A DNA stretch of 64,000 nucleotides from Desulfamplus magnetovallimortis (GTDB lineage Bacteria > Desulfobacterota > Desulfobacteria > Desulfobacterales > Desulfobacteraceae), in NCBI RefSeq assembly GCF_900170035.1, contig NZ_LT828544.1, positions 88,704 to 152,703 of the forward strand. Direction: 5' to 3'. The notes below the pieces were generated by a model, which saw only the letters and a program-made list of their open reading frames with translations, did not search any database and was not told where the DNA came from. The translations under genes and the position numbers were made by a program. Of this stretch, positions 1 to 64,000 are shown one piece after another. Numbering within the stretch: position 1 is the stretch's first letter; each line of letters begins with the position of its first letter.

Positions 1-92
1 ATATAAACGTACATGGCTGATGACCGCCACAATCGAAGAAATGAAAATCGTTTAAAAAACAGTCAGTTATAGAGACTTTCATATAAAATGTC
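1..92 (-). repeat. Family A hairpin repeat, minus orientation
   Basis: One unit of the roughly 80-bp repeat A, read on the minus strand: the GAAAGTC...GACTTTC stem followed by a GTGGCGG..CCGCCA-type hairpin and TACGTTTATAT. Related units occur near 7.2, 9.3, 28.3, 36.7, 38.1 and 42.7 kb. The window starts inside or right at the unit. No gene is visible from 1 to 346; the stretch is entirely repeats A and B. Confidence 0.75.
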
Positions 93-143
93 TAATAAAT
101 TATCCCACATTGAGCAGAAAATAAACCATCTACCCAATGTGTT

Positions 144-343
144 TTTTTAGCGTGAAAATGGATACATATTTTCATATTCGGGGGTGGCAGAAATTTCATT
201 TGGCCATGGGAGTTTACCGTTAAAATGGCTATCATTTTTATTTTTTTGGGTGATTAATAGGTAATCAATCATGCCTGTTTACCATGAAAATGACTATTAT
301 TTTTATACTTGGGGATGATTGATACGCAGGCATGAGTATTTAC
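144..343 (+). repeat. Three tandem family B repeats
   Basis: Three consecutive units of about 67 bp (near 144, 213 and 279). Each begins TTTACCGTGAAAATG or a variant, then ATTTTCAT/ATTTTTAT, a GGGGGTG stretch and a GGCCATG/ATCATGCCTGTTTA end. Each unit can form a small hairpin around TGAAAAT..ATTTTCA. They lie just downstream of panB. The same family recurs near 8.4, 30.1, 33.0, 34.5, 49.5 and 54.8 kb. Confidence 0.75.
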
Positions 344-346
344 GTG

Positions 347-1186
347 TTATCCAAACTCTTTTTCTATGGCTTCCAGCACTTCATCTGACATCTTGTAACT
401 GTGTGCCTCACCAGGAAATTCCCCTGAAATAACCTCCTCTTTGTACTGCTTGAATGTATCTAACATTATTGCTCCAAACTTTTGATACTGTTTGGCAAAT
501 GAGGGAGTGAAGTTATCGTATAGACCCAGAACATCGGGTGTGACCAGAAGCTGCCCTGAACATCCTGGGCCTCCTCCTATGCTTATGGTGGGGATATCAA
601 GCTTTTTGGTGACATATGCAGAAAGCTTTGCCGGGACAGCTTCAAAAATGATAGCAAATACACCTGCTTCCTGTAGTGCAAGAGCCTCGGAAACAACTTT
701 ACGGGCGCTGTCCATATCCTTTCCCTGAACCTTAAGCCCACCAAGAGCACCAACAGCCTGGGGATGTAGCCCCACATGCCCCACAACAGCTATGCCCATC
801 TCAACAATGGCTTTTGTTTTTGCTATGTGATTGTGGGTTGCTTCAAATTTTACGGCATCAACACGGGCTTCAGTGACAAATCTTGCTGCATTTCTCATTG
901 TCTCTTCAACACCATACTGGAATGAACCAAATGGCATATCAGCCACAACCATGGTACGGTCACAGGCACGGGCAACGGTTCCGCAGTGTAGAAGCATCAT
1001 ATCCATTGTTGCTGTCAGGGTGTCAGGGTGACCATGAACCACCATGGCACAGGAATCTCCAACAAGGATCATGTCAATGCCAGCATCATTTATCTTTTTG
1101 GCTGTTGGAAAATCATATGCTGTCAGCATGGTTATGGGTTGATTTTCATTTCTCATTTTCTGGATGGTTTTAACTGTATGTTTCAC
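347..1186 (-). CDS. panB: Ketopantoate hydroxymethyltransferase (PanB)
   Basis: A 279-residue protein with the full PanB fold length. The family makes 2-dehydropantoate from 3-methyl-2-oxobutanoate and methylene-THF for pantothenate and CoA synthesis. Family hallmarks are visible: MLTAYDFPTAK near the N-terminus, the metal-binding VGDS segment (about residue 43), ADMPFGS, VKFEA, GHVGLHPQ and SIGGGPGC with the family's usual spacing. The start is GTG at 1186, preceded by AAGGAGAATTTT, a good ribosome-binding site. It is the last gene of the sugar-acid operon, 59 bp after the aldolase stop. No panC or panD is present here, so this copy may serve the operon (an aldol step on a 2-oxo acid) rather than, or as well as, CoA synthesis. 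Fold assignment is firm; the catabolic role is inference. Confidence 0.93.
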   Translation of the reverse strand: MKHTVKTIQKMRNENQPITMLTAYDFPTAKKINDAGIDMILVGDSCAMVVHGHPDTLTATMDMMLLHCGTVARACDRTMVVADMPFGSFQYGVEETMRNAARFVTEARVDAVKFEATHNHIAKTKAIVEMGIAVVGHVGLHPQAVGALGGLKVQGKDMDSARKVVSEALALQEAGVFAIIFEAVPAKLSAYVTKKLDIPTISIGGGPGCSGQLLVTPDVLGLYDNFTPSFAKQYQKFGAIMLDTFKQYKEEVISGEFPGEAHSYKMSDEVLEAIEKEFG

Positions 1187-1245
1187 AAAATTCTCCTTAA
1201 ATATGTGGTTTTGTATTATTTAAACAAAAGTGGCACTATGGTATT

Positions 1246-2091
1246 TTAAGCTTTGTCAATTGATCTGAAAAGCCTTATCTTATCCTTTGCTGCTTCTTTC
1301 ATTGCTGTAATGGATTTTTTCATTATGGTGACAAGTTCAACGCCAGGGTCTGAGCTAAAGCAGGAGGCCATGGTTTTCAGGTAGATGCTTCGGAGTTCTG
1401 TATTTACATTAAATTTTGAGATACCTGCATCCATGGCCATCTGAATCATCTCCTCTGGAAGTCCTGATGTTCCATGTAGTACAAGTGGCACAGATACACG
1501 CTTTCTGATCTCCTTCAGGCGTTTAAAATCAAGCACCGGAGGATTTTTGTATTTACCATGTATATTGCCTATACATACGGCAAGGGCTGATATGCCTGTT
1601 TGATCTACAAAATCTGCTGCCTTATCCGGGTCTGTCATAAGCTCTTCTTGGGAAGAGAGTGTCTGCCCGTCCTCTTCTCCTGTCATTTTACCAAGTTCTG
1701 CCTCAACGCTTCCGCCTGCTGCCTTGATTTTAAGTGTCATCTCTCTTGTAAATTGCAGATTCTCTTCACATGACATGCCGGAGCCATCCACCATGATGGA
1801 GTTTATGCCCCAGGCCATTGCCGTGAATATAATATCAGGGTCACTGCAATGATCTAAATGAACCGTTGCCGGAACTTTGCTGCGCTTCACAATTTCCAGA
1901 CACATCTGAACCAGGGGAGCGCCCCCTGTTTCAAGTGCAGTTGGTAAAATTTGAAGAATAACAGGACTTTTCAACTCTTCGGCTGCCTTGATAACGGCAG
2001 TTGCACCCTCCAGGTTGTAAATGTTGAAGGAAGGTATTGCATAATTACCTTCACCGGCATTTTTAAGGAGGATTTCAAATTTCCTATTCAT
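1246..2091 (-). CDS. Class II (FBA/GatY-like) aldolase
   Basis: A 281-residue zinc aldolase of the fructose-bisphosphate/tagatose-bisphosphate class II family. Visible family features are PSFNIYNLE at the N-terminus, the HLDHCSDPD metal-binding motif, the LHGTSGLP segment with a second zinc histidine, and KFNVNTELR, the phosphate-binding end. The ATG at 2091 was chosen because the protein then begins MNRKFEILLKNA like the family; an upstream in-frame extension is only the reading through of the kinase gene. It overlaps the DUF1537 kinase stop by 8 bp, indicating translational coupling. Plants fuse a DUF1537 domain to a class II aldolase in one polypeptide, which supports these two acting in sequence: phosphorylate a sugar acid, then cleave it. 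Substrate unknown. Confidence 0.88.
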   Translation of the reverse strand: MNRKFEILLKNAGEGNYAIPSFNIYNLEGATAVIKAAEELKSPVILQILPTALETGGAPLVQMCLEIVKRSKVPATVHLDHCSDPDIIFTAMAWGINSIMVDGSGMSCEENLQFTREMTLKIKAAGGSVEAELGKMTGEEDGQTLSSQEELMTDPDKAADFVDQTGISALAVCIGNIHGKYKNPPVLDFKRLKEIRKRVSVPLVLHGTSGLPEEMIQMAMDAGISKFNVNTELRSIYLKTMASCFSSDPGVELVTIMKKSITAMKEAAKDKIRLFRSIDKA

Positions 2092-3538
2092 CTTGCTTAT
2101 CCATTGAAAGTTTTTTCTGTATGGTGGTGAGTGCTGTTTCATCCCCAACGTTTCCTGGAAAGATGATGTATGCCATTCCAGGATATCTGGATTCATCTCC
2201 GAGTTTCCATACAGGAACACCAGGCAGTGCCTGACCAAGTACCATTGCCCGTTTTACCCCCAATGCCATGGTTGCCACATCGCTGGAGGTTATACCGCCC
2301 TTTGCAACTAAATAACGTGGCTGTACTTTAATGCTTCTGACAATATCAATAAGGCTGTCGCTTACAATTCTGCCGATACCAAGGCTTTCTTCTGCATCTT
2401 CACCGGTGACAAGATCTCTGCTTGTGAAAACAGCACAATCTTTTCCTGCTTTAAGGAAGGCGTAAGCCTTTGAAGCAGCTCGCTCAATCTCAATATTTCT
2501 ACTTTGTTGGTTCAGCAAATTTGCAACATCAACTTCAACGTATTTTATATTTGTATTTTGTAGAAGGTGACTTAGCTGTGAAGATGTCTTTTCCACATAT
2601 GAACCAATTATAAAAAGTCCACCATGGGGAACAGAGCTGGCAAGTTTGTTTTTATCTAAAAGTGGATATAGGTTATCTAAACCTGTCCTTGTACGTACAA
2701 AGGAAGCTGCTGTCCTGTATAAAAATTCCTTTCCACTTTTTTCAGACTCCAGAAGCAGAAGGGCAGATGTCACGACCTCCATATCCCGATATGAGACAGC
2801 GTTTACAATGCAGGCACTTTTTTCAGGGACAGATTCAAGTATATCCCTCACTTTCGCTGGGCCACCCACTCTTATATCATCAATGCCCACCGAGATAACC
2901 TCTTTTGCCCCAATGCTTCCGTTGCTTTTTTCTTCAACCCATTTTTTAAGATTGGAATGGGAGAAACCAAAAGCTTTATCTTTTGCAAATGGGGTCAGGG
3001 AGGCAGGAACAAGAGATTCCTTTTCCTGGACATAGTGTACATCGTTTATTGTATATCGCCCGCCTTCAAGGAAAAAAGGAATAATCAGATATGGTAAATC
3101 CTTTTTTCCCATTGCCTGAGCCATTGCATCAACCTCAATGGGAAAATGCCCCCTTAAAGTGGAGTCTGACCTGCTTATAACTGTTGTACGTATGGCGGTT
3201 TTTTTTTCAGCATTTTTAAGTGCAACTCCTATTTCCATGGCAAGTTTGCAGGCCTCATCAGGTATAAGGCTTCGGCTGTTGGTCAGTATGAAAAAGGCAG
3301 GGCAGCTACCTGTCAGCTCTTTTTCCAGGGAATTTTGATCCCAGTGGGTAAGAACTGGAAGATCCCTTGTGGTCTGGGTGCCTGTGGGATCGTCATCCAT
3401 GATAACAACTTTACAGGAAGCAGCTGCTTTTTCCACTTTGTTCTTTATTTCAGGCAGAAGCTCTTCCGGCCATTCAGGTGGCAGTGATGTAAAGAGCTTA
3501 GTTTTTTCAATAATATTTTCGTTCATGGAAAACACCAT
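2084..3538 (-). CDS. Four-carbon acid sugar kinase, DUF1537 family
   Basis: A 484-residue protein of the DUF1537 two-domain kinase family (OtnK/DtnK/LtnK relatives), which phosphorylate 3-oxo-tetronates, threonate and related sugar acids. The N-terminal domain shows DDDPTGTQTTRDLPVLT, then LTNSRSL and SRSDSTLRGHFP (substrate and nucleotide site). The C-terminal domain shows FIIGSYV, YLVAKGGITSSDVA and PGVPVW, typical of the nucleotide-binding half. It lies between the isomerase and the aldolase and overlaps the latter by 8 bp. A second ATG four codons in (3526) is an alternative start; neither has a clear ribosome-binding site. Exact substrate cannot be read from the sequence. Confidence 0.9.
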   Translation of the reverse strand: MVFSMNENIIEKTKLFTSLPPEWPEELLPEIKNKVEKAAASCKVVIMDDDPTGTQTTRDLPVLTHWDQNSLEKELTGSCPAFFILTNSRSLIPDEACKLAMEIGVALKNAEKKTAIRTTVISRSDSTLRGHFPIEVDAMAQAMGKKDLPYLIIPFFLEGGRYTINDVHYVQEKESLVPASLTPFAKDKAFGFSHSNLKKWVEEKSNGSIGAKEVISVGIDDIRVGGPAKVRDILESVPEKSACIVNAVSYRDMEVVTSALLLLESEKSGKEFLYRTAASFVRTRTGLDNLYPLLDKNKLASSVPHGGLFIIGSYVEKTSSQLSHLLQNTNIKYVEVDVANLLNQQSRNIEIERAASKAYAFLKAGKDCAVFTSRDLVTGEDAEESLGIGRIVSDSLIDIVRSIKVQPRYLVAKGGITSSDVATMALGVKRAMVLGQALPGVPVWKLGDESRYPGMAYIIFPGNVGDETALTTIQKKLSMDKQDE

Positions 3539-3673
3539 AAATGGTTGTAACTCATTGTTCTTTCAAGGTTTGATTGTTGGGTAGAAAATACCTTGAACCT
3601 TTGAAAAGCCTTAAAAGTCACCCGACAGTTTAAACTTAAAGAAGCACTCAGAGAAGTTATCAATGAGGAGTGG

Positions 3674-4642
3674 TTAAGCCTTGAGTGCAAAAATGTTCTC
3701 TTCAATGAATTGCCAGGTTTTAAGATAATCTCCTGCATTCATGAGCTTTTCCAGCTTGCCTGTGTCAATCTTTTCCAGAAGATTCCAGATTTTAAAGGTA
3801 ATACGGCTGTTGGCTTCAAAGGTACCTTTTATATCCCACCTGGTAGGAGATGTGTCTGATGTCAGAAAATCACTGTAGTTATATTTTTTCAGATAATATA
3901 GGAATTCGACATACTCCAGAAAGTGACGGGTACCACAGAAGTAGTCCCAGTCCCATTTGCCGTCATTGTCATTGATATGTATGTAATAGCTGTAGGGACT
4001 TGCCTCAATCAGAGAGACAGCTTCAGCCGGATTTTCATTGCCATACATGGAGTGGCCAAAATCTAAGGTAACTCCCATTGATGGTACTTTGATATCATTT
4101 AAAAGGCAGAGAGTTTTTGATGCAGTATCAATAAAGCAGCGTCCCCGTGTTTCACTTGGTTTATACTCTATAAAAAGCGGAATGTCCTGCCTGTAGGCTC
4201 CTGCTTCGCCAAATGTTTCCACAAGATTTTTCCAGGAAGCTGCATAATCATATTGAAATGAGAATTCATAACCATCACCTAAGGGACAGCATGTTACCTT
4301 GTCCCCACCTATACTTGCTGCAAAATCCTTTGCATCTTTTATGAACTGAACAGCCATTGCACGTATTTCAGGATCAGTGGATGTAAGTCCCCCATTTTTA
4401 AATTCAGGTTCAGCCTTTACATTGACGTTAACGGCAGCAACAGAGAGGTTATATTTCTCAAGAAGATTAACTGTTTCTGTAACATCATTGACTTCATATG
4501 GATATACTATTTCCACACCATTATACCCATTGATGGTTTCCATCACTGCAAATTTTTCTTCCAGTGTAAGGGGGTTATTATACTGGTGGAACCTGTCCTT
4601 TGTCTGGGATAGAAATCCCGTAATAATGGCCATTTTTAACAT
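3674..4642 (-). CDS. Sugar phosphate isomerase/epimerase, TIM barrel
   Basis: A 322-residue xylose-isomerase-like (AP endonuclease 2) TIM barrel. Metal-binding features of the fold are visible: FIEYKPSE (glutamate), VTLDFGHSM (Asp and His) and YYIHINDNDG. Length exceeds the 260-residue Hyi/OtnI type and looks closer to the RhaI/xylose-isomerase-like sugar isomerases. The start may be the ATG at 4642 or a second ATG three codons later. It sits between the TctA permease and the DUF1537 kinase, so it probably interconverts an imported sugar or sugar acid before phosphorylation. The 135 bp between its stop and the kinase start show no gene or clear hairpin. Function at family level only. Confidence 0.85.
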   Translation of the reverse strand: MLKMAIITGFLSQTKDRFHQYNNPLTLEEKFAVMETINGYNGVEIVYPYEVNDVTETVNLLEKYNLSVAAVNVNVKAEPEFKNGGLTSTDPEIRAMAVQFIKDAKDFAASIGGDKVTCCPLGDGYEFSFQYDYAASWKNLVETFGEAGAYRQDIPLFIEYKPSETRGRCFIDTASKTLCLLNDIKVPSMGVTLDFGHSMYGNENPAEAVSLIEASPYSYYIHINDNDGKWDWDYFCGTRHFLEYVEFLYYLKKYNYSDFLTSDTSPTRWDIKGTFEANSRITFKIWNLLEKIDTGKLEKLMNAGDYLKTWQFIEENIFALKA

Positions 4643-4668
4643 TATTATATTCTCCGGTTTTTTGCGTT

Positions 4669-6192
4669 TTATTTTAATAACAGTAAAATCCGCTGTTTTA
4701 AGGATGCAACAATATTTTTATACCAGGCAAACTGGCTGCATATTGTCCAGACTATGATTATAAATAGAATGAGGGATACCGGCCTATGAAATACAGGCAT
4801 GAAACTTCCCTGGGATACCATTAAGGCACGTCTTAAACTTTCGTCGGCCATTGGGCCTAAAATGACTCCTATTACAAGAGGGGCAATGGGATAGCCCATG
4901 TTTGTAAGAAACAAACAGATTATTCCCACAGGCAGCATAAGGTACAGGTTGAAAATATTGAGTCCCAGTGAGTATGACCCTATAATGCAAAGCACCCCTA
5001 TGATTGGCATGAAAAGTTCAGTCGGGATGTTTAATACCTTGACCACCTGTTTTGCCAGAATCATTCCTGCAATCCACATTGCAATGGATGCCAGAAGAAG
5101 TATTGCTGCAACCTCAAGGATAAAAAACGGATGTTCAAAGGTTATCATCGGTCCTGGGTTTACGCCATGGAGCATAAGAGCACCGAGAAGCATTGCAGCA
5201 GGAGGGCTTCCCGGGATACCAAGATTTAACAAAGGAATCATGGCACCGCCTACGCAGGCATTGTTGGCTGTTTCACTGGCAAGAACACCTTGAAGTTCTC
5301 CTTTGCCAAAGGTTTCCGGATGCTTTGATGTATTTTTGGCTGTGCCGTAGGATACCCAGCCTGCAATATCTTCACCAATACCCGGAACAGAACCTATCCC
5401 AACTCCTATAAGAGCTGATCTGACAATGGCAGGAAAGTTTCGCACAACTGTTCCAATCTCCGGCAGAATACGCTGTAGCTTTTGGGCCTTGGCCATCTCG
5501 GTGGGATTGGTAAGAACTCCTATAATCTGTGGAATTCCAAATGCACCGATTAGCACAGGAACAACTTCAATGCCGCTGTCAAGCTCAGGAATGCCAAAGG
5601 TAAATCTTGGGTAAAACTGGAGCTGATCCCTGCCTACACAGGCCAGAAAAAGACCTAAAAATCCAGATATCCATCCTTTTATTACAAGATCTGGGCTTGT
5701 GAGTGTCCCTGAAATGAGGATACCGAAAAATGCCAGGAGAAAGAATTCAAAGGATGTAAACTCCAGGGCAAATTTTGAAATAATGGGGGAGATGCTCACC
5801 ACAAACAGCATACTTATTATGGTACCAATTGCAGAAGATGTTGTGGTAAGGCCGATGGCACGTCCGCCCTCTCCCTTGCAGGCCAGGGGATAACCATCCA
5901 TTGCTGTTGCTGCGGCTGCGGCAGTGCCAGGGATGTTTATAAGAATTGATGCATAGGAACCACCATAGGTGCCTCCTACGTAAATGGCAAGAAGACAGAT
6001 CATGGCAGTTGCTGTGTCCATGCTGTAAGTCAGTGCCGTAAGAAGAGCTACACCAAGTGTGGATGTAAGGCCGGGCATGGCACCGAATAAAATCCCAAGA
6101 ACCACTGAGCCAAAAAGTATGGCAAGGGATACTGGATCAAAAATCATTTTTCCGATTATATCGAAAAACACACCAAGTCTTTCAAGAAGCAT
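4669..6192 (-). CDS. tctA: TTT transporter large permease TctA
   Basis: A 507-residue, roughly 12-helix membrane protein, the usual TctA length. The N-terminal family signature GAMPGLTSTLGVALL and the INIPGTAAAAATAMDGYP loop are present, with the repeated GIGSVPGIGED and LGIPGSPPAAMLLGAL segments in the second half (inverted repeat topology). It forms the secondary tripartite tricarboxylate transporter with TctB and the periplasmic binding protein TctC, driving uptake of carboxylates by an ion gradient. The TctB stop lies 154 bp upstream. Order C-B-A in an operon followed by sugar-acid enzymes argues the cargo is a hydroxy-acid or sugar acid, not citrate itself; this is inference. Confidence 0.95.
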   Translation of the reverse strand: MLLERLGVFFDIIGKMIFDPVSLAILFGSVVLGILFGAMPGLTSTLGVALLTALTYSMDTATAMICLLAIYVGGTYGGSYASILINIPGTAAAAATAMDGYPLACKGEGGRAIGLTTTSSAIGTIISMLFVVSISPIISKFALEFTSFEFFLLAFFGILISGTLTSPDLVIKGWISGFLGLFLACVGRDQLQFYPRFTFGIPELDSGIEVVPVLIGAFGIPQIIGVLTNPTEMAKAQKLQRILPEIGTVVRNFPAIVRSALIGVGIGSVPGIGEDIAGWVSYGTAKNTSKHPETFGKGELQGVLASETANNACVGGAMIPLLNLGIPGSPPAAMLLGALMLHGVNPGPMITFEHPFFILEVAAILLLASIAMWIAGMILAKQVVKVLNIPTELFMPIIGVLCIIGSYSLGLNIFNLYLMLPVGIICLFLTNMGYPIAPLVIGVILGPMADESLRRALMVSQGSFMPVFHRPVSLILFIIIVWTICSQFAWYKNIVASLKQRILLLLK

Positions 6193-6346
6193 AATTGTTT
6201 ATATCTCCATTGCGGCTTTAAGGAATTCGCCTTAAATCACTTAACCATTTGCGCACTTTTGTGTTTCGTACTTTGGTGAGAGCTTTTAAAACTTTCACTT
6301 CTCCTGAAGTTATGATATTTTTTTGTAAATTTTAATAAAAAGCACA

Positions 6347-7120
6347 TCAGGATGACCATATTTCTGCGTACCAGATACTGTCTAAAAGGGAAACAACAAG
6401 ACCTTCAAAGGGCATTGGAACCAGAAGAAAGTATTTGAATATAATACCGATGACAAAGGGAGCTGTTATGCCGATGATAAGGCATATGCGAAAACGTCTC
6501 TTTTTATCAGTGTCATTGTTAATGCTTTTTGCAGAATGAAAGATCAAAAAGAGTATGAATCCTATAACCATCCAATCTTTTGCATATGGAATAATCGGCT
6601 CTAAAAAAGAATCCCATCTGTTTACAATCACAATGAAAAGCAATAAGGAAAACCAGGCAAGCTTTTTAAAAATAGATATTAGATGGGAATGGTCGCTATA
6701 ATAAAACATAAGAAACAGCACAAGAAGGAACATTATTGAAGCTGGAAAAAAGTCAATTCTTGGCACCATAACAAAGACAAATAGAAGAAGGTTAAAAAGT
6801 ATGGCGTAAAATCTTATGGTTGTTTCTGAAAAAGCATATAATATAAAGGATTTGCCAAAAAGATATTCAAGAGTTGATTTAATGCCTTCTTTTCCCACAT
6901 TTTTTATGGAAATACGTACAAGAAAAAGTCCTAATAAAGTGAGTATTGTACCAACAAAAAGAGGAAAAATTGCAGGGGATACATACCAGACATTCTGTAC
7001 TCCGCCCCAGGAATCTTTCATTGGCATCTGAAGCGCTCCGCCTGAAATTAAAAGGCCAAGCAAGGTAATTGCTGAACCTGAGAAAAAGTCAGCTTTCCGC
7101 AAATCTTCTGTTTTCATCAT
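6347..7120 (-). CDS. TTT transporter small subunit TctB-like
   Basis: A 257-residue hydrophobic protein between TctC and TctA. It starts MMKTEDLRKADFFSG, has an early helix (ITLLGLLISGGALQMP), a soluble WGGVQNVWYVSPAIFPLFVG stretch typical of TctB, and several more helices including a pair near residues 105-150 and a C-terminal one. Classical TctB is about 150 residues with four helices, so this is an enlarged variant with roughly two to three additional helices. The family role is to complete the TctA permease in the inner membrane. Position and the SPAIFP.FVG segment support the call although overall similarity is low. Confidence 0.82.
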   Translation of the reverse strand: MMKTEDLRKADFFSGSAITLLGLLISGGALQMPMKDSWGGVQNVWYVSPAIFPLFVGTILTLLGLFLVRISIKNVGKEGIKSTLEYLFGKSFILYAFSETTIRFYAILFNLLLFVFVMVPRIDFFPASIMFLLVLFLMFYYSDHSHLISIFKKLAWFSLLLFIVIVNRWDSFLEPIIPYAKDWMVIGFILFLIFHSAKSINNDTDKKRRFRICLIIGITAPFVIGIIFKYFLLVPMPFEGLVVSLLDSIWYAEIWSS

Positions 7121-7156
7121 TGGTGATAAATTCCCAATTCTAATGGCTTTTCAAGA

Positions 7157-7183
7157 AGGGGCAACTGCAAGCTGGTTGCCCCT
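7157..7183 (-). terminator. Hairpin between tctC and tctB
   Basis: A perfect 9-bp stem AGGGGCAAC / GTTGCCCCT with a 9-nt loop lies between the TctC stop and the TctB start. There is no strong T-run directly behind it on the minus strand, so it may act as an attenuator or mRNA-stabilising hairpin that sets the ratio of binding protein to permease. A very similar GGGGCAACC/GGTTGCCCC hairpin follows ndk. Confidence 0.45.
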
Positions 7184-7196
7184 CTATTTGTTTTTA

Positions 7197-7345
7197 TTTG
7201 AAAGTCTCCATAAAGTGTTGATATATAAAGACTTTCATGCATTGTTATGATATCCTCTTAATCATGAGGGTTTATTTGAGAGTCTCCTTAACATACTCAT
7301 AATTAACGACTTTCATCTGTCGTTGTGATATCCTCGTAACCATGA
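7197..7345 (+). repeat. Two tandem family A units between tctC and tctB
   Basis: Two diverged units of repeat A, starting near 7199 and 7278 (period about 79 bp): GAAAGTCTCC...GACTTTCAT followed by a TTGTGATATCCTC..CATGAGGG hairpin instead of the usual GTGGCGG..CCGCCA. The same CATGAGGG subtype recurs near 42.7 kb. They sit inside the transporter operon. Confidence 0.7.
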
Positions 7346-7366
7346 GGGTAGGGTAACAATTAAAAC

Positions 7367-8371
7367 TTATGGCTTGGTTATGCCAAGGGTTTCAGGATTA
7401 ATCTTGGCAGCACCGAGTTCCCACAGAGTCCAAGCAAAATTGGATTCAAGGGCATCAAAAACAGCTTTTGACTCTGCACCGGTTTTTCCGGAAAGCAGAT
7501 AATAGTTCTCTTTAGCCCAGGTTTTTACCTTGTCTGTATCCATGGCTTTTTTAAAGGCATCCACAAGAACCGGTTTTACCTCTTCCGGAACATCAGCAGG
7601 AACAGCAAAGCCGATTGCCTGTGATATGGGAAGATATTGGGAAAGACCTTCATAGGAATCAAATGATGATGGTATGGTTCCAAGTCCTTCCACATCAAAG
7701 GATTCAGGTATCAGCATGCCAAGGGCTCTTAATTTTCCGCCCCTTAGAAGCTGCTGCTGTTCTGCAAGAGATGTAACAACTACGCTGACTTCTCCGGTCA
7801 TTGCTGCATTCTGGCTTGGGCTTGAGCCTTTGTAGGGAATAAAATTGAACTGGGCACCAGAGCCTTTTTCAACAGCTAAAAGGTTTAGATGATGTATAGA
7901 ACCGGCACCGCCTGCTGCTGCTTTAATTGATTTTGGATTTGCTTTTGCAGCTTCAATGAGATCTTTAAGAGTCTTATATGGAGTATCTGGTGTAACAGAA
8001 ATAACATCAGGAGAACCTCCAACAATAAAGGTATCCCAAACATCAAACTTTTTATCCCATCCGCCTTGAACTCCAGCCGTTACGTTAGACTCAGAAAGGC
8101 CGCACAGAGTGTAACCGTCGTGTTTCTGTGAATAGGCATGGCTCATTCCAACAGAACCTGCAACACCACCGGTTTTGTTTATTACATTAATATTTACACC
8201 AAGAAAGTTTGCCATTTCAGCACAGACAACTCTGTTACAGGTATCTGTTCCTCCACCTGCACCCCAGACCACAACGTTTGTTATATTTCTTTTGGGAAAA
8301 TCTTTGCCTGCAAATGCTCCTGCTGTTAATGACAAAAAGACAATTAAGGAAACCGCTAAAATTTTCTTCAT
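7367..8371 (-). CDS. tctC: TTT periplasmic binding protein TctC/Bug family
   Basis: A 334-residue extracytoplasmic receptor. A cleavable signal peptide is visible (MKKILAVSLIVFLSLTAGAFAG, cleavage after about residue 21). The mature part has family features: PKRNITNVVVWGAGGGTD for the carboxylate-binding first loop, NKTGGVAGSVGMSHA, AAAGGAGSIHH and FNFIPYKGSSPSQNAAMTGEV. These proteins grip the carboxylate of the ligand through two water molecules. It is the first transporter gene after the regulator, 167 bp downstream, with two family B hairpin repeats in between. Ligand identity is not evident; context suggests a sugar acid or hydroxy acid. Confidence 0.93.
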   Translation of the reverse strand: MKKILAVSLIVFLSLTAGAFAGKDFPKRNITNVVVWGAGGGTDTCNRVVCAEMANFLGVNINVINKTGGVAGSVGMSHAYSQKHDGYTLCGLSESNVTAGVQGGWDKKFDVWDTFIVGGSPDVISVTPDTPYKTLKDLIEAAKANPKSIKAAAGGAGSIHHLNLLAVEKGSGAQFNFIPYKGSSPSQNAAMTGEVSVVVTSLAEQQQLLRGGKLRALGMLIPESFDVEGLGTIPSSFDSYEGLSQYLPISQAIGFAVPADVPEEVKPVLVDAFKKAMDTDKVKTWAKENYYLLSGKTGAESKAVFDALESNFAWTLWELGAAKINPETLGITKP

Positions 8372-8411
8372 TTTTCCATCTCCAGTTTTTTGTTGTATTT
8401 GTTAAGAGTTT

Positions 8412-8530
8412 TTTACCGTGGAAATAGATACATTATTTCCATGATCGGGGGGGGCCGGACTCCGGCCATGACAGCTTATTGTGGAAATTAATATATTATT
8501 TCCATTGTTGGGGTAGCGAAATGCTCGCAG
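8412..8530 (+). repeat. Family B repeats between gntR and tctC
   Basis: One complete B unit (TTTTTACCGTGGAAATAGATACATTATTTCCATGATCGGGG-type, with an internal GGCCGGACTCCGGCC hairpin) followed by a diverged half-unit that repeats GTGGAAATTAATATATTATTTCCA. The GC-rich hairpin sits between the regulator stop and the TctC start and may influence transcript processing. Confidence 0.7.
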
Positions 8531-8537
8531 TGTCTGA

Positions 8538-9206
8538 TTATTTTTCCTCCTTTTTAAGCATGGTTTTCATCTGTTTAATTGAGCCTTGCAGGTGTTCACG
8601 CATAAGCATTTCAGCTTTTTCTGAGTCGTGGCTGCAAATTGCTTCTGTAATTTTCAGGTGATCATCAATTGTGTCATTTGGTTCCCTGATAAGTCCTTCA
8701 CTGGTGATATTCTGGTAAGCAAGGGTAATGATGTTAAGGGTTTGAAGGATGGCGGTAAGGAACTCCTTGGAACCTATTTGAGCAATAATTGTGTGGAATT
8801 TTCTGTCAGCTCGGGAATATGCCTGATAATCTGTAATTTTATCTTTATTAAGAAAAGGTTTAAAGATCCCCTGTAGCAACTCGGCATCTTCCTTTTTTAT
8901 GGAAAGGGCAGCTCTACGGGCTGAAAGACCTTCGAGAAGCTCCCTGATCTCAAATATTGATATCATCTCGTCTGTGGTGAAAAGACGGACAAAATATCCT
9001 CTTCTCGGTTTTGCCTGTACCAGCTTTTCATGCTCCAGAAATTTTAGGGCACTTATTAAAGGGGTTCGACTGATACCAAGTTCTTTGGCAAGTTTCTCCT
9101 GGGGAATTTTTTCGCCGGGGAGTAACTTTCTCTCTTCAATCATATTTTTTATAACCTGGTAAACTTTCTGATCCAGATTTTCATAATCAATACCCAAATT
9201 TTTCAT
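8538..9206 (-). CDS. GntR family (FCD/FadR-type) transcriptional regulator
   Basis: About 222 residues: an N-terminal winged helix (QVIKNMIEERKLLPGEKI..LAKELGISRTPLISALKFLEHEKLV, residues about 12-75) and a C-terminal FCD ligand domain (FEIRELLEGLSARRAA, DRKFHTII, DHLKITEAICSHD) with the Asp and His positions that bind metal or a carboxylate ligand in this family. The ATG at 9206 was preferred over an upstream in-frame start because AAAGGGG precedes it at good spacing and the protein then begins as family members do. It heads the transporter and sugar-acid operon. A perfect inverted repeat overlapping the promoter just upstream is the probable operator, so autoregulation and substrate induction are expected. 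Confidence 0.92.
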   Translation of the reverse strand: MKNLGIDYENLDQKVYQVIKNMIEERKLLPGEKIPQEKLAKELGISRTPLISALKFLEHEKLVQAKPRRGYFVRLFTTDEMISIFEIRELLEGLSARRAALSIKKEDAELLQGIFKPFLNKDKITDYQAYSRADRKFHTIIAQIGSKEFLTAILQTLNIITLAYQNITSEGLIREPNDTIDDHLKITEAICSHDSEKAEMLMREHLQGSIKQMKTMLKKEEK

Positions 9207-9224
9207 ATAGCCCCTTTCTCTCTC

Positions 9225-9273
9225 TTTTGCATATTGAATATTGTATTTTGAATACAATATTCAATATGCAAAA
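9225..9273. promoter_or_regulatory. Perfect 23-bp inverted repeat, probable GntR operator
   Basis: Two perfectly complementary 23-nt arms (9225-9247 and 9251-9273) separated by TTG. The core reads TTGTATTTTGAATACAA, resembling TTGTATAC-type sites of FCD-class GntR regulators. It begins 19 bp upstream of the gntR start codon and overlaps the -10 of the predicted promoter, a classic position for repression. No other copy was noticed in the window, unlike the dispersed repeats, which favours a dedicated operator. Confidence 0.85.
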
Positions 9274-9282
9274 TTCTGTCAA
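9254..9282 (-). promoter_or_regulatory. Sigma-70 promoter of the gntR-tct operon
   Basis: On the minus strand TTGACA (9282-9277) is followed after exactly 17 nt by TATTGT (9259-9254), four of six matches to the -10 consensus. It faces the gntR gene 48 bp away and is covered by the inverted-repeat operator. The perfect -35, ideal spacer and operator overlap make it the likely operon promoter. Confidence 0.7.
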
Positions 9283-9327
9283 TAATTTTTTTTTAATAAT
9301 CATTTTTGGCATCTTTCATTTTTATAA

Positions 9328-9570
9328 GAAAGTCCCCGTGGTTAAAGGTTTTTTTAAGGACTTTCATGCTTCGTTGTGGCAGATGGAACTGCCATGGCCG
9401 TTATATGAAAGTCCCCGCAAATGGCTGTTTTTATAAAGACTTTCATCCCTTCGATTGTGGCGGTCATCAGCCATGTACGTTTATATGAAAGTCTCAGTAA
9501 GTGGCTGTTTTTATAAAGACTTTCAACACTTCGATTGTGGCGGCTATCCGCCATGTACGTTATATGAAAT
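9328..9570 (+). repeat. Three tandem family A units
   Basis: Units start at 9328, 9407 and 9487, a period of 79-80 bp. Each contains GAAAGTC...GACTTTC (hairpin one) and GTGGCGGCTATCCGCCA or similar (hairpin two), then TGTACGTTATAT. A GGCATCTTTCATT sequence just before the first unit (9309) is identical to an end of the family D element, suggesting a truncated D copy or shared end. The intergenic region 9283-9603 contains nothing else recognisable. Confidence 0.8.
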
Positions 9571-9603
9571 GTCGATTTTGCGTGGATTGAATGGAGTGAT
9601 GGA

Positions 9604-11796
9604 TTAAATTGCAGGTGGGTAGAGCATGATCATGTTTTTTTCAACACTATTGGAGACCCGTTCCACAAGGGAGCCGAAAAAGAGCTTTTGAAGGCCGTTG
9701 GTTTCAGGAGCGCTCATAACAATAAGGTCATTGTTTTCAGCACAGGTCATTATTGTCTCAACACGGGCTTCTGTTGCCTCTATGACACCTTCTGCAAATT
9801 GTGACAGGTTCTCTTTCTGAATCCAGCCTGTAAGTATGTTTTTTGCCCTGAGCTGCTCTTTTTGGTTTTTGTAGGAAGGTAAAAGACGTAAGATTGTAAG
9901 CCGGTGTGGACCTACTGCGGCAAGGGCGCAGATGATCTCCTTTAGTTGCATCAGATCTCCCATGCTCACAATGACCACAAGAATCCTTTCTGTATGCAAT
10001 ACTCCTAAGAAACGAAAAACCACTGTATTGCAGGATGCATTCTCAACAATCTCCTCAATGAGTCTTTGAAAAGAGGAAGGGAGCCTTGCATGGGTATGGC
10101 CAAGGACAATGGCATGTGTTTTCTGTTGTCTCGCAACGGTGAGGATTCCCTTTGCCCTTGAAGGTTTTGAATGGGTTGCAATTTGGAGCCTTGCACCCAT
10201 TATGGTCAGCTCTGCTTTTGCGGCCTGTAGCAACTGTTCCGATCGTTCTTTATCTTTCTCTGCCACATCTGCTTTTTCCGGCAGGAAATGGCTGGCAGTT
10301 GCCACAGCTTTGAAGTGGTGGGCAAATATGGCAGACATCCGCGCCAGAGCCGGTGTGATTCCAAGGGCTTCTGCTTCAAAAACAACAGCACCGTCCGGTT
10401 CTGAATTCCGACTGTTCCATGGGTTGTCATGAGTTAGCTTTTTCCATGTCCAGGGTACCATGGGAACCCCTTTGGGTTCTGACAGAATCTCAATTGCGGG
10501 TGAGGTTGGGGCAGTTTCGGTTTTCCCCTGACGAAGCTGCTTAAGATCATTTGTATTTAAAAGGGATTCACGATTTTCACCTGCAAGTTCAATGGCTTTT
10601 CTTGTACAAAGAGGGCCGATCAGCTCGGAGAGAAGCACTCCGGCAAGAACCACAGGGGCGATTATTACGGAGAATTTCTGGATTACAGGGTCACCGTTAA
10701 TCAAAAAAACAAGGCCGATGGCCACGCCTGCCTGGGGTGTCAAGCCAAGGCCAAGATAGTTTCGGATGGATTTGGATGTTCTCGCAGCACGGCTTCCCAG
10801 GGCAGCACCGGCTATCTTGCCTATGATCCTGAACAAAAAATAGGCAATTCCCAGCCAGCCTGCCACAGCAAGAGCTTTAAGATTCAGGTGGATACCGGCA
10901 AGGGTAAAAAAAAGAACGTAAATAGGAGGCTCAAAAGCATTAAGATGGCGAAAAAGGCGAATGTCGCGGTAATCGCGGTTGACGATGGTGAAACCTGCGG
11001 CAATACCGGCAAGCAGGGGTGAAAAGTTGAGAAGTGTGGCAATTTCTCCGCAAAGCAAAAGTGCTGCAAGGCCGGCAGTGAGAATTTCTCCAGGGTTTTT
11101 CAACCGGTTGGCAACACTATCCATGAGCATTCCCGTTACAATTCCCATGGTCAGTGAGCCGCATATTTCAAGGAGACCCGCACTTAGTGCAACCCAGATG
11201 GAAGCACCTTCTGATGTTATGACATGATGGGTAATGGAAACAGCAATACCGAACAGCATGATTGCAAGACCGTTGTCTATGGCCACCACTGCCATGAGTG
11301 TTGTGGTAAAGGGGCCTGAAGCACCGATTTCCCGCATAACATGGAGGGTTGCAGCAGGAGCGGTTGCCACGGAAACAGCCCCAAAAAGTGTTGCCAGCAG
11401 GAGATAATCGTAGTTATTCCAATCTGCTCCTCCTACATCAAGCAGACGAGCCACAAGGAAAGTACCTGTCATTACACATATAAAGGCCCCGAGAATTTCG
11501 CTTATTCCAATGGTGATGACACTTTTGGCACGGGAACGAAGTCGCATGATCTCAAGGTGTTCACCAATACCAAAGGCTATGAGCATCAGTGCGATTTCTG
11601 TGAAGTGTTTTAACTGGCTGTTCACTGTCTCATGGGGTATCAGGTCAAGCCCTGAAGGACCAAGGGCAATGCCCGCAAGAATATAGCCGGTGACCGACGG
11701 AAGGCCCACAAGGGTGCCTGCCCTTGCAGCAGCAAAGCCGGTTGCAAGTAGAATAGCCAGCGCAAATGTGATGTTGATATTTTCCATGGCAGCCAT
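9604..11796 (-). CDS. CPA2 monovalent cation/H+ antiporter with USP-like tail
   Basis: About 730 residues. The first roughly 400 form a Na+/H+ exchanger (KefB/NhaS-like) membrane domain with about 12 helices, beginning NITFALAILLATG and TGYILAGIALGPSG, and with VVAIDNGLAIMLFG and LTPQAGVAIG in the transport core. The C-terminal part has two universal-stress-protein-like domains; HAIVLGHTHARLPSS and DLIVMSAPETNG resemble their nucleotide-binding GH/G loops. No TrkA-N domain is seen. Three in-frame ATGs (11856, 11796, 11787) lack a clear ribosome-binding site; 11796 places the first helix at the N-terminus as in homologs. It appears to be a single-gene unit. Transported ion is unknown (K+ or Na+ exchanged for H+). 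Confidence 0.87.
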   Translation of the reverse strand: MAAMENINITFALAILLATGFAAARAGTLVGLPSVTGYILAGIALGPSGLDLIPHETVNSQLKHFTEIALMLIAFGIGEHLEIMRLRSRAKSVITIGISEILGAFICVMTGTFLVARLLDVGGADWNNYDYLLLATLFGAVSVATAPAATLHVMREIGASGPFTTTLMAVVAIDNGLAIMLFGIAVSITHHVITSEGASIWVALSAGLLEICGSLTMGIVTGMLMDSVANRLKNPGEILTAGLAALLLCGEIATLLNFSPLLAGIAAGFTIVNRDYRDIRLFRHLNAFEPPIYVLFFTLAGIHLNLKALAVAGWLGIAYFLFRIIGKIAGAALGSRAARTSKSIRNYLGLGLTPQAGVAIGLVFLINGDPVIQKFSVIIAPVVLAGVLLSELIGPLCTRKAIELAGENRESLLNTNDLKQLRQGKTETAPTSPAIEILSEPKGVPMVPWTWKKLTHDNPWNSRNSEPDGAVVFEAEALGITPALARMSAIFAHHFKAVATASHFLPEKADVAEKDKERSEQLLQAAKAELTIMGARLQIATHSKPSRAKGILTVARQQKTHAIVLGHTHARLPSSFQRLIEEIVENASCNTVVFRFLGVLHTERILVVIVSMGDLMQLKEIICALAAVGPHRLTILRLLPSYKNQKEQLRAKNILTGWIQKENLSQFAEGVIEATEARVETIMTCAENNDLIVMSAPETNGLQKLFFGSLVERVSNSVEKNMIMLYPPAI

Positions 11797-11975
11797 TTTA
11801 ACACAATTAGGGAAAAGAGCGAAAATAAATTTACCACGAACCTGCCCCCTCTTCATGGCTGGAGAGGGGGAGATTGATTACCCGTCAGCTATACCTTGAA
11901 AGAACACTGAGGTAAATTGTTTCTTATGAACTCTCTTATTCGATTGTGGTGGCTATCCGCCATATAGGTTATATG

Positions 11976-12311
11976 CTCAAAATAGACATCTTATTGCTTT
12001 TTTTGCAGTTACTGAATTTGTCTGAATCATGATAACCATGATAACCAGGATTAACAGGATATTCAGGATATTCAGGATAGATAATCCTGCCTTATCTTGT
12101 TAATCTTGGGCATCCTGATTCAGACAGTATCAACAAGGCTCAAAATATCATAGGTGTCGATTTTGAGTGTTAATCATGGGCATCCTGATTCAGACAGTAT
12201 CAACAAGGCTCAAAATATCATAGGTGTCGATTTTGAGTGTTAATCATGGACATCCTGATTCAGACAGTATTGACAAGGCTCAATAGATTATAAATGTCGA
12301 CTTTGAGTATA
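11976..12311 (+). repeat. Family C repeat with three 70-bp tandem copies
   Basis: A family C element begins TCAAAATAGACATCTTATTG and runs through CTGAATTTGTCTGAATCATG, imperfect ATAACCAGGAT / ATCCTG stretches and CATCCTGATTCAGACAG to GTGTCGATTTTGAG. Its right-hand 70 bp is then tandemly repeated, with copies starting at 12101, 12171 and 12241, the first two nearly identical. Inverted repeats (GTCTGAATCA / TGATTCAGAC and AAAATCGACA / TGTCGATTTT) make the whole unit a long hairpin. It fills the gap between the antiporter and lactate racemase; a partial family A unit lies at about 11938-11975. No gene is seen in 11857-12321. Confidence 0.8.
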
Positions 12312-12321
12312 TTGGGGTACC

Positions 12322-13569
12322 TTATCCTTCATATAGAGGAACAGTAAGGCCACCATCCATGAGAAAAAGAATTTTTGCGGAATTTCCCTTTTTCTCTATG
12401 GCCTTATCAAGGGCTTCCTGAAGGGAGTGAAACGGCCTTATAAAAAGTGGTTCAATCACCTTGTCTTCAATATCGGTAACTCCCCACATTTCAGCCCATA
12501 TGCCTATTTCAGCCATTTTGCCTGCTTTGTGATAGCCCAGTTTATACCCTTTTTCAATGGTATCAAGAACATCCTGTGGGGTTTCACAGCTTCCGAGAAG
12601 ATCGGCAAATGCCTTGCCGCCTATTCCGCAACGGCATTTTGCCACAAGTATCATGATGCCGTTTTCGTTAAGGGCAAGTTTTGCATTATCTATGCCTTTT
12701 TGGGCCTGATATAGGTCAATGTCCTGGGGGAATTTTACAACAGATACAACGATATCTGCTTTTTCTTTTATGTGTGCCGCAAATACCTCGTTTGCTCTAT
12801 CTGTTGCCTCCATGAAAGAGTCATGGATTTCACCGGCTGTTACAGCATAAACATTATGATCCTTATCAAGCACGGTCATGATGGCAAAAATATCTTTTTT
12901 AACAACTGAAAGGGCATCAACCATATCTTCATGGACTGGATTACCCTCAAGGGCAAGTGCTTTTGCCTCTGGGACAAGGGCAAGTTTATGGTTCTGCTCT
13001 ATGGTGTTGAATCCTGCAATTCCGGGCAAAAATGATTTTCTTCCGCCGGTATAGCCTGCAAAGTAGTGGGGTTCAACTGAGCCTATGATGATGATCTTGT
13101 GGGCATCAACTCCTGCACGGTTCACGTACATCTCGGTTCCGTTGCTGCTTTTTCCAAGAAAGACCATATCTTCGGACTTTTTGGCATCGTGGACGATTAT
13201 ATCCTCTTTTATCTTTTCGTAATGATCTCCAAAAATCTGGATGTACTCCTCATGGCTTGGCCCTCTGTGCGCTCCTGTGGCAATTATGAATTTCACAGGA
13301 ACCTGATTTATCCTGTTATAGATGAAGTCCATAACCTTTCGTGTGGGGGTTGGTCGGGTAGCGTCATTTACAATTACAAGAATATCTTTTGCATCAGCTA
13401 TAAAATCTGTCAAATCAGGACTGTTGACAGGGTTGCTCAGTGCCTGTTCCATAAGGCTTTCAAATGGTTTTATCTCAACGTCGTTTGCCTCTAAAAATTT
13501 TATGTCAAGTTCATCGCTTATGATTGCTGTCTCTTGACCGTTTCGTCCGTAAGGTACTTTTATCTGCAT
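12322..13569 (-). CDS. larA: Nickel-dependent lactate racemase family (LarA)
   Basis: A 415-residue DUF2088/LarA protein. The family uses the nickel-pincer nucleotide (NPN) cofactor to racemise L- and D-lactate or related 2-hydroxy acids. Visible signatures are NDATRPTPT (Arg), ATGAHRGPS (catalytic His), and EPHYFAGYTGGRKSFLPGIAG carrying the nickel-binding His and the lysine to which NPN is covalently bound. It starts 10 bp after the FeS/MvhD protein stop and follows the D-lactate dehydrogenase in the same operon, so converting L-lactate to the D form for oxidation is the natural reading. NPN synthesis genes larB, larC and larE are not in the window. Other LarA homologs act on malate or other acids, so exact specificity is inferred from context. 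Confidence 0.92.
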   Translation of the reverse strand: MQIKVPYGRNGQETAIISDELDIKFLEANDVEIKPFESLMEQALSNPVNSPDLTDFIADAKDILVIVNDATRPTPTRKVMDFIYNRINQVPVKFIIATGAHRGPSHEEYIQIFGDHYEKIKEDIIVHDAKKSEDMVFLGKSSNGTEMYVNRAGVDAHKIIIIGSVEPHYFAGYTGGRKSFLPGIAGFNTIEQNHKLALVPEAKALALEGNPVHEDMVDALSVVKKDIFAIMTVLDKDHNVYAVTAGEIHDSFMEATDRANEVFAAHIKEKADIVVSVVKFPQDIDLYQAQKGIDNAKLALNENGIMILVAKCRCGIGGKAFADLLGSCETPQDVLDTIEKGYKLGYHKAGKMAEIGIWAEMWGVTDIEDKVIEPLFIRPFHSLQEALDKAIEKKGNSAKILFLMDGGLTVPLYEG

Positions 13570-13579
13570 GACTCTTTCC

Positions 13580-14518
13580 TTATTGTTTCAGGGGGCCAAG
13601 TTTATTGATGGTCTCCATAAATGTATCAATAGCCTTTTGAAATCCTGCCTTGTCTCCATGCTTTATCTGTACAAGCTGAAGTCTCTCCGGATTTATATCC
13701 ATCTGTCCAAGAAGGTCTCTTAGAGCTTTTACATGGAGTTTTGCCTTTACATTGCCGTCATGTTCGCAATCTCCATCAGGGCAGCAGGCCACAAGAACTC
13801 CCCATCCGTTTTGGAGTAGCGGTTCAAGGATCAGGGTTTTTTCAAGCCTTCCTCCGCACATGTTGATGAGAATTTTATATTCAGATGGAGCTCTATCCAT
13901 TTTTGAAGATTGAAAATCAGGGTAATATGACCAGTTGCAGCCAAAGACAATTGCCTTTGATGTATCTTTTTCAAGAAAATTTCCTATCTCATTTTTAAGT
14001 GCAGAGCTGTTTGTTCCGTAACTCAGGCAGGATGATGCTGCATTGTTAGGACAGATATCAATACAGATTCCGCAGCTTTGGCATTTAACAGTATCTGTGA
14101 CTATTTTGCCATTAATAAAATCCCGAGCTTCATGGGGGCAGGCTCTGACGCAGGTCAGGCAGGCAGCGCAATCACTATTGGTAATGGAAGTGGTTCCAGA
14201 AACTTCAAATGCTGTACCCTTAAAATCTCGTTTTGCATCGGTAAATACTTCAATAAGAGGCACTCCGCTTGAGCAGGCAGCTACGCATCGACCGCAGTGA
14301 AAGCAGGAAAAAATTTTATCTGCAATATAAGTTGACGGTTCAAGTTTGCCGGCAAGTAAGCCATATAAAATAATTAACTTTGCCCGTGGAGAGTCAGATT
14401 CCCATCGGGTGTGTTTAAATACAGGACAATGTTCATAGCAGTATCCGCATCGTATGCAACTGTCTAAGTTTGATTTCCATTTATCAAGATGTTTTGGCTC
14501 AAATGGTCTTGTTTCCAT
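13580..14518 (-). CDS. Four-cluster FeS protein with MvhD-like C-terminal domain
   Basis: About 312 residues. The N-terminus has two HdrC/GlpC-like motifs, CIRCGYCYEHCP and CFHCGRCVAACSSG, then a 2x[4Fe-4S] ferredoxin, CAACLTCVRACP and CQSCGICIDICP. From about residue 190 there is an MvhD/FlpD-type domain with GCNWSYYPD, CGGRLEK and CCPDGDCEHDGN, the sequence pattern of the hydrogenase delta subunit that hands electrons to HdrA. The ATG at 14518 has GGAG at good distance; an upstream ATG (14551) does not. It sits 75 bp after the GlcD-type dehydrogenase and 10 bp before larA. It probably takes electrons from lactate oxidation to a heterodisulfide-reductase-like partner, in place of the usual CCG-domain LdhB subunit. 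Confidence 0.85.
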   Translation of the reverse strand: METRPFEPKHLDKWKSNLDSCIRCGYCYEHCPVFKHTRWESDSPRAKLIILYGLLAGKLEPSTYIADKIFSCFHCGRCVAACSSGVPLIEVFTDAKRDFKGTAFEVSGTTSITNSDCAACLTCVRACPHEARDFINGKIVTDTVKCQSCGICIDICPNNAASSCLSYGTNSSALKNEIGNFLEKDTSKAIVFGCNWSYYPDFQSSKMDRAPSEYKILINMCGGRLEKTLILEPLLQNGWGVLVACCPDGDCEHDGNVKAKLHVKALRDLLGQMDINPERLQLVQIKHGDKAGFQKAIDTFMETINKLGPLKQ

Positions 14519-14593
14519 ATATCCGGCTCCATCAGTTTTATTCAATGTCAATATCGGGTGTAATAAAGGGTCTCTAATCAGGCAAGCATGTAA

Positions 14594-16024
14594 TCAGGCA
14601 ACCATGTATCTTAAGTCAGTGGCTGTTACCCAGTCGTCATGGGCATCCATTAATTTTCCAGGATTGAGTATGTTATTGGGATCAAATGCCCGCTTGATAT
14701 TGGACATTAGATTGAGACTGTCGCTTTTTTCCAGCTTAAATGCCGAAGCTTTTGAAATTCCGATACCGTGTTCCGCCGATGTGGTACCATTTACCGACCG
14801 GACATATTCATAGATTTCTGAGACCGCCTTTTTTGCTGATTCCCACTGATCTTGACGGTTGGGTTCCATGAGAATCTTGGTATGCATGCAGCCGGAACCG
14901 CAATGGCCGTAAGCTGTCATGATAATATTGTTTCTTTTGGCAATTTCATGGATTTTTCTTGCAGTCTCAGCCATCTTGGAGTAGGGCACAGCCATGTCAT
15001 CGGCAAGTGATGTGCTGGAGAGCAGATCACTGAATTTTGACAGTGCTGGAAAAAGCTTTTTTCTGCCAAGGAAAATTTTTGCTCTCTCCTCTGCATCATA
15101 GCTGCTTACAAGACCAAAACCATTGTTTTTACGACAAACCTCTTGCATGGCTTCAATTTCGTAATCAACTGCCTCTTTGACCATCCCGTCTGCCTCATAA
15201 AGAAGAGCGGCCTGTACATCTGGAAGACCAAGGTTCATGGTTTTGTTTACAGCCTTTATGGCAACGTTGTCCACAAGTTCCAGCATTGAGGGGACAATTC
15301 CAGATCCCATGATATCTGCAACAGTCTTTCCTGCATCCTCAAGTTGATCAAAATTGGCTATGCCAAGGCATCTGAACTTTGGAATGGGAACAAATCCCAG
15401 AGTTGCTTCAACAACTACTCCAAGTGTTCCTTCTGACCCTACAATTAGTTTGTGGAGCTGGTATCCTGTTGCCTCTACCCTTGTCCTTGCACCAAGATTT
15501 ACAAGGGAGCCATCTGCAAGAACTACCTTAAGGCCAAGTACGCTGTCACGGGTTGCACCATATTTAACAGAACGTACTCCACTTGCGTTGTTGCCGATTT
15601 CACCACCTATTGTTGCTATTCTGCTTGAAGCAGGTGTGGGGGGATAAAAGACCCCAAAAGGTTTCAGTGCCTGATTGAGATCATCATCTACAACTCCTGG
15701 TTCAACACGACAGAATACATCTGAAGGATTGATTTCAAGTATTTTGTTCATCTTTTTCATGTCAAGGGTTATGCCGCCTTTTACAGGCACAGTCTGTCCG
15801 CACATACCAGAACCAGAGCCCCTTGTTACTACAGGAATTTTATCCTGGTTTGCATAGGCCATTATCTTTTGTACCTGCTCAGTGTTTGCAGGTCTTGCTA
15901 CCACCCAGGGGCTGGCAGAATGAACAGATGAGTCTGACCCATAAATAAACAGATCGGCTGGATCGGTTTTTATATTCTCCTCTCCTACGATACTTTTAAG
16001 TCTGGATGTATCAATATTTTTCAT
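14594..16024 (-). CDS. FAD-linked D-lactate/glycolate dehydrogenase, GlcD family
   Basis: A 476-residue FAD-binding PCMH oxidoreductase. The N-terminal FAD domain shows VVTRGSGSGMCGQTVP, VEPGVVDDDLN, PPTPASSRIATIGGEIGNNASG and GSEGTLGVVVEATL; the C-terminal cap carries YGHCGSGCMHTKI and SAEHGIGISK, the pair of His motifs of the D-lactate/glycolate dehydrogenase group. It oxidises a D-2-hydroxy acid to the 2-oxo acid at the membrane or cytoplasm, passing electrons to the FeS protein encoded next. It is first in a three-gene operon with the FeS/MvhD carrier and LarA, so D-lactate is the most likely substrate. The ATG at 16024 is preceded by a purine-rich AAAGAGGGAAATA. Confidence 0.92.
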   Translation of the reverse strand: MKNIDTSRLKSIVGEENIKTDPADLFIYGSDSSVHSASPWVVARPANTEQVQKIMAYANQDKIPVVTRGSGSGMCGQTVPVKGGITLDMKKMNKILEINPSDVFCRVEPGVVDDDLNQALKPFGVFYPPTPASSRIATIGGEIGNNASGVRSVKYGATRDSVLGLKVVLADGSLVNLGARTRVEATGYQLHKLIVGSEGTLGVVVEATLGFVPIPKFRCLGIANFDQLEDAGKTVADIMGSGIVPSMLELVDNVAIKAVNKTMNLGLPDVQAALLYEADGMVKEAVDYEIEAMQEVCRKNNGFGLVSSYDAEERAKIFLGRKKLFPALSKFSDLLSSTSLADDMAVPYSKMAETARKIHEIAKRNNIIMTAYGHCGSGCMHTKILMEPNRQDQWESAKKAVSEIYEYVRSVNGTTSAEHGIGISKASAFKLEKSDSLNLMSNIKRAFDPNNILNPGKLMDAHDDWVTATDLRYMVA

Positions 16025-16264
16025 TATTTCCCTCTTTAAATATATTTTATGTAATATATGGGTTATATAATATTTTTATGCGAAAATAAAATGGGCAATG
16101 ATGCCTAATGCAAAATGTTATTATTCTTAAACAGAAAAAAGAGCTTTAGGTCAACAAAATTCAATTAGTGAACAGTAATTTTTCTTGTGAACGTGTTTGG
16201 ATGCAAGTGTAAATAATCAGTCATTTTTGTTATAGTAGATCATAATTGGGGAGGTGAAATAGAT

Positions 16265-16311
16265 ACTCAGAATCGACATCTTATTGTTTTTTTCCATTTA
16301 CTGAATTTGAA
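16265..16311 (+). repeat. Truncated family C repeat
   Basis: The left 47 bp of repeat C (CAGAATCGACATCTTATTG through TTTACTGAATTTG) is present, then abruptly replaced by a fragment of an AlbA_2 gene. The truncation point is therefore a recombination joint. Upstream, 16025-16264 is AT-rich with no recognisable gene. Confidence 0.7.
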
Positions 16312-16381
16312 TGAATGAGGATGGCAGTCCTTACGGCATGCCCAACGTGGATAAGGTGCAGCTTGCCCTCAAAGACCGATT
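16312..16381 (+). pseudogene. AlbA_2-domain gene fragment
   Basis: About 70 bp that translates as NEDGSPYGMPNVDKVQLAL followed by KDRL. This is nearly the same as residues 37-59 of the intact AlbA_2 regulator at 19033 (NDDGSPYGISNVDKVQLAV). Nucleotide identity is high (scattered third-position changes), so it is a relic of a paralog or a small duplicated patch, not a functional gene. It is joined directly to the broken repeat C. The following 16390-16558 stretch contains a 50-codon open frame ending ITKMLI that might be another gene scrap; I do not recognise it. Confidence 0.75.
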
Positions 16382-16558
16382 AACGTGCCGTAGCTGATAT
16401 TTGGAGAGAATAAAATTAAGTGGGGAAAGCCTGTATTTGGATTTGAAATATCAAGTAATGAACTTTACATAGGTTGCTCTAAGATAGCCATTGTTAAAAC
16501 AGGGCTAACAGCGGGAAACAAGCAACAAACCTTCAATATTACTAAAATGCTTATCTAA

Positions 16559-16672
16559 TCAATAAAGCTTTAATCCGTGCTGTAGGGCAACAGCGGCAAT
16601 CCAGATATCATTCGTGGGTATAGGAGTACCTTTTCCTTTGAGTCCATTTAAAATCAAACTATAGTTTTTGCT
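16559..16672 (-). pseudogene. 5'-truncated VapC-like PIN toxin remnant
   Basis: Directly downstream of the antitoxin-like gene, and overlapping its end in another frame, the minus strand reads ILNGLKGKGTPIPTNDIWIA followed by AVALQHGLKLY and a stop. GxPIPTNDIWIAA.AL.HGL is the C-terminal signature of VapC-type PIN-domain ribonucleases (the N and D are acidic-site neighbours). The first roughly 95 residues, including the first catalytic aspartates, are missing, so the toxin is dead. The cognate antitoxin gene upstream is intact, as if a deletion removed the toxin's front while sparing both ends. Confidence 0.78.
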
Positions 16673-16883
16673 GAATTGAGTCAAACTCATCTTGTGTCCA
16701 TTTTCCAAAAAGGTGATCTAAATCAGAATACTCTTTTGTAAAACGCAGCTCTTTTTTTAGGCCTACCCTTTTTTTTAATGTATCAAGAACAAACTGGTTC
16801 ACGCTCATTTTTGCATTAGCTGCCTCCTGTTTCAACAACACAGCTAAATCTTCATCAATTCCTCTTACTGATATACTATTCAT
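16659..16883 (-). CDS. CopG/FitA-like ribbon-helix-helix antitoxin
   Basis: A 74-residue protein with an N-terminal ribbon-helix-helix fold (NSISVRGIDEDLAVLLKQEA..AKMSVNQFVLDTLK) and a short acidic tail (FGKWTQDEFDSIQQ) like the toxin-binding ends of VapB/FitA-type antitoxins. It begins at an ATG preceded by AAAGAGGAATC. The adjacent PIN toxin is only a remnant, so this is probably an orphan antitoxin. It may still protect against related toxins elsewhere (inference). Confidence 0.8.
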   Translation of the reverse strand: MNSISVRGIDEDLAVLLKQEAANAKMSVNQFVLDTLKKRVGLKKELRFTKEYSDLDHLFGKWTQDEFDSIQQKL

Positions 16884-16936
16884 TGATTCCTCTTTTTAAT
16901 TTTATGATTTTAGTTCTACTTTGTTAACTTCTATAA

Positions 16937-17076
16937 ATTGTCTGAATCAGGATACCCTGGATTAACAGGATAAGGCAGGATTAAGTATCCTGAACATCCT
17001 GGTTATACTGGTTATCCTGATTCAGACAGTGTTGACAAGGCTTAAAAGATCATAGGTTTCGATTTTGAATATATGG
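16937..17076 (+). repeat. Family C repeat upstream of hsdM
   Basis: A near-complete short C element: TGTCTGAATCAGGATACC, GATTAACAGGATAAGGCAGG, TATCCTGAACATCCTGGTTA, CCTGATTCAGACAGTG, then GGTTTCGATTTTGAA. The outer GTCTGAATCAGGAT / ATCCTGATTCAGAC arms form a long hairpin. It lies between the antitoxin gene and hsdM; 17077-17270 holds only an AT-rich leader. Confidence 0.75.
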
Positions 17077-17270
17077 CATTTGTATTTAGAGGTGGTCAGT
17101 TAGTGTGAAATCAAAAGCAAATACAGTATATTTTTTAGAATATTAGTGCATTTTATAAAAAATAATGTTAGACCTTTTGACGTTTGTGTATAGCGGATGG
17201 ACAAACGTTCATGAGCTGCTGTCAAAATGTATTGGCAATGATGTTCCTCACTAAAATTTCAAGGATCACA

Positions 17271-18845
17271 ATGGTAAAGACAAAATCAACATCAAAAAAC
17301 AATAAAAGCTTTGAAGAATCCCTGTGGGACTCAGCAAACCGTTTACGTGGTAGCGTGGAATCCTCGGAATACAAGCACGTTGTCCTGAGTTTAATCTTTC
17401 TCAAGTTTGTTTCCGACAAATTTGAAGAGCGCCGGGCGGAACTCATGGCAGAGGGGCAGGAAAAATACATTGACATGGTGGAGTTTTACACCATGAAAAA
17501 CATCTTCTATCTACCGGAAACCTCCCGCTGGAGCTATATCCAACAGCAATCCAAGCAGGATGACATAGCCATCAAGATCGACTCAGCCCTTACAGCGGTG
17601 GAAAAAAGCAACACCTCGCTCAAAGGGGCATTGCCGGATAACTATTTCTCCCGTCTGGGGTTGGATGGCAGCAAACTCTCCGCCCTCATAGATGCCATCA
17701 ACAACATCGACACTGTTCAGGATAAAAAAGAGGACGTGGTGGGCCGGGTCTATGAGTATTTTCTTGGCAAATTTGCAGCTTCCGAAGGTAAGCTGGGTGG
17801 CGAGTTCTACACCCCCAAGTGTGTGGTCAATCTCATTGCCGAGATGATAGAGCCTTACAAAGGCAAAATTTATGACCCATGCTGCGGCTCCGGCGGTATG
17901 TTCGTTCAGTCCCTCAAGTTTGTGAAAAGTCATCACGGTAATACAAAAAATATTTCAGTCTATGGGCAGGAATACACCGCTACAACATACAAGCTGGCAA
18001 AGATGAATCTGGCAGTGCGTGGAATCTCTGCAAATCTTGGAGAAGTCCCCGTCGACACCTTCTTCAAAGACCAGCATCCGGATTTAAAGGCAGATTACAT
18101 CATGGCAAATCCGCCCTTTAATATGAAGGCATGGCGGGCAGCCAATGAACTCACCGACGATTCAAGGTGGGATGGATACGAAACCCCACCTGTGGGCAAT
18201 GCCAACTATGCCTGGATTCTCCACATGGTCTCCAAGCTCTCCGAGCATGGTGTGGCAGGCTTTGTTCTTGCCAATGGCTCCATGTCCACCAATACATCGG
18301 GTGAAGGGGCAATCCGTCAGAAGCTTGTGGAAAATGATCTTGTGGATTGCATGGTGGCACTTCCGGGTCAGCTCTTCTACACCACCCAGATTCCGGTCTC
18401 TCTCTGGTTTCTCACCAAATCCAAAAAAGCCCACAGCGAACGGGGGTTCCGCAACCGTGAGGGGGAGACTCTCTTCATTGATGCCCGGAAAATCGGGGAG
18501 ATGATCAGCCGGAAGCAAAAAGAACTCACCGATGAAGATATTGAAGCCATTGCCAAAACCTATCATGACTGGCGAAGTGAAACGGAAAACAGCGATTATG
18601 AAGACCAGGCCGGATATTGTAAATCCGCCACCACCGAAGAGATCAGGAAAAACGATTATGTCCTGACCCCTGGGCGTTACGTGGGAGCACCGCCCATGGA
18701 AGATGACGGCATCCCCTTTGAAACCAAGATGACCGAGATGAGCCAGACCCTTTACGCACAGATGGAAGATTCGGCAAAGCTGGATGGGGTGATTCGGAAG
18801 AATCTGGAGGTGTTGGGTTATGGAAAAAATGGCGTCTTTCATTGA
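17271..18845 (+). CDS. hsdM: Type I restriction-modification DNA methyltransferase HsdM
   Basis: A 524-residue adenine-N6 methyltransferase subunit. The N-terminal HsdM_N domain begins KSFEESLWDSANRLRG; the SAM-binding motif I is DPCCGSGGMF (about residue 202) and the catalytic motif IV is NPPF (about residue 280). The ATG at 17271 was chosen because AAGGATCACA precedes it and the family starts just before this point. The last four codons, GVFH and stop, are not native: they come from the left end of a family D element inserted at 18831. Removing the element and one target-site copy restores a C-terminus ending ..GYGKNYG that overlaps the next gene's ATG. It needs an HsdS subunit for specificity, and no intact one is encoded here. 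Confidence 0.94.
   Translation: MVKTKSTSKNNKSFEESLWDSANRLRGSVESSEYKHVVLSLIFLKFVSDKFEERRAELMAEGQEKYIDMVEFYTMKNIFYLPETSRWSYIQQQSKQDDIAIKIDSALTAVEKSNTSLKGALPDNYFSRLGLDGSKLSALIDAINNIDTVQDKKEDVVGRVYEYFLGKFAASEGKLGGEFYTPKCVVNLIAEMIEPYKGKIYDPCCGSGGMFVQSLKFVKSHHGNTKNISVYGQEYTATTYKLAKMNLAVRGISANLGEVPVDTFFKDQHPDLKADYIMANPPFNMKAWRAANELTDDSRWDGYETPPVGNANYAWILHMVSKLSEHGVAGFVLANGSMSTNTSGEGAIRQKLVENDLVDCMVALPGQLFYTTQIPVSLWFLTKSKKAHSERGFRNREGETLFIDARKIGEMISRKQKELTDEDIEAIAKTYHDWRSETENSDYEDQAGYCKSATTEEIRKNDYVLTPGRYVGAPPMEDDGIPFETKMTEMSQTLYAQMEDSAKLDGVIRKNLEVLGYGKNGVFH
18771..18829 (+). repeat. hsdM 3'-end repeat, copy 1 of 3 (native)
   Basis: The native hsdM end, starting TCGGCAAAGCTGGATGGGGT and running to TGTTGGGTTATGG. 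Near-identical copies lie at 20471-20566 and 21335-21428, each immediately after an inserted gene module. The later two copies also include the start of the DUF1016 gene, showing that the hsdM/DUF1016 junction itself was duplicated. Confidence 0.85.
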
Positions 18846-19023
18846 TCGGTTTAAACTTTTTGAGGCTTATTCTTTTGTCTGAATCACGGATTAAACGGAT
18901 TAAACGGATTAAAAGATTACACTGATTGAAAAAATCTGTGTAATCTGCGTAATCTGTGGCAATCCGTGATTCAGACAATTAAAGGAAAGTGTAAACTACT
19001 TTTAAGCTGATATGAAGGATGTC
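18831..19023 (+). mobile_element. Family D MITE inserted at the hsdM end
   Basis: A 193-bp element with ends GGCGTCTTTCATT and ATGAAGGATGTC, flanked by perfect 8-bp direct repeats GAAAAAAT (18823-18830 and 19024-19031). Inside are AAACTTTTTGAGG / AAAGTGTAAAC arms and a core hairpin GTCTGAATCACGGATTAAAC / GCAATCCGTGATTCAGAC, unlike the AACCATGATTAAAG core of other D copies. It encodes no protein, so a transposase in trans must have moved it. It provides the present hsdM stop codon. Confidence 0.88.
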
Positions 19024-19032
19024 GAAAAAATT

Positions 19033-20421
19033 ATGGCTGAATCAAATCGCATTGAATATAAGCAGCAACTTACCGATTCCCTGGAAAAAGAGGTCGTTGC
19101 TTTTCTGAACTATCCAGATGGCGGTATTATCTACATCGGCGTGAATGATGATGGTAGTCCCTACGGAATTTCCAACGTGGACAAGGTGCAGCTTGCCGTC
19201 AAAGACCGATTAAAACACAACATTCTCCCTTCGGCACTGGGTCTGTTTGATGTCATCCACGAGAACCGGGACGGCAAAGACCTGATCAAAATCATTGTGG
19301 CCAGTGGTTCAGAAAAGCCCTATCACCTCCGTAAATACGGCATGTCGGAAAAGGGATGTTTTATCCGCATCGGCAGTGCCAGTGAGCCCATGCCGACCCG
19401 CATGATCGAAGATCTCTTTTCCCAGCGAACCAGGAACTCCCTTTCACGTATTCGGTCGATTCGGCAGGATTTAAGCTTTGAACAGCTCAGAATCTATTAT
19501 CAGGAAGCGGGATTGACCCTGAACGATAAGTTTGCCGCCAATTTGGAGCTACTAACAGAAGATGGCTTTTACAACTATAACGGTTACTTAATGGCCGATC
19601 AGAACGGAAATACCGTGCAGGTGGCAAAATATGCTGGAACTGATCGGGTGGATCTTCTTGAAAGCAAGGATTATGGCTTCTGTTGTCTGGTCAAGACATG
19701 TAAAATGATTTTGGATAAACTGGAGGCGGTTGAGAACCGGGTAATTAACCAAATCACACCACGCGAGCGGATCAACCGTTCATATTGGGATACAGTAGCA
19801 CTCCGTGAGGCGGTCATCAATGCCATCATTCACAATGACTATGCCACTGAACTTGTGCCTAAATTTGAAATTTTCACCGACAGGCTGGAAATAACTTCCG
19901 CAGCATCCATACATCCGGGACAGGAGCAGGAATACTTTTTTGCTGGTTATTCCATGCCTCGTAATAAAGCGATCATGCGTGTATTTAAGGATTTAGAGAT
20001 GGTGGAATTTCTCGGATCCGGAATACCCCGAATTTTAAAGGCTTACCCCCGAGAATCTTATACCTTTTCCAGCTATTTTGTCCGTACCACGTTTCCCATA
20101 TCGCCTGAAGCTCTGGCATTGGAAGATGAGGTAAAACGGGAAGCCACGGAAGAAAAAGATGCAGATGATACCCCAATAAGTGGGACAATGGGTGGGACAA
20201 TAGGTGGGACAATCGAATTAACCCAACGTCAAAAAGAGGTTCTGTCTATCATAAAAGCGAATCCAACTGTAAGCTATCGGGCAATTGTTGAAATGCTCTC
20301 CATCAATAAATCCGCGCTTGAAAAACACATGAATGTTCTGAAAAAGAAGGGGGTTTTGAAACGCATCGGGGGCACCCGTGGACATTGGGAAGTTACCTTG
20401 AAAGAAAGCAATGATGCTTAA
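19033..20421 (+). CDS. AlbA_2-domain ATP-binding transcriptional regulator (COG2865)
   Basis: About 462 residues. The N-terminal AlbA_2 domain (EYKQQL...LEKEVVAFLNYPDGG, GVNDDGSPYGI) is followed by a histidine-kinase-like ATPase region (ALREAVINAIIHNDY, LEITSAASI, GSGIPRIL) and a C-terminal winged helix (VSYRAIVEMLSINKSALEKHMN) after a GGTIGGTI linker. This group often accompanies type I restriction loci; its biochemical role is not settled. The ATG at 19033 is preferred: before the family D insertion it overlapped the hsdM stop, implying translational coupling that the insertion has broken. An in-frame ATG at 19012 lies within the mobile element. Confidence 0.85.
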   Translation: MAESNRIEYKQQLTDSLEKEVVAFLNYPDGGIIYIGVNDDGSPYGISNVDKVQLAVKDRLKHNILPSALGLFDVIHENRDGKDLIKIIVASGSEKPYHLRKYGMSEKGCFIRIGSASEPMPTRMIEDLFSQRTRNSLSRIRSIRQDLSFEQLRIYYQEAGLTLNDKFAANLELLTEDGFYNYNGYLMADQNGNTVQVAKYAGTDRVDLLESKDYGFCCLVKTCKMILDKLEAVENRVINQITPRERINRSYWDTVALREAVINAIIHNDYATELVPKFEIFTDRLEITSAASIHPGQEQEYFFAGYSMPRNKAIMRVFKDLEMVEFLGSGIPRILKAYPRESYTFSSYFVRTTFPISPEALALEDEVKREATEEKDADDTPISGTMGGTIGGTIELTQRQKEVLSIIKANPTVSYRAIVEMLSINKSALEKHMNVLKKKGVLKRIGGTRGHWEVTLKESNDA

Positions 20422-20470
20422 TCTGCGAAGCAGCTTGCTGTGCAATTATCTGAATCTACAGATTACAGAG

Positions 20471-20570
20471 TCGGCAAAGCTGTATGCGGTGATTCGGGAG
20501 AATTTGGAGGTGCTGGGTTATGGGAAGTGAGCTTAGGCAGGACGGGGTGACTATATGGAGTGGTTAAGCG
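20471..20570 (+). repeat. Duplicated hsdM-end/DUF1016-start junction, copy 2
   Basis: This non-coding 100 bp repeats the hsdM 3' end (TCGGCAAAGCTGTATGCGGT onward) and then the start of the DUF1016 gene (ATGGGAAGTGAGCTTAGGCA..TGGAGTGGTTAAG). The reading frame stops early, so it is a relic. It separates the AlbA_2 gene from the toxin-antitoxin pair. The rest of 20422-20658 contains no recognisable gene. Confidence 0.85.
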
Positions 20571-20658
20571 AGCTAAAAAATATAGAAATCGGACTCTATG
20601 AACGAATCACTCTTTTTAAGTTGATGTGCATATCACTTAGTGCTATGTAATATGAATT

Positions 20659-21027
20659 ATGAAACGACTGATGACAAAAAACTTTTCAAAATGGATATCA
20701 AAGCAGAAGATATCCGATGAAGATCTTAAAATAGCTCTCTCAGAATTGGAATCAGGACAATTTGAGGCTAATTTAGGAGGATATTTGTATAAAAAAAGAG
20801 TTCGCTTTGAAGGGAAAGGTAAAAGTGGTAGCGGGAGAACAATCATATGCTACAAAAAGGATGATCGAGCGATCTTTATTCACGGTTTTGCCAAAAATGA
20901 AAAATCAAATTTATCACCCAAAGAGCTTCATGCCATGAAAGAGTTCTCCCGAATCATAATCAAACTTTCGCAAAGCGAAATTGAAATTGCAATTCAAAAC
21001 GGAGATTTTATTGAGGTAAGAGAATGA
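20659..21027 (+). CDS. RelE/HigB-like toxin of a type II TA pair
   Basis: A 122-residue basic protein of the RelE group PF06296: MTKNFSKWISKQKISDEDL, GYLYKKRVRFEGKGKSGSGR, YKKDDRAIFIHGFAKNEKSN. These ribosome-associated mRNA interferases arrest translation. The downstream XRE-type gene overlaps its stop by 4 bp (ATGA), the common toxin-first HigBA order. The start could be the ATG at 20659 or the one at 20671. The pair lies between two copies of the duplicated hsdM/DUF1016 junction, so it arrived as a module in the restriction island, where it could stabilise the locus. Confidence 0.87.
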   Translation: MKRLMTKNFSKWISKQKISDEDLKIALSELESGQFEANLGGYLYKKRVRFEGKGKSGSGRTIICYKKDDRAIFIHGFAKNEKSNLSPKELHAMKEFSRIIIKLSQSEIEIAIQNGDFIEVRE

Positions 21028-21329
21028 GAAAATCCATTGCAGAATCAATCACAAAAACAGTCAAGGATTTAAACAGAAGTGGGGTGGTAGATGATATTAC
21101 CTTGAAAAATATTGAAAAACTCTGCCTCCCTGAAATCAAGGATTATCCTCCTGCAAAAATTATTTCCATCAGAAAACGGTTCAGGTTGAGTCAAGCTGCT
21201 TTGGCAAGTGTTTTCAATATAAGCCCATCAACTGTTCAGAAGTGGGAACAGGGCAACAAAAAACCTGCTGGGGCATCAAGAAAATTATTGGATATTATGG
21301 AACGAAAAGGTTTGGAGGCTCTTCTTTGA
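21024..21329 (+). CDS. XRE/HigA-like antitoxin
   Basis: A 101-residue DNA-binding antitoxin. The helix-turn-helix is clear in its C-terminal half: RKRFRLSQAALASVFNISPSTVQKWEQG, followed by KKPAGASRKLLDIME. The N-terminal 40 residues should wrap the toxin. Translation is coupled to the toxin by a 4-bp ATGA overlap. It likely represses its own operon by binding upstream of 20659. Confidence 0.9.
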   Translation: MRKSIAESITKTVKDLNRSGVVDDITLKNIEKLCLPEIKDYPPAKIISIRKRFRLSQAALASVFNISPSTVQKWEQGNKKPAGASRKLLDIMERKGLEALL

Positions 21330-21334
21330 AAAAA

Positions 21335-21428
21335 TCGGCAAAGCTGGATGGGGTGATTCGGGAGAATTTGGAGGTGCTGAATTATGGGTAGTGACCTGGC
21401 ACAAAACGGTGATTATCTGGAGTGGCTG
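21335..21428 (+). repeat. Duplicated hsdM-end/DUF1016-start junction, copy 3
   Basis: The third copy of the hsdM end (TCGGCAAAGCTGGATGGGGT to GAGGTGCTGAATTATGG) leads into the functional start of the DUF1016-HsdS chimera at 21384. It is the likely original position of the hsdM/DUF1016 border, displaced by about 2.5 kb from hsdM through insertion of the AlbA_2 and TA modules. Confidence 0.85.
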
Positions 21429-21929
21429 AAAACATTTAAAAACAAAGTCCGGCAATCCCAACTTAAAGCAGCCGTAGCAGTGAACACGACACTGCTGGAA
21501 TTTTACTGGGAGTTGGGGGCGGATATTGTTGAAAAGCAGAAACAAAGCAAGTGGGGCAGTGGTTTCCTCAAACAGTTGAGCCATGATTTAATGAATGAGT
21601 TTCCAACCATCAAGGGCTTTTCTTTAGCCAATTTGCAGTATATTCGCAGGTGGCATCTCTTTTACGTGGAGAGGGTCAGTAATAGTGGAACAGCTTGTTC
21701 CACTATTGAGAATATGCCGAATGCCCTCTATTTTGAACAATTGATTGCGCAATTGGTGAAAATTCCGTGGGGACAGAATCTGGTTATCTCATTAGATGAA
21801 AAAATAGCCGACAATGAAAGCCAAACAATAAATCTAACCAACCTCCGCGATACCCTACTCCCCAAACTAATCTCCGGAGAAATCCGCATCCCCGAAGCCG
21901 AAAAACTCACAGAGGAAGCCCTGGTATGA
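21384..21929 (+). CDS. Chimera: DUF1016 N-terminal domain fused to HsdS C-terminus
   Basis: A 181-residue protein made of two unrelated parts. Residues 1-133 are a DUF1016_N (YhcG-type) domain: EWLKTFKNKVRQSQLKAAVA, WELGADIVEKQ, LANLQYIRRWHLFY, IAQLVKIPWG. From about residue 137 the sequence becomes SLDEKIADNESQ..LTNLRDTLLPKLISGEI..AEKLTEEAL, the conserved C-terminal end of type I specificity subunits. The two target-recognition domains of HsdS are absent. The chimera may be a deletion product or may still dock on HsdM through the HsdS helix. It overlaps the following DUF1016 nuclease gene by 4 bp. Confidence 0.85.
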   Translation: MGSDLAQNGDYLEWLKTFKNKVRQSQLKAAVAVNTTLLEFYWELGADIVEKQKQSKWGSGFLKQLSHDLMNEFPTIKGFSLANLQYIRRWHLFYVERVSNSGTACSTIENMPNALYFEQLIAQLVKIPWGQNLVISLDEKIADNESQTINLTNLRDTLLPKLISGEIRIPEAEKLTEEALV

Positions 21930-22981
21930 GCAATTTGAATATCACTCCCGAATACAAAGATTGGCTTGTCAGGCTGAAATCAAAAATCAGATCCGCACAG
22001 ATCAAGGCTGCGATGGCGGTCAACTCTGCTGTGATTGATTTCTATTGTGATCTCGGTAGAATGATCTGTGAAAAAGATGCGGTTTGGGGTTCCCGCTTTC
22101 TGGAGAGCCTGTCTAAAGATTTGAGAAAAGAATTTCCTGATATTCAGGGGTTCTCTGTCACTAATCTGAAATATTGCCGCCTGTTTCATAAGTACGTTGC
22201 AATTAGTCCCCAGCTTGGGGACGAAACAGATATTCTGGCAAAAGATGGGATCTATCAACACATCAGGCAGATTCCATGGGGCCATATCAAATTGTTGATC
22301 GGCAAGGTAAAGGATCGACAGGAAGCCCTCTTCTACATCCAGGAAACCATTGAAAACGGCTGGAGTCGGGATGTCTTAGCCTTGCAGATCAAATCAAATC
22401 TCTACTCCCGTCAAGGCCATGCGATTACCAACTTTAAGACAACCCTCCCGGAACCTCAATCCGATCTGGCACAGCAGACGATCAAAGATCCCTACAGCTT
22501 TGACTTTCTGACCCTCACATCCCCCTACAATGAGCGGGATATCGAAAAACAGCTCATTACCCATATCACAAAATTTCTGTTGGAGTTGGGAAAAGGATTT
22601 GCCTTTGTCGGACGGCAGTATCATCTGGTAGTCGGAGAGAGTGACTACTATCTGGATCTGTTATTTTATCACATCAAATTAAAGTGTTACGTCGTGGTTG
22701 AGCTGAAAAACACAAAGTTCATCCCTGAATATGCCGGGAAGCTCAATTTTTATCTATCCGCAGTGGACAGCTTACTCAAATCAGAATCAGACAACCAAAC
22801 CATCGGGATACTGCTCTGCAGGGACAAGAACAAGATCGAAACGGAATTTGCCCTGCGGGACATCAACAAGCCCATGGGGGTCAGTGAGTTTACCTTGACC
22901 GAAAATTTACCTGAAGATTTAAAGGGCAGCTTACCTACTATTGAAGAAATTGAAGCTGATTTGGATAAATTGACACAATGA
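21926..22981 (+). CDS. DUF1016/YhcG-family PD-(D/E)XK nuclease
   Basis: A 351-residue full-length YhcG-like protein. The N-terminal DUF1016_N domain (residues 10-170; IPWGHIKLLIGK, ETIENGWSRDVL) is followed by a PDDEXK nuclease-like domain with DYYLDLLFYHIKLKCYVVVELK, giving the Asp and the ExK pair, and PEYAGKLNFYLSAVD. The family is commonly found beside type I restriction genes and is predicted to cut or process DNA; its exact task is unknown. It overlaps the chimera's stop by 4 bp. Its DUF1016_N domain is similar to that of the chimera, so the two may be duplicates of an accessory gene. Confidence 0.9.
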   Translation: MSNLNITPEYKDWLVRLKSKIRSAQIKAAMAVNSAVIDFYCDLGRMICEKDAVWGSRFLESLSKDLRKEFPDIQGFSVTNLKYCRLFHKYVAISPQLGDETDILAKDGIYQHIRQIPWGHIKLLIGKVKDRQEALFYIQETIENGWSRDVLALQIKSNLYSRQGHAITNFKTTLPEPQSDLAQQTIKDPYSFDFLTLTSPYNERDIEKQLITHITKFLLELGKGFAFVGRQYHLVVGESDYYLDLLFYHIKLKCYVVVELKNTKFIPEYAGKLNFYLSAVDSLLKSESDNQTIGILLCRDKNKIETEFALRDINKPMGVSEFTLTENLPEDLKGSLPTIEEIEADLDKLTQ

Positions 22982-23059
22982 AGGATTAGGGAAAGGGAAA
23001 GGGATGGCAAACTCCGGTGGGATTCGGAGGCAGGCCATTGTGAAACAGGTGAAATTGTA

Positions 23060-24124
23060 ATGAAAATAAGAGAAATAATTGCACAAGACGTCGGCCCGCT
23101 CATGAATGAGCCGATCATATTGGAAAACAACTGGTCTGGGGAGTTGGAAACAAAGGTTCTCTTCACCGGTCCAAATGGCTGCGGAAAATCGACACTTTTA
23201 CGCGGCATGGCATTATTATGGGATGCCGTAGGGTACTGGCTGGATCACAGAAAATCGCTTCCCATGAAGCACGAAGCAAAAATCTGGCTGCAACAGTGGA
23301 CCGGGTTTGCCTTAATCCTTGATAGGATATTGCCTTTTTATGCGACTCCGGTTGGAGTATTGTTCGGAACATTAGAGTGGGCTAATGAATTACGGGAAAG
23401 GTACTCCTCTGTGGTGTGGATCGGTGAAGCCGTTGCCCGGACAGGAAAACCCGGCCAGCCCAAACGGGAACTTATTCTTCCCCAGGAAAAATGGCTGGAA
23501 GAGTGGAGTGAACAGCGGAAAAAAATGATTCTGTCCCACGATAAAGTTGACTGCCCCAACGTCATTTATCTGGATGCCGAAGAGCGGCGGTGGGTGCAGC
23601 CTAAAAGAAATATCTCGGAACCTCAGCCTGATGTTCTGTCACAGCGCTGGCTGACAAAATATTTGGTTTCTGAAGATTGGAAAGGCCAGCTTGAAGCCTC
23701 ACTGATAACCCTTAAAACCACCCAACTTCATCGCTATCATAAAATTATTCGTAATCTGAACAGTTTTCTTATCGGCAAGGAAATTGACCCGGATATCAAA
23801 CCGGGAGAAGGTCGTCTGAGAGTCAGACTCAAAAACAAACGGGGCGGATATCACTCCCTGGATGATCTCAGTGCCGGAGAACATCAGGTTTTAATTTTGA
23901 TCTATCTCATCAGCAGGTGGCAGCAACCGGGAGGTATCGTTCTCATTGACGAGCCGGATCTTTATCTTCATCCGTCATTAGTTGATTCTTTTCTCTCTAC
24001 CCTGGAACACTTGATCAGTGAACAAGATGGTCAACTACTCATGACTTCCCATTCAGTCGATGTCTGGAACCGGTATGATAATTTCGGAATGCGTCAGGAG
24101 CTCAAGCTCCAGGGGGAGGAATAA
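23060..24124 (+). CDS. AAA (ABC/SMC-like) ATPase paired with a TOPRIM protein
   Basis: A 354-residue ATPase with Walker A GPNGCGKST (about residue 36), ABC-type signature LSAGEHQ (about 271), Walker B IVLIDEPD (about 293) and the H-loop TSHS. No membrane segment and no long coiled coil is evident, matching the OLD/AAA_15 group. The next gene overlaps it by one base and encodes a DUF4435 TOPRIM-type protein. AAA plus DUF4435 is the composition of PARIS (AriA/AriB) and related OLD-like phage-defence pairs, in which the ATPase senses a phage factor and releases the nuclease. Assignment to PARIS itself is not proven. Confidence 0.85.
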   Translation: MKIREIIAQDVGPLMNEPIILENNWSGELETKVLFTGPNGCGKSTLLRGMALLWDAVGYWLDHRKSLPMKHEAKIWLQQWTGFALILDRILPFYATPVGVLFGTLEWANELRERYSSVVWIGEAVARTGKPGQPKRELILPQEKWLEEWSEQRKKMILSHDKVDCPNVIYLDAEERRWVQPKRNISEPQPDVLSQRWLTKYLVSEDWKGQLEASLITLKTTQLHRYHKIIRNLNSFLIGKEIDPDIKPGEGRLRVRLKNKRGGYHSLDDLSAGEHQVLILIYLISRWQQPGGIVLIDEPDLYLHPSLVDSFLSTLEHLISEQDGQLLMTSHSVDVWNRYDNFGMRQELKLQGEE

Positions 24125-24597
24125 TGGCTTCAAATATACAAAAAGTCATTACTCAAATAAAGCAAGAGAAAATTGGTGCGAGTTCAAAGCGGGCATTGAT
24201 CGTGGAAGGGAAGGATGATGAACTTGCCTTAAAATCTTTTCTTTTTAAAAAAAATCCTCAATGGGAACAGAGTTGGGTCGTTGAAAAAGCTGAAAAGAAA
24301 TTAAGAGTAATTGAGATTTTGAAGCAGGAAACGACATGGATAGGGATTGTTGATAAAGATGAGTGGCAAAAGGAAGTCATTGATGAGTATCAAAAAAAAT
24401 TTTCAAACCTTTGGATTCTACCGAGATATTGCATTGAAAACTACATCATTGTTCCCGATGAATTATGGCATTCTCTACCTGCAAAACAGCAAGCCAGACT
24501 GCCCGGTGGGGTGAGTCATTTAGAAACGATCCTTTTGAAGGATTTGGATAGATGGGCTTCCCATGGCGTACTCTGGTCGGTTATCAATCCACTCTAA
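24124..24597 (+). CDS. DUF4435/TOPRIM-like effector, probably truncated
   Basis: A 157-residue protein with DUF4435 features: RALIVEGKDDELAL (first acidic motif), WIGIVDKDEWQ (DxD-like motif) and LPRYCIENYII. It would be the toxic nuclease partner of the AAA ATPase immediately upstream (start and stop overlap). Relatives continue for another 80 or more residues after the RWASHGVLWSVINPL segment; here it stops exactly where the AT-rich border of the four-helix-bundle element begins. It therefore appears cut short by that insertion with loss of its 3' end. Whether the shortened protein works is doubtful. Confidence 0.75.
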   Translation: MASNIQKVITQIKQEKIGASSKRALIVEGKDDELALKSFLFKKNPQWEQSWVVEKAEKKLRVIEILKQETTWIGIVDKDEWQKEVIDEYQKKFSNLWILPRYCIENYIIVPDELWHSLPAKQQARLPGGVSHLETILLKDLDRWASHGVLWSVINPL

Positions 24598-25110
24598 AAT
24601 TATGAATTATGAATGCTGAATTTAAAATTGTGAAGGATGGATAATGGATGATGAATTTTGGAGTGGATATAACGGAACGTAGTTTTGCATTTGCTGTGAG
24701 GATTGTAAATCTGTGTCGCGTTTTGGAGCGTCAGGGGAATGTGTCACGCACATTGGCGAATCAATTGTTGCGTTCCGGGACGTCAATTGGTGCCAATATT
24801 GAAGAAGCTCAAGCAGGACAAAGCAAGGCGGACTTTACAGCCAAAATGTCCATTTCACGAAAAGAAGCCCGAGAAACGCTTTATTGGCTGAGGTTGCTTG
24901 TAGAGAGTGAAACAATCCCAGAAAGCAGACTAACCGAACTCATTAAGGAAGCCGATGAACTTGTCCGTATCCTAACAAGCATCGTCAAAACCGCTCAAAC
25001 AGGTAAAAAGAATGGCAAATAAAACATCATCATTCAAAAACAATTCAGCATCCAGAATTTATAACTCAGAATTCAAAAATAATTCATCATTCATCCCTCA
25101 TCATTCAGAA
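24598..25110 (+). mobile_element. Four-helix-bundle (IVP) insertion element with AT-rich borders
   Basis: The four-helix-bundle gene is bracketed by low-complexity borders made of ATTCA/TGAAT repeats: ATTATGAATTATGAATGCTG on the left (24600-24619) and AATTCAGCATCCAGAATTTA (25043-25062) plus repeated CATCATTCAGAATTCAAAAA on the right. The borders are imperfect inverted repeats (TGCTGAATT / AATTCAGCA). Such cassettes are widely scattered in bacterial genomes and in 23S rRNA intervening sequences. This one truncates the DUF4435 gene and has been incorporated in frame into hsdR. Confidence 0.75.
24648..25022 (+). CDS. Four-helix-bundle protein (23S rRNA IVP family)
   Basis: A 124-residue helical protein of the PF05635/TIGR02436 family: AFAVRIVNLCRVLERQG, LLRSGTSIGANIEEAQAGQSKADF, KMSISRKEARETLYWLRLL. 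The family is found in intervening sequences of 23S rRNA and as a mobile-looking intergenic cassette; molecular function is unknown. It forms pentameric bundles in known structures. It has AT-rich inverted border sequences here and overlaps the hsdR start by 11 bp. Confidence 0.9.
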   Translation: MMNFGVDITERSFAFAVRIVNLCRVLERQGNVSRTLANQLLRSGTSIGANIEEAQAGQSKADFTAKMSISRKEARETLYWLRLLVESETIPESRLTELIKEADELVRILTSIVKTAQTGKKNGK

Positions 25111-28100
25111 TTCAAAAAATTCACCGAATCCCAACTCGAAGTCGCCATCATCGAACTTCTCGGAGAAATGGGATACCCTCATATCCTTGGAGAAACCATC
25201 CACCGGCAGCCGGAAGAGGTGTTGATCAAGGCTGATCTACGGGCATTTCTCTCCCGCCAGTATGCAGCAGATGGCATCACATCCAATGAAATCGATTCGG
25301 TGATCCGGCAACTGGAAGCCTACTCATCAGCAGACCTCTATGAGAGCAACAAAGCCATCATGAAGCTCATCTCCGACGGTTTTTTGCTCAAGCGGGAAGA
25401 CCGTGACCAGAAAGATCTCTATGTGCAGCTCATAGACTATTCCGCCTTGACTGCATTCCGAACACCCAAAGCAGGTGAGGTGCCCGAGATCGTGGCTGAA
25501 GAACAGTCAGGGTATGGCATGGATACCGGAGTAAATATCTTCAAAATGGTAAATCAATTGGAGATCACCGGGTATGAAAAGCGGATACCAGACGGCATTT
25601 TTTATATCAACGGGCTGCCCCTGGTGGTGTTCGAGTTCAAGAGTGCCATCCGGGAAGAGGCAACAATCCATGATGCCTTCACTCAATTGACGGTACGCTA
25701 CAAGCGGGATATTCCGGAGCTGTTCAAGTACAACGCCTTCTGCATCATAAGCGACGGCATAAACAATAAGGCAGGTTCATTCTTTGCGGCATATGAGTTC
25801 TTCTATGCCTGGCGAAAAACCGACGGCAGCGACCTTATAGAAAAAGACGGCATAGACTCCCTTTACTCCATGATCCATGGGCTGTTCCATCCCGTCCGCC
25901 TCTGTGACGTAATCCGCAATTTTATATTCCTGCCAGACACATCAAGGAAAGAAGAAAAGATCCTGTGCCGATATCCCCAATACTACGCTGCAACCAAACT
26001 TTATCACAATATTCTTGAGCACATCAGACCCCAGGGTGACGGCAAAGGCGGAACCTACTTCGGGGCCACAGGCTGTGGCAAAAGCTATACAATGCTCTTT
26101 CTCACAAGGCTTTTAATGAAGAGTGTAGCCCTCTCAAGTCCCACAATTGTGCTAATTACAGACAGAACAGATTTAGATGATCAATTATCAGGGCTGTTTA
26201 CCGGAGCCAAGGGTTATATAGGGGATGAAACAGTTATAAGCGTGGAGAGCCGTGACCACCTGCGTGATCTGCTCAAGGGGCGTAACAGTGGTGGAGTATT
26301 TCTCACCACAATTCACAAGTTTACAGAAAGCACAGAGCTTTTGACCCAGCGAAACAATATTATCTGCATCTCAGATGAAGCCCACCGCAGCCAGGTCAAC
26401 CTGGATCAAAAGGTAAAAATAACAAAAGAGGGAGTGAAACGCACCTTCGGTTTTGCAAAATACCTCCACGACTCCCTTCCCAACGCCACCTATGTGGGAT
26501 TCACCGGAACACCCATAGATGCAACATTAGATGTCTTTGGCGAAGTTGTGGATGCCTACACAATGACAGAATCAGTGGTAGATGAAATCACAGTACGCAT
26601 TGTTTACGAGGGACGGGCAGCCAAGGTGCTGCTGGATAACAGCAAGCTGGAAGAGATTGAAGCCTATTACGCCCAGTGTGAGCAAGAGGGGGCAAGCGAC
26701 TACGCCATTGATGCCAGTAAAAGGGCAAATCTCCACATGGACGCCATCCTGGGAGACTCTGCCCGTTTGAAGGACTTAGCAGCCGATTTTGTAAATCATT
26801 ATGAAGCTCGAACAAAAGAGGGCTCAACCATAGCCGGCAAAGCCATGTTTGTCAGCAAAAACCGACCCATTGCCTATGAATTTTATAAAGAAGTGATAGC
26901 TTTGCGTCCTGAATGGGCAGAAGTAAAGGTGTGTGCAGATGGGGAGAATTTAACGGCAAAAGAACAAAAAGAGATCATGCCCATGGAGCACATCAAAATG
27001 GTTATGACCCGTCGCCAGGATGATGCCCCAGACCTTTACAAAATGCTGGGAACCAAGGATTACCGAAAAGAGCTGGATCGGCAATTTAAAAACGCCAAAT
27101 CCAATTTCAAAATTGCCATTGTGGTGGATATGTGGCTCACCGGCTTTGATGTCCCCTTTCTGGACACCATGTATATTGACAAGCCTCTCCAGAGGCACAG
27201 CCTCATTCAGACCATATCCAGGGTAAACAGGAAGTATCTTCAAAAGGAAAAAGGGTTGATTGTTGACTATATCGGCATCAAGAAACAGATGAATCTGGCA
27301 TTGGCACACTATTCCAAAGCAGATACAAGCAATTTTGAAGAGATAAAGCAGTCCATTGTGGTGGTAAAGGATCACCTGGATCTGATGCGGGCTATTTTCC
27401 ATAAGTTTGATACATCCCCCTATTTTTCCGGAGAATCCACAAAACAGCTCCATTGCCTTAACATGGCATCAGAATTTATTCAGCAGACCGGCAAGCTGGA
27501 AAAGCGGTTTATGGCACTTACCAAAAGAATGAAAGCTGCCTATGACATCTGTGTCGGGTGCGATGAGTTCACCCAGGACGAGCGGGATCTTTTCCATTTT
27601 TATATGGCAGTCCGCTCCATTATCTTCAAGCTCACCAAAGGCAATGCTCCAGATGTTTTTCAGATGAACGCCAGGGTACAGCAGTTAATTTCCGATGCTC
27701 TGCAAAGTGATGGAGTGGAAGAGATCTTCAAGATGGGCCAGGGGGACACCACAGAGGTGGATATCTTCGATCCGGACTATCTGGCGAAGATCGACAAGAT
27801 CAAGCTCCCCAACACCAGGATCAAGATGCTCCAGCAACTGCTTTCCAAGGCCATTGATGAATTTAAGAAGGTGAACAAGCTAAAAGGGGTGGATTTTGCA
27901 AAACAATTCAAGTCACTGGTGGAGCGGTACAACGACCGGAGCGAGCAGGACATTCTCAGAAGTGAGGTATTGGAAGATTTTACCGACGAGATCATTAATT
28001 TGTACCACGCCATAAAAAAAGAGCGGGAATCCTTTGTCGATATGGGCATTGATTTTGAGGAAAAAGCCTTCTATGACATCCTGAAATCCCTTACCATCAA

Positions 28101-28356
28101 GTATGACTTTGAATACCCGGAGGATCAGCTCATCACCCTTGCCCAAAATGTGAAGATCATTGTCGATGACAAGGCCAAATACACCGACTGGAGCCAGAGA
28201 GAAGACATTAAGGCGGAGCTGAAGGTGGATCTCATTATTCTTTTGGCAGAGCATGGCTACCCGCCCATTGACAGGGATGAGGTTTACAAGGAAATTTTTG
28301 AGCAGGCGGAGAATTTTAAGAAGAATCGAGGGTTTATTATTAGAAAGTCTCCATAA
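25012..28356 (+). CDS. hsdR: Type I restriction endonuclease subunit HsdR
   Basis: A 1114-residue ATP-dependent translocase and nuclease. The N-terminal PD-(D/E)XK domain has DGIFYINGLPLVVFEFKSA (about 195-212). The helicase motor follows with P-loop GATGCGKSY (about 351), DEAH-type SDEAHRSQ (about 454), TGTPID (motif III) and QTISRVNR (motif VI). Residues 1-38, rich in NNSEF-type repeats, are translated from the border of the four-helix-bundle element and are not native HsdR; the family-like sequence begins at FTESQLEVAI. The C-terminal RKSP and stop come from a family A repeat. Both ends are therefore remodelled by repeats while the catalytic core looks intact. Confidence 0.93.
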   Translation: MANKTSSFKNNSASRIYNSEFKNNSSFIPHHSEFKKFTESQLEVAIIELLGEMGYPHILGETIHRQPEEVLIKADLRAFLSRQYAADGITSNEIDSVIRQLEAYSSADLYESNKAIMKLISDGFLLKREDRDQKDLYVQLIDYSALTAFRTPKAGEVPEIVAEEQSGYGMDTGVNIFKMVNQLEITGYEKRIPDGIFYINGLPLVVFEFKSAIREEATIHDAFTQLTVRYKRDIPELFKYNAFCIISDGINNKAGSFFAAYEFFYAWRKTDGSDLIEKDGIDSLYSMIHGLFHPVRLCDVIRNFIFLPDTSRKEEKILCRYPQYYAATKLYHNILEHIRPQGDGKGGTYFGATGCGKSYTMLFLTRLLMKSVALSSPTIVLITDRTDLDDQLSGLFTGAKGYIGDETVISVESRDHLRDLLKGRNSGGVFLTTIHKFTESTELLTQRNNIICISDEAHRSQVNLDQKVKITKEGVKRTFGFAKYLHDSLPNATYVGFTGTPIDATLDVFGEVVDAYTMTESVVDEITVRIVYEGRAAKVLLDNSKLEEIEAYYAQCEQEGASDYAIDASKRANLHMDAILGDSARLKDLAADFVNHYEARTKEGSTIAGKAMFVSKNRPIAYEFYKEVIALRPEWAEVKVCADGENLTAKEQKEIMPMEHIKMVMTRRQDDAPDLYKMLGTKDYRKELDRQFKNAKSNFKIAIVVDMWLTGFDVPFLDTMYIDKPLQRHSLIQTISRVNRKYLQKEKGLIVDYIGIKKQMNLALAHYSKADTSNFEEIKQSIVVVKDHLDLMRAIFHKFDTSPYFSGESTKQLHCLNMASEFIQQTGKLEKRFMALTKRMKAAYDICVGCDEFTQDERDLFHFYMAVRSIIFKLTKGNAPDVFQMNARVQQLISDALQSDGVEEIFKMGQGDTTEVDIFDPDYLAKIDKIKLPNTRIKMLQQLLSKAIDEFKKVNKLKGVDFAKQFKSLVERYNDRSEQDILRSEVLEDFTDEIINLYHAIKKERESFVDMGIDFEEKAFYDILKSLTIKYDFEYPEDQLITLAQNVKIIVDDKAKYTDWSQREDIKAELKVDLIILLAEHGYPPIDRDEVYKEIFEQAENFKKNRGFIIRKSP

Positions 28357-28661
28357 CATGCTGATATATAACGACTTTCATGTTTCGTTGTGATGCGCCA
28401 GCAAACATGGAGGTTTATAATAAAGTCCCCGTAACAGCCTGTTTTAAAACCGACTTTCATCCCTTCGATTGTGGCAGGAATCTGCCATGTATGTCTATAT
28501 GAAAGTCTCAGTAAGTGGCTGTTTTTAAAACGACTTTCATCTCTTCGATTATGGCGTGAATCCGCCATGTACGTTTATATGAAAGTCTCAGTAAGTGGCT
28601 GTTTTTAAAACGACTTTCATCTCTTCGATTGTGGCGTGAATCCGCCATGTACGTTATAGGA
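28343..28661 (+). repeat. Four tandem family A units after hsdR
   Basis: Units begin near 28343, 28421, 28501 and 28581, a period of 78-80 bp; the last two differ at only one or two positions. Each has the GAAAGTCTCAGTAAGTGGCT..AACGACTTTC hairpin and a GGCGTGAATCCGCC hairpin. The first unit encodes the last codons and stop of hsdR. The intergenic stretch 28357-28747 contains nothing else. The tandem array has no variable spacers and no nearby cas genes. Confidence 0.85.
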
Positions 28662-28747
28662 ATCTGAAAAGATTTTAAGAGGAAATTTGGACATCTTTCA
28701 TTTCTTGATAATTATTTATTCTGCTGTTTAATAGGGAATTTACTCAT

Positions 28748-29116
28748 ATGATAATAGAATTTGAAGCTACAGAATTTGGTGTGCATGAAGAACCTGATTA
28801 CATTACTTGCGGAGCCTCAAATACCGAATCTGACAAAGATCAACATTACTTTTTTTTGCAAAGATCCTTTGATGAAAATGGCTGGGATGATGGAAAAATT
28901 TATTTCGAAATTGATTATAAAGAGAATGGTAACTATGAAATAGTTACAAAATGCATCCTCAATGGAAATTTATTTGACATTAGGTTGCGTAAGGGATGCA
29001 ACGCAGGAATTGAGAAGATTCTTGTGATTTTGCCAAATCGTTCTGATGAAATTAAAGATTTTGCAAATGGTTTAAAAAAGCTATTTTATAATAATAATAT
29101 ATTAAGAGTAATATAG
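28748..29116 (+). CDS. Imm10-like immunity protein or hypothetical protein
   Basis: A 122-residue acidic protein. The layout EATEFGVHEEPDYITCGASN, HYFFLQRSF, IYFEIDY and a C-terminal DEIKDFANGLKKLF resembles the Imm10 family of polymorphic-toxin immunity proteins (a YxxLQR-type strand early, a final helix). The match is by pattern memory only. No toxin gene lies next to it, so it may be an orphan immunity gene. The ATG at 28748 is preceded at 10 nt by AGGGAA. Flanked by family A repeats upstream and a family D element downstream. Confidence 0.55.
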   Translation: MIIEFEATEFGVHEEPDYITCGASNTESDKDQHYFFLQRSFDENGWDDGKIYFEIDYKENGNYEIVTKCILNGNLFDIRLRKGCNAGIEKILVILPNRSDEIKDFANGLKKLFYNNNILRVI

Positions 29117-29285
29117 CTTTTCAGAAAAAAAATTATTTTTTGGTCAAAAAAATTAATGCAGTTAACAGATATTTAGACTTTTCCATGGCATGTTTCATTT
29201 TTAACTTTACACTTTTGTGAGTCGTATTCCCTTTTTCAAAGGCTTTACATTTGGAAAGTGTAAAGTATTTTTGGATGAAATAAAG

Positions 29286-29443
29286 GGCATCTTTCATTTA
29301 TCGGTTTACACTTTTCTGAACCATGATTTTCATGATTAAGGGATTTTCTTGATTATTCATCATGTTAATCCTTAAATCCTTTAATCATGGTTCAAAATTT
29401 TCCGAAAAGTGTAAACTACTTTTGAGCTGATATGAAGGATGCC
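29286..29443 (+). mobile_element. Family D MITE with 8-bp target duplication
   Basis: A 158-bp element running from GGCATCTTTCATTTATCGG to GATATGAAGGATGCC, flanked by AAATAAAG on both sides (29278-29285 and 29444-29451). The interior is a near-palindrome: TTTACACTTTT.. / ..AAAAGTGTAAAC and AACCATGATTTTCATGATTA / TTAATCATGGTT. No coding capacity. The remainder of the 29117-29512 gap is AT-rich with no gene. Confidence 0.92.
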
Positions 29444-29512
29444 AAATAAAGGATGCCTTTTCCATTATCAATTTAATTATCTGGAATACGATAGTATGAC
29501 GAATCATGACAA

Positions 29513-30061
29513 TCAGACAAAAGCATCCGACAGAAGCACCTCACAGTAGCGGCAGAATTGGCTGGACTTTAAATCCACATCCTCAAGACTCCGACAGTAG
29601 TGCATTAGGCAGCCTTGATTCTTGCAGTGGCGCAAGTTAAAGGTGTGTCCCAGTTCATGGATGCTCTCCTTGACAATCCGTTCAAATATCTTTTTTTCAG
29701 AAAGTTGAAAGTCGGTGTTGAGCCTGTGGGTGGAGACAATGCAGGCCATGCCGTTGAGCTGTGCCTCTCCATAGACATGGGTCAATATGGGAATAAAAAG
29801 ATCCTTGTCTGTGAGGGCGAGGATTTTAATGCATCTTTCCGGAGCAAGACTGGCCAGCTCTTCCAATATCCGGGTTGAATGGTATTGATCTCTGTCTGGA
29901 TTAAAGGCAAAATCAATGTGTTGTAGTAATTGAATAACCTTGATGGGATATCCGAAGAAATCGCCCACTGCCTCTCCGACCCTACCGGCAAGTTCCGAAG
30001 AGATGCCCTGTGTTGGTGAGACCAGAATAAATGGCAGACCGCCTGTAGTATCGGTCATCAC
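29513..30061 (-). CDS. Archaemetzincin-like zinc metalloprotease
   Basis: A 182-residue protein with the complete archaemetzincin motif: HELGHTFNLRH (zinc HExxHxxGxxH-type site, about residue 135), then HCKNQGCLMHYC and a final QFCRYC, giving the conserved four-cysteine second zinc site. The length is that of the compact prokaryotic family. Physiological substrate is not known for bacterial members. It begins MMTDTTGG at 30061, with AGGAGAGAAAG-type purines upstream. It lies alone, downstream of two family B repeats and next to a sigma-54 two-component system. Confidence 0.93.
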   Translation of the reverse strand: MMTDTTGGLPFILVSPTQGISSELAGRVGEAVGDFFGYPIKVIQLLQHIDFAFNPDRDQYHSTRILEELASLAPERCIKILALTDKDLFIPILTHVYGEAQLNGMACIVSTHRLNTDFQLSEKKIFERIVKESIHELGHTFNLRHCKNQGCLMHYCRSLEDVDLKSSQFCRYCEVLLSDAFV

Positions 30062-30068
30062 TTTCTCT

Positions 30069-30196
30069 CCTTTACAGTGGAAATGGATACAAAGTTTTTA
30101 TTTATGGGCTGCAGTGCGGTCATGCCCCTTACCGTGAAAATGACTATCATTTTTATATTTGGGGGTGATTGATACGCAATCATGCCCGTTTACTCA
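30069..30196 (+). repeat. Two family B repeats
   Basis: Two consecutive B units: TTTACAGTGGAAATGGATAC (near 30070) and TTACCGTGAAAATGACTATC (near 30128) through GGGGGTGATTGATACGCAAT and CATGCCCGTTTACT. They lie between the archaemetzincin start and the response regulator stop. Confidence 0.75.
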
Positions 30197-30201
30197 TTTT
30201 T

Positions 30202-31563
30202 TCAGGCTCTCCCTGCGGGGTCTTTTTTCAGATGATAGCGTTTAATTTTACTGTAAAGTGTCGATCGATCAATGCCAAGGAGGGTGGCACATCGTGAGAT
30301 ATTCCAGTCATTTTCCACCAGGGTATTCAGGATATGATGCTTTTCAATGTCGTGCAGCGTGCCGCCTGTTGGATGACTTTTTCCCCTGCATTCTGGTGTG
30401 ACAATGGGAAGATCCGTTGATTCAATGGTATGACTTCTGCACACCACAACCGCCCGTTCCACGGCATTGGAGAGTTCTCTGACATTTCCCGGCCAGTTAT
30501 ACAGCATAATTTCATCCATGGCCTCCCTGCTGATCCGCTGGACAGGTTTATTGATCTCCTGCACAAATTTGTGGAGAAAATGGTTGGCAAGAAGGGGTAT
30601 ATCCTCTTTTCGTTTTCTCAAGGGGGGCATGGTCATGGCGATGACGTTGAGTCGGTAGTAGAGATCTTCACGAAAGGTACGCTCCTGAATATTTTTTTCA
30701 AGATTGCTGTTAGTGGCAGCAATAACCCGGAAATTGGCAGAGATGGGTTGGGTGCCTCCTACCTTGTAAAAAATCTTCTCCTCCAGGACATGGAGCAGAT
30801 CAATTTGCATGCGCATGGGAACTTCTCCGATTTCGTCAAGAAAGAGGGTGCCGCCGCAGGCCATTTCAAGGCGGCCTTTTCGGGTCTCCTTGGCATCGGT
30901 AAATGCCCCTTTCTGATGGCCGAACAACTCGCTCTCCATGATATGTTCTGGAATGGAGCCGCAGTTGACACTGACAAATGGCCCTTCTTTCAAGGGGCTG
31001 CTGGTGTGGATGGCTTTTGCGGCCATGCCTTTTCCAGTACCTGTCTCTCCGGTGATCAATACCGTGGATTTGGTCTCCCGTATATCCTGAATAAGATCAA
31101 ATATCTCCTGCATGGCAGGGGATTGGCCAATCATGCTTTCAAACCGGCTTCGCTCTTTGCACTCCTCCTTGAGGTAGTAGTTTTCACGTTTGCGGGACTG
31201 GTGTTCAATCAGTTTTTCAATGAGAACCCCAAGTTCATTGGGATCAAATGGTTTTAAGAGATAATCATAGGCTCCGGCCTTCATTGCCTCCACAGATGAG
31301 GGGATGGAACCAAAGGCCGTGATCATGATCACATCAATGTCCGGATAGTGCTCCTTGACATGCTTGAGGACATCCACGCCGCTTATGCCGTCCATTTTGA
31401 TGTCCACAAGCAGCACATCAAAACTTTGTTTTTTGAGTATTTCAAGGCATTTCTCACCGCTATCGGCGGTCATGATGTGATGGCCGTCCCTTTCAAGCCA
31501 TCCGGCCAGGGATTCCCGGATAATCAGTTCATCATCCACGATCAAGATTCTGGTTTGATGCAT
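30202..31563 (-). CDS. NtrC-family sigma-54 response regulator
   Basis: A 453-residue regulator: receiver domain (residues 1-120) with the phospho-acceptor Asp in LLVDIKMDG and the conserved Lys in LLKPFDP; AAA+ domain with Walker A GETGTGKG, the sigma-54-contact loop GAFTDA, Walker B GGTLFLDEIG; and a Fis-type HTH at the end (ISRCATLLGIDRSTLYSKIK). The start at 31563 has AGGAG eight bases upstream; a longer start at 31596 does not. The cognate kinase gene lies 151 bp upstream in the same direction. Targets probably include sigma-54 promoters nearby, but no convincing -24/-12 site was found. Confidence 0.95.
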   Translation of the reverse strand: MHQTRILIVDDELIIRESLAGWLERDGHHIMTADSGEKCLEILKKQSFDVLLVDIKMDGISGVDVLKHVKEHYPDIDVIMITAFGSIPSSVEAMKAGAYDYLLKPFDPNELGVLIEKLIEHQSRKRENYYLKEECKERSRFESMIGQSPAMQEIFDLIQDIRETKSTVLITGETGTGKGMAAKAIHTSSPLKEGPFVSVNCGSIPEHIMESELFGHQKGAFTDAKETRKGRLEMACGGTLFLDEIGEVPMRMQIDLLHVLEEKIFYKVGGTQPISANFRVIAATNSNLEKNIQERTFREDLYYRLNVIAMTMPPLRKRKEDIPLLANHFLHKFVQEINKPVQRISREAMDEIMLYNWPGNVRELSNAVERAVVVCRSHTIESTDLPIVTPECRGKSHPTGGTLHDIEKHHILNTLVENDWNISRCATLLGIDRSTLYSKIKRYHLKKDPAGRA

Positions 31564-31622
31564 GATCTCTCTCCTGATAAGGTAGCGCACCGTCAAGACT
31601 TAATTTTAGGGTTATCTGCAAC

Positions 31623-31650
31623 GTAGAGACAAGGCATGCCTTGTCTCTAC
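31623..31650. repeat. 28-bp perfect palindrome between kinase and regulator
   Basis: GTAGAGACAAGGCA followed by its exact complement. It lies in the 151-bp gap between the kinase stop and the response-regulator start and is unlike families A-D. This GTAGAGACA..TGTCTCTAC type recurs as an interspersed palindrome in many unrelated bacterial genomes (from general knowledge), so it is more likely a mobile REP-like sequence than an operator. Confidence 0.8.
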
Positions 31651-31714
31651 AATTAAACGAACTCTAATTTTTAGCTTTGACAATGCAGTAGTAGTGTACT
31701 GTCATTAGTATTGT

Positions 31715-32917
31715 TTAGTTTTCCAGCGCTAATGCAGGTCTTCTGGGGAGGGTAATTTTAAAGGTAGCCCCTTCTCCAGGTCGGGAGTTCACATAGATAG
31801 TCCCCCCATGTTCCTTAATGATTCCATAGGCTACAGATAGTCCCAAGCCCACTCCTTTTCCCATCTTTTTAGTCGTGAAAAAAGGGTCGAACAATTTGGG
31901 GATGTTCTCCTGGGGAATGCCGATACCTGTATCAGTAAAGCGGATTAACACGCTGTCACTCTTCTCCTGGTATTCCGTGCGCACCGTCAACACCCCGCCC
32001 AAGGTCACTGCCATACTTTCAGCAGCATTGGAGATGAAGTTCATGAATACCTGTTTGAGCTGATCTTCGGAAGCATGGCATGGGGGGATTGAAGTGTCTA
32101 ATTTTGTAATAAGTTTGGTGCCATTTATTTTTAGAAGATTGGCATTGATAAACAGGCTCTCTTCAATCAGGTGGTTTATATCCAATTTTTGGGGTTCAAC
32201 TTTGGACTGCCTGGCAAATACAAGAAGATTTGAGACAATCCGACTGATTCTGCGGGTTTCTGTCTCCATGAGATTGAGATATTTGGAAAAGAGTTCAAGC
32301 TCTTCTGCATGGACAGGCCCCTCTTCAATGATCCGTTTGCTAAGTAAGGTCAGGTTCAAAATGCCGGCCACAGGGTTGTTGATTTCATGCACCACAGAGG
32401 CCGACAGTTTACCCAGGGAAGCCATTTTGTCCTGGTGGAGCAGTTTTTCATGGGTGGCATGCAACTGCTTTGTTCGCTCCTCCACCATTTTTTCCAGACG
32501 ACCTTTAATCTCCTGTTCATCCCGTTTGCGTTTAGTGATATCTCGGCTGATCTCAATAAATTTAGAGATTTCGCCCTTTTTTTTCCAGATGGGAAAAATA
32601 GCTAACTCCGCATACCTCTCCCTGCCGTCCGGCCCTTGGCGTGTCAGTTCCACCTGGCAGTGGCGTTTATTGCGAATAACCTTTTCAAGGGGGCAGAGGC
32701 GATCACAGTTACTGCTTTTTCGAGTCGCTTCCTTAAAGACTTCATAGCATTTTTTACCAATGACATCTTCACGTGTGCAGTTCATACAGCGTAAAAATGC
32801 GTCATTGACTTCAATCACCTCTTTGTCCGGAGATATAATAAGGATAAAATCCTTGATACCGTTTAAAATGGTCTCCATCTCATTGTCTGGAAGGTACATC
32901 TTGTAATCCTTTGACAT
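31715..32917 (-). CDS. PAS-domain sensor histidine kinase
   Basis: A 400-residue soluble kinase. An N-terminal PAS domain (residues 12-130: ISPDKEVIEVNDAFLRCMNC, YAELAIFPIWKKKG, ISRDITKRK) carries several cysteines (CMNC, SSNCDRLCP) that could hold an FeS cluster or sense redox state. A coiled coil (about 130-165) leads to the dimerisation/phosphoacceptor helix with VVHEINNP, and the ATPase domain shows N-box NFISNAAES, G1 DTGIGIP, F-box FDPFFTTK and G2 GKGVGLGLSV. No transmembrane segment is seen. It pairs with the NtrC-type regulator downstream. The Cys-rich PAS and the Cys-rich GcvH-like genes divergently next door suggest a shared redox theme (inference). Confidence 0.93.
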   Translation of the reverse strand: MSKDYKMYLPDNEMETILNGIKDFILIISPDKEVIEVNDAFLRCMNCTREDVIGKKCYEVFKEATRKSSNCDRLCPLEKVIRNKRHCQVELTRQGPDGRERYAELAIFPIWKKKGEISKFIEISRDITKRKRDEQEIKGRLEKMVEERTKQLHATHEKLLHQDKMASLGKLSASVVHEINNPVAGILNLTLLSKRIIEEGPVHAEELELFSKYLNLMETETRRISRIVSNLLVFARQSKVEPQKLDINHLIEESLFINANLLKINGTKLITKLDTSIPPCHASEDQLKQVFMNFISNAAESMAVTLGGVLTVRTEYQEKSDSVLIRFTDTGIGIPQENIPKLFDPFFTTKKMGKGVGLGLSVAYGIIKEHGGTIYVNSRPGEGATFKITLPRRPALALEN

Positions 32918-33002
32918 CGTTTAAAAAGTTAAGGGGTAAACAGAAATGAGTGCAATGCAGTAAATCCAAATAGGGAAATTTCTATCCATTTCCAAGATAT
33001 AA

Positions 33003-33070
33003 GTAAACGGGCATGAATGATTATGTATCAATCTCCCCCAAGTATAAAAATGATAGTCATTTTTATGGTA
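33003..33070 (-). repeat. Family B repeat in the kinase/GcvH-like divergent region
   Basis: A B unit on the minus strand: TTTACCATAAAAATGACTAT to CATTCATGCCCGTTTACTTA. It sits in the 571-bp divergent region 32918-33488 between the kinase and the GcvH-like gene. The rest of that region is AT-rich and should contain promoters for both directions, but I found no convincing -35/-10 or sigma-54 site. Confidence 0.7.
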
Positions 33071-33488
33071 AAGGTGTGGTAAAATCAGAATAGTGTGTTG
33101 GAAAATCCTACGGTTCCTCTCAATGACAGGCCAGCAGGGCTTCTTCACTTAATATAAAATGGTTGTCAGCATTGAATTCAATTTGGAGTGTGGTTTTTTG
33201 CAACAGTATCGCTTTATCACCATAGCAATGGTCATGCAGTGATTATAATCTTAAAAACACTATAAAATCAATTCCTTCCTTGTTGGTTTATCTTTTTTTG
33301 TAGGTTTTTTCCTGTTGTGGTACTCATCTTGCTCTATCATAACAGCATACAACACAAAAAAAGAATTAATCATTAGCCATTTTAAGGTTTCTAAATAGTT
33401 TTTGACTCATAAGACAAATTTAAAACAGCATTTTAAAAAACCATTCAACTTTTTTAAAAAACGGCATAGAAGCCGGAGGGGGGAGATC

Positions 33489-34436
33489 ATGATACCACAT
33501 AGAAATACATCACAGGCAACAGATAATAGGGATTTTCAGGGCATGTTGGGAAATCAGGTATGGGCGCTGACATCCGATAAAAAAGACCAGAGCAAACCCT
33601 GCATCTGGATGTCATCCGGAGCAGTTGCCAAAAAGCAGTGCAACAACTATTTTGACTGCACATCATGCAAATATGATTCAGCCATGGAGCAACGGGTGGC
33701 AGATGGCAAGCAGATAAGCTGGCAGAACAGCATGAGAAAACGAGAGAGCATGGAGAGAACTTGCCGTCACAGCCTGACCATGCGCATTGCACCCCGTGTC
33801 TGTGCCTATAACTATAACTGCTCCTCCTGCGATTTTGATCAATATTTTGAGGATGTCATTTCCCAGGGAACAGGCCGTGGGGAGTTTGCCATGCACACCA
33901 TCAAGGGGTTTGATCTGCCCGAAGGATACTTTTTTCATAACGCCCACACCTGGGCGGTTGTTGAAAATGGCGGTTCCATAAAAGTGGGGCTGGACGATTT
34001 TGCCTTAAAACTCCTCGGAGAGGCCGATGCTCTGGATCTTCCCCTCACCGGAAAAGAACTTAAGCGCAATGTTGCCGGATGGGGATTGAGACGAAAGGAT
34101 CATCTTGCCGATGTTTTGGCTCCGGTTAACGGTGTTATTGTTCAGGTCAATGAGAAGGTCAGAAGAGATCCAGGACGTGCCAACAGAGATCCTTATGGTG
34201 ATGGCTGGCTCTTCAGTGTCCATAATTCCGATATCAAGGGGACGATGAAAGCTTTGATGGATCACCAAGAGAGCATGGCCTGGACAGGAGAAGAGGTAAA
34301 TCGCCTGGAAGAGATGATCGAAACGGTGGCAGGTCCCATGGCAACAGACGGTGGAATCCTGAGACCTGATATTTACGGCAATCTTCCGGGGCTTGACTGG
34401 CATCAGTTGACACGGGTCTTCCTTAAAAACAGGTGA
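33489..34436 (+). CDS. Cys-motif protein with degenerate GcvH-like domain
   Basis: A 315-residue protein. The first half holds two related cysteine motifs, C(13)CNNYFDCTSCKYD and C(13)CAYNYNCSSCDFDQYFE, likely a metal or redox site. The second half (about 135-290) resembles glycine-cleavage H protein: GYFFHNAHTWA (compare GYTxEHEWA), GLDDFALKLLGEAD, LAPVNGVIVQVNEKV and DPYGDGWLFSV. At the place of the lipoyl-lysine there is Asp, with a Lys one residue earlier, so normal lipoylation is doubtful. The ATG at 33489 follows GGAGGGGGGAGATC, a strong ribosome-binding site. A shorter paralog follows. Function unknown; the neighbouring sigma-54 system may control it. Confidence 0.8.
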   Translation: MIPHRNTSQATDNRDFQGMLGNQVWALTSDKKDQSKPCIWMSSGAVAKKQCNNYFDCTSCKYDSAMEQRVADGKQISWQNSMRKRESMERTCRHSLTMRIAPRVCAYNYNCSSCDFDQYFEDVISQGTGRGEFAMHTIKGFDLPEGYFFHNAHTWAVVENGGSIKVGLDDFALKLLGEADALDLPLTGKELKRNVAGWGLRRKDHLADVLAPVNGVIVQVNEKVRRDPGRANRDPYGDGWLFSVHNSDIKGTMKALMDHQESMAWTGEEVNRLEEMIETVAGPMATDGGILRPDIYGNLPGLDWHQLTRVFLKNR

Positions 34437-34496
34437 TTTAAAATAGATGCTCTTGTCAAAAGTCCAATGTCAGTAATTTTTTACCGTGAAAATAAG

Positions 34497-34655
34497 GCAT
34501 CCTTCATATCAACCCAAAAGTAGTTTACACTTTTCGGAAAATTTTTGAACCATGATTAAAGGATTTAAAGATTAACATGATGAAAAATCAGGATAATCCC
34601 TTAATCATGAAAATCATGGTTCTGACAAAGTGTAAACAGGCAAATGAAAGATGCC
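34497..34655 (+). mobile_element. Family D MITE nested in a family B repeat
   Basis: A 159-bp element, GGCATCCTTCATATCAACC to GGCAAATGAAAGATGCC, inserted into a B unit that continues on either side (TTTACCGTGAAAATAA before, CTATTATTTTTATATTTGGG after). Perfect 8-bp duplication GAAAATAA at 34489-34496 and 34656-34663. Interior palindromes TTTACACTTTT / AAAGTGTAAA and ACCATGATTAAAGGATTTAA / TTAATCATGAAAATCATGGT. This nesting proves mobility and shows D moved after B. The whole gap 34437-34796 is these repeats. Confidence 0.95.
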
Positions 34656-34796
34656 GAAAATAACTATTATTTTTATATTTGGGGGTAATTGATACGTAAT
34701 CAATCATGCCTGTTTAATATTGTAATATGCTGAATTCATTAATAGCGTTTATTGAGATTTTGACTTTTTACAGGGGCATCAAAATAGGGTGACGCC

Positions 34797-35558
34797 ATGG
34801 AACATGAAAATGAAATTACACTGTGGGAAAATCGGTTGCAGAGCGTAGGGTTTACCCGAAATGCCTGCATTCACCACTTGAAAGGTTACATTGAGTACAG
34901 GATCTGTGAATTGGATTATCGTTGTGCAAGCTGTGAATTTGACCAGTATTTCCAGGATCAATATCGGGTTCATACCGTGATGGAACCTGTCAATTATCAT
35001 AGCATTGACGGGATATCCTTTCCAACAGGATACTATCTAACCAGGGGACACGCCTGGGTGAAACTTGAAGAGGATCAGGAGGTTAGGGTGGGCATGGATG
35101 ATTTTGTGCTCCGTCTGCTGGGACCACCAGATAGAATTGATCTTCCCCTAATAGGAAAAAAGGTGGTAAAAGGGGGGCAATTGCTCCGATTTTGCAGGGG
35201 AGAAAAGAGTGCATCAATTTTGTCACCAGTGACCGGTGTGGTGACGGCAGTTAACCGAGATGTTCTTAAAAAGAGGGGAGCTGCCAATCTCAGTCCCTAC
35301 TGCAACGGCTGGATGGTGATGGTGCAGTGTGAGCAACTGCGGGAGGATATAAAGGAGATGTTGTTCATGGAGGAGAGCCGAGCATATCTTCATGAACACA
35401 TCGAAACCCTTTATGATATATTGGAGGCAGAGACCGGTTTGATGGCTGCTGATGGCGGAAATCTCGGAGAGGATATTTATGGTAATGCCCCTGGATTGGA
35501 ATGGGACAGGCTTGTGGAGTGTTTTTTGGGAAATAGCAACAGAGGGGTGGTTTTTTGA
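34797..35558 (+). CDS. Second Cys-motif/GcvH-like protein
   Basis: A 253-residue paralog of the preceding gene with only one cysteine motif (CIHHLKG..YRICELDYRCASCEFDQYFQD) followed by the GcvH-like domain: GYYLTRGHAWV, VGMDDFVLRLLGPPDRIDLP, ILSPVTGVVTAVN and NGWMVMVQC. The residue aligned with lipoyl-lysine is Glu, with a Lys one position later. Both copies share the C-terminal MAADGGNLGEDIYGNAPGLEW block, not part of GcvH. They look like lineage-specific proteins using the H-protein fold as a scaffold. A rho-independent terminator follows. Confidence 0.8.
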   Translation: MEHENEITLWENRLQSVGFTRNACIHHLKGYIEYRICELDYRCASCEFDQYFQDQYRVHTVMEPVNYHSIDGISFPTGYYLTRGHAWVKLEEDQEVRVGMDDFVLRLLGPPDRIDLPLIGKKVVKGGQLLRFCRGEKSASILSPVTGVVTAVNRDVLKKRGAANLSPYCNGWMVMVQCEQLREDIKEMLFMEESRAYLHEHIETLYDILEAETGLMAADGGNLGEDIYGNAPGLEWDRLVECFLGNSNRGVVF

Positions 35559-35614
35559 TGTTACCCTTGCAGTACTTGAAAGCAGATTTTGTTTTTAAAA
35601 CAATCATCAGATTT

Positions 35615-35641
35615 AAAGGGCCTTAATCAGGCCCTTTTTTT
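35615..35641 (+). terminator. Rho-independent terminator after the GcvH-like pair
   Basis: AAAGGGCC TTAATCA GGCCCTTT followed by a run of T: a strong 8-bp GC-rich stem and T-tract 57 bp after the second GcvH-like stop. Confidence 0.92.
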
Positions 35642-35753
35642 ATGTTTGTTTGGCAAAACCGGTACTCCGTCCATTTGAAATAAAGTGGTGATTTCAGAGA
35701 TTCATCATTACTGGAAATTATTATTGTCATTTTATGGAGTAACTGGTAATAAT

Positions 35754-35813
35754 TAATTCCAGTTTTTATATAAATCAGAAATAATATTCACCAGATGTTT
35801 GCTTATGATTGAT
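35754..35813 (+). repeat. Direct repeat flanking the nucleotidyltransferase module (copy 1)
   Basis: AATTCCAG then TTTTTATATAAATCAGAAAT and onward to CTTATGATTGAT repeats the leader and first three codons of the DUF4143 ATPase. Positions 35767-35813 match 36791-36837 at 44 of 47 bases. In copy 2 a family A unit is inserted after ATTCCAGTTTTT, so copy 1 is its empty site. The nucleotidyltransferase pair lies between the copies. Confidence 0.85.
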
Positions 35814-36010
35814 TTACTCAAAATCGACATCTTAGTGTTTTTTCAGCAATTATTGAATTTGTCTGAATCAGGATAACCAAGATGGATAGGATGTTCAGGA
35901 TATATAATCCCGCCTTATCCTGTTAATCCTGGAAATCTTGATTCAGACAGTTTTTAATCCTGGGAATCTTGATTCAGACAGTTTTGACAAGGCTTACAAG
36001 ATCATAGGTG
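35813..36010 (+). repeat. Family C repeat
   Basis: A C element from TACTCAAAATCGACATCTTAG through TTTGTCTGAATCAGGATAAC and ATCCTGTTAATCCTGG, with the segment TTGATTCAGACAGTTTT duplicated (near 35938 and 35969), ending ACAAGATCATAGGTGT. It fills most of the 35559-36076 gap after the terminator. Confidence 0.75.
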
Positions 36011-36076
36011 TTCCCCTGGTGCCTGGTGATATTTGTGAAGTGGATGACACGATGATATCTGTCATGAGAGGTTAAA

Positions 36077-36541
36077 ATGAAATTATTAGAAGAATTTTCA
36101 AAGCTTGTTAAAGAATTTGAAAAAGAAGGTCTTCAATATGCCCTTTGCGGAGGGTTAGCTATGGCAGTACACGCATTTCCCCGAGCAACTATGGATATAG
36201 ATATATTGATAGAGCCGGAAACCCTTGAAAAAACAAAAAAAATAGCAAATTACCTGGGTTTTGAATTTGACACCGGATTGATGGAATTTGCCGGAGGATC
36301 TATCCAGATTTATCGCCTTACTAAGATTTTAGCAGATTCATCTGAACCATTGATGCTTGATATGCTCTTATTAACAGAGGAAATTAAAGATGTCTGGGAA
36401 TCAAAACAAATTTTGTCCTGGGAAGAAGGAAAAATACCGGTTGTATCCCCTGAAGGTTTAATTAAACTGAAATCAATGCGTTCAAGTGGGCAAGACCTGG
36501 ATGATATAGAAAAATTAAAGGGGATAAACAATGAAAGTTGA
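36077..36541 (+). CDS. Nucleotidyltransferase (AbiEii/MNT-like)
   Basis: A 154-residue minimal nucleotidyltransferase-fold protein. The active-site pattern GGLAMAVHAFPRATMDIDILIE gives the GG loop and the DxD metal pair, and SPEGLIKLKSMRSSGQDLDDI the C-terminal helix typical of the family. Proteins of this type appear as one half of toxin-antitoxin or abortive infection pairs. The small gene following overlaps it by 11 bp, consistent with a two-gene module. The whole module is bracketed by a roughly 50-bp direct repeat derived from the next ATPase gene's start. Confidence 0.85.
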   Translation: MKLLEEFSKLVKEFEKEGLQYALCGGLAMAVHAFPRATMDIDILIEPETLEKTKKIANYLGFEFDTGLMEFAGGSIQIYRLTKILADSSEPLMLDMLLLTEEIKDVWESKQILSWEEGKIPVVSPEGLIKLKSMRSSGQDLDDIEKLKGINNES

Positions 36542-36719
36542 TATGAGCCCAAAGGCAATAACTGCGAGGCTTAAAGCTACAAGTGAATTAAGGGATCTCT
36601 GCATTGCTTTAGGGGGAGATCGTTTGAGAGAGAAGATTTTCTCAACACTTTCAGAAGAGTGTCGTCAAAAAATTCTTCTAAAGAAAAAAGAAACACAAAA
36701 AAATTCCAGTTTTTTATAA
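36531..36719 (+). CDS. Small partner protein of the nucleotidyltransferase
   Basis: A 62-residue protein starting MKVDMSPKAITARLKATSEL, a conserved small companion of such nucleotidyltransferase genes, helical and basic, of unknown function. It overlaps the upstream gene by 11 bp. Its last codons (..FL and stop TAA) run into the beginning of a family A repeat, so the native C-terminus has probably been altered. Confidence 0.7.
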   Translation: MKVDMSPKAITARLKATSELRDLCIALGGDRLREKIFSTLSEECRQKILLKKKETQKNSSFL

Positions 36720-36797
36720 GAAAGTCCCCGTCTTTTAAGGTTCTAAGGACTTTCATGCTTCGTTGTGGCAGGTGTGTCTGCCATGGCCGTTATATAA
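36715..36797 (+). repeat. Family A unit, single copy with known empty site
   Basis: One A unit (TATAAGAAAGTCCCCGTC.. to ..CATGGCCGTTA) inserted into the direct repeat upstream of the DUF4143 ATPase. Comparison with the uninterrupted copy at 35754 defines its borders to within a few bases: about 80 bp, placed in a TTTTTATATAA target, with TA-rich ambiguity at the joint. Confidence 0.85.
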
Positions 36798-36828
36798 ATC
36801 AGAAATAATATTCACCAAGTGTTTACTT

Positions 36829-38157
36829 ATGATTGATATATTAAAAGAGATAATTCTTGATTTTCAAGAGAGTGAGTTGCAGACAGGTGTGCCAAGGCTG
36901 ATTCCTGTATCGTCTGTGCCGGGTAAGGCCACAGTTTGTATAGGGGTGCGTCGCAGCGGGAAATCCACATTTATGTTTCAAATCATTAAAAGTATTCTGG
37001 ATGCAGGGTTTTCTCGTCAGAATATCCTGTATATGAATTTTTTTGATGATCGTTTGCACATGTTACAGTATGATAATTTGGGGTTGATTCTGGAGGCATA
37101 TTTTTCGCTTTTTCCTGAAAAAAAGAATACCGAAAAGGTTTACTGTTTTTTTGATGAAATTCAGGTCATTCAGGGCTGGGAACCTTTTGTTGATCGTGTG
37201 ATGCGCACGGAAAAGTGCGATGTCTATATCACCGGATCGTCAGCTCAGATGCTCTCACGCGAAATAGCAACACAAATGCGTGGCCGGGCTCTATCATGGG
37301 AAATTTTTCCATTTTCTTTCCGGGAATTTCTTGACTTCAAGGGGATCGAGAGTGACAGCCCGCTTTCAACAAAAAGACGTTTGACCATACAAAAAGAATT
37401 CGGGGAGTACTGGGAAACCGGTGGGTTTCCCGAAGTTGCCTCTGTTGAGCGAATGCTCAGAATCAAAATCCATCAGGAATATTGGGGAGCAATGCTCTTC
37501 CGTGACCTTGTCGAGCGTCATGATATATCTCACCCCAGAGCGATCACGGATCTTGCACATTGGCTGGTGGACAATATAGGTTCCCTGTACTCTATCAATA
37601 ATCTGACAGGTTATTTAAAATCACTGGGTCATAAAGCTCCTAAATCCGCTGTTTCCGACTATCTAAAGTGGTTTGAAGATGCATATGTTCTATTTACAGT
37701 TCGTATTTTTGATGCCTCGCTATCAAGGGCCAACACCAATCCAAAAAAAATATACTGCATAGACCATGCACTTGTGACCTCCATAAGCTCAGGTATTCTT
37801 CTCAATGCAGGCCATCTGTTGGAAAATTTGGTATTCATTGCGCTTCGTCGGATTACGCCGGATATCTTTTATTACAAAACCAAAACAGGCAGAGAGGTTG
37901 ATTTCATTGCCGGAAGGCAAGGAGAGTCCCGTATGATTGTTCAGGTTTGTGAGTCAATGGCCAATCCTGAGACCCGAAAACGTGAAACCACAGCCCTTAT
38001 AGAAGGGATGACTGAGTTGAATCTGTCACAAGGCACCATAGTGACCCGTAACGAGGAAGAACAAATAGAGGTCGAATCTGGAATTATTAACGTGTTACCC
38101 GTATGGCGGTTCCTTTTAAATTTTTATATGAAAGTCTCCGTAAGTGGCTGTTTTTAA
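36829..38157 (+). CDS. AAA ATPase with DUF4143 domain
   Basis: A 442-residue protein of the AAA_14/DUF4143 class. Walker A is GVRRSGKST (about residue 39), Walker B YCFFDEIQ (about 105), then sensor YITGSSAQML and MRGRALSWEIFPFSFREFL, followed by the C-terminal DUF4143 half with YYKTKTGREVDFIAG, a nuclease-like D..xK pattern. Function of the class is unknown; it is abundant in anaerobes and variable between strains. The ATG at 36829 fits family starts; an upstream in-frame start lies in a repeat. The last nine residues (KVSVSGCF region) are encoded by a family A unit. Confidence 0.88.
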   Translation: MIDILKEIILDFQESELQTGVPRLIPVSSVPGKATVCIGVRRSGKSTFMFQIIKSILDAGFSRQNILYMNFFDDRLHMLQYDNLGLILEAYFSLFPEKKNTEKVYCFFDEIQVIQGWEPFVDRVMRTEKCDVYITGSSAQMLSREIATQMRGRALSWEIFPFSFREFLDFKGIESDSPLSTKRRLTIQKEFGEYWETGGFPEVASVERMLRIKIHQEYWGAMLFRDLVERHDISHPRAITDLAHWLVDNIGSLYSINNLTGYLKSLGHKAPKSAVSDYLKWFEDAYVLFTVRIFDASLSRANTNPKKIYCIDHALVTSISSGILLNAGHLLENLVFIALRRITPDIFYYKTKTGREVDFIAGRQGESRMIVQVCESMANPETRKRETTALIEGMTELNLSQGTIVTRNEEEQIEVESGIINVLPVWRFLLNFYMKVSVSGCF

Positions 38158-38206
38158 AACGAATTTCATCTCTTCGATTGTGGCGGGCATCCGCCATGTA
38201 CGTTAT
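38128..38206 (+). repeat. Family A unit overlapping the DUF4143 gene end
   Basis: TATATGAAAGTCTCCGTAAG to CCGCCATGTACGTTATAG, one complete unit. Its start is translated as the C-terminal residues and stop of the preceding ATPase. It separates that gene from the convergent helicase-like gene. Confidence 0.85.
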
Positions 38207-38219
38207 AGTATAGGGATTT

Positions 38220-40523
38220 TCATTTTTTCCCTGCAAAAAATCTACTGACCATGGTTCTGGTTTTTTCTGTCAGCCTAATAATAGTTCCAACGGAGATTTT
38301 AGCACTTTCGGCTGCGGCCTCTACCCTGATTCCATTTTCCAGTGCCCTCACCACAGCAGACTGGGCAAAGGATGGCTCCGATGGAATTACTCCATGTGAA
38401 AACAACGATTTTTTTACTGGCTCCATACATGAATCCATCCACTGGTAAGCCTTATGGAGTTCTTCATCTGCGAATTCATCCACAAGTATGGGCACTTCTC
38501 CCTTGGTAAGTTCAATGAAACCGGCCATAACAGGGATTGTAAACTCTGACGGCCATGGAAAATTTTCTTGTCTGAGGATCAGCTCCGTGATGTAAAAAGG
38601 ATTGGAGCAGCCGGTTTGCAGTGCAATTTTCCCCTTCTGAGTTAATTCCAAATTATAATCCAAAAACTCTATATCTTGCAAAAACTGGATATTATCTGTC
38701 ATATGAAACTCAAGGATGGATGAACTGCCTTTCATCTGGTGAAGAGTATCATTATATTGATTTAAAATTTCCCTGATCTTCTTATAGCGCTGCTCCTGGC
38801 AGTCACCCTTGTGAGCACATCCATTGCAGGGAAAACTTTCAAGGGCCAACCTGATGTTGGAGTGCTGTTTTTTAGCGGCATGAAGCTCACTGGATTTTTT
38901 CACTGATTCAATTTTCAAATCACATTGATCAAGTTCAAATTTGAGTTGCTCTGTTCTTTGGATGAACTTCAGGGCATTTCGAGGGCCGCCGCACATGGCC
39001 TGGGGAACCAATTCTGCAAGTTCTGCATGTTTTTCGATCAGAGGCGCAACATCTTTAAATGGATTCTGTTTCACCCACAGACTCATCATGAGGGACTCCT
39101 TAATCCCCCTTGCCGTTATTCCTGCAAGCCCAAGAATTGACTGGGTATTGCACTTAAAAGAGCTTTTGATGGCACCAAGGGAAGGAAGCAGATGAATGTC
39201 TTTTAGATGGAGTAGATCCATATCCTTTCCATTTGCCAGAATTATGCATCCCTGATCATCTTCCTTGTTCATAGAATCTGCAAGCTGACATATTTTTTTA
39301 AAATCAATGCCTGATACCTGTTCTCCCTGGGTTTCTCCTGGTGCCATCATAAGGGATGTGGTGAATATAACGGATTTTACCCTGGTACCCATGGCCCTTG
39401 CATCATACATAGTGCTGAAAACTGCATCTATCAAATTAAGGGAGAGCAGCATCTCAACCATCTCTGACCAGGCAGGGTGGTTGCCCCAATGAAAAGCCCC
39501 TACCTGTCTGTAGAGTGCTGAAACAACCTTGCTGCGATCCTTTAATTCAGGATAACGGTCAAACATTGCTGTGATCTGGGGATTGGATAACATTTGATTT
39601 ACATTATCTCTGGTCTTGGGACAGCTCTGTACCGCCTGATCACAAAGCTCAGCCGAAGGCATGATAATTATGGCCGGGGTAAGATTGTCCTGCTTGAGCG
39701 TCTCCATGAGCGGTTTAATAAAGGCCTTGGAAGCCGGATATTTTATGGGACGGTTCTCTTTTAGGGTACGTTTGACTCTGGAGGCTATTTTTTTCTTCTG
39801 GAGAAGGGGAACCAAATCATATTCCGGGGTGAGATATGCCATTACAGTGTTGCTGTCTGCATCAGAGACAAGCTCCCCCCATGTACCTTCCCGTACTGTT
39901 TTAAGCCAATCAAGAATCTCCCCATAGTTGGGTAAAGGCGAGATAAATGCAACAATGGGAATCTCGGAGGGCAATCCAATGAGTATCTGTTCAAGGCAGG
40001 TGCCCATGGATTGCTCATCCAGCATATCCAGATTGTCAATCACCAGCAGATCCGGAAGTTTGTTGATCTCTATAGAATAGCTTCCAGGCATCTCTTCCCG
40101 ATCCGGAGATGGTGTCTCTGTCTCTCCAATGGGATGGATGCGTTCCATCTTTTTGGAGCAGACATCATGGATACTGTTTCTCAATATATCCATTGACCAC
40201 AAGGTGGCAGGGGAGTTGCCGTCAATGTCAGTAAAGCCTGTTCTGACAGACATGGAACCGCTTCTCAAACCTGCCATTATCCCATGAATCCTGAATTGAG
40301 AGAATGTCAGAGGTGAGAAGGCAAGCCAGATAGTCCTTTCTTCCTTGATATATCTGTCCAGAATGTTGGTGAGCAAACCCATCTTATATGCCCCGTCATT
40401 CATTGTAATAAGGCAGTTTTTTCTCTTGTGTAATTCATCCATGATGCCGGATGCCTGGGGCAAAGCCTTTTCATGGGCAATATTGTCAGATTTTTTCAGT
40501 AACTTTTCAAGTGCTTTGTCCAT
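38220..40523 (-). CDS. Degenerate Ski2/DExH-like helicase protein
   Basis: A 767-residue protein with the outline of a Ski2-like superfamily 2 helicase but eroded motifs. Where a Walker A would be there is NCLITMNDGAYKMGL without GKT; the DExH position reads LLVIDNLDML; the second RecA lobe retains AIIIMPSAELCDQAV and LIDAVFSTMYDARAMGTRVKSVIFT. A cysteine cluster CNGCAHKGDC (about residue 570) and a C-terminal DSHCT-like helical part (LTKGEVPILVDEFAD..) with a winged-helix-like end follow. ATP hydrolysis is doubtful; a structural or RNA-binding role is possible. It is a single-gene unit on the minus strand. I know no characterised homolog. Confidence 0.6.
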   Translation of the reverse strand: MDKALEKLLKKSDNIAHEKALPQASGIMDELHKRKNCLITMNDGAYKMGLLTNILDRYIKEERTIWLAFSPLTFSQFRIHGIMAGLRSGSMSVRTGFTDIDGNSPATLWSMDILRNSIHDVCSKKMERIHPIGETETPSPDREEMPGSYSIEINKLPDLLVIDNLDMLDEQSMGTCLEQILIGLPSEIPIVAFISPLPNYGEILDWLKTVREGTWGELVSDADSNTVMAYLTPEYDLVPLLQKKKIASRVKRTLKENRPIKYPASKAFIKPLMETLKQDNLTPAIIIMPSAELCDQAVQSCPKTRDNVNQMLSNPQITAMFDRYPELKDRSKVVSALYRQVGAFHWGNHPAWSEMVEMLLSLNLIDAVFSTMYDARAMGTRVKSVIFTTSLMMAPGETQGEQVSGIDFKKICQLADSMNKEDDQGCIILANGKDMDLLHLKDIHLLPSLGAIKSSFKCNTQSILGLAGITARGIKESLMMSLWVKQNPFKDVAPLIEKHAELAELVPQAMCGGPRNALKFIQRTEQLKFELDQCDLKIESVKKSSELHAAKKQHSNIRLALESFPCNGCAHKGDCQEQRYKKIREILNQYNDTLHQMKGSSSILEFHMTDNIQFLQDIEFLDYNLELTQKGKIALQTGCSNPFYITELILRQENFPWPSEFTIPVMAGFIELTKGEVPILVDEFADEELHKAYQWMDSCMEPVKKSLFSHGVIPSEPSFAQSAVVRALENGIRVEAAAESAKISVGTIIRLTEKTRTMVSRFFAGKK

Positions 40524-40650
40524 ATGTTTTCACCGCAAATTGTAAGGAGCATACCTGTTGTTAATGTCCATGTCACCAGTTTTAAATAATTAGATATTTG
40601 TAAAATGTTTGTGCCATATAGTTTTTCCTTTGTATAGTTTTATCTTCACT

Positions 40651-40856
40651 TACTCAAAATCGACATTTTATTGCTTTTTTCCATTTACTGAATTTGTCTG
40701 AATCAGGATAACCAGGATAACCAGGATAATCAGGATAAACAAGATGTTCAGGATAGATATGCCTTCCTTATCTTTGTTAATCTTGGGTATCCTGATTCAG
40801 ACAGTATTGACAAAGCTCAAAAGATCATAGTTGTCGTCTTTGAGAATATAGCTAAA
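40651..40856 (+). repeat. Family C repeat
   Basis: A C element from ACTCAAAATCGACATTTTATTG through TTGTCTGAATCAGGATAACC, repeated ATAACCAGG units, CCTTATCTTTGTTAATCTTG, CCTGATTCAGACAGTATTGA and AGTTGTCGTCTTTGAG. It occupies the middle of the 40524-41222 gap; the rest is AT-rich leader to the HTH-receiver gene. Confidence 0.78.
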
Positions 40857-41038
40857 GGCGGCCTGTGTAAATAAATTAATCAAATCACTGGAGAATGAGT
40901 TCTGTCTAATGTGTTCAAAATTAGGGCGGACTGCTTTTCAGATGGTTTAAAATTCATTCTAACTAAGAGAAGGCAAAAACAAAAGGATTTGTCCTGTTTT
41001 TATATTTATTTTAGTTATTATAGTTTTAAAAAAAGTTC

Positions 41039-41071
41039 TTGACATCCTAAAAATAATAGAATAAATAAAAT
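41039..41071 (+). promoter_or_regulatory. Possible promoter of the metF/hdr gene cluster
   Basis: A perfect TTGACA (41039-41044) followed by very AT-rich sequence; TAAATA lies after 17 nt and TAAAAT after 21 nt. It is about 180 bp upstream of the HTH-receiver gene that heads the MetF-Hdr cluster. The -10 is weak in register, so this is tentative. Confidence 0.35.
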
Positions 41072-41222
41072 AAATATAAATAAAATCTCTCTTCTGATAT
41101 TCTCCACTTCTACTGAAATTGTGCTTTAGTATCTTTTCAAAATCAAAAACAACCCTTTAATTTCAAGCCTTGTTTAAAAAGTTTTCAGGCAAGGCATTAA
41201 CTTTAACAAGGAGGGCGTATCC

Positions 41223-41795
41223 ATGGAAGATACCATGACCGTATTTACCGCAAGCAAGTACTGCAATGTTTCATCCAAAACCATTATAAACTGGGTGGAT
41301 GCCGGCCATATTAAGGCATACAAAACCGTTGGCGGACACCGCAGAATCCAGAGAAGCGACCTTGAAAAATTCATGGAAAATCAAGGTATCCCCATTCCCG
41401 GCAACCCTGATGAGCAAAGCAGAAAAAAGATCCTTGTGGTGGATGATGATCTCATTATTGTTGAGTCAATTGTCCAGTGCCTTGAGGAGGACGAGTATGA
41501 CTATGAAGTCATATCAGCATCGGATGGATTTGAGGCAGGGCTTCAGGTCAACCATTTCAAGCCTGATCTTCTTATTCTTGATATCATGATGCCTGATATA
41601 AAAGGATATGAGGTGTGTAAAAAGATAAAGAGCACAAAAGAGACAGAGCATATAAAGATTATTGTCCTTTCTGCTTACCTTGATGAGGAAAAATTTCAGC
41701 AGATGAAGGACAACGGTGCAGACCTTTGCCTTTCCAAACCTTTGCCGCTATCCCGTCTAAAGGATGAAGTGGCCACATTACTCGAACTTAAATAA
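41223..41795 (+). CDS. MerR/excisionase-type HTH fused to a receiver domain
   Basis: A 190-residue regulator. Residues 1-55 are a small winged HTH of the excisionase/MerR type (VFTASKYCNVSSKTIINWVDAGHIKAYKTV, GGHRRIQRSDLEKFM). Residues 68-190 are a CheY-like receiver with acidic DDD pocket (LVVDDD), phosphoacceptor Asp in LLILDIMMPDI and Lys in LSKPLPL. AAGGAGGGCGTATCC precedes the ATG, an excellent ribosome-binding site. No kinase is adjacent. The MetF-like gene starts 11 bp after its stop, so it probably regulates or is co-regulated with the methylene-THF reductase cluster. Confidence 0.92.
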   Translation: MEDTMTVFTASKYCNVSSKTIINWVDAGHIKAYKTVGGHRRIQRSDLEKFMENQGIPIPGNPDEQSRKKILVVDDDLIIVESIVQCLEEDEYDYEVISASDGFEAGLQVNHFKPDLLILDIMMPDIKGYEVCKKIKSTKETEHIKIIVLSAYLDEEKFQQMKDNGADLCLSKPLPLSRLKDEVATLLELK

Positions 41796-41806
41796 AGGAG
41801 AATGTC

Positions 41807-42685
41807 ATGAATTTAAAAGAATCCCTGGAAAAAAAGAAATTTGTAGTAACCTCGGAAATCCAGGCTCCCATGGGAGATGACAACCCGGAAGAGCTTGTTG
41901 AGAGCCTTAAAAAAATAAGAGGCAGGGTTGATGGTGTGGCCATATCAGATGTGGAGCTTGAAGGTGTTGTGGGAGACAGTATCCAGACCTGTGATCTTCT
42001 TAACAAAAACAGATTTAATGCCATTTACCAGACAACCACAAGGGACAAAAATCGTTTTCAACTTCAAAAGGATCTCACCCAGGCCCATGAAACAGGTGTT
42101 GAAAATTTGCTTGTATTTACAGAAGATTACCGCATCTCCGGCGACAGCCTTCAGGAGTCCATGTTTTTCCATGTGGATTCCGGCAAACTTGCATCGGTTC
42201 TTGAACACATGAAAAGGGGAGAGACCATTGATGGGCATGCTCTGGAAAAGAAAATCGAATTTGTTCTTGGTTCCGGAGTAGAGACACCATGGGGCAAAAA
42301 TGTTCCTAAAAAAGGGATGGAGGAGATGGAGCAGATGGTGGAAGTTGGTACCGGCTACTTTCTCACAACCCCCATATTTGATGTTGATCAGTTTGAAAAA
42401 TTCATGAAGCAGGTAAATACCTTTGGAGTTCCAGTTATTGCCGAGGTGATGATTCTCAGAACTGCCGGCATGGGCAAATTCTTAAACCGCCATTTCAAGT
42501 CCGGCCTTGTACCTGACTGGGCTATTCAGAAGCTTCTGAAGGCACCTGATAAGACAAAGGCAAGCATTGAGCTTTTTGCTGAAACAGTCAACAATCTTAA
42601 AAACCTCTGCCAGGGAATTCACATTATTACAATTGGTGGAGAGGATAAACTTGCACAATATTTAAATGCAGCAAAATTGAAATAA
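41807..42685 (+). CDS. Methylene-THF reductase family protein (MetF paralog)
   Basis: A 292-residue MTHFR-fold TIM barrel: VVTSEIQAPMGDDNPEELVE, QTTTRDKNRFQLQKDL, NLLVFTEDYRISGD, TTPIFDVDQFEKFM and PVIAEVMILRTAGMGKFLN. It is more diverged than the second MetF at 50442: the usual TRDRN and GD.P segments are altered (TTRDKNR; TEDYRISGD). It could be a subunit or act on another C1-folate. AAAGGAGAATGTC precedes its ATG. It lies in the same direction as the Hdr genes, 185 bp upstream of HdrBC with a family A repeat between. Confidence 0.88.
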   Translation: MNLKESLEKKKFVVTSEIQAPMGDDNPEELVESLKKIRGRVDGVAISDVELEGVVGDSIQTCDLLNKNRFNAIYQTTTRDKNRFQLQKDLTQAHETGVENLLVFTEDYRISGDSLQESMFFHVDSGKLASVLEHMKRGETIDGHALEKKIEFVLGSGVETPWGKNVPKKGMEEMEQMVEVGTGYFLTTPIFDVDQFEKFMKQVNTFGVPVIAEVMILRTAGMGKFLNRHFKSGLVPDWAIQKLLKAPDKTKASIELFAETVNNLKNLCQGIHIITIGGEDKLAQYLNAAKLK

Positions 42686-42765
42686 ACCCTCATGATTGCG
42701 AGGGCTTCACAACGATGCATGAAAGTCATGACATATCAGTATGTTATTGAGACTTTCTAATAAAG
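42685..42765 (-). repeat. Family A unit inside the methylene-THF reductase cluster
   Basis: An A unit in minus orientation (AGAAAGTCTCAATAACATAC to GACTTTCATGCATCGTTGTG and a CCCTCGCAATCATGAGGG hairpin), immediately after the MetF paralog stop. It is the CATGAGGG subtype also found in the TTT operon near 7.2 kb. Confidence 0.75.
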
Positions 42766-42870
42766 TAGCATAAAAGGGAGAACCAAGGCATTTAAAGGCC
42801 ATCGAACTGACAGCAGTATTATGTATGTGATCAGACAATTGAAAAAAGCTGTTTCAGGAGGGAACATATA

Positions 42871-44175
42871 ATGGCAGAGCCAATCAAGCTTGACGAACTC
42901 ATCTGTGAATTCAAGGAGGAGATAGCCGAGCGCATTCCCGATGCAAATTTTGATCTGTGTCTCACCTGTGGTACCTGCACCGGCGGATGTCCTGCATCCG
43001 AACAGTATGATATGGATCCGCGAAAATTTTTGCGGATGCTTCTTCTTGGTATGGATGATGAAATACTTAAAAGCCCGTGGGCATGGGTATGCACAATGTG
43101 CGGAAGATGTCAGTCAGCATGTCCCATGAACATTGCGATTCCAAAATTCATATACAATGTAAGGGCTTCCTGGCCCAGGGATAAAAGACCAAAAGGAATA
43201 AGAGGTTCCTGTGACCAACACATCAAATCCGGTAACGCAATGGGCGTTCCCAAGGAGGATTTTGTCTTCACCGTTGATGATGTGGCTCAGGAGATAAAAG
43301 ATGAACAGCCTGAATTTGAAGATCTTGAAATTACAACTGATCGCCCCGGTGCCTACATGGCCATCAACCAGAACTCAAGGGAACCTGTAACTGAACCTGA
43401 CGAAATGAGTCCACTCTGGAAAATTCTTCATAAAGCCGGTGCAGACTGGACCTATCCCACAGTTATGTGGGGAGGTGAAAACTACTGCATGTTTCTGGCT
43501 GACGATGAAGGGTGGCGATATATCATGGAGGAGTTTGTTCATCACATTGAACATACACTGAAGAGCAAAGTGGTTGTTAACACCGAGTGAGGGCACTCCT
43601 ATTATTCAATCCTGGAAGGATTGCGAAAATACAATATCCCTCATAACTTTGAATTTAAAAGTATCATTGAACTTTATGCACAATGGATAAAAGATGGTAC
43701 CCTGAAGATCAATTCCGACTGGAACAAGGATCTTAAAATAAAATTTACTGTACAGGATCCTTGTAATATCGGGCGAAAAATTGGAACTAACCGCATTGTG
43801 GATGACTTGCGATTTGTTATCAAGGCTGTTGTGGGTGAAGAAAATTTTGTTGATATGGTTCCCAACCGCTCCAATAACTTCTGCTGCGGCGGAGGTGGAG
43901 GTGCCCTTCAGGCAGGTCACACTGACCAGCGGAGAGCCTACGGAAAGGTAAAATTTGACCAGATCATTGAGACCGGAGCCGATTATGTCATAACCCCATG
44001 TCACAACTGTCATGCACAGATAGAGGATATGTGTCACCATTATGGCGGAAAATACTACACCGTGCATCTGTGGACAATCATGTGCCTTGCCATGGGAATT
44101 CTTGGTGAAAACGAACGCACCTATTTAGGACCTGATCTGGCTGACTTTGGATTGACAGAAAAGGAGGAGTCATAA
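42871..44175 (+). CDS. HdrBC-like FeS/CCG-domain subunit, probable selenoprotein
   Basis: A 434-residue heterodisulfide-reductase-like subunit if UGA at 43588-43590 is read as selenocysteine (residue 240). The N-terminal half is HdrC-like with CLTCGTCTGGCP and CTMCGRCQSACP. The C-terminal half is CCG/HdrB-like: NTE-U-GHSYYS, DPCNIGRK, FCCGGGGG and TPCHNCHAQ. The UGA stands where DsrK/HdrD relatives have the Cys of ECGHxY. The frame is continuous across the UGA, no start signal precedes 43621, and a hairpin with UGGAA loop lies 17-33 nt downstream. CAGGAGGGAACATATA precedes the ATG. It overlaps hdrA by one base (TAATG) and should form the Hdr part of the methylene-THF reductase complex. Confidence 0.87.
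43588..43623 (+). promoter_or_regulatory. UGA codon and bSECIS-like hairpin in hdrBC
   Basis: UGA at 43588-43590, then after 16 nt the perfect stem CAATCC / GGATTG (43607-43623) with loop TGGAA. Bacterial SECIS elements are small stem-loops with G in the apical loop, 16-37 nt after UGA; this fits. The other two UGA genes in the window have the same UGG loop. Confidence 0.75.
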
Positions 44176-47100
44176 TGTCGAATTATAAAAAAGACTCTCT
44201 GAGCAACCCCGGTATAAATGATGTCATGGGTTCTGTTATGGTGGTGGGAGCAGGTATTGCTGGAATCCAGGCATCCCTTGATCTTGCGGACTCGGGCTAT
44301 CTTGTTCACCTTGTGGACAGCAACTCGGCCATTGGTGGTGTCATGGCACAGCTTGACAAGACCTTTCCCACAAACGACTGCTCCATGTGTATTATCTCTC
44401 CCAAACTTGTTGAAGCAGGGCGTCATCTCAACATTGAACTTAAAAACATGACCCGTGTAAAAGAGGTTAAGGGTTCTTCTGGCAATTTCACTGTTACACT
44501 TCTTGAACAGCCAAGATTTATAGACCTTGAAAAATGTACTGCCTGTGGTGAGTGTTCAAGTGTCTGCCCTGTGGAGCTTCCAAGCAATTTTGACGAGGGG
44601 CTTGCCACCAGAAAGGCCGCATTTAAACTCTATCCCCAGGCAATGCCAAGTGCCTTTGCCATTGAAAAGGGAGATCGGGCACCCTGCAAGCTCACATGCC
44701 CGGCCGGCCTTAATGTCCAGGGTTATGTGCAGATGGTGAAACAGGGTAAATATAAAGAGGCTCTTGAGATCATCATGGAGCAGCTACCCTTGCCAGGAGT
44801 TCTGGGACGTATCTGTCCCCATGAGTGTGAAAATGCGTGCCGCCGGTGCGAAGTGGACGAGCCAATAGCCATACGGGATCTCAAGCGCCTTGCAGCAGAT
44901 AGCTTTGATGCCCGTGATATAAAGATTAAATGCGCAGAACCCACAGGGAAAAAAGTAGCAATCATCGGTTCAGGCCCTGCTGGACTCTCTGCGGCATACC
45001 ATCTTGCAAAACAGGGTGTGAAAGCCACAATCTTTGAAGCATTGCCACAGGCAGGTGGTATGCTTCGGGTGGGTATTCCGGAACACCGTCTGCCTGCCGA
45101 AGTGCTGGACAGAGACATTGAGGTCATTACCAACCTTGGTGTGGAGATCAGATACAACTCTCCTTTGGGAGCAGATATAACCATTGATTCTCTGCTTAAA
45201 AATCAGGAAAACACGGAAGAAGAGGGTGGAGATAATAATAGTGGAGAAGAGAAGTTTGATGCGGTCTTTCTGGGGATGGGAGCTCACAAAGGCATTGATC
45301 TTGGTATCCCCGGCGATGATCTAAAAGGTGTCTGCCAGGGCGTTGATTACTTAAGGGAACTAAACCTCACCGGTAAAACCCAGACCGGTAAAAAGGTCGC
45401 CATCATAGGTGGCGGAAATGTTGCCATTGATGTGGCGAGAAGTGCCGTGCGTCTCGGTGCTGAAAAGGTGACCATCATCTATCGCAGAACCCGTAATGAG
45501 ATGCCAGCCTGGGAAGAGGAGATCTGTGCTGCCGAAGATGAAGGGGTCGAGATTATCTATCTTTCTGCACCCCAGGAAGCTCTGTCAGACAGCACAAATG
45601 CAATATCTAAACTTCGTTGCATTAAAATGGAGCTTGGCGAACCCGACTCATCAGGAAGACGTCGTCCCATACCAGTTCCAGGCAGTGAATACGATATTGA
45701 AGTGGATCAGCTCATATCCGCCATTGGACAACGTCCTGATATCTCAGCACTGATAGCCGACACAAGCAACAACAATGATATTAAAAGTAGCGATACCAAA
45801 ATCAGCGGTATCAAAACCAGCGATATTAAAACCAGCGATATTAAAACCAGCGTTAATAAAACCAGCGATATAAAGACCGGCGATACCAAAACCAGCGTCA
45901 TCAACATAACCCGCTGGGGCACCACAGAAGTTGATCCCATCACCTTTGAAACCAGTAAAAAAGGTGTATTTGCCGGAGGCGATCTTCAGACAGGCCCAGG
46001 AGTTGCCATATCTGCCATTGCAGCGGGAATGGAGGCTGCTGAATCCATTGTACGCTATATCAAGGGTGAGGATATGCTCCAGGGCAGGAATCAAAACCGG
46101 TTGATTCAGGAGAAACGTCTTCGGGAATCGCCGGACTATATGCCCGAATATACCCCGTTATCAGAAGAGATCCCAAAGGCAAAACGCTCCAGAATTCAGG
46201 AATTGCCACTATCCCAAAGAGTCGGTAATTTTAAGGAAGTTGAGCTTGGATTTGAAGAACAGGAAGGCCAAAAAGAGGCGGCTCGATGTCTCAACTGTGG
46301 TTATTGCTCCGAGTGCATGGAGTGCGTGGATGCCTGTCTTGCAAATGCAGTTGATCACTTCATGATGCCGAAGCTCCACGAAATAAATGTGGGGGCAATT
46401 ATTCTTGCTCCAGGTTTTACACCATTTAATCCATCTCAATATGAAACCTATGGCTATGGCTCAAATCCCAATATAGTCACAAGCATTGAGTTTGAGCGCC
46501 TGCTTTCAGCATCAGGGCCATACAAGGGGCATCTTGTAAGACCTTCAGATGAAAAGGAACCCAGAAAAATAGCATGGCTTCAGTGTGTCGGCTCCCGTGA
46601 TATCAACAAGGGAGATCACAGTTACTGCTCCGGGGTTTGCTGCATGTATGCCAACAAACAGGCTGTTATTGCCAAGGAGCACAGTGACCATGAGCTTGAC
46701 ACAGCCATCTTTTTCATGGACATGAGAACCCACGGCAAAGAGTTTGATAAATACAGCATAAGGGCAGAGGATGAAAGCGGGGTTCGTTTGGTTCGCTCAA
46801 GAATCCACTCTGTATTTCCCATGAAAGATGACAGGCTGCGTCTTGTCTATGCCACAGAATCCGGCTCCACAGCAGAAGAGATATTTGACATGGTGGTTCT
46901 CTCTGTCGGGCTTGCCCCATGTTCTGATGCTGCTGAAATTGCCACTACCATGGGTATTGAGCTCAATCGCCACATGTTTGCAAAAACCCGGAACCTTTTG
47001 CCTGTGAATACAACAAGGGAGGGAATTTTTGTATGTGGAGCATTCCAGGAGCCAAAGGATATTCCAATGTCGGTTATGGAGGCTTCTGCCTCAGCAGCAA

Positions 47101-48935
47101 TGGCAGCCCAAACCCTTGCTTCAAAAAGATGGAGTTTAACCAGAACAAAGGAGCTTCCGCCTGAAAGGGATTTTTCCGGAATGGCTCCCCGCATAGGAGT
47201 TTTTGTATGTAACTGCGGTATAAATATTGGGGGTATTGCCGATGTTCCGGCTGTAAGGGATTATGCTTCCAAACTTCCTTATGTTGTGCATGTGGAGGAT
47301 AATCTTTTCACTTGTTCCCAGGATGCCCAGGATCACATAAAGGAGACAATCATTGAAAAAGATATAAACCGTGTTGTTGTTGCCTCATGCTCTCCGCGTA
47401 CCCATGAAGCACTTTTTCAGGAGACAATAAGGGATGCAGGCCTTAACAAATATCTTTTCGAGATGGCCAATATCCGTGACCAGAATACATGGGTACACAT
47501 GAACCAGCCTGAAAAAGCAACACAAAAGGCAATGGATCTTGTCCGCATGGCTGTTGCCAGGGCTGCATATTCTGAGCCTTTGCATCAGGTGAAACTCTCC
47601 ATTAAAAAATCTGTCCTTGTGGTGGGAGGAGGAGTATCAGGTATAGAAGCTGCCCTTGGTATAGCAGATCAGGGATTTAAGGCTGTTCTTGTGGAAAAAA
47701 GCGGTGTTCTTGGAGGCAATGCACTTAATTTGAGGGCAACCTGGCAGGGTGAAGCTGTAACTCCCTGGCTTGCCCAGCGTATAAGCAGGGTAGAAACCCA
47801 TGAAAACATTGATGTTTATCTTACTTCAGAGGTTACAGCCACAACCGGAAGTCTTGGTAATTTTGTCACCACCATATCTCCTGCCATTCCTGACAATGCA
47901 CCGGAAAAAGTTGCAGATAGATCTGTGGGAAGTGTAACCATTGAGCATGGAGCTACCATAATTGCAACAGGAGGAAAGGAAGATCAGCCAAGGGAGTATC
48001 TCCATGGCACCCATCCTGATGTATTGACCCATCTTGAGATGGATGCTCTTCTCCAAGAGGATGAGGATACAAAAGTTAGCGACAGAAGGCAGAAAAGAAA
48101 CACCAGGATTTCAAAGGCAAAAACCGTGGTCTTTATACAGTGCGTGGGTTCCAGAAACAGTGAAAAACCCTATTGCAGCAAGATCTGCTGTACCCACAGC
48201 CTGAAAAGTGCAATTGAGGTCAAGACAAGAAACCCAAGATCAAAGGTTTTTATCATATACAGAGATATACGTTCATATGGTTTCAGGGAAGAGCTTTACC
48301 AGGAAGCCAGGCAAAAGGGTATAATATTCATACGTTATGATCTTGAAAACCCACCTGTTGTAAAGGCTGAAGTCAAAGATGGCAACAGATTGAAACTTAT
48401 CGTTACGGATCATGTTTTGAGGATGCCTGTGAACCTTGCACCAGATCTGCTGGTGCTTGCAACCGGAATAAAACCAAGTTCCAACAAAAAGCTGTTTGAG
48501 GCATTCAAGATACCTGTAAATGAGGATGGCTTTCTTGTGGAAGCACATGCAAAACTTAGGCCGGTTGACTTTTCATCTGACGGGCTTTTTGTGGCAGGCA
48601 GTGCCCACTATCCAAAACCCCTTGAGGAGTGTATTGCCCAGGCAAAGGCCACTGTATCAAGGGCCATGAGAATTGTGTCCAGGGATTCAATCATGGTGGG
48701 AGGTGTTGTTGCCGTTGTTGAGCCTGAAAAGTGTGCAGTGTGTCTTACATGTGTCAGAACCTGTCCCTATGAAATTCCATATATCCACGAGGATGGATAT
48801 GCGGTGATTGATGCGGCAGAGTGTCATGGTTGCGGCCTGTGCGTTTCTGAATGCCCGGGCAAGGCCATTAAACTCAATAACTTTACCGATGAACAGATCA
48901 TTGCAAAGACCAATGCACTTTTCAAGGTTGCCTGA
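44175..48935 (+). CDS. Giant HdrA-NfnB-HdrA flavoprotein
   Basis: A 1586-residue electron-transfer flavoprotein. Order: HdrA FAD motif VVGAGIAGIQASLDL (about 24) with the HdrA cysteine segment DCSMCIISPK; a ferredoxin motif CTACGECSSVCP; then an inserted NfnB/GltD-like NAD(P)H module (CKLTCPAGLNVQGYV, ICPHECENACRR, GSGPAGLSAAYHLA, GGGNVAIDVARSA) to about residue 640; HdrA second part with CLNCGYCSECMECVDAC; a second HdrA unit from about 1010 (VFVCNCGINIGG, VVGGGVSGIEAAL); and a terminal 2x[4Fe-4S] motif CAVCLTCVRTCP, CHGCGLCVSECP. This supplies several flavin sites and NAD(P)H and ferredoxin ports for electron bifurcation. A 15-bp minisatellite lies inside the NAD(P)H module. Neighbours MvhD, HdrBC and MetVF are its expected partners. 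Confidence 0.92.
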   Translation: MSNYKKDSLSNPGINDVMGSVMVVGAGIAGIQASLDLADSGYLVHLVDSNSAIGGVMAQLDKTFPTNDCSMCIISPKLVEAGRHLNIELKNMTRVKEVKGSSGNFTVTLLEQPRFIDLEKCTACGECSSVCPVELPSNFDEGLATRKAAFKLYPQAMPSAFAIEKGDRAPCKLTCPAGLNVQGYVQMVKQGKYKEALEIIMEQLPLPGVLGRICPHECENACRRCEVDEPIAIRDLKRLAADSFDARDIKIKCAEPTGKKVAIIGSGPAGLSAAYHLAKQGVKATIFEALPQAGGMLRVGIPEHRLPAEVLDRDIEVITNLGVEIRYNSPLGADITIDSLLKNQENTEEEGGDNNSGEEKFDAVFLGMGAHKGIDLGIPGDDLKGVCQGVDYLRELNLTGKTQTGKKVAIIGGGNVAIDVARSAVRLGAEKVTIIYRRTRNEMPAWEEEICAAEDEGVEIIYLSAPQEALSDSTNAISKLRCIKMELGEPDSSGRRRPIPVPGSEYDIEVDQLISAIGQRPDISALIADTSNNNDIKSSDTKISGIKTSDIKTSDIKTSVNKTSDIKTGDTKTSVINITRWGTTEVDPITFETSKKGVFAGGDLQTGPGVAISAIAAGMEAAESIVRYIKGEDMLQGRNQNRLIQEKRLRESPDYMPEYTPLSEEIPKAKRSRIQELPLSQRVGNFKEVELGFEEQEGQKEAARCLNCGYCSECMECVDACLANAVDHFMMPKLHEINVGAIILAPGFTPFNPSQYETYGYGSNPNIVTSIEFERLLSASGPYKGHLVRPSDEKEPRKIAWLQCVGSRDINKGDHSYCSGVCCMYANKQAVIAKEHSDHELDTAIFFMDMRTHGKEFDKYSIRAEDESGVRLVRSRIHSVFPMKDDRLRLVYATESGSTAEEIFDMVVLSVGLAPCSDAAEIATTMGIELNRHMFAKTRNLLPVNTTREGIFVCGAFQEPKDIPMSVMEASASAAMAAQTLASKRWSLTRTKELPPERDFSGMAPRIGVFVCNCGINIGGIADVPAVRDYASKLPYVVHVEDNLFTCSQDAQDHIKETIIEKDINRVVVASCSPRTHEALFQETIRDAGLNKYLFEMANIRDQNTWVHMNQPEKATQKAMDLVRMAVARAAYSEPLHQVKLSIKKSVLVVGGGVSGIEAALGIADQGFKAVLVEKSGVLGGNALNLRATWQGEAVTPWLAQRISRVETHENIDVYLTSEVTATTGSLGNFVTTISPAIPDNAPEKVADRSVGSVTIEHGATIIATGGKEDQPREYLHGTHPDVLTHLEMDALLQEDEDTKVSDRRQKRNTRISKAKTVVFIQCVGSRNSEKPYCSKICCTHSLKSAIEVKTRNPRSKVFIIYRDIRSYGFREELYQEARQKGIIFIRYDLENPPVVKAEVKDGNRLKLIVTDHVLRMPVNLAPDLLVLATGIKPSSNKKLFEAFKIPVNEDGFLVEAHAKLRPVDFSSDGLFVAGSAHYPKPLEECIAQAKATVSRAMRIVSRDSIMVGGVVAVVEPEKCAVCLTCVRTCPYEIPYIHEDGYAVIDAAECHGCGLCVSECPGKAIKLNNFTDEQIIAKTNALFKVA
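45770..45905 (+). repeat. In-frame 15-bp minisatellite within hdrA
   Basis: About nine imperfect copies of GATATTAAAACCAGC, encoding DIKTS repeats (SDTKISGIKTSDIKTS and onward). They fall in a surface loop of the GltD/NfnB-like domain between the ISAIGQRPD and TRWGTTEVDP motifs, where relatives have only a few residues. All copies keep frame, so length could vary between strains without destroying the protein. Confidence 0.9.
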
Positions 48936-48972
48936 GTTTGAACATGAAGCGTTAAAGATACGGAGGTAAATC

Positions 48973-49416
48973 ATGATTGATAATTTTGAACCCAGAATCA
49001 TCGCCTTCTGCTGCCAGTATTGAGCATATGCAGCCGGGGACCTGGCAGGTTCCATGAGACTGAACTATCCATCAGAGGTAAAGGTGATTCAGGTGCCCTG
49101 CACCGGAAGGGTGGATATAATTCATCTGTTAAATGCCGTTGAAAAGGGTGCTGACGGTGTTTATGTGGCAGGTTGCCTTGAAGGAGAGTGCCACTATCTT
49201 ACAGGAAATATAAAAACAAGAAAAAAAGTTGAATATGTCAAAAAAATACTGGGGGAGATCGGCATTGAGCCTGAAAGGGTGGAGATGTACAATCTATCAT
49301 CGGCACAGGGGGCAAGATTTGCAGAAATTGCCCGGGAAATGACCGCGAAAATCAGGGAACTTGGCCCTTCTCCTGTAAGGATGAATGATCCTGTAAGTGA
49401 AAAAAAAGCTGCATAA
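48973..49416 (+). CDS. mvhD: MvhD-like delta subunit, probable selenoprotein
   Basis: A 147-residue MvhD/FlpD protein if UGA at 49021-49023 (codon 17) is selenocysteine. The sequence reads AFCCQY-U-AYAAGDLAGSMRLNYP, aligning the UGA with the second Cys of the CCNWCSYAGADLAG motif of methanogen MvhD; the homolog VhuD is a known selenoprotein. Downstream PCTGRVD, GCLEGECHYLTGN complete the [2Fe-2S] site. The ATG has GGAGGTAAATC before it, whereas no plausible start exists after the UGA at a domain border. A GGC-loop hairpin follows the UGA. It accepts electrons from HdrA-linked donors and lies 37 bp after hdrA. Confidence 0.9.
49021..49053 (+). promoter_or_regulatory. UGA codon and bSECIS-like hairpin in mvhD
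   Basis: UGA at 49021-49023, then after 13 nt a 7-bp stem GGGACCT / AGGTTCC (49037-49053; one G-U pair) with loop GGC, which becomes UGGCA if the top pair opens. Distance and loop guanines agree with a bacterial SECIS. Confidence 0.72.
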
Positions 49417-49457
49417 TGAGGCATGTTTCATATTAGAATAAAAGTAGTTTATGTTCT

Positions 49458-49535
49458 GTTTACCGTGGAAATGGATACAATTTCCATGGTCGGGGGTGGC
49501 TGATCATCAGCCATGATCGTTTAATGGAAATTCCT
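49458..49535 (+). repeat. Family B repeat between mvhD and metV
   Basis: TTTACCGTGGAAATGGATAC, AATTTCCATGGTCGGGGGTG, GCTGATCATCAGCCATGATC, GTTTAATGGAAAT: one complete unit with GGCTGATCATCAGCC as its internal hairpin. It interrupts the Hdr-MetV gene series. Confidence 0.8.
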
Positions 49536-49651
49536 GAAGATCGAGATATTGATACAAATATTAATATAGATAGTGTTTATGATAGGGAAATTGTAAACTG
49601 ATTAATGAAATATGCTCATAATGATATCATAAAATATATAAGAGGTGAATC

Positions 49652-50320
49652 ATGATAGTAGCAGACCGTAAATCTCTTGAAGAAATACAAGAAATGATAA
49701 AACCCCATCGCAAGCTCCTGATTGTGGGATGCAAGGGGTGTGTAACCGTCTGCAATGTGGGAGGCTCAAAAGAGGTTGAAATTCTGGCCTCAGCCCTTAC
49801 CATTGCCAGAAAAAAAGAGAATAACGAGATCGAAATTGATACCACCACCATTGAACGGCAGTGCGATAATGAGTATGTCTCCCAACTCAAAGAGACAGTA
49901 GGTAACTACGATGCCGTTTTATCCATGGCCTGTGGTGTGGGGCCCCAGTTTTTGTCGGAATACTACAGGGAGCAAAAATTTTATCCAGCAGTGAATACCA
50001 CCTTTTTCGGGGGAGCTGTATCCCATGGTATCTGGGAGGAGAGATGCGCCGGATGTGGTACATGTATCATCCACGATTTTGATGGAATATGCCCCATAGC
50101 AAGGTGTGCCAAAAGTCTTCTTCACGGACCATGTGGCGGCTCATCTAATGGATTGTGCGAAATATCAAAGGAGACCATATGCATCTGGGATGCCATTGTT
50201 GCCAAAAAAATAGAGCAGGGAAGGCTTGAGGATCTTCTCAAGGTACGACCTGCCAAGGATTGGAGAACAGCAAGGGACGGTGGCCCGAGACGCAGTATCA
50301 GGGAGGAGCTTACCCGTTAA
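49652..50320 (+). CDS. metV: MetV: zinc/FeS subunit of methylene-THF reductase
   Basis: A 222-residue protein of the MTHFR C-terminal (MetV) family found with MetF in acetogens and other Wood-Ljungdahl organisms. Motifs: VGCKGCVTVCNVGG near the N-terminus, MACGVGPQFLSE, CAGCGTC and DGICPIARCAKSLLHGPCGG, a cysteine-rich segment typical of the family, and GLCEISKETICIWDAIV. MetV is thought to link MetF to the electron-supplying Hdr/MvhD module. An AAGAGGTGAATC sequence precedes the ATG. Its MetF partner follows 121 bp downstream. Confidence 0.92.
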   Translation: MIVADRKSLEEIQEMIKPHRKLLIVGCKGCVTVCNVGGSKEVEILASALTIARKKENNEIEIDTTTIERQCDNEYVSQLKETVGNYDAVLSMACGVGPQFLSEYYREQKFYPAVNTTFFGGAVSHGIWEERCAGCGTCIIHDFDGICPIARCAKSLLHGPCGGSSNGLCEISKETICIWDAIVAKKIEQGRLEDLLKVRPAKDWRTARDGGPRRSIREELTR

Positions 50321-50441
50321 ATCTTGTTACTTAAAAATATCCTGCTTATTGCATATATAGATTATTGTACCAAATATAAGCTTATCCTTTGATTCTTTAT
50401 CAAAAATTCGTATGAAACATGATATATAAGGAGAGTGAACA

Positions 50442-51374
50442 ATGAGTGAACTCAAATCAGGCAGCAATCTTGAAAAAGTCCTTAAGGCGGGACACTTTGC
50501 ATTCACAGGGGAGTGCGGCCCCCCAAAAGGGGCAAATGTGGAGCATCTTGTGGGAAAGTTTAAGCATCTCAAAGGCAATGTTGACGCTGTCAACATGACG
50601 GATAACCAGACCGCTGTGGTGAGAATGTCAAGCCTTGCAGCATCGCATATCATGATCCATGAAGGTCTTGAACCAAACTTTCAGATGGTTTGCCGTGACA
50701 GAAATCGCCTTGCCATTACAGCAGATATACTTGGCGCACATGCACTTGGAATCCGTAACATGCTATGCCTTTCCGGCGACCATCAATCCTTTGGCAACCA
50801 TCCCCAGGCCAAAAATGTCCATGACATAGATTCAATGCAGCTCATCAACCTTGTTACCACCATGCGTGACAAGGAGGAGTTCATAAATGGCGAAAAAATT
50901 GATGTTGCCCCCAAACTTTTTGTGGGAGCTGCCTGCAATCCCTTTGCAGATCCCTTTGAATACCGTGTCTATCGCCTTGCCAACAAAATTGCGGCAGGGG
51001 CAGACTTTATTCAGACCCAATGCATATATAATATGGAGAAATTCAGGACATTCATGAAACAGGTTGTGGATATGGGGCTTCACGAAAAATGCTATATCCT
51101 TGCAGGGGTAACCCCAATGAAAAATGCAAGAATGGCAAACTTTATGTCAAAGTTTGTGCCTGGAATGGATGTGCCAGATTCATTGATTGATCGCCTGAAA
51201 GGAGCAGAAAAAGGTAAACAGGCAGAGGAAGGTATTAAGTTTGCCCTGGAACAGATCGAGGAGTTCAAGGAGATGGAGGGTATTGCCGGAGTGCATCTGA
51301 TGGCGATTGAGTGGGAGCATATGGTGCCTGAAATTGCCGAGAGGGCAGGGGTGTTGCCGCGTCCGGTTGTTTAA
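50442..51374 (+). CDS. metF: Methylenetetrahydrofolate reductase MetF
   Basis: A 310-residue MetF with canonical family features: FTGECGPPKGAN, VNMTDNQTAVVRMSS, QMVCRDRNRLA, NMLCLSGDHQSFGNHP, VGAACNPFADP, ADFIQTQCIYN and AGVTPMKNARMANFM. It interconverts methylene- and methyl-THF in the methyl branch of the Wood-Ljungdahl pathway. The ATG follows AAGGAGAGTGAACA. Following MetV, Hdr and MvhD genes, it matches the Moorella-type MetVF-HdrABC-MvhD arrangement. The stop is almost directly joined to a left-truncated family D element. Confidence 0.95.
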   Translation: MSELKSGSNLEKVLKAGHFAFTGECGPPKGANVEHLVGKFKHLKGNVDAVNMTDNQTAVVRMSSLAASHIMIHEGLEPNFQMVCRDRNRLAITADILGAHALGIRNMLCLSGDHQSFGNHPQAKNVHDIDSMQLINLVTTMRDKEEFINGEKIDVAPKLFVGAACNPFADPFEYRVYRLANKIAAGADFIQTQCIYNMEKFRTFMKQVVDMGLHEKCYILAGVTPMKNARMANFMSKFVPGMDVPDSLIDRLKGAEKGKQAEEGIKFALEQIEEFKEMEGIAGVHLMAIEWEHMVPEIAERAGVLPRPVV

Positions 51375-51375
51375 A

Positions 51376-51506
51376 TACACTTTTCGAGAAATGCTGAACC
51401 ATGATTAAAGGATTTAAGGATTAACACGATTAAAAATCAAGGTAATCCCTTAATCATGAAAATCATGGTTCAAAAAAAGTGTAAACCGACAAATGAAAGA
51501 TGCCTG
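51376..51506 (+). mobile_element. Left-truncated family D MITE
   Basis: The D element lacks its left end (starts at ACACTTTTCGAG just after the metF stop) but keeps the core ACCATGATTAAAGGATTTAA / TTAATCATGAAAATCATGGT and right end AATGAAAGATGCC. No target duplication can be recognised. Its core is nearly identical to the copy at 52158. Confidence 0.85.
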
Positions 51507-51513
51507 AAATTCT

Positions 51514-52092
51514 TCATAAAGTATCAAAATCGACTCTATAGTATATTTCTGACAAAGGCAAATCACACTTGACAGACTCAAGGCTTAAGGTTTGGTCAAT
51601 ATTTGGGTAAGCTGTGTAAGTCCAGGTGTGATTCTCTTTGTTACGTACAAATTGTTCTACGAGACATTTATGTTGTGAAACAAGGATATATTCTTTAAGT
51701 GAATCAATAGATTGATAGTATTGGAACTTGTCCCCTCTATCAAATATTTCGGTAGAATTTGAGAGGATTTCCATTATAAGAACAGGGTTAATCAGGGAGT
51801 CGAGTTCATCCTCTAAAAAAATAATTTCATCACAGGCCACGACAATATCAGGATAAACATACTTATCAGCATCTATCTTAACGCGTTGGTCATTTCCAAA
51901 ACCCATACATGGAGTTTTTTTTATTTGGTTTCCTAATTCCCTTGATATGTTGAAGCTGATTATATTATGGTTTTTTCTTGCTCCAACCATTGCAAACACT
52001 TCGCCATGAAAATATTCATGCTTAGTATCTGAATTCTCTTCAAGTTCAAGATATTCATCCGGTGTCATTTTGATTTTTTCTTGTGGAATCAT
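51514..52092 (-). CDS. Uma2 family (DUF820) PD-(D/E)XK endonuclease-like protein
   Basis: A 192-residue Uma2 protein: MTPDEYLELEENSDTKHEYFHGEVFAMVGA at the front (written in part; motif positions 9-38), then YPDIVVACDE (catalytic Asp), PVLIMEILSNST (Glu) and DRGDKFQYYQSIDSLKEYIL (Lys). The family is expanded in cyanobacteria and some anaerobes; function is unknown. An upstream in-frame TTG at 52152 would add 20 residues, but the ATG at 52092 gives the standard start. It sits between two family D elements. Confidence 0.88.
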   Translation of the reverse strand: MIPQEKIKMTPDEYLELEENSDTKHEYFHGEVFAMVGARKNHNIISFNISRELGNQIKKTPCMGFGNDQRVKIDADKYVYPDIVVACDEIIFLEDELDSLINPVLIMEILSNSTEIFDRGDKFQYYQSIDSLKEYILVSQHKCLVEQFVRNKENHTWTYTAYPNIDQTLSLESVKCDLPLSEIYYRVDFDTL

Positions 52093-52157
52093 TCTTTTAA
52101 CGCCTAACCTGGACAAGCCAGAGCCAAAGAGTTTTTCTGATTCTCTTGTCAAAATAA

Positions 52158-52315
52158 GACATCCTTCATATCAGTTCAAAATTAGTTTACACTTTTCGAG
52201 AAATTCTGAACCATGATTAAAGGATTTAAGGATTAACACGATTAAAAATCAAGGTAATCCCTTAATCATGAAAATCATGGTTCAAAAAAAGTGTAAACGA
52301 CAAATGAAAGATGCC
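52158..52315 (+). mobile_element. Family D MITE
   Basis: A 158-bp copy with ends GACATCCTTCATATC and AATGAAAGATGCC. The left terminal base triplet has changed (GAC for GGC) and no 8-bp target duplication is visible, so it is an older or rearranged insertion. Core identical in type to the copies at 34497 and 51376. Confidence 0.88.
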
Positions 52316-52395
52316 TATTTTCAGATGTCAATCCTTTGAAAAAGGCCATGTCAATCTTAAAAGAAGTAAAGCTGGAAATGAAACATGCCGAAAAA

Positions 52396-53076
52396 TCAAT
52401 CAATTGATTTTGTAATCAGAACAGAACCTTCTTTAATAGATATCATGGCATTTTTTTCTGTAAAAACGTTGCTTATCCCCTTTGATGTTCCCATCTCCAT
52501 ACAAGCATTTTCAATTGGATACTTAAGCCCTTTCAGGGTAATTCCTGTTACAGTTTCTGAAAGCGGTATTATGGAGAGTAAATCACCTGGCTTTCCCTTG
52601 ATGCATATATCTTTAGATATCTCCGGAGCGTAGGAGAAGCATCTCTTTGATAACAGATATATCTCGTTATTATCATCAACAATATAGCCCTTAATCCCGT
52701 TTTTGAGTATTTTTTTAAGTAAAAAAACGTTGGAAAGGGTGTGATCCATGCGTTGTCCTGTTACGCCTGTAAGGATAATTTCCGAAGCACCATGATCAAT
52801 TGCCCACATAACAGAAAGCTCTGTATCGCTAAAATCCTTGCTGGTGGGGTATTGTATTAACTCTACCCTGTTTTTTATGCAGTTTTCCAAGATAGTTTTA
52901 TCAATTGAATCAAAATCACCCATAAGAATATCAGGAAAAAGACCAAGTCTTACAAGGTGCTTTGCCCCTCCGTCTGCACAGACAACAATGTCAGCTTCTT
53001 TAACAATGTTCATTAACTTTACGTCATTATTAATAATTCCATTGGCTATAATTGCACATTTCAGGATTTTATCCAT
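52396..53076 (-). CDS. thiN: Thiamine pyrophosphokinase
   Basis: A 226-residue enzyme that pyrophosphorylates thiamine with ATP. Family motifs: VVCADGGAKHLVRLG, DILMGDFDSID, YPTSKDFSDTELSVMWA, GVTGQRMDHTLSNVFLL, with the C-terminal LSIIPLSETVTGITLKGLKY domain. Full family length. No TPP riboswitch was recognised in front of it. The start is ATG at 53076. The next gene in this direction upstream is thyX, 122 bp away. Confidence 0.94.
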   Translation of the reverse strand: MDKILKCAIIANGIINNDVKLMNIVKEADIVVCADGGAKHLVRLGLFPDILMGDFDSIDKTILENCIKNRVELIQYPTSKDFSDTELSVMWAIDHGASEIILTGVTGQRMDHTLSNVFLLKKILKNGIKGYIVDDNNEIYLLSKRCFSYAPEISKDICIKGKPGDLLSIIPLSETVTGITLKGLKYPIENACMEMGTSKGISNVFTEKNAMISIKEGSVLITKSID

Positions 53077-53198
53077 AAATCTACTTATAAACTCCTGATA
53101 TTTTTGGGGTTTTTTAAAAAAAATCTATTGAAATTATGTTTTTAGTTGCCTTGATAATACTATGGGTGGTAGCACTTTTGTAGCTTCTGGCTGAAGAG

Positions 53199-53855
53199 TT
53201 AATATTTAAAGCTGTCGATATCTGTTTTGTATGTTTCGTAAAGAGTTTCAAACAAAACAGGAACTCTTTTGTAGAATTCTTCAAGCATCGGCAACATTAT
53301 CTCCCGCATCTGGGGATGGGATGCCTTTGAACAGCGGAGTTTAAAGATATGTCTCCACTCTCTGATATTGGCTGTTATGATAATATCCGTTTTAAGGCTG
53401 TTGGGTAAAACACTTCTTGCTTCCTGTGCCTTTGCGCCGTTTTCAATAAGAGCAAGGTATGCTTTTTCACATGCTTTCATGGCTTCCTTCCATGTTTCAT
53501 AAGCCTGTGAATCCTCTTTCCAGAAGAATGGTTTTATAACGGTGATTTCATTGCCGAATTTCTCTTTGGAGTAGTTTGCATAACGAGTACTCTCCTGGCT
53601 GAAAGAGCACAATCTGTGTCTTACAAGTTCATGTGTGACACCTCTATCACACACAATTCTTGCACTTATTGATATGTGCTCAATCACACTTTCATGGCCT
53701 GATTTCACAATTCTCTTTAAGAACTGGGCAGCAGTACCAGAGCTTATTTTGTCCTCAGATTTATAACAGGTTCGTGCAGCAAGTTCGAGATGACGGTAAA
53801 TCTCATCTGTATCAGCCATGTGAAGAATTTCAAAACAGGGTTGTATGATCTTCAT
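53199..53855 (-). CDS. thyX: Flavin-dependent thymidylate synthase ThyX
   Basis: A 218-residue ThyX. The signature RHRLCSFSQESTRYANYSKE matches RHRxxSxxxxSxRY, and VLPNSLKTDIIITANIREW with LRCSKASHPQMREI complete the FAD and dUMP site. It makes dTMP from dUMP using methylene-THF and FADH2 without consuming a reduced folate, common in anaerobes. The ATG at 53855 with AAAGGGC upstream is preferred over an in-frame TTG six bases earlier. Confidence 0.95.
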   Translation of the reverse strand: MKIIQPCFEILHMADTDEIYRHLELAARTCYKSEDKISSGTAAQFLKRIVKSGHESVIEHISISARIVCDRGVTHELVRHRLCSFSQESTRYANYSKEKFGNEITVIKPFFWKEDSQAYETWKEAMKACEKAYLALIENGAKAQEARSVLPNSLKTDIIITANIREWRHIFKLRCSKASHPQMREIMLPMLEEFYKRVPVLFETLYETYKTDIDSFKY

Positions 53856-54010
53856 TATCAAGCCCTTTTGGAATTAATAGTATAATTTATTTATTTGTAA
53901 ATATAAATAACATTGCGTTACAGGAAATTAAAAAGCAAGGAGTGTTCTTTTGGAATTATTACAACATAAACAGTACTATACTGATCCAGATAATTAAATT
54001 GGCAAGCAGT

Positions 54011-54035
54011 GTAGGGGCAATCCCTTGTGGTTGAC
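54011..54035 (+). repeat. Fragment of a TGTAGGGGCAA-type interspersed repeat
   Basis: TGTAGGGGCAATCCCTTGTG resembles the TGTAGGGGCAACCCTTGTGGTTGCCC repeat seen in many bacteria, here lacking its second arm. The region 53856-54359 has no gene; besides this fragment it carries a family D element and a palindromic hairpin. Confidence 0.4.
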
Positions 54036-54086
54036 CTTCAGAATTGAGAATACCAAAATATTTTTCTGGAAATATATATCATTAAC

Positions 54087-54192
54087 GGCATCCTTCAGAA
54101 TCCATCAAAAGTAGTTGACACTTTTTTTGAGATAATTCCCTAAAAATGGGAATGTGGCTCCAGAAAGTGTAAACTGGCAAATGAAGGATGCC
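54087..54192 (+). mobile_element. Short family D MITE with 8-bp target duplication
   Basis: A 106-bp element with ends GGCATCCTTCAG and AATGAAGGATGCC, flanked by TCATTAAC on both sides (54079-54086 and 54193-54200). The subterminal AGTAGTTGACACTTTTT / AGAAAGTGTAAAC arms are kept, but the core is a different short hairpin ATTCCCTAAAAATGGGAAT. This shows that only the ends are needed for movement. Confidence 0.92.
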
Positions 54193-54274
54193 TCATTAAC
54201 TTTATCTTTTTTGAGATTAAATATATCTCAAAAAAGGCCATTTCGCTGCTGTGGCGAATAGCTACAACCTATTT

Positions 54275-54302
54275 AAACAGCTCACTGTGCAGTGAGCTGT
54301 TT
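54275..54302. terminator. Palindromic hairpin downstream of brnA
   Basis: A perfect 13-bp stem, AAACAGCTCACTG / CAGTGAGCTGTTT, with loop TG, 58 bp after the brnA stop. The T-run is short on both strands (TTTT on plus; TTTAAAT on minus), so it can serve as a terminator for brnA or as a bidirectional block. Confidence 0.55.
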
Positions 54303-54359
54303 TCCCTGATTTTTAGCTTTTACAAAGCACTATTTTGGCAATAAGTGTAAATAATAATT

Positions 54360-54569
54360 TTAATTAGCACTTTGTATTAATGCAATATTTTTTCTAAGCC
54401 AATCGTTAACAACCTCAGTTATATCAATATTTTTCTTTAAAGCTATTTTTTTCATATATTCAGATATATCTGATTCCAGATAAATCGGTATATCAAATTC
54501 TGCATCTGGATGATAAAACTTACCGCGTTCACCTTTTGAAAAGTCGTATTCTTTTTTCATATGACTCAT
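54360..54569 (-). CDS. brnA: BrnA/CopG-like antitoxin
   Basis: A 69-residue antitoxin: MKKEYDFSKGERGKFYHPDAE (N-terminal toxin-wrapping arm, given in part), then a ribbon-helix-helix DIPIYLESDISEYMKKIAL..DITEVVNDWLRK. The EYDFSKGxRGKFY opening is typical of BrnA-type antitoxins. Its ATG overlaps the stop of the upstream brnT remnant (ATGA overlap), the normal brnTA layout. It is intact although its toxin gene is broken. Confidence 0.82.
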   Translation of the reverse strand: MSHMKKEYDFSKGERGKFYHPDAEFDIPIYLESDISEYMKKIALKKNIDITEVVNDWLRKNIALIQSAN

Positions 54570-54757
54570 TCCTCATATTGACTTGATTCTGCCTTTGTGG
54601 CCTTGCGTGCTGATATGAGCCGTATATTCCATTGGTTTAAGGGCATTTTGTGTGCAGTGTGTGAAATAACAAGAAGTATTCCGTTTTCATCTGTTCCAAA
54701 AGTGATCCAGCGATCCTCTCTTTCACTATGTTCATCATTATTGCTATTTGTATTGTA
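54566..54757 (-). pseudogene. brnT: 5'-truncated BrnT toxin remnant
   Basis: The minus strand reads DEHSEREDRWITFGTDENG, ILLVISHTA and NIRLISARKATKAESSQYEE with stop overlapping the brnA start. This is the C-terminal two-thirds of the BrnT ribonuclease (HSxxExRxxxxG, RIISARKATxxE). The N-terminal strand and helix region containing the first catalytic residues is replaced by AT-rich sequence without a start signal. The toxin is therefore probably inactive while the antitoxin survives. Confidence 0.82.
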
Positions 54758-54834
54758 TCTAAAAACACAAAAAATAATAATTACTAATTACAGTACTAGA
54801 TTTACAAAAAAGTAGGCTACTACATCGCCGCTTC

Positions 54835-54900
54835 TTTACCGTGGAAATAGATGCAAATTTCCATATTCGGGGGTGGCTGAATGCCGGCCATGACCGTTTA
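54835..54900 (+). repeat. Family B repeat after leuD
   Basis: TTTACCGTGGAAATAGATGC, AAATTTCCATATTCGGGGGT, GGCTGAATGCCGGCCATGAC and CGTTTAATAG: one complete unit that abuts the leuD stop codon (54898-54900). Confidence 0.8.
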
Positions 54901-55422
54901 ATAGTTTTGATCGGCAAAATCCACCCATCCACCAGCTTTTACAAGCGAAATATCAAAGTCACTGATGGAAAAAGGGATGGTTTGAGAATCTTTTTCTGAC
55001 TTTATTGTAAAGGTCATTTTTTCCATGTCGGTTTCAAGGGAGGTTTCGCTGTGGCTGAATGTGTCAAAGATGGAGTCTATGGTTTCTGGAGACATTTCCA
55101 CAGCCATCATTCCACAATTGAACATATTCTGTCTGAATATCCTTGCAAACCCAGATGCAATGACAAGGTTTATTCCATTAACCTCAAATGCCCACGGGGC
55201 ATGTTCTCTGGATGAGCCACATCCAAAATTGTCCCTTGTAATGACAACAGATTTTTCTTTTATGTCACGGGAAGCATCAAATCCCTTAAGAACAAGATCT
55301 TCAAGCAGATATGGTTTCAAGGCATCCTTGGTGTTCTCAGTCAGGTATTTTGCTGGTATGATTTCATCTGTATTGATGTCTGATCTGTCAAGAAAAAGTA
55401 TTTTTCCACTAAAATATTTCAT
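54898..55422 (-). CDS. leuD: 3-isopropylmalate dehydratase small subunit
   Basis: A 174-residue swivelling subunit of the aconitase superfamily: KILFLDRSDINTDEIIPAKYLT at the start (motif residues 7-28), NFGCGSSREHAPWA in the middle and VIASGFARIFRQNMFNCGM. It pairs with LeuC, encoded 8 bp upstream, to isomerise 2- to 3-isopropylmalate for leucine synthesis. The stop codon touches a family B repeat. Homologous LeuCD-type pairs can also act as homoaconitase or methylcitrate-type dehydratases; leucine synthesis is the default reading. Confidence 0.9.
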   Translation of the reverse strand: MKYFSGKILFLDRSDINTDEIIPAKYLTENTKDALKPYLLEDLVLKGFDASRDIKEKSVVITRDNFGCGSSREHAPWAFEVNGINLVIASGFARIFRQNMFNCGMMAVEMSPETIDSIFDTFSHSETSLETDMEKMTFTIKSEKDSQTIPFSISDFDISLVKAGGWVDFADQNY

Positions 55423-55430
55423 CTGTATTA

Positions 55431-56717
55431 TTATCCTTCAAAGAGTCTTGAGTTGGTGATTTTGCCTGTTATGGCCGTGGCCGCAGCCGTGGCCGGACTC
55501 ATAAGATGTACCATTCCGCCTTTTCCCATGCGGCCATTGAAGTTGCGGTTGGTGGTAGCTGCACACACCTCTCCATCAGCAAGAACTCCGTTACTCATGC
55601 CAAGACATGCGCCGCATGTAGGATTTGTGACACAAAAACCTGAATCCATGAAAATTTTAATAAAACCTCTGTCAAGAGCTTTTGAATATATTTGCGGTGT
55701 GGCCGGAGATACAATGCCTCGTACAGAATCTGCAATCTTTTTATCCCTCAGAATTGATGCTGCAATCTCAAGATCTTCTAAGCGACCATTGGTGCAGGAG
55801 CCAATATAAACCTGGTCCACTTTTGTTTCAATCATCTCTGCAACAGGTTTTACCTGATCTGGTTTGTATCCATAGGTCACCATTGGTTGAAGATTGGTAA
55901 CATCCATCTGGATTGTGTTACTGTAAACAGCATCTGCATCAGGAGTAAATTTACTGTATGCCTCCATTGCAGCATCTTTTGTCTTGAATTCATCTTCAAT
56001 AAATGGCCACAGATAATCCACTGTAACAATATCAGGAGCACATATGCCACTTGTGGCACCAGCTTCCACTGCCATATTGCAAAGTGTCATCCTTTGATCC
56101 ATTGTCATTGATTCAACAACAGTGCCGCAGAACTCCAGAACCTTGTTTGTTGCACCATTTACACCTATTTGGCCAATAAGTGATAGAATTACATCTTTGG
56201 CATAAACACCCCCTGGAAGATTGCCAGAGATCTCTACCTTTATGGATTCAGGTTTTTTAAATGCGCAAACACCTTTCAATATTCCAACTTCAAGATCAGT
56301 GGTGCCGACACCTGCTGCAAAGGCTCCAAAAGCTCCATGTGTACATGTGTGGGAGTCACCCATGATAATTGTATAACCTGGTCTTACAAAGCCCTTTTCC
56401 GGAAAGATTGCATGACAGACACCATTTCTGCCTATGTCAAAAAAATCAATGATTCCATGTCTTATTGCCCAGTCTCTTAAAATTTTTCCCTGCATGGCTG
56501 TTTTGGAGTCCTTGGCAGGAGTGACATGGTCAATTACAGCCTTTATTTTTGATGCATCAAATACCCTGTCCTTACCTCTGGCAACAAGATCGTTGATTGC
56601 AATGGGGGTTGTAATTTCGTGACAGAAAACAGCATCTAAGCTTATTACCTGGATATCTCCAGATGGATTGTCAACATGGTGGGCATCAAAAATTTTTTCA
56701 GCAACTGTTTTACCCAT
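55431..56717 (-). CDS. leuC: 3-isopropylmalate dehydratase large subunit
   Basis: A 428-residue aconitase-fold [4Fe-4S] subunit. Cluster cysteines and signatures: GDSHTCTHGAFGAFAAGVGTTD (motif residues about 112-133), YIGSCTNGRLEDL and NPTCGACLGMSNGVL. The 420-residue length is that of the two-subunit type found in archaea and many anaerobes. Its ATG overlaps the stop of the upstream lipoprotein gene (TAATG), so three genes, lipoprotein-leuC-leuD, are translationally linked. Confidence 0.92.
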   Translation of the reverse strand: MGKTVAEKIFDAHHVDNPSGDIQVISLDAVFCHEITTPIAINDLVARGKDRVFDASKIKAVIDHVTPAKDSKTAMQGKILRDWAIRHGIIDFFDIGRNGVCHAIFPEKGFVRPGYTIIMGDSHTCTHGAFGAFAAGVGTTDLEVGILKGVCAFKKPESIKVEISGNLPGGVYAKDVILSLIGQIGVNGATNKVLEFCGTVVESMTMDQRMTLCNMAVEAGATSGICAPDIVTVDYLWPFIEDEFKTKDAAMEAYSKFTPDADAVYSNTIQMDVTNLQPMVTYGYKPDQVKPVAEMIETKVDQVYIGSCTNGRLEDLEIAASILRDKKIADSVRGIVSPATPQIYSKALDRGFIKIFMDSGFCVTNPTCGACLGMSNGVLADGEVCAATTNRNFNGRMGKGGMVHLMSPATAAATAITGKITNSRLFEG

Positions 56718-57592
56718 TATTTTTTTTCCTCTTCTCCGGTGTTTTCTCCCTCTTCCCCGGTTGTTTCAAGTGGTGGGGGCGGGGAGTGTTCAATAATAAA
56801 TTCTTCTACTTTCTCCATACTGGAGGAGATCATAACATGGTTTACCTCAATGCTGAAAAGCTTTCCTTCCAGATATGGGTTAAGGAGATTAATAAGCTTT
56901 TCATTTACGATTTTCATCTCGTCAAATGTCTTGACATCATTGTAAATCAGTGAGCTCAAGTACAAAATCGCTGCATCCCATGCCCTTGGGTGAAGTTTTA
57001 TTGGAGGGGCATCAGCGGGTATTTCATCAAGATGAAGATCAAGTGCAAGGCACAAGTATCTGTCCTTGTCATGGGAGCTTAGTTTGTTAATATTAACCAC
57101 AAGGGGTTTCATGGGTAAAACCGGATTCAGGATTCCTTCAGTCTGGGTATTTTTTTCAATTCGGGAACGTTTCCAGGTAATAAGTCGTGCGTTGGGATAT
57201 CGCAAAACCACCTTGAGCTTATCAATTTCAACAATCTCAAGGATATAAGTTTGACCTTTGCCCCATATATTTTCTATCTGGGAATCAACAACAGTGAATG
57301 TAAGTGTGTTTCCGTCAACATCCCATGTTCCCGTTGCATTTCCCTTTCTTTCAACTATTTTGGAGTTACCTCCCTCTATTCTCAGATCAGATGTCCAGCT
57401 GCCATTGTTTCTAAGAATCAAAAGGGTGTAAACCCTGTTGCTGTAACGGTTCCAGCTTCCAACAAGAAGTTCGTGCACAGGAGATTCTGGCTCTGCTTCC
57501 GGCTCCTCTTCTTTTTTGCCGCACCCGTAAATATTTGCAAGAATAATTGCAAGAAGGGATATTTGAAGAACTATGGATAATGTTTTTTTCAT
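56717..57592 (-). CDS. Lipoprotein with FliL-like C-terminal domain
   Basis: A 291-residue protein. A signal peptide with lipobox-like NIYGC (Cys 24) predicts a lipid-anchored protein. Residues about 40-140 form a beta-rich lipocalin-like part (LVGSWNRYSN, NGSWTSDLR, GTWDVDGNTLTF). The C-terminal half (about 165-265: DKDRYLCLALDLHLDE.., WDAAILYLSSLIYNDVKTFDEMKIVNEKLI) resembles the FliL periplasmic domain that modulates flagellar stators, followed by an acidic Glu-rich tail. It is odd that it is coupled to leuCD by overlapping stop and start. Function not assigned. Confidence 0.7.
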   Translation of the reverse strand: MKKTLSIVLQISLLAIILANIYGCGKKEEEPEAEPESPVHELLVGSWNRYSNRVYTLLILRNNGSWTSDLRIEGGNSKIVERKGNATGTWDVDGNTLTFTVVDSQIENIWGKGQTYILEIVEIDKLKVVLRYPNARLITWKRSRIEKNTQTEGILNPVLPMKPLVVNINKLSSHDKDRYLCLALDLHLDEIPADAPPIKLHPRAWDAAILYLSSLIYNDVKTFDEMKIVNEKLINLLNPYLEGKLFSIEVNHVMISSSMEKVEEFIIEHSPPPPLETTGEEGENTGEEEKK

Positions 57593-57621
57593 TGGTTTCC
57601 TGATCAGTGGTAACTTGCATC

Positions 57622-57668
57622 AAAAAAAAGGGCACTTCCTGATAAAAAACCTGGAAACACCCTTTTTT
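57622..57668 (-). terminator. Rho-independent terminator of the HesB-like gene
   Basis: On the minus strand AAAAAAGGGTGTTTCC pairs with GGAAGTGCCCTTTTTTTT around a 13-nt loop, ending in eight T. It begins about 29 bp after the HesB-like stop and isolates this gene from the lipoprotein-leuCD operon. Confidence 0.8.
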
Positions 57669-57696
57669 ATACATTCAATGATGTGTCATGGTTTGA

Positions 57697-58014
57697 TCAT
57701 GAACAGCAGGTGCCACTTGTACCGCAGCTTGAGCAGGCAGACTGTCCAAAATCAATTTTTGAATCCAGTTTGAATCCCATGCCTGTAAAGTCAATTTTAA
57801 TAAGCTGGGCCTGTTTCATGAACTCTTTATCCACAACAAATTTGAATCCTTTTACATTATAAGTGTTGTCGTTGTCCCTTGGCTCATCCAGAGCCATTGC
57901 AAGTGATGGGCCGCCTCAGCCACCTGAGTTGAGAAAAATTCTTATTGGGGACACTTCTTTGCCGCTGAAATATTCCTCAATCTGCGTTTTTGCAGTATCT
58001 GTCATATCAATCAT
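57697..58014 (-). CDS. HesB/IscA-like selenoprotein
   Basis: A 105-residue HesB/IscA-like protein if UGA at 57918-57916 (codon 33) is selenocysteine. It reads MIDMTDTAKTQIEEYF.., IFLNSGG-U-GGPSLAMALDEP, YNVKGFKFVVDKEF, GMGFKLDS, ending SACSSCGTSGTCC. The UGA occupies the conserved Cys of the GGCGGPSLGL segment; HesB-like proteins are an established bacterial selenoprotein family. AAGGAGAGTTTATA precedes the ATG at 58014, while nothing suitable precedes the internal Met at 57897. A perfect hairpin with UGGAU loop lies downstream of the UGA. Role: probably FeS or metal handling; unproven. Confidence 0.9.
57880..57918 (-). promoter_or_regulatory. UGA codon and bSECIS-like hairpin in the HesB-like gene
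   Basis: UGA at 57918-57916 (minus strand), then after 19 nt the perfect 6-bp stem TGGCTC / GAGCCA with loop TGGAT (57896-57880). Spacing and the UGG loop parallel the hairpins in hdrBC and mvhD. Confidence 0.78.
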
Positions 58015-58305
58015 TATAAACTCTCCTTAAAAAAAATAAAATTATACAGGCAGCCTTAAGTACTCCGAAATATTGATGGAGACCACTTTTTTTGGATGCC
58101 ACTTAGTTACTTTAACCATACAGGTCAATCTTGTCAAGCTTGTCTTGGAGGGGTAACGTCCAGCCAACAGTGATTGACTTGAAAAGGTATTAATGATAGC
58201 ATATTTAGAATTTTTTGTGTATTCATAATTTGGCATTATATTTAGGAATGCCATACCTTAGTGATTATTTTTGAATGAATTTTAAAAGTAAAGGAAAACC
58301 TGATA

Positions 58306-58722
58306 ATGGAAAGGACATTATCCCTGATTAAGCCCGACGGTGTTGCCAGAAATCTAATTGGCGAAGTTATTAAACGTTTTGAAACAGCCGGTATTAAAAT
58401 TGTTGCCATGAAAAAACTGCATCTCTCCAGAAAACAGGCAGAAGGCTTTTATGCTGTTCACAAGGAACGTCCGTTTTTCAACAGCCTTATGGAGTTCATG
58501 ACATCAGGTCCGATTGTGGCAATGGTGCTTGAGGGCGAAGATGTAATAGCCCATAATCGTAAACTGATGGGTGCTACAAATTTCAAGGAAGCAGAAGAGG
58601 GAACAATCAGGCGCGACTATGCAACCGATATTGAGAAAAACGTGGTTCATGGTTCAGATGCCCCTGAGACTGCTGCATTTGAAATCAGTTATTTTTTTAA
58701 CAGCATGGAAATAGTCGGTTGA
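58306..58722 (+). CDS. ndk: Nucleoside diphosphate kinase
   Basis: A 138-residue Ndk of normal length: [20 protein letters not shown] at the start, [15 protein letters not shown], and the active-site [12 protein letters not shown] with the phosphorylated histidine. It balances NTP pools. It stands alone between divergent HesB-like and downstream aconitase genes; a hairpin follows its stop. The 291-bp upstream gap carries only a short GGCATT..AATGCC palindrome and AT-rich promoter-like sequence. Confidence 0.97.
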
Positions 58723-58747
58723 TTTAACATCCGCCTCTCTCCTGTAA

Positions 58748-58771
58748 GGGGCAACCTCAATGGGTTGCCCC
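58748..58771 (+). terminator. Hairpin after ndk
   Basis: GGGGCAACC TCAATG GGTTGCCCC, a perfect 9-bp stem 26 bp after the ndk stop, without a following T-run. Possibly a terminator or a REP-like sequence; its twin lies between tctC and tctB. Confidence 0.5.
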
Positions 58772-58818
58772 CTGGGTTGTAATGTATGTTATATGATGAA
58801 TGAAGGAGAAAATGAGCA

Positions 58819-61593
58819 ATGACTCTTCCGGAATGCAGAAAGGTACTCAACATTAACGGTGATTCATTTACAATTTGCAATATCTCCACACTTGAACAAA
58901 AAAGTGTTGCTGATATTCAAAGACTGCCCTTTTCCATCAGGATACTGCTTGAAAACCTTTTGCGGAATCTGGATGGAGACATTGTAAACGAAAATGATGT
59001 GGTAAATGTCCTTAACTGGGGGCGTCATGGGGAAGATTCTGTCATGATTCCCTTTCACCCTGCAAGGGTTCTCATGCAGGACTTCACAGGAGTGCCGGCT
59101 GTTGTTGATCTTGCAGCCATGCGTGATGCAGTTGTGGATGCAGGCGGCGACCCTGAAAAGATAAATCCCTTAGTGCCGGTTGATCTTGTTGTTGACCACT
59201 CTGTGCAGGTGGATTATCAGGGATCAAAAGATGCACCTTTTCTAAATGTGAAGAAAGAGTATGAGAGAAACATGGAGCGTTACAGCCTCCTGAAATGGGC
59301 ACAGAAAAGTTTTGACAATTTTCGGGTTGTTCCACCTGGTTCAGGGATATGTCATCAGGTGAATCTTGAATACCTTGCACAGGTTGTAACAAGCCAGACC
59401 AGGGGTGATGCAAAGATTGCCTTTCCAGATACCCTTGTAGGAACCGACTCACACACAACCATGATCAATGCCCTTGGTGTCCTTGGCTGGGGAGTAGGGG
59501 GCATTGAAGCTGAAGCTGTTATGCTTGGTCAGCCTTATTTTATGACACTTCCTGATGTTATCGGGGTATATCTTGAAGGCGAAGTTGCACCAGGGGTAAC
59601 TGCTACTGATATTGTCCTTCACATCACCCATATTCTCAGAAAGGAAAATGTTGTAGAAAAATTTGTGGAGTTCACAGGGCCTGGCATGAAAAATCTATCT
59701 TTGACAGATCGTGCAACCATCTCTAACATGTCACCTGAATATGGGGCAACCATGGGTTTCTTTCCGGTTGATGAAAAAACAATTGAGTACCTTTCAAGAA
59801 CCGGTCGGGATAATATTACAAAAAGGGTGGAAACATACTGCCGCGAATGTTCCCTTTTTGCAAGGGGTGATGAGAGTATTGAGTTTACAAAAACAGTAAG
59901 GGTTGATCTTTCACATGTACGCTCTGCTGTTGCTGGTCCATACAGACCACAGGACAGAATTTTTCTTGAAGATGTGAAAGGTACTTTTGTAAATGAATTT
60001 AATTCAAATCCAAAACAACAACAAAATGGTGCAACATCTGACCATTACACTGATAATTGTGGTGCCAAGGCAGATAGTGTTGGTGAAAAGGGATGTAGTT
60101 CACTGAGTATTGCAGATAGCCTGAATATACCTTCTGTTATTGTAAGGGATCACAGCAATGAAGGCAGGGAGAAAACCATAAAAAATGGTGCTGTTGCAAT
60201 TGCTGCAATTACATCATGTACAAACACATCAAACCCCAATGTAATGATAGGTGCAGGCCTTGTTGCAAAAATGGCGTGTGAAAAGGGGCTTGAAGTGCCT
60301 TTTTTTGTCAAGACTTCCCTTTCTCCTGGCTCCAAGGTTGTGGTTGACTACCTTGAAGATGCAGCTCTTATGCCTTTTCTTGAGAAGCTTGGCTTTCATA
60401 CAGCAGGTTTTGGCTGCATGACATGCATCGGCAACAGTGGGCCTCTTCTGCCCTGTATGGATGAAGCCCTTGAAAAGTGTAAGGATCTGGTTGTGGCATC
60501 TGTTCTTTCCGGCAACAGAAATTTTGAGGCACGGGTACATCAGAAAACAAGAGCCAACTATCTTATGTCTCCAATGCTTGTTGTGGCATATGCTCTTGCA
60601 GGTCGAGTGGATATTGATTTTGAGTCAGAACCATTGGGTAGTGACTCAAATGGCAAACCGGTTTTTCTTGCAGATATCTGGCCGTCAAACAGCGATATTG
60701 ATAACCTTGTGGAACAACATGTCAAACAGAGCTTTTTTACCTCTCAGTATGAAGAGGTGTTTTCAGGAGACAAGTTGTGGAAAGAGCTTCAGGTAACAGA
60801 GAGCAAAACATTCAGTTGGGATAAAAACTCTCTTTATATACGTCGTCCTCCGTTTTTTGAGGGATTTACAATGGATCTCCCGCCACTTTCTGACATCAAC
60901 AATGCAAGACCTCTACTGGTTCTTGGGGATTCAATAACAACAGATCACATTTCACCGGCCGGTGCCATTCCGGAAAACTATCCTGCCGGACAATACCTTA
61001 AAGCAAATGGTGTCACTGTTGAAAGTTTTAATTCCTACGGCTCAAGACGTGGTAACCATGAAGTTATGATGAGGGGAACTTTTGGCAATATCAGGATAAA
61101 AAACACACTTGTGGCAAAACAGGGCAGTTACACCCTTAAACTTCCTGAAAAAAAGCAAACTTTTGTTTTTGATGCAGCAATGGCCTACGCAGATGAAAAA
61201 GTTCCTCTTATTATTGCAGGCGGAAAAGAGTATGGCACAGGTTCCTCCAGGGACTGGGCAGCCAAAGGTACCTCTCTTCTTGGAGTCAGGGCTGTTATTG
61301 CCCGCTCTTTTGAAAGGATACACCGAAGCAATCTTGTTGGTATGGGTGTATTGCCGCTTGTTTTCAAGCAGGAACAAAGCTTTGAATCCCTTGGTTTGAC
61401 TGGCATGGAGACCTTCTCCATCATTGGCCTTTCTGGCATGGAGCCTGGAAGTACTTTGACTGTAACAGCAGAAAAGGAAGATGGGACAAAGGTTGAGTTT
61501 GGGGTTATTTCACGCCTGGATAATAATGTTGATATATCTTATTTTGTAAATGGAGGGATTCTTTCCTGTGTTTTGCGGCAGATTATAGCCTGA
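58819..61593 (+). CDS. acnA: Aconitate hydratase AcnA
   Basis: A 924-residue monomeric aconitase of the AcnA/IRP1 type. Cluster and substrate motifs: VGTDSHTTMINALGVLGWGVGG in the first part, SCTNTSNPNVMIGAG, TAGFGCMTCIGNSGPL with the CxxC ligands, then DSITTDHISPAGAIP, NSYGSRRGNHEVMMRGTF and the swivelling-domain AGKEYGTGSSRDWAAKG-type motif. An unusual 35-residue Gln/Asn/Ser-rich insert (about residues 398-435, NSNPKQQQNGATSDH..) interrupts the domain border. It interconverts citrate and isocitrate. AAGGAGAAAATGAGCA precedes the ATG. Confidence 0.95.
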   Translation: MTLPECRKVLNINGDSFTICNISTLEQKSVADIQRLPFSIRILLENLLRNLDGDIVNENDVVNVLNWGRHGEDSVMIPFHPARVLMQDFTGVPAVVDLAAMRDAVVDAGGDPEKINPLVPVDLVVDHSVQVDYQGSKDAPFLNVKKEYERNMERYSLLKWAQKSFDNFRVVPPGSGICHQVNLEYLAQVVTSQTRGDAKIAFPDTLVGTDSHTTMINALGVLGWGVGGIEAEAVMLGQPYFMTLPDVIGVYLEGEVAPGVTATDIVLHITHILRKENVVEKFVEFTGPGMKNLSLTDRATISNMSPEYGATMGFFPVDEKTIEYLSRTGRDNITKRVETYCRECSLFARGDESIEFTKTVRVDLSHVRSAVAGPYRPQDRIFLEDVKGTFVNEFNSNPKQQQNGATSDHYTDNCGAKADSVGEKGCSSLSIADSLNIPSVIVRDHSNEGREKTIKNGAVAIAAITSCTNTSNPNVMIGAGLVAKMACEKGLEVPFFVKTSLSPGSKVVVDYLEDAALMPFLEKLGFHTAGFGCMTCIGNSGPLLPCMDEALEKCKDLVVASVLSGNRNFEARVHQKTRANYLMSPMLVVAYALAGRVDIDFESEPLGSDSNGKPVFLADIWPSNSDIDNLVEQHVKQSFFTSQYEEVFSGDKLWKELQVTESKTFSWDKNSLYIRRPPFFEGFTMDLPPLSDINNARPLLVLGDSITTDHISPAGAIPENYPAGQYLKANGVTVESFNSYGSRRGNHEVMMRGTFGNIRIKNTLVAKQGSYTLKLPEKKQTFVFDAAMAYADEKVPLIIAGGKEYGTGSSRDWAAKGTSLLGVRAVIARSFERIHRSNLVGMGVLPLVFKQEQSFESLGLTGMETFSIIGLSGMEPGSTLTVTAEKEDGTKVEFGVISRLDNNVDISYFVNGGILSCVLRQIIA

Positions 61594-61609
61594 AAAGGAG
61601 ATTGTAAAA

Positions 61610-63910
61610 ATGAGTAAAAAGATAGCTTTTAAATCTGTTTTTAAGCCTGATGAGACTTCCTTTTGCATGAGATTTTTTGAGGGTAAAGCGTTCCTTGTAA
61701 TTTTTGTTGTAATATTTCTGCCTATGATGATATCTATTAGATCAGCCTCTTCTGAAATCATAGATGAAAATTTTGCAGGTTCTGTTGCTCGTGCTTTTCT
61801 TGTATATATTGATGAGCCACATACAGTTTCTTCAAGTGAGCCTGTGGAGCGGTCAGGTCAGACAATTGCTTATCTTTTTACTCTTGATCCGGTTGGATAT
61901 ATTCTTGTAGCCGGAGACACAATAAGAGTGCCTGTTAAAGCATATTCTCTTAAATCTGATTTTAACAGTTTACCTCCGGCTTATGTTAATGTGATTCTGG
62001 ATGAGCTTGAACTTCCTGACGATCTGATATCACACCCCGAAAAAGAAACCTATTCTTCTGAAGAACAATATTCCAACTCAGAAGATATGCAAAGAGAGCC
62101 TTTGTCGGAAGATGTCAACAAATCTTATTGGGAGCTTTTAACCAATACAAGTATAGTTTCAAAAAAATCATTCAAAAATTATACTCCAGATACCTTTCTT
62201 CTTACAACAACCTGGAATCAGGGCTATCCCTACAATAAGTTTACTCCAAGAGATGGTGGAGAGTTGACAGTCACAGGTTGCGTTCAGACAGCAGTTGCCC
62301 AGGTTATGCGTTATCATGCCCACCCTTCATCCGGTAGCGGTGTCTTTACTCATATCTGGAACGGGCAGACCTTGACAGCTTTCATGAACCGTCCCTTTAA
62401 CTGGAGTGCTATGCCCGACGCTGTTACAGGAAATGTAGATCAATATCAGCAAGATGAGGTAGCAGCTCTCATGCGTGATCTGGGTGTTCTCAATGAGGCC
62501 GAATACGGTACAGATGGCACAAGCGCCTGGTTCCATTACGATGACTTTGAAAGAGCCTTTGGATATGCACCTGTATATAGAGTAGATAGCTCTGATAATG
62601 CTTTTTTTACAACAATTATTAGTGAAATTGATAATGACAGACCTGTTTTGCTTTCAATGCCAGGCCATATGACTGTTGCAGATGGCTATGCAACTGATGG
62701 AACCGGAAAAAAAATTCATGTCAATCTCGGATGGGGTGGGGCTTATGATGACTACTATTATCTTGATCAGACCAACTTAATAGGCGATTACTCTTTTTCT
62801 CCGGAACATACAGTATATTACAATATCAAGCCATGCCAGGGAGGGGAATGCAATCCTTATACATCAACAAGCTACGGCAACATTCCTGTTATATCTTCAC
62901 AACTTGATGACATCGTGATTGATGAAATCACTACTTTACGTATTGATGTATATGATTCTGATGGAGATACTGTAACTCTTTCGGCTGTTTCTTCATCTGA
63001 CAATCTTCAGGTAGTGACTAATGGTAACCTCCTGACTTTGAATCCTTATTCTGACAATATTTTTTGTGAAGTAACGCTGACTGCAACTTCACATGATGGT
63101 GAGAGTCAAAAGAGCTTTAAGGTTTTGGTCCTTGAAAACAGGGTTTATATGGGAACCCAATATGATATTGGCGGAGAATTTTCTGATGGAACAGAAATTG
63201 ACAGCTATAGTTCATATCTACAGGGAAATATCACTGTCAGTGGTTACAGAGGATATAGTAACCAGGCCTTTTATGTGTGGTTAGAAGATGGCAATGGAAA
63301 TATAGTGATTGATGTCTCTGAAGAACCGGTAAGCGGATATTTAACAGCAGGTTTGTATAACATAAGCACATCTTTGGAGAATCCGGTCACTCATTCGTAT
63401 TACTCTTATGATGCCGATTTCAGTGGATATACCTTGACGGTTACCTGTGATGACTTAAGCTCTGATGTCGCTGATCTCGCCGATAGTATGGGTATTGAGC
63501 TTACAGATGGAAGCACTGAGTTGCCCGAAAATATTACATCATACAAAGTATTGACAGACCAGGCAGCTTCCCAGACTGTTAACAGGGGAGATTATTTTAT
63601 GATTTTCGGTTCTTCAGGTATTAATAACATAACCGTGGAATCTGGCGGGAGAATGGAGTGTGTCAATTTTGTGGGGGCAAATGAGATCATTATTAAAGGC
63701 ATCTCTTCTGACTTCACTGTTTCTCGATCCGGTGCTGCGGTATCTCTTGAAAGTTCAGTAAATGGAACAAGGATAAAAATTCCGGCTACAACCACAGACC
63801 AGAAATTGATTTTTGATGATGAAATGTTTTCACTTGGGATAAGTGGCGGAAGGGTATTTATAGGAAGCCAGGAAATAACCACAACGGAATTGTCTTTGGT
63901 TTATCCCTGA
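61610..63910 (+). CDS. Secreted C10 (streptopain-like) cysteine peptidase
   Basis: A 766-residue exported protein. A long N-terminal hydrophobic segment (FLVIFVVIFLPMMIS, about 29-43) serves as signal. A Spi/propeptide-like region leads to the C10 catalytic domain: TTWNQGYPYNKFTP, TGCVQTAVAQVMRYH with the nucleophilic Cys (about residue 223), MPGHMTVADGY with the His, and HVNLGWGGAYDDYYYL. Then follow beta-sandwich modules (about 420-520 and 515-600) and a C-terminal repeat-like domain (VNRGDYFMIFGSSGINNITV, FTVSRSGAAVSL, IKIPATTTDQKLIF) probably used for surface attachment or secretion. It digests extracellular protein. Start follows AAAAGGAGATTGTAAAA. Confidence 0.88.
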   Translation: MSKKIAFKSVFKPDETSFCMRFFEGKAFLVIFVVIFLPMMISIRSASSEIIDENFAGSVARAFLVYIDEPHTVSSSEPVERSGQTIAYLFTLDPVGYILVAGDTIRVPVKAYSLKSDFNSLPPAYVNVILDELELPDDLISHPEKETYSSEEQYSNSEDMQREPLSEDVNKSYWELLTNTSIVSKKSFKNYTPDTFLLTTTWNQGYPYNKFTPRDGGELTVTGCVQTAVAQVMRYHAHPSSGSGVFTHIWNGQTLTAFMNRPFNWSAMPDAVTGNVDQYQQDEVAALMRDLGVLNEAEYGTDGTSAWFHYDDFERAFGYAPVYRVDSSDNAFFTTIISEIDNDRPVLLSMPGHMTVADGYATDGTGKKIHVNLGWGGAYDDYYYLDQTNLIGDYSFSPEHTVYYNIKPCQGGECNPYTSTSYGNIPVISSQLDDIVIDEITTLRIDVYDSDGDTVTLSAVSSSDNLQVVTNGNLLTLNPYSDNIFCEVTLTATSHDGESQKSFKVLVLENRVYMGTQYDIGGEFSDGTEIDSYSSYLQGNITVSGYRGYSNQAFYVWLEDGNGNIVIDVSEEPVSGYLTAGLYNISTSLENPVTHSYYSYDADFSGYTLTVTCDDLSSDVADLADSMGIELTDGSTELPENITSYKVLTDQAASQTVNRGDYFMIFGSSGINNITVESGGRMECVNFVGANEIIIKGISSDFTVSRSGAAVSLESSVNGTRIKIPATTTDQKLIFDDEMFSLGISGGRVFIGSQEITTTELSLVYP

Positions 63911-63935
63911 ATTGGTGACAAAAAATAACTTTTGG

Positions 63936-64000
63936 GGCATCTTTCATTTATCGGTTTATACTTTTTGAGGCTTATTCTTTTGTCTGAATCACGGATTAAA
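63936..64000 (+). mobile_element. Left end of a family D MITE, cut by the window edge
   Basis: GGCATCTTTCATTTATCGG, TTTATACTTTTTGAGGCTTA and TTCTTTTGTCTGAATCACGG repeat the left half of the D copy inserted in hsdM (18831), including its GTCTGAATCACGG core subtype. The right half is outside the window. Confidence 0.88.

Follow-up and report, generated by a model that had tools for sequence, protein, structure and literature searches.

A predicted selenocysteine in an HdrD-type Fe-S subunit of a MetF-linked Hdr operon in Desulfamplus magnetovallimortis

In Desulfamplus magnetovallimortis, a TGA lies within a frame encoding an HdrD-type Fe-S protein that stays open on both sides of it, which raises the question of whether this codon ends the gene or is read as selenocysteine (Sec) and, in the latter case, what the residue could do. 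The stretch of DNA analysed (the window) has 64,000 nucleotides and corresponds to C5:88704-152703 of a genome of 6.68 Mb in 108 contigs. An earlier note on this stretch had placed the UGA at 43588, residue 240, in a frame open on both sides, and these coordinates proved exact: in the frame 42871-44175, the sole in-frame stop before the TAA at 44173-44175 is the TGA at 43588-43590, in the context NTE-U-GHSYY. Gene callers taking UGA as a stop would cut the gene in two, and what is likely a core part of the Hdr/MetF electron path of sulfate reducers is therefore easily misannotated. The features that bear on the decoding of the codon are the following:

42871..44175, + strand: HdrD-type (fused HdrC + HdrB-like) Fe-S gene for a predicted selenoprotein of 434 aa with Sec240 (TGA-read-through translation, Pfam, homologues)
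43588..43590, + strand: predicted UGA codon for Sec240, motif NTE-U-GH (column TGA/TGC/TGT in 127/127; Sec machinery in the genome)
43607..43623, + strand: bacterial SECIS-like hairpin, stem 43607-43613 / 43617-43623, apical loop 43614-43616 (GGA)

Homologues of the protein were matched in 151/194 genomes at E <=1e-60 and in 37/297 genomes at E <=1e-100, with codons checked in a sample of at most 30 loci per search; 80/202 related stretches were taken in for this check. The nearest named relatives at the locus were Desulfamplus MAGs (86-89% identity) and Desulfocicer vacuolatum (84%). From a first set of 118 matches, the 114 with a span >380 residues were kept, and these near-full-length homologues carried TGA (81), TGC (26) or TGT (7) at column 240. 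The four dropped were partial matches in the tandem loci L102 and L103, a distant second copy in L095, and L105, with TGA, TGA, TGA and TGC, respectively. Merging for identity brought the first set to 103 rows (75 TGA, 28 Cys), and 27/28 of the Cys rows entered the table of hairpin pairs, which is without L104. An enlarged set that included a phylum-wide sample (E <=1e-80, span of at least 360) gave 145 matches, 143 of them long enough, and 127 non-redundant homologues after merging; it includes the distant second copy in L095, excludes L104 and L105, and may retain non-identical records of one organism. Here codon 240 was TGA in 93, TGC in 27 and TGT in 7 homologues, and no other codon was found, so that the Cys/Sec alternation proposed as a check was recovered in full. 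Each Sec gene had a single in-frame TGA in the aligned span, in the first set (81/81) as in the enlarged one (93/93). In the TGC gene L046 the aligned span also includes a single TGA, which lies three codons before the match ends and is probably the gene's own stop. L144, scored as having two TGA in the genome search, has one only in the aligned span. Since Cys occupies column 240 in 34/127 homologues, Sec is not essential at this position.

Bacterial SECIS elements are hairpins shortly 3' of the UGA, within a permitted distance of it, with a G in the apical loop. Such a hairpin, conserved in the Sec genes, was found in the window. Its six-pair stem CAATCC/GGATTG (43607-43612 / 43618-43623), with the loop TGGAA, begins after a spacing of 16 nt (43591-43606), exactly as had been read earlier, and an optional seventh pair U-A closes the stem to a GGA loop. 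Folding energy of the single sequence is unremarkable (z = -0.72; 44/200 shuffles fold equally well) and was set aside as uninformative. When the downstream codons of the window were shuffled synonymously, the same six pairs arose in 182/20,000 shuffles and some SECIS-like hairpin in 645/20,000. Across genes, all six pairs recur with unchanged spacing in 90/93 TGA genes, where synonymous shuffling predicts 2.8, and in 1/34 Cys genes, where it predicts 0.5. The Sec genes without them are L059, L088 and the distant second copy in L095; the apical loop starts with G in 93/93. In an alignment built from 47 Sec sequences, of which 46 are distinct, 99.4% of cells are paired, and double-sided changes are found at 2/7 pairs (A-U/G-C/U-A and U-A/G-C/A-U). 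None of 500 shuffles and no slid register attained the covariation score. Two weaker measures were reached more often, namely the number of doubly changed pairs (2), by 331/500 shuffles, and that of further pair types (7), by 38/500. It is thus the comparison across genes, and not folding energy alone, that places the hairpin beyond chance. The SECIS search proposed in the earlier note therefore yielded a covarying SECIS-like hairpin in the TGA genes, absent from the Cys genes save one.

The hairpin also appears to leave its mark on the coding sequence. Residue 250 is Gly in 93/93 Sec proteins and is encoded by GGA in 84 of these genes, against 8 of the 24 Cys genes having Gly there, and codon choice at the hairpin, judged from these counts, follows the RNA. 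At residue 248 (codon 43612-43614) the RNA signal is accompanied by a change in the protein, with Leu, Arg or Gln in 93/93 Sec proteins and Trp or Tyr in 31/34 Cys proteins. Only one Cys gene, the TGC member L040, still shows the full set of six pairs where a SECIS would lie. Since synonymous chance alone would produce about 0.5 of these among the 34 Cys genes, we do not claim a fossil SECIS in L040.

The genome contains the complete Sec machinery, which had been named as a further check: selA (596 bits), selB (361 bits), selD (370 bits) and the tRNA-Sec gene selC (76.6 bits) were all found above their curated cut-offs. The selD match at C7:116941-117864 (L017) itself includes one in-frame TGA, and its product is therefore probably a Sec protein too. 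With the codon tally, the presence of the hairpin in Sec but not in Cys genes, its covariation and the four sel genes in agreement, the UGA at 43588 is almost certainly decoded as selenocysteine by SelA/B/C/D via the hairpin at 43607-43623. That this selenocysteine belongs to an HdrD-type subunit is very probable.

To place the Sec and Cys forms relative to each other, a tree of 103 proteins was computed in a quick IQ-TREE run, with SH-aLRT as the one measure of branch support. Sec rows group with Sec rows and Cys rows with Cys rows: 4 changes of the label suffice on this tree, no fewer than 3 of them on starred branches, where shuffled labels require 24.9. Two Cys proteins, L125 and L130, fall with the clade of the window and keep the gene order response regulator-MetF-HdrD-HdrL. 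The same gene therefore occurs with Sec and with Cys, and the occurrence of the same operon in both forms amounts to a natural experiment. The genome of Desulfamplus magnetovallimortis itself also encodes a tandem pair of Sec copies (C7:254665 and C7:256440, in L149, C7:245000-264000), with about 56-59% identity to the protein of the window, one Cys copy (C2:149834, in L148, C2:138000-157000) and two more remote Cys relatives in which the motif reads ECGH (L104, L105). In the 19-kb stretches around the other three copies, no match to HdrL, FlpD, MetF or MetV was found. The Cys paralogue in L148 adjoins what we take, by eye, to be the small and large subunits of a [NiFe] hydrogenase and a maturation protease. 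Elsewhere, the distant second HdrD-like gene of L095 (near 12777, 37% identity) has TGA at the same column, in the context LLWPE-U-GHAY; the six hairpin pairs are missing from their usual columns.

We then considered which family the protein belongs to. Pfam recognizes a two-cluster ferredoxin domain (Fer4_8/Fer4_17) at residues 28-88 and a CCG domain at 293-384. This is the plan of HdrD, in which a single chain carries a two-cluster ferredoxin domain and, after it, one or more CCG domains. The protein is HdrD-type in the loose sense used for Desulfobacterium autotrophicum in the consulted part of PMC2702500. NCBIfam scores are far under the cut-offs for GlpC (TIGR03379, 48.2 bits vs 279.9) and under the equivalog cut-offs for HmcF (175.3 bits vs 750), TmcB (167.3 bits vs 735) and DsrK (110.8 bits vs 400), and the protein is therefore none of these. 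The motif of the Fe-S oxidoreductase-like family (GlpC/PTHR43551, UGH) is present as U240-G241-H242, and the column of U240 holds Sec in 93 homologues and Cys in 34. An HdrB with two noncubane clusters was rejected as well, for the first CCG domain is without its full five Cys while the second is complete in 127/127. The chain thus has a two-cluster domain like that of HdrC, followed by two CCG domains, of which the first is degenerate and retains Sec240 and His242 and the second is intact, with five Cys.

An AlphaFold2 model built on 46 sequences (pLDDT 86, pTM 0.86) gave EtfD (9ojn) as its best structural match (Z 24.0, 365 residues, 2.9 A), followed by HdrB chains (Z 19.3-20.1), a LutA model (19.2) and the Helicobacter protein 3kwl (18.9). 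Foldseek was also run on the model. In these structural comparisons HdrC chains were matched more weakly than HdrB chains, and no DsrK structure was among the structural and profile matches listed. According to the consulted part of PMC13083937, EtfD holds a linear [3Fe-4S] cluster by Cys503, 538, 581 and 584 and a noncubane cluster by Cys637, 672, 673, 709 and 712 together with His583, which caps the noncubane cluster and renders it non-catalytic. In a profile alignment counted by hand, residues 240, 241, 242 and 243 correspond to Cys581, Pro582, His583 and Cys584, and Cys298, 338, 339, 377 and 380 to EtfD 637, 672, 673, 709 and 712. Among the 127 homologues, His242, the five Cys of the second domain and the eight N-terminal Cys are invariant. 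Three of the four linear-cluster positions are never Cys: residue 160 is Gly, Asp or Asn, 193 is Trp and 243 is Ser, Glu, Val, Ala, Met or Ile. The pairing of residue 160 with Cys503 is the loosest part of the EtfD alignment, but the nearby residue 166 (Asn, Ser or Thr) is not Cys either. Taken together, the alignment suggests that the cluster of the first CCG domain has apparently been lost here and, because the other three positions are never Cys, that Sec240 looks like the remnant of the lost cluster site, two residues from the position of the His that caps the noncubane cluster. The description of the UGA as lying at a CCG-domain cysteine thus holds insofar as Sec240 stands where the first, degenerate CCG domain would have a cluster ligand, but the Pfam CCG match itself is entirely downstream of it. 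Cys206, kept in 126/127, could at a guess be a partner of Sec240.

The surroundings of the gene offer a second approach to its role. Besides the gene itself, the block contains:

41223..41795, + strand: MerR-type HTH + response-regulator protein, first gene of the block (Pfam HTH_17, Response_reg)
41807..42685, + strand: MetF-like protein (MTHFR family), immediately 5' of the selenoprotein gene (PF02219, 73 bits)
44175..48935, + strand: HdrL-type giant HdrA, 1586 aa (Pyr_redox_2 in 4 stretches, Fer4_20, Fer4, Fer4_21)
48973..49416, + strand: FlpD/MvhD subunit, Sec candidate with TGA 49021-49023 (PF02662; hairpin, codon tally)
49652..50320, + strand: MetV-like protein (PF12225, methylene-tetrahydrofolate reductase C terminal)
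50442..51374, + strand: second, different MetF-like protein (MTHFR family; PF02219, 154.7 bits)

The order is therefore response regulator-MetF-HdrD(Sec)-HdrL-FlpD(Sec)-MetV-MetF, and the ATG of HdrL overlaps the TAA of the selenoprotein gene by one base. Judged from its Pfam pattern, HdrL would begin and end with HdrA-like parts and carry a GltD/NfnB-like NAD(P)H part in the middle. The clade of the window comprises 21 named loci. Sixteen of these extend 2 kb or more upstream, and all 16 have the regulator and the first MetF there (matches >60% identity); with the same upstream length they were found in 0/17 Cys loci and 0/35 other Sec loci. This absence, which extends to the paralogues, indicates that the family is not tied to MetF. 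Where about 8 kb was available on both sides, HdrA/HdrL, FlpD and MetV were present in 9/9, 8/9 and 6/9 loci of the window clade, in 12/15, 12/15 and 0/15 Cys loci and in 7/18, 8/18 and 4/18 other Sec loci, with some MetF-like match in 3/18 of the latter.

The single Hdr operon of the window is flanked by two different genes of the MTHFR family, scoring 73 and 154.7 bits, and the MetF after MetV has 22-25% identity to the first in most related loci. The first of the two, a putative MetF, is tied to the selenoprotein. In FlpD, the TGA at 49021-49023 (context FCCQYU-AYAAGDL) is followed by a hairpin in what is a known Sec family, and the same column across loci has TGA in 24, TGC in 28, TGT in 7 and other codons in 6. 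Four loci (L031, L032, L035, L036) have Cys in FlpD while HdrD keeps Sec. Genes of the metF, metV, mvhD and hdrA types thus stand in one cluster, as in Met complexes. A Met complex with separate hdrB and hdrC and a catalytic two-CCG HdrB was rejected, for the two are fused here and one CCG domain is degenerate. The product is most likely a subunit of an Hdr-MvhD-MetF complex, and gene order alone suggests that the complex would handle the electrons of methyl-/methylene-THF.

Could the UGA have a meaning other than Sec? A true stop, a sequencing error or a pseudogene scar would account for the codon itself and for nothing further. With TGA in the same column of 93/127 homologues, open on both sides, TGC or TGT in the rest, a hairpin that covaries and a complete Sec machinery, this explanation has practically no probability left, and the conservation of codon and hairpin equally rules out a frameshift at 43588. 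It is also conceivable that the UGA acts as a selenium-dependent switch, low selenium yielding a purposeful, stable HdrC-like half of 239 residues. That half does hold a complete two-cluster ferredoxin domain (Pfam 28-88). However, the whole conserved CCG domain follows the UGA, its invariant residues do not differ between Sec and Cys genes, and the Cys versions are without such a stop, which makes a switch highly improbable.

Accepting Sec240 as the residue, we propose that electrons would run between HdrL/FlpD and the selenoprotein subunit, where two cubane clusters (Cys30/33/36/40 and Cys74/77/80/84) would carry them to the single noncubane [4Fe-4S] cluster of the second CCG domain (Cys298, 338, 339, 377, 380). 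The first CCG domain, having lost its own cluster, would keep Sec240 and His242 facing the noncubane site, and in the likeliest reading Sec240 would be a redox-active selenolate working with the single noncubane cluster. It might either split a disulfide/polysulfide-type or protein-thiol substrate, replacing the second cluster of HdrB, or bind the open iron of the noncubane cluster. The probability of such catalytic or ligating chemistry beside the noncubane cluster falls slightly short of one half. The competing model makes Sec240 part of an EtfD-like electron wire and nothing more: the residue would ligate the noncubane cluster or lie close to it, tuning the potential or protecting the cluster, and disulfide chemistry would not occur. 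His242 aligns with His583, the capping residue that makes the EtfD cluster non-catalytic, and because the same His is invariant here, chemistry at Sec240 can be put forward only tentatively and the wire is given appreciable weight, though also below even odds. This point favours an electron relay over disulfide chemistry. The replacement of Sec by Cys in 34/127 homologues, also within the same operon, points in the same direction. Against a mere relay, Sec240 aligns with Cys581, a ligand of the lost cluster and not of the noncubane one, and Sec/Cys240 and His242 persist even though the other three lost-cluster positions hold no Cys, which suggests a role of their own. A bolder version of the proposed chemistry, in which Sec has replaced one of the two noncubane clusters of the heterodisulfide-reductase site to form a hybrid site of selenolate and one noncubane cluster acting on a disulfide, trisulfide or protein thiol in a MetF-linked bifurcating complex, seems unlikely to us, at about one chance in four. 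In this version the complex would have an extra acceptor.

The claim that Sec forms are known in the HdrD/GlpC class is borne out by the literature, which in the parts consulted had already predicted this family as selenoproteins. Zhang et al. 2006 (PMC1794560) describe five Sec-containing GlpC proteins and an operon glpC-hdrA-frhD-frhG-frhA, and a 2026 review (PMC13188914) lists an Fe-S oxidoreductase-like family (PTHR43551, motif UGH) as a high-confidence prediction, counting it among selenoproteins with largely uncharacterised functions. The protein described here shares with this family the Sec in U-G-H, the occurrence in Deltaproteobacteria and the adjoining HdrA and FrhD/MvhD genes, and is likened to it by motif and setting; the published operon, as far as these sources describe it, is hydrogenase-linked, whereas the one of the window has MetF/MetV and a giant HdrL. 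For D. autotrophicum HRM2, the consulted part of PMC2702500 reports HdrD4, a Sec-containing soluble HdrD with HdrC and HdrB domains, and HdrL followed by mvhD, both features shared with the window. Given these precedents, the Sec call adds a further member to a known family, and we regard the selenoprotein as a solid new example of it in a one-carbon-metabolism operon. What appears to be new is a hairpin that covaries, set against Cys genes as controls, together with the interchange of Sec and Cys within a single operon, the clade linked to MetF and the assignment of UGH to ligand positions of EtfD. In a search mostly outside the subscription literature, we found no published description of a MetF-linked Sec-HdrD as such, nor of the hairpin with Cys controls, the swap or the mapping.

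Comparison with the HdrABC-MvhD-MetVF complexes of Moorella and Chloroflexi, as presented in the consulted parts of PMC6085437 and PMC5736913, shows the same association of MetF, MetV, MvhD and HdrA-type genes; PMC6085437 calls one acceptor of the complex yet to be identified. Chloroflexi DscP3 has a fused hdrBC, metF_1 and an adjoining two-component system, so that the fusion and the regulator by metF are as in the window. Different here are the degenerate Sec-bearing CCG domain, the HdrL fusion as HdrA and an MvhD that is a Sec candidate. Methanogen HdrB (5odc) is alike in fold (Z 19.3; other HdrB chains to 20.1) and in its intact second CCG domain, but has two noncubane clusters where our protein has one CCG domain without its cysteines. 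Mycobacterium smegmatis EtfD (9ojn), the best structural match, shares the ligands of the second CCG domain and the capping His. EtfD, however, is a membrane-bound protein with a linear [3Fe-4S] cluster in its first CCG domain, and of the four ligand positions of that cluster only one is left here, as Sec or Cys. Tying the UGH motif to this solved relative makes the role of Sec, whether relay ligand or active selenolate, testable.
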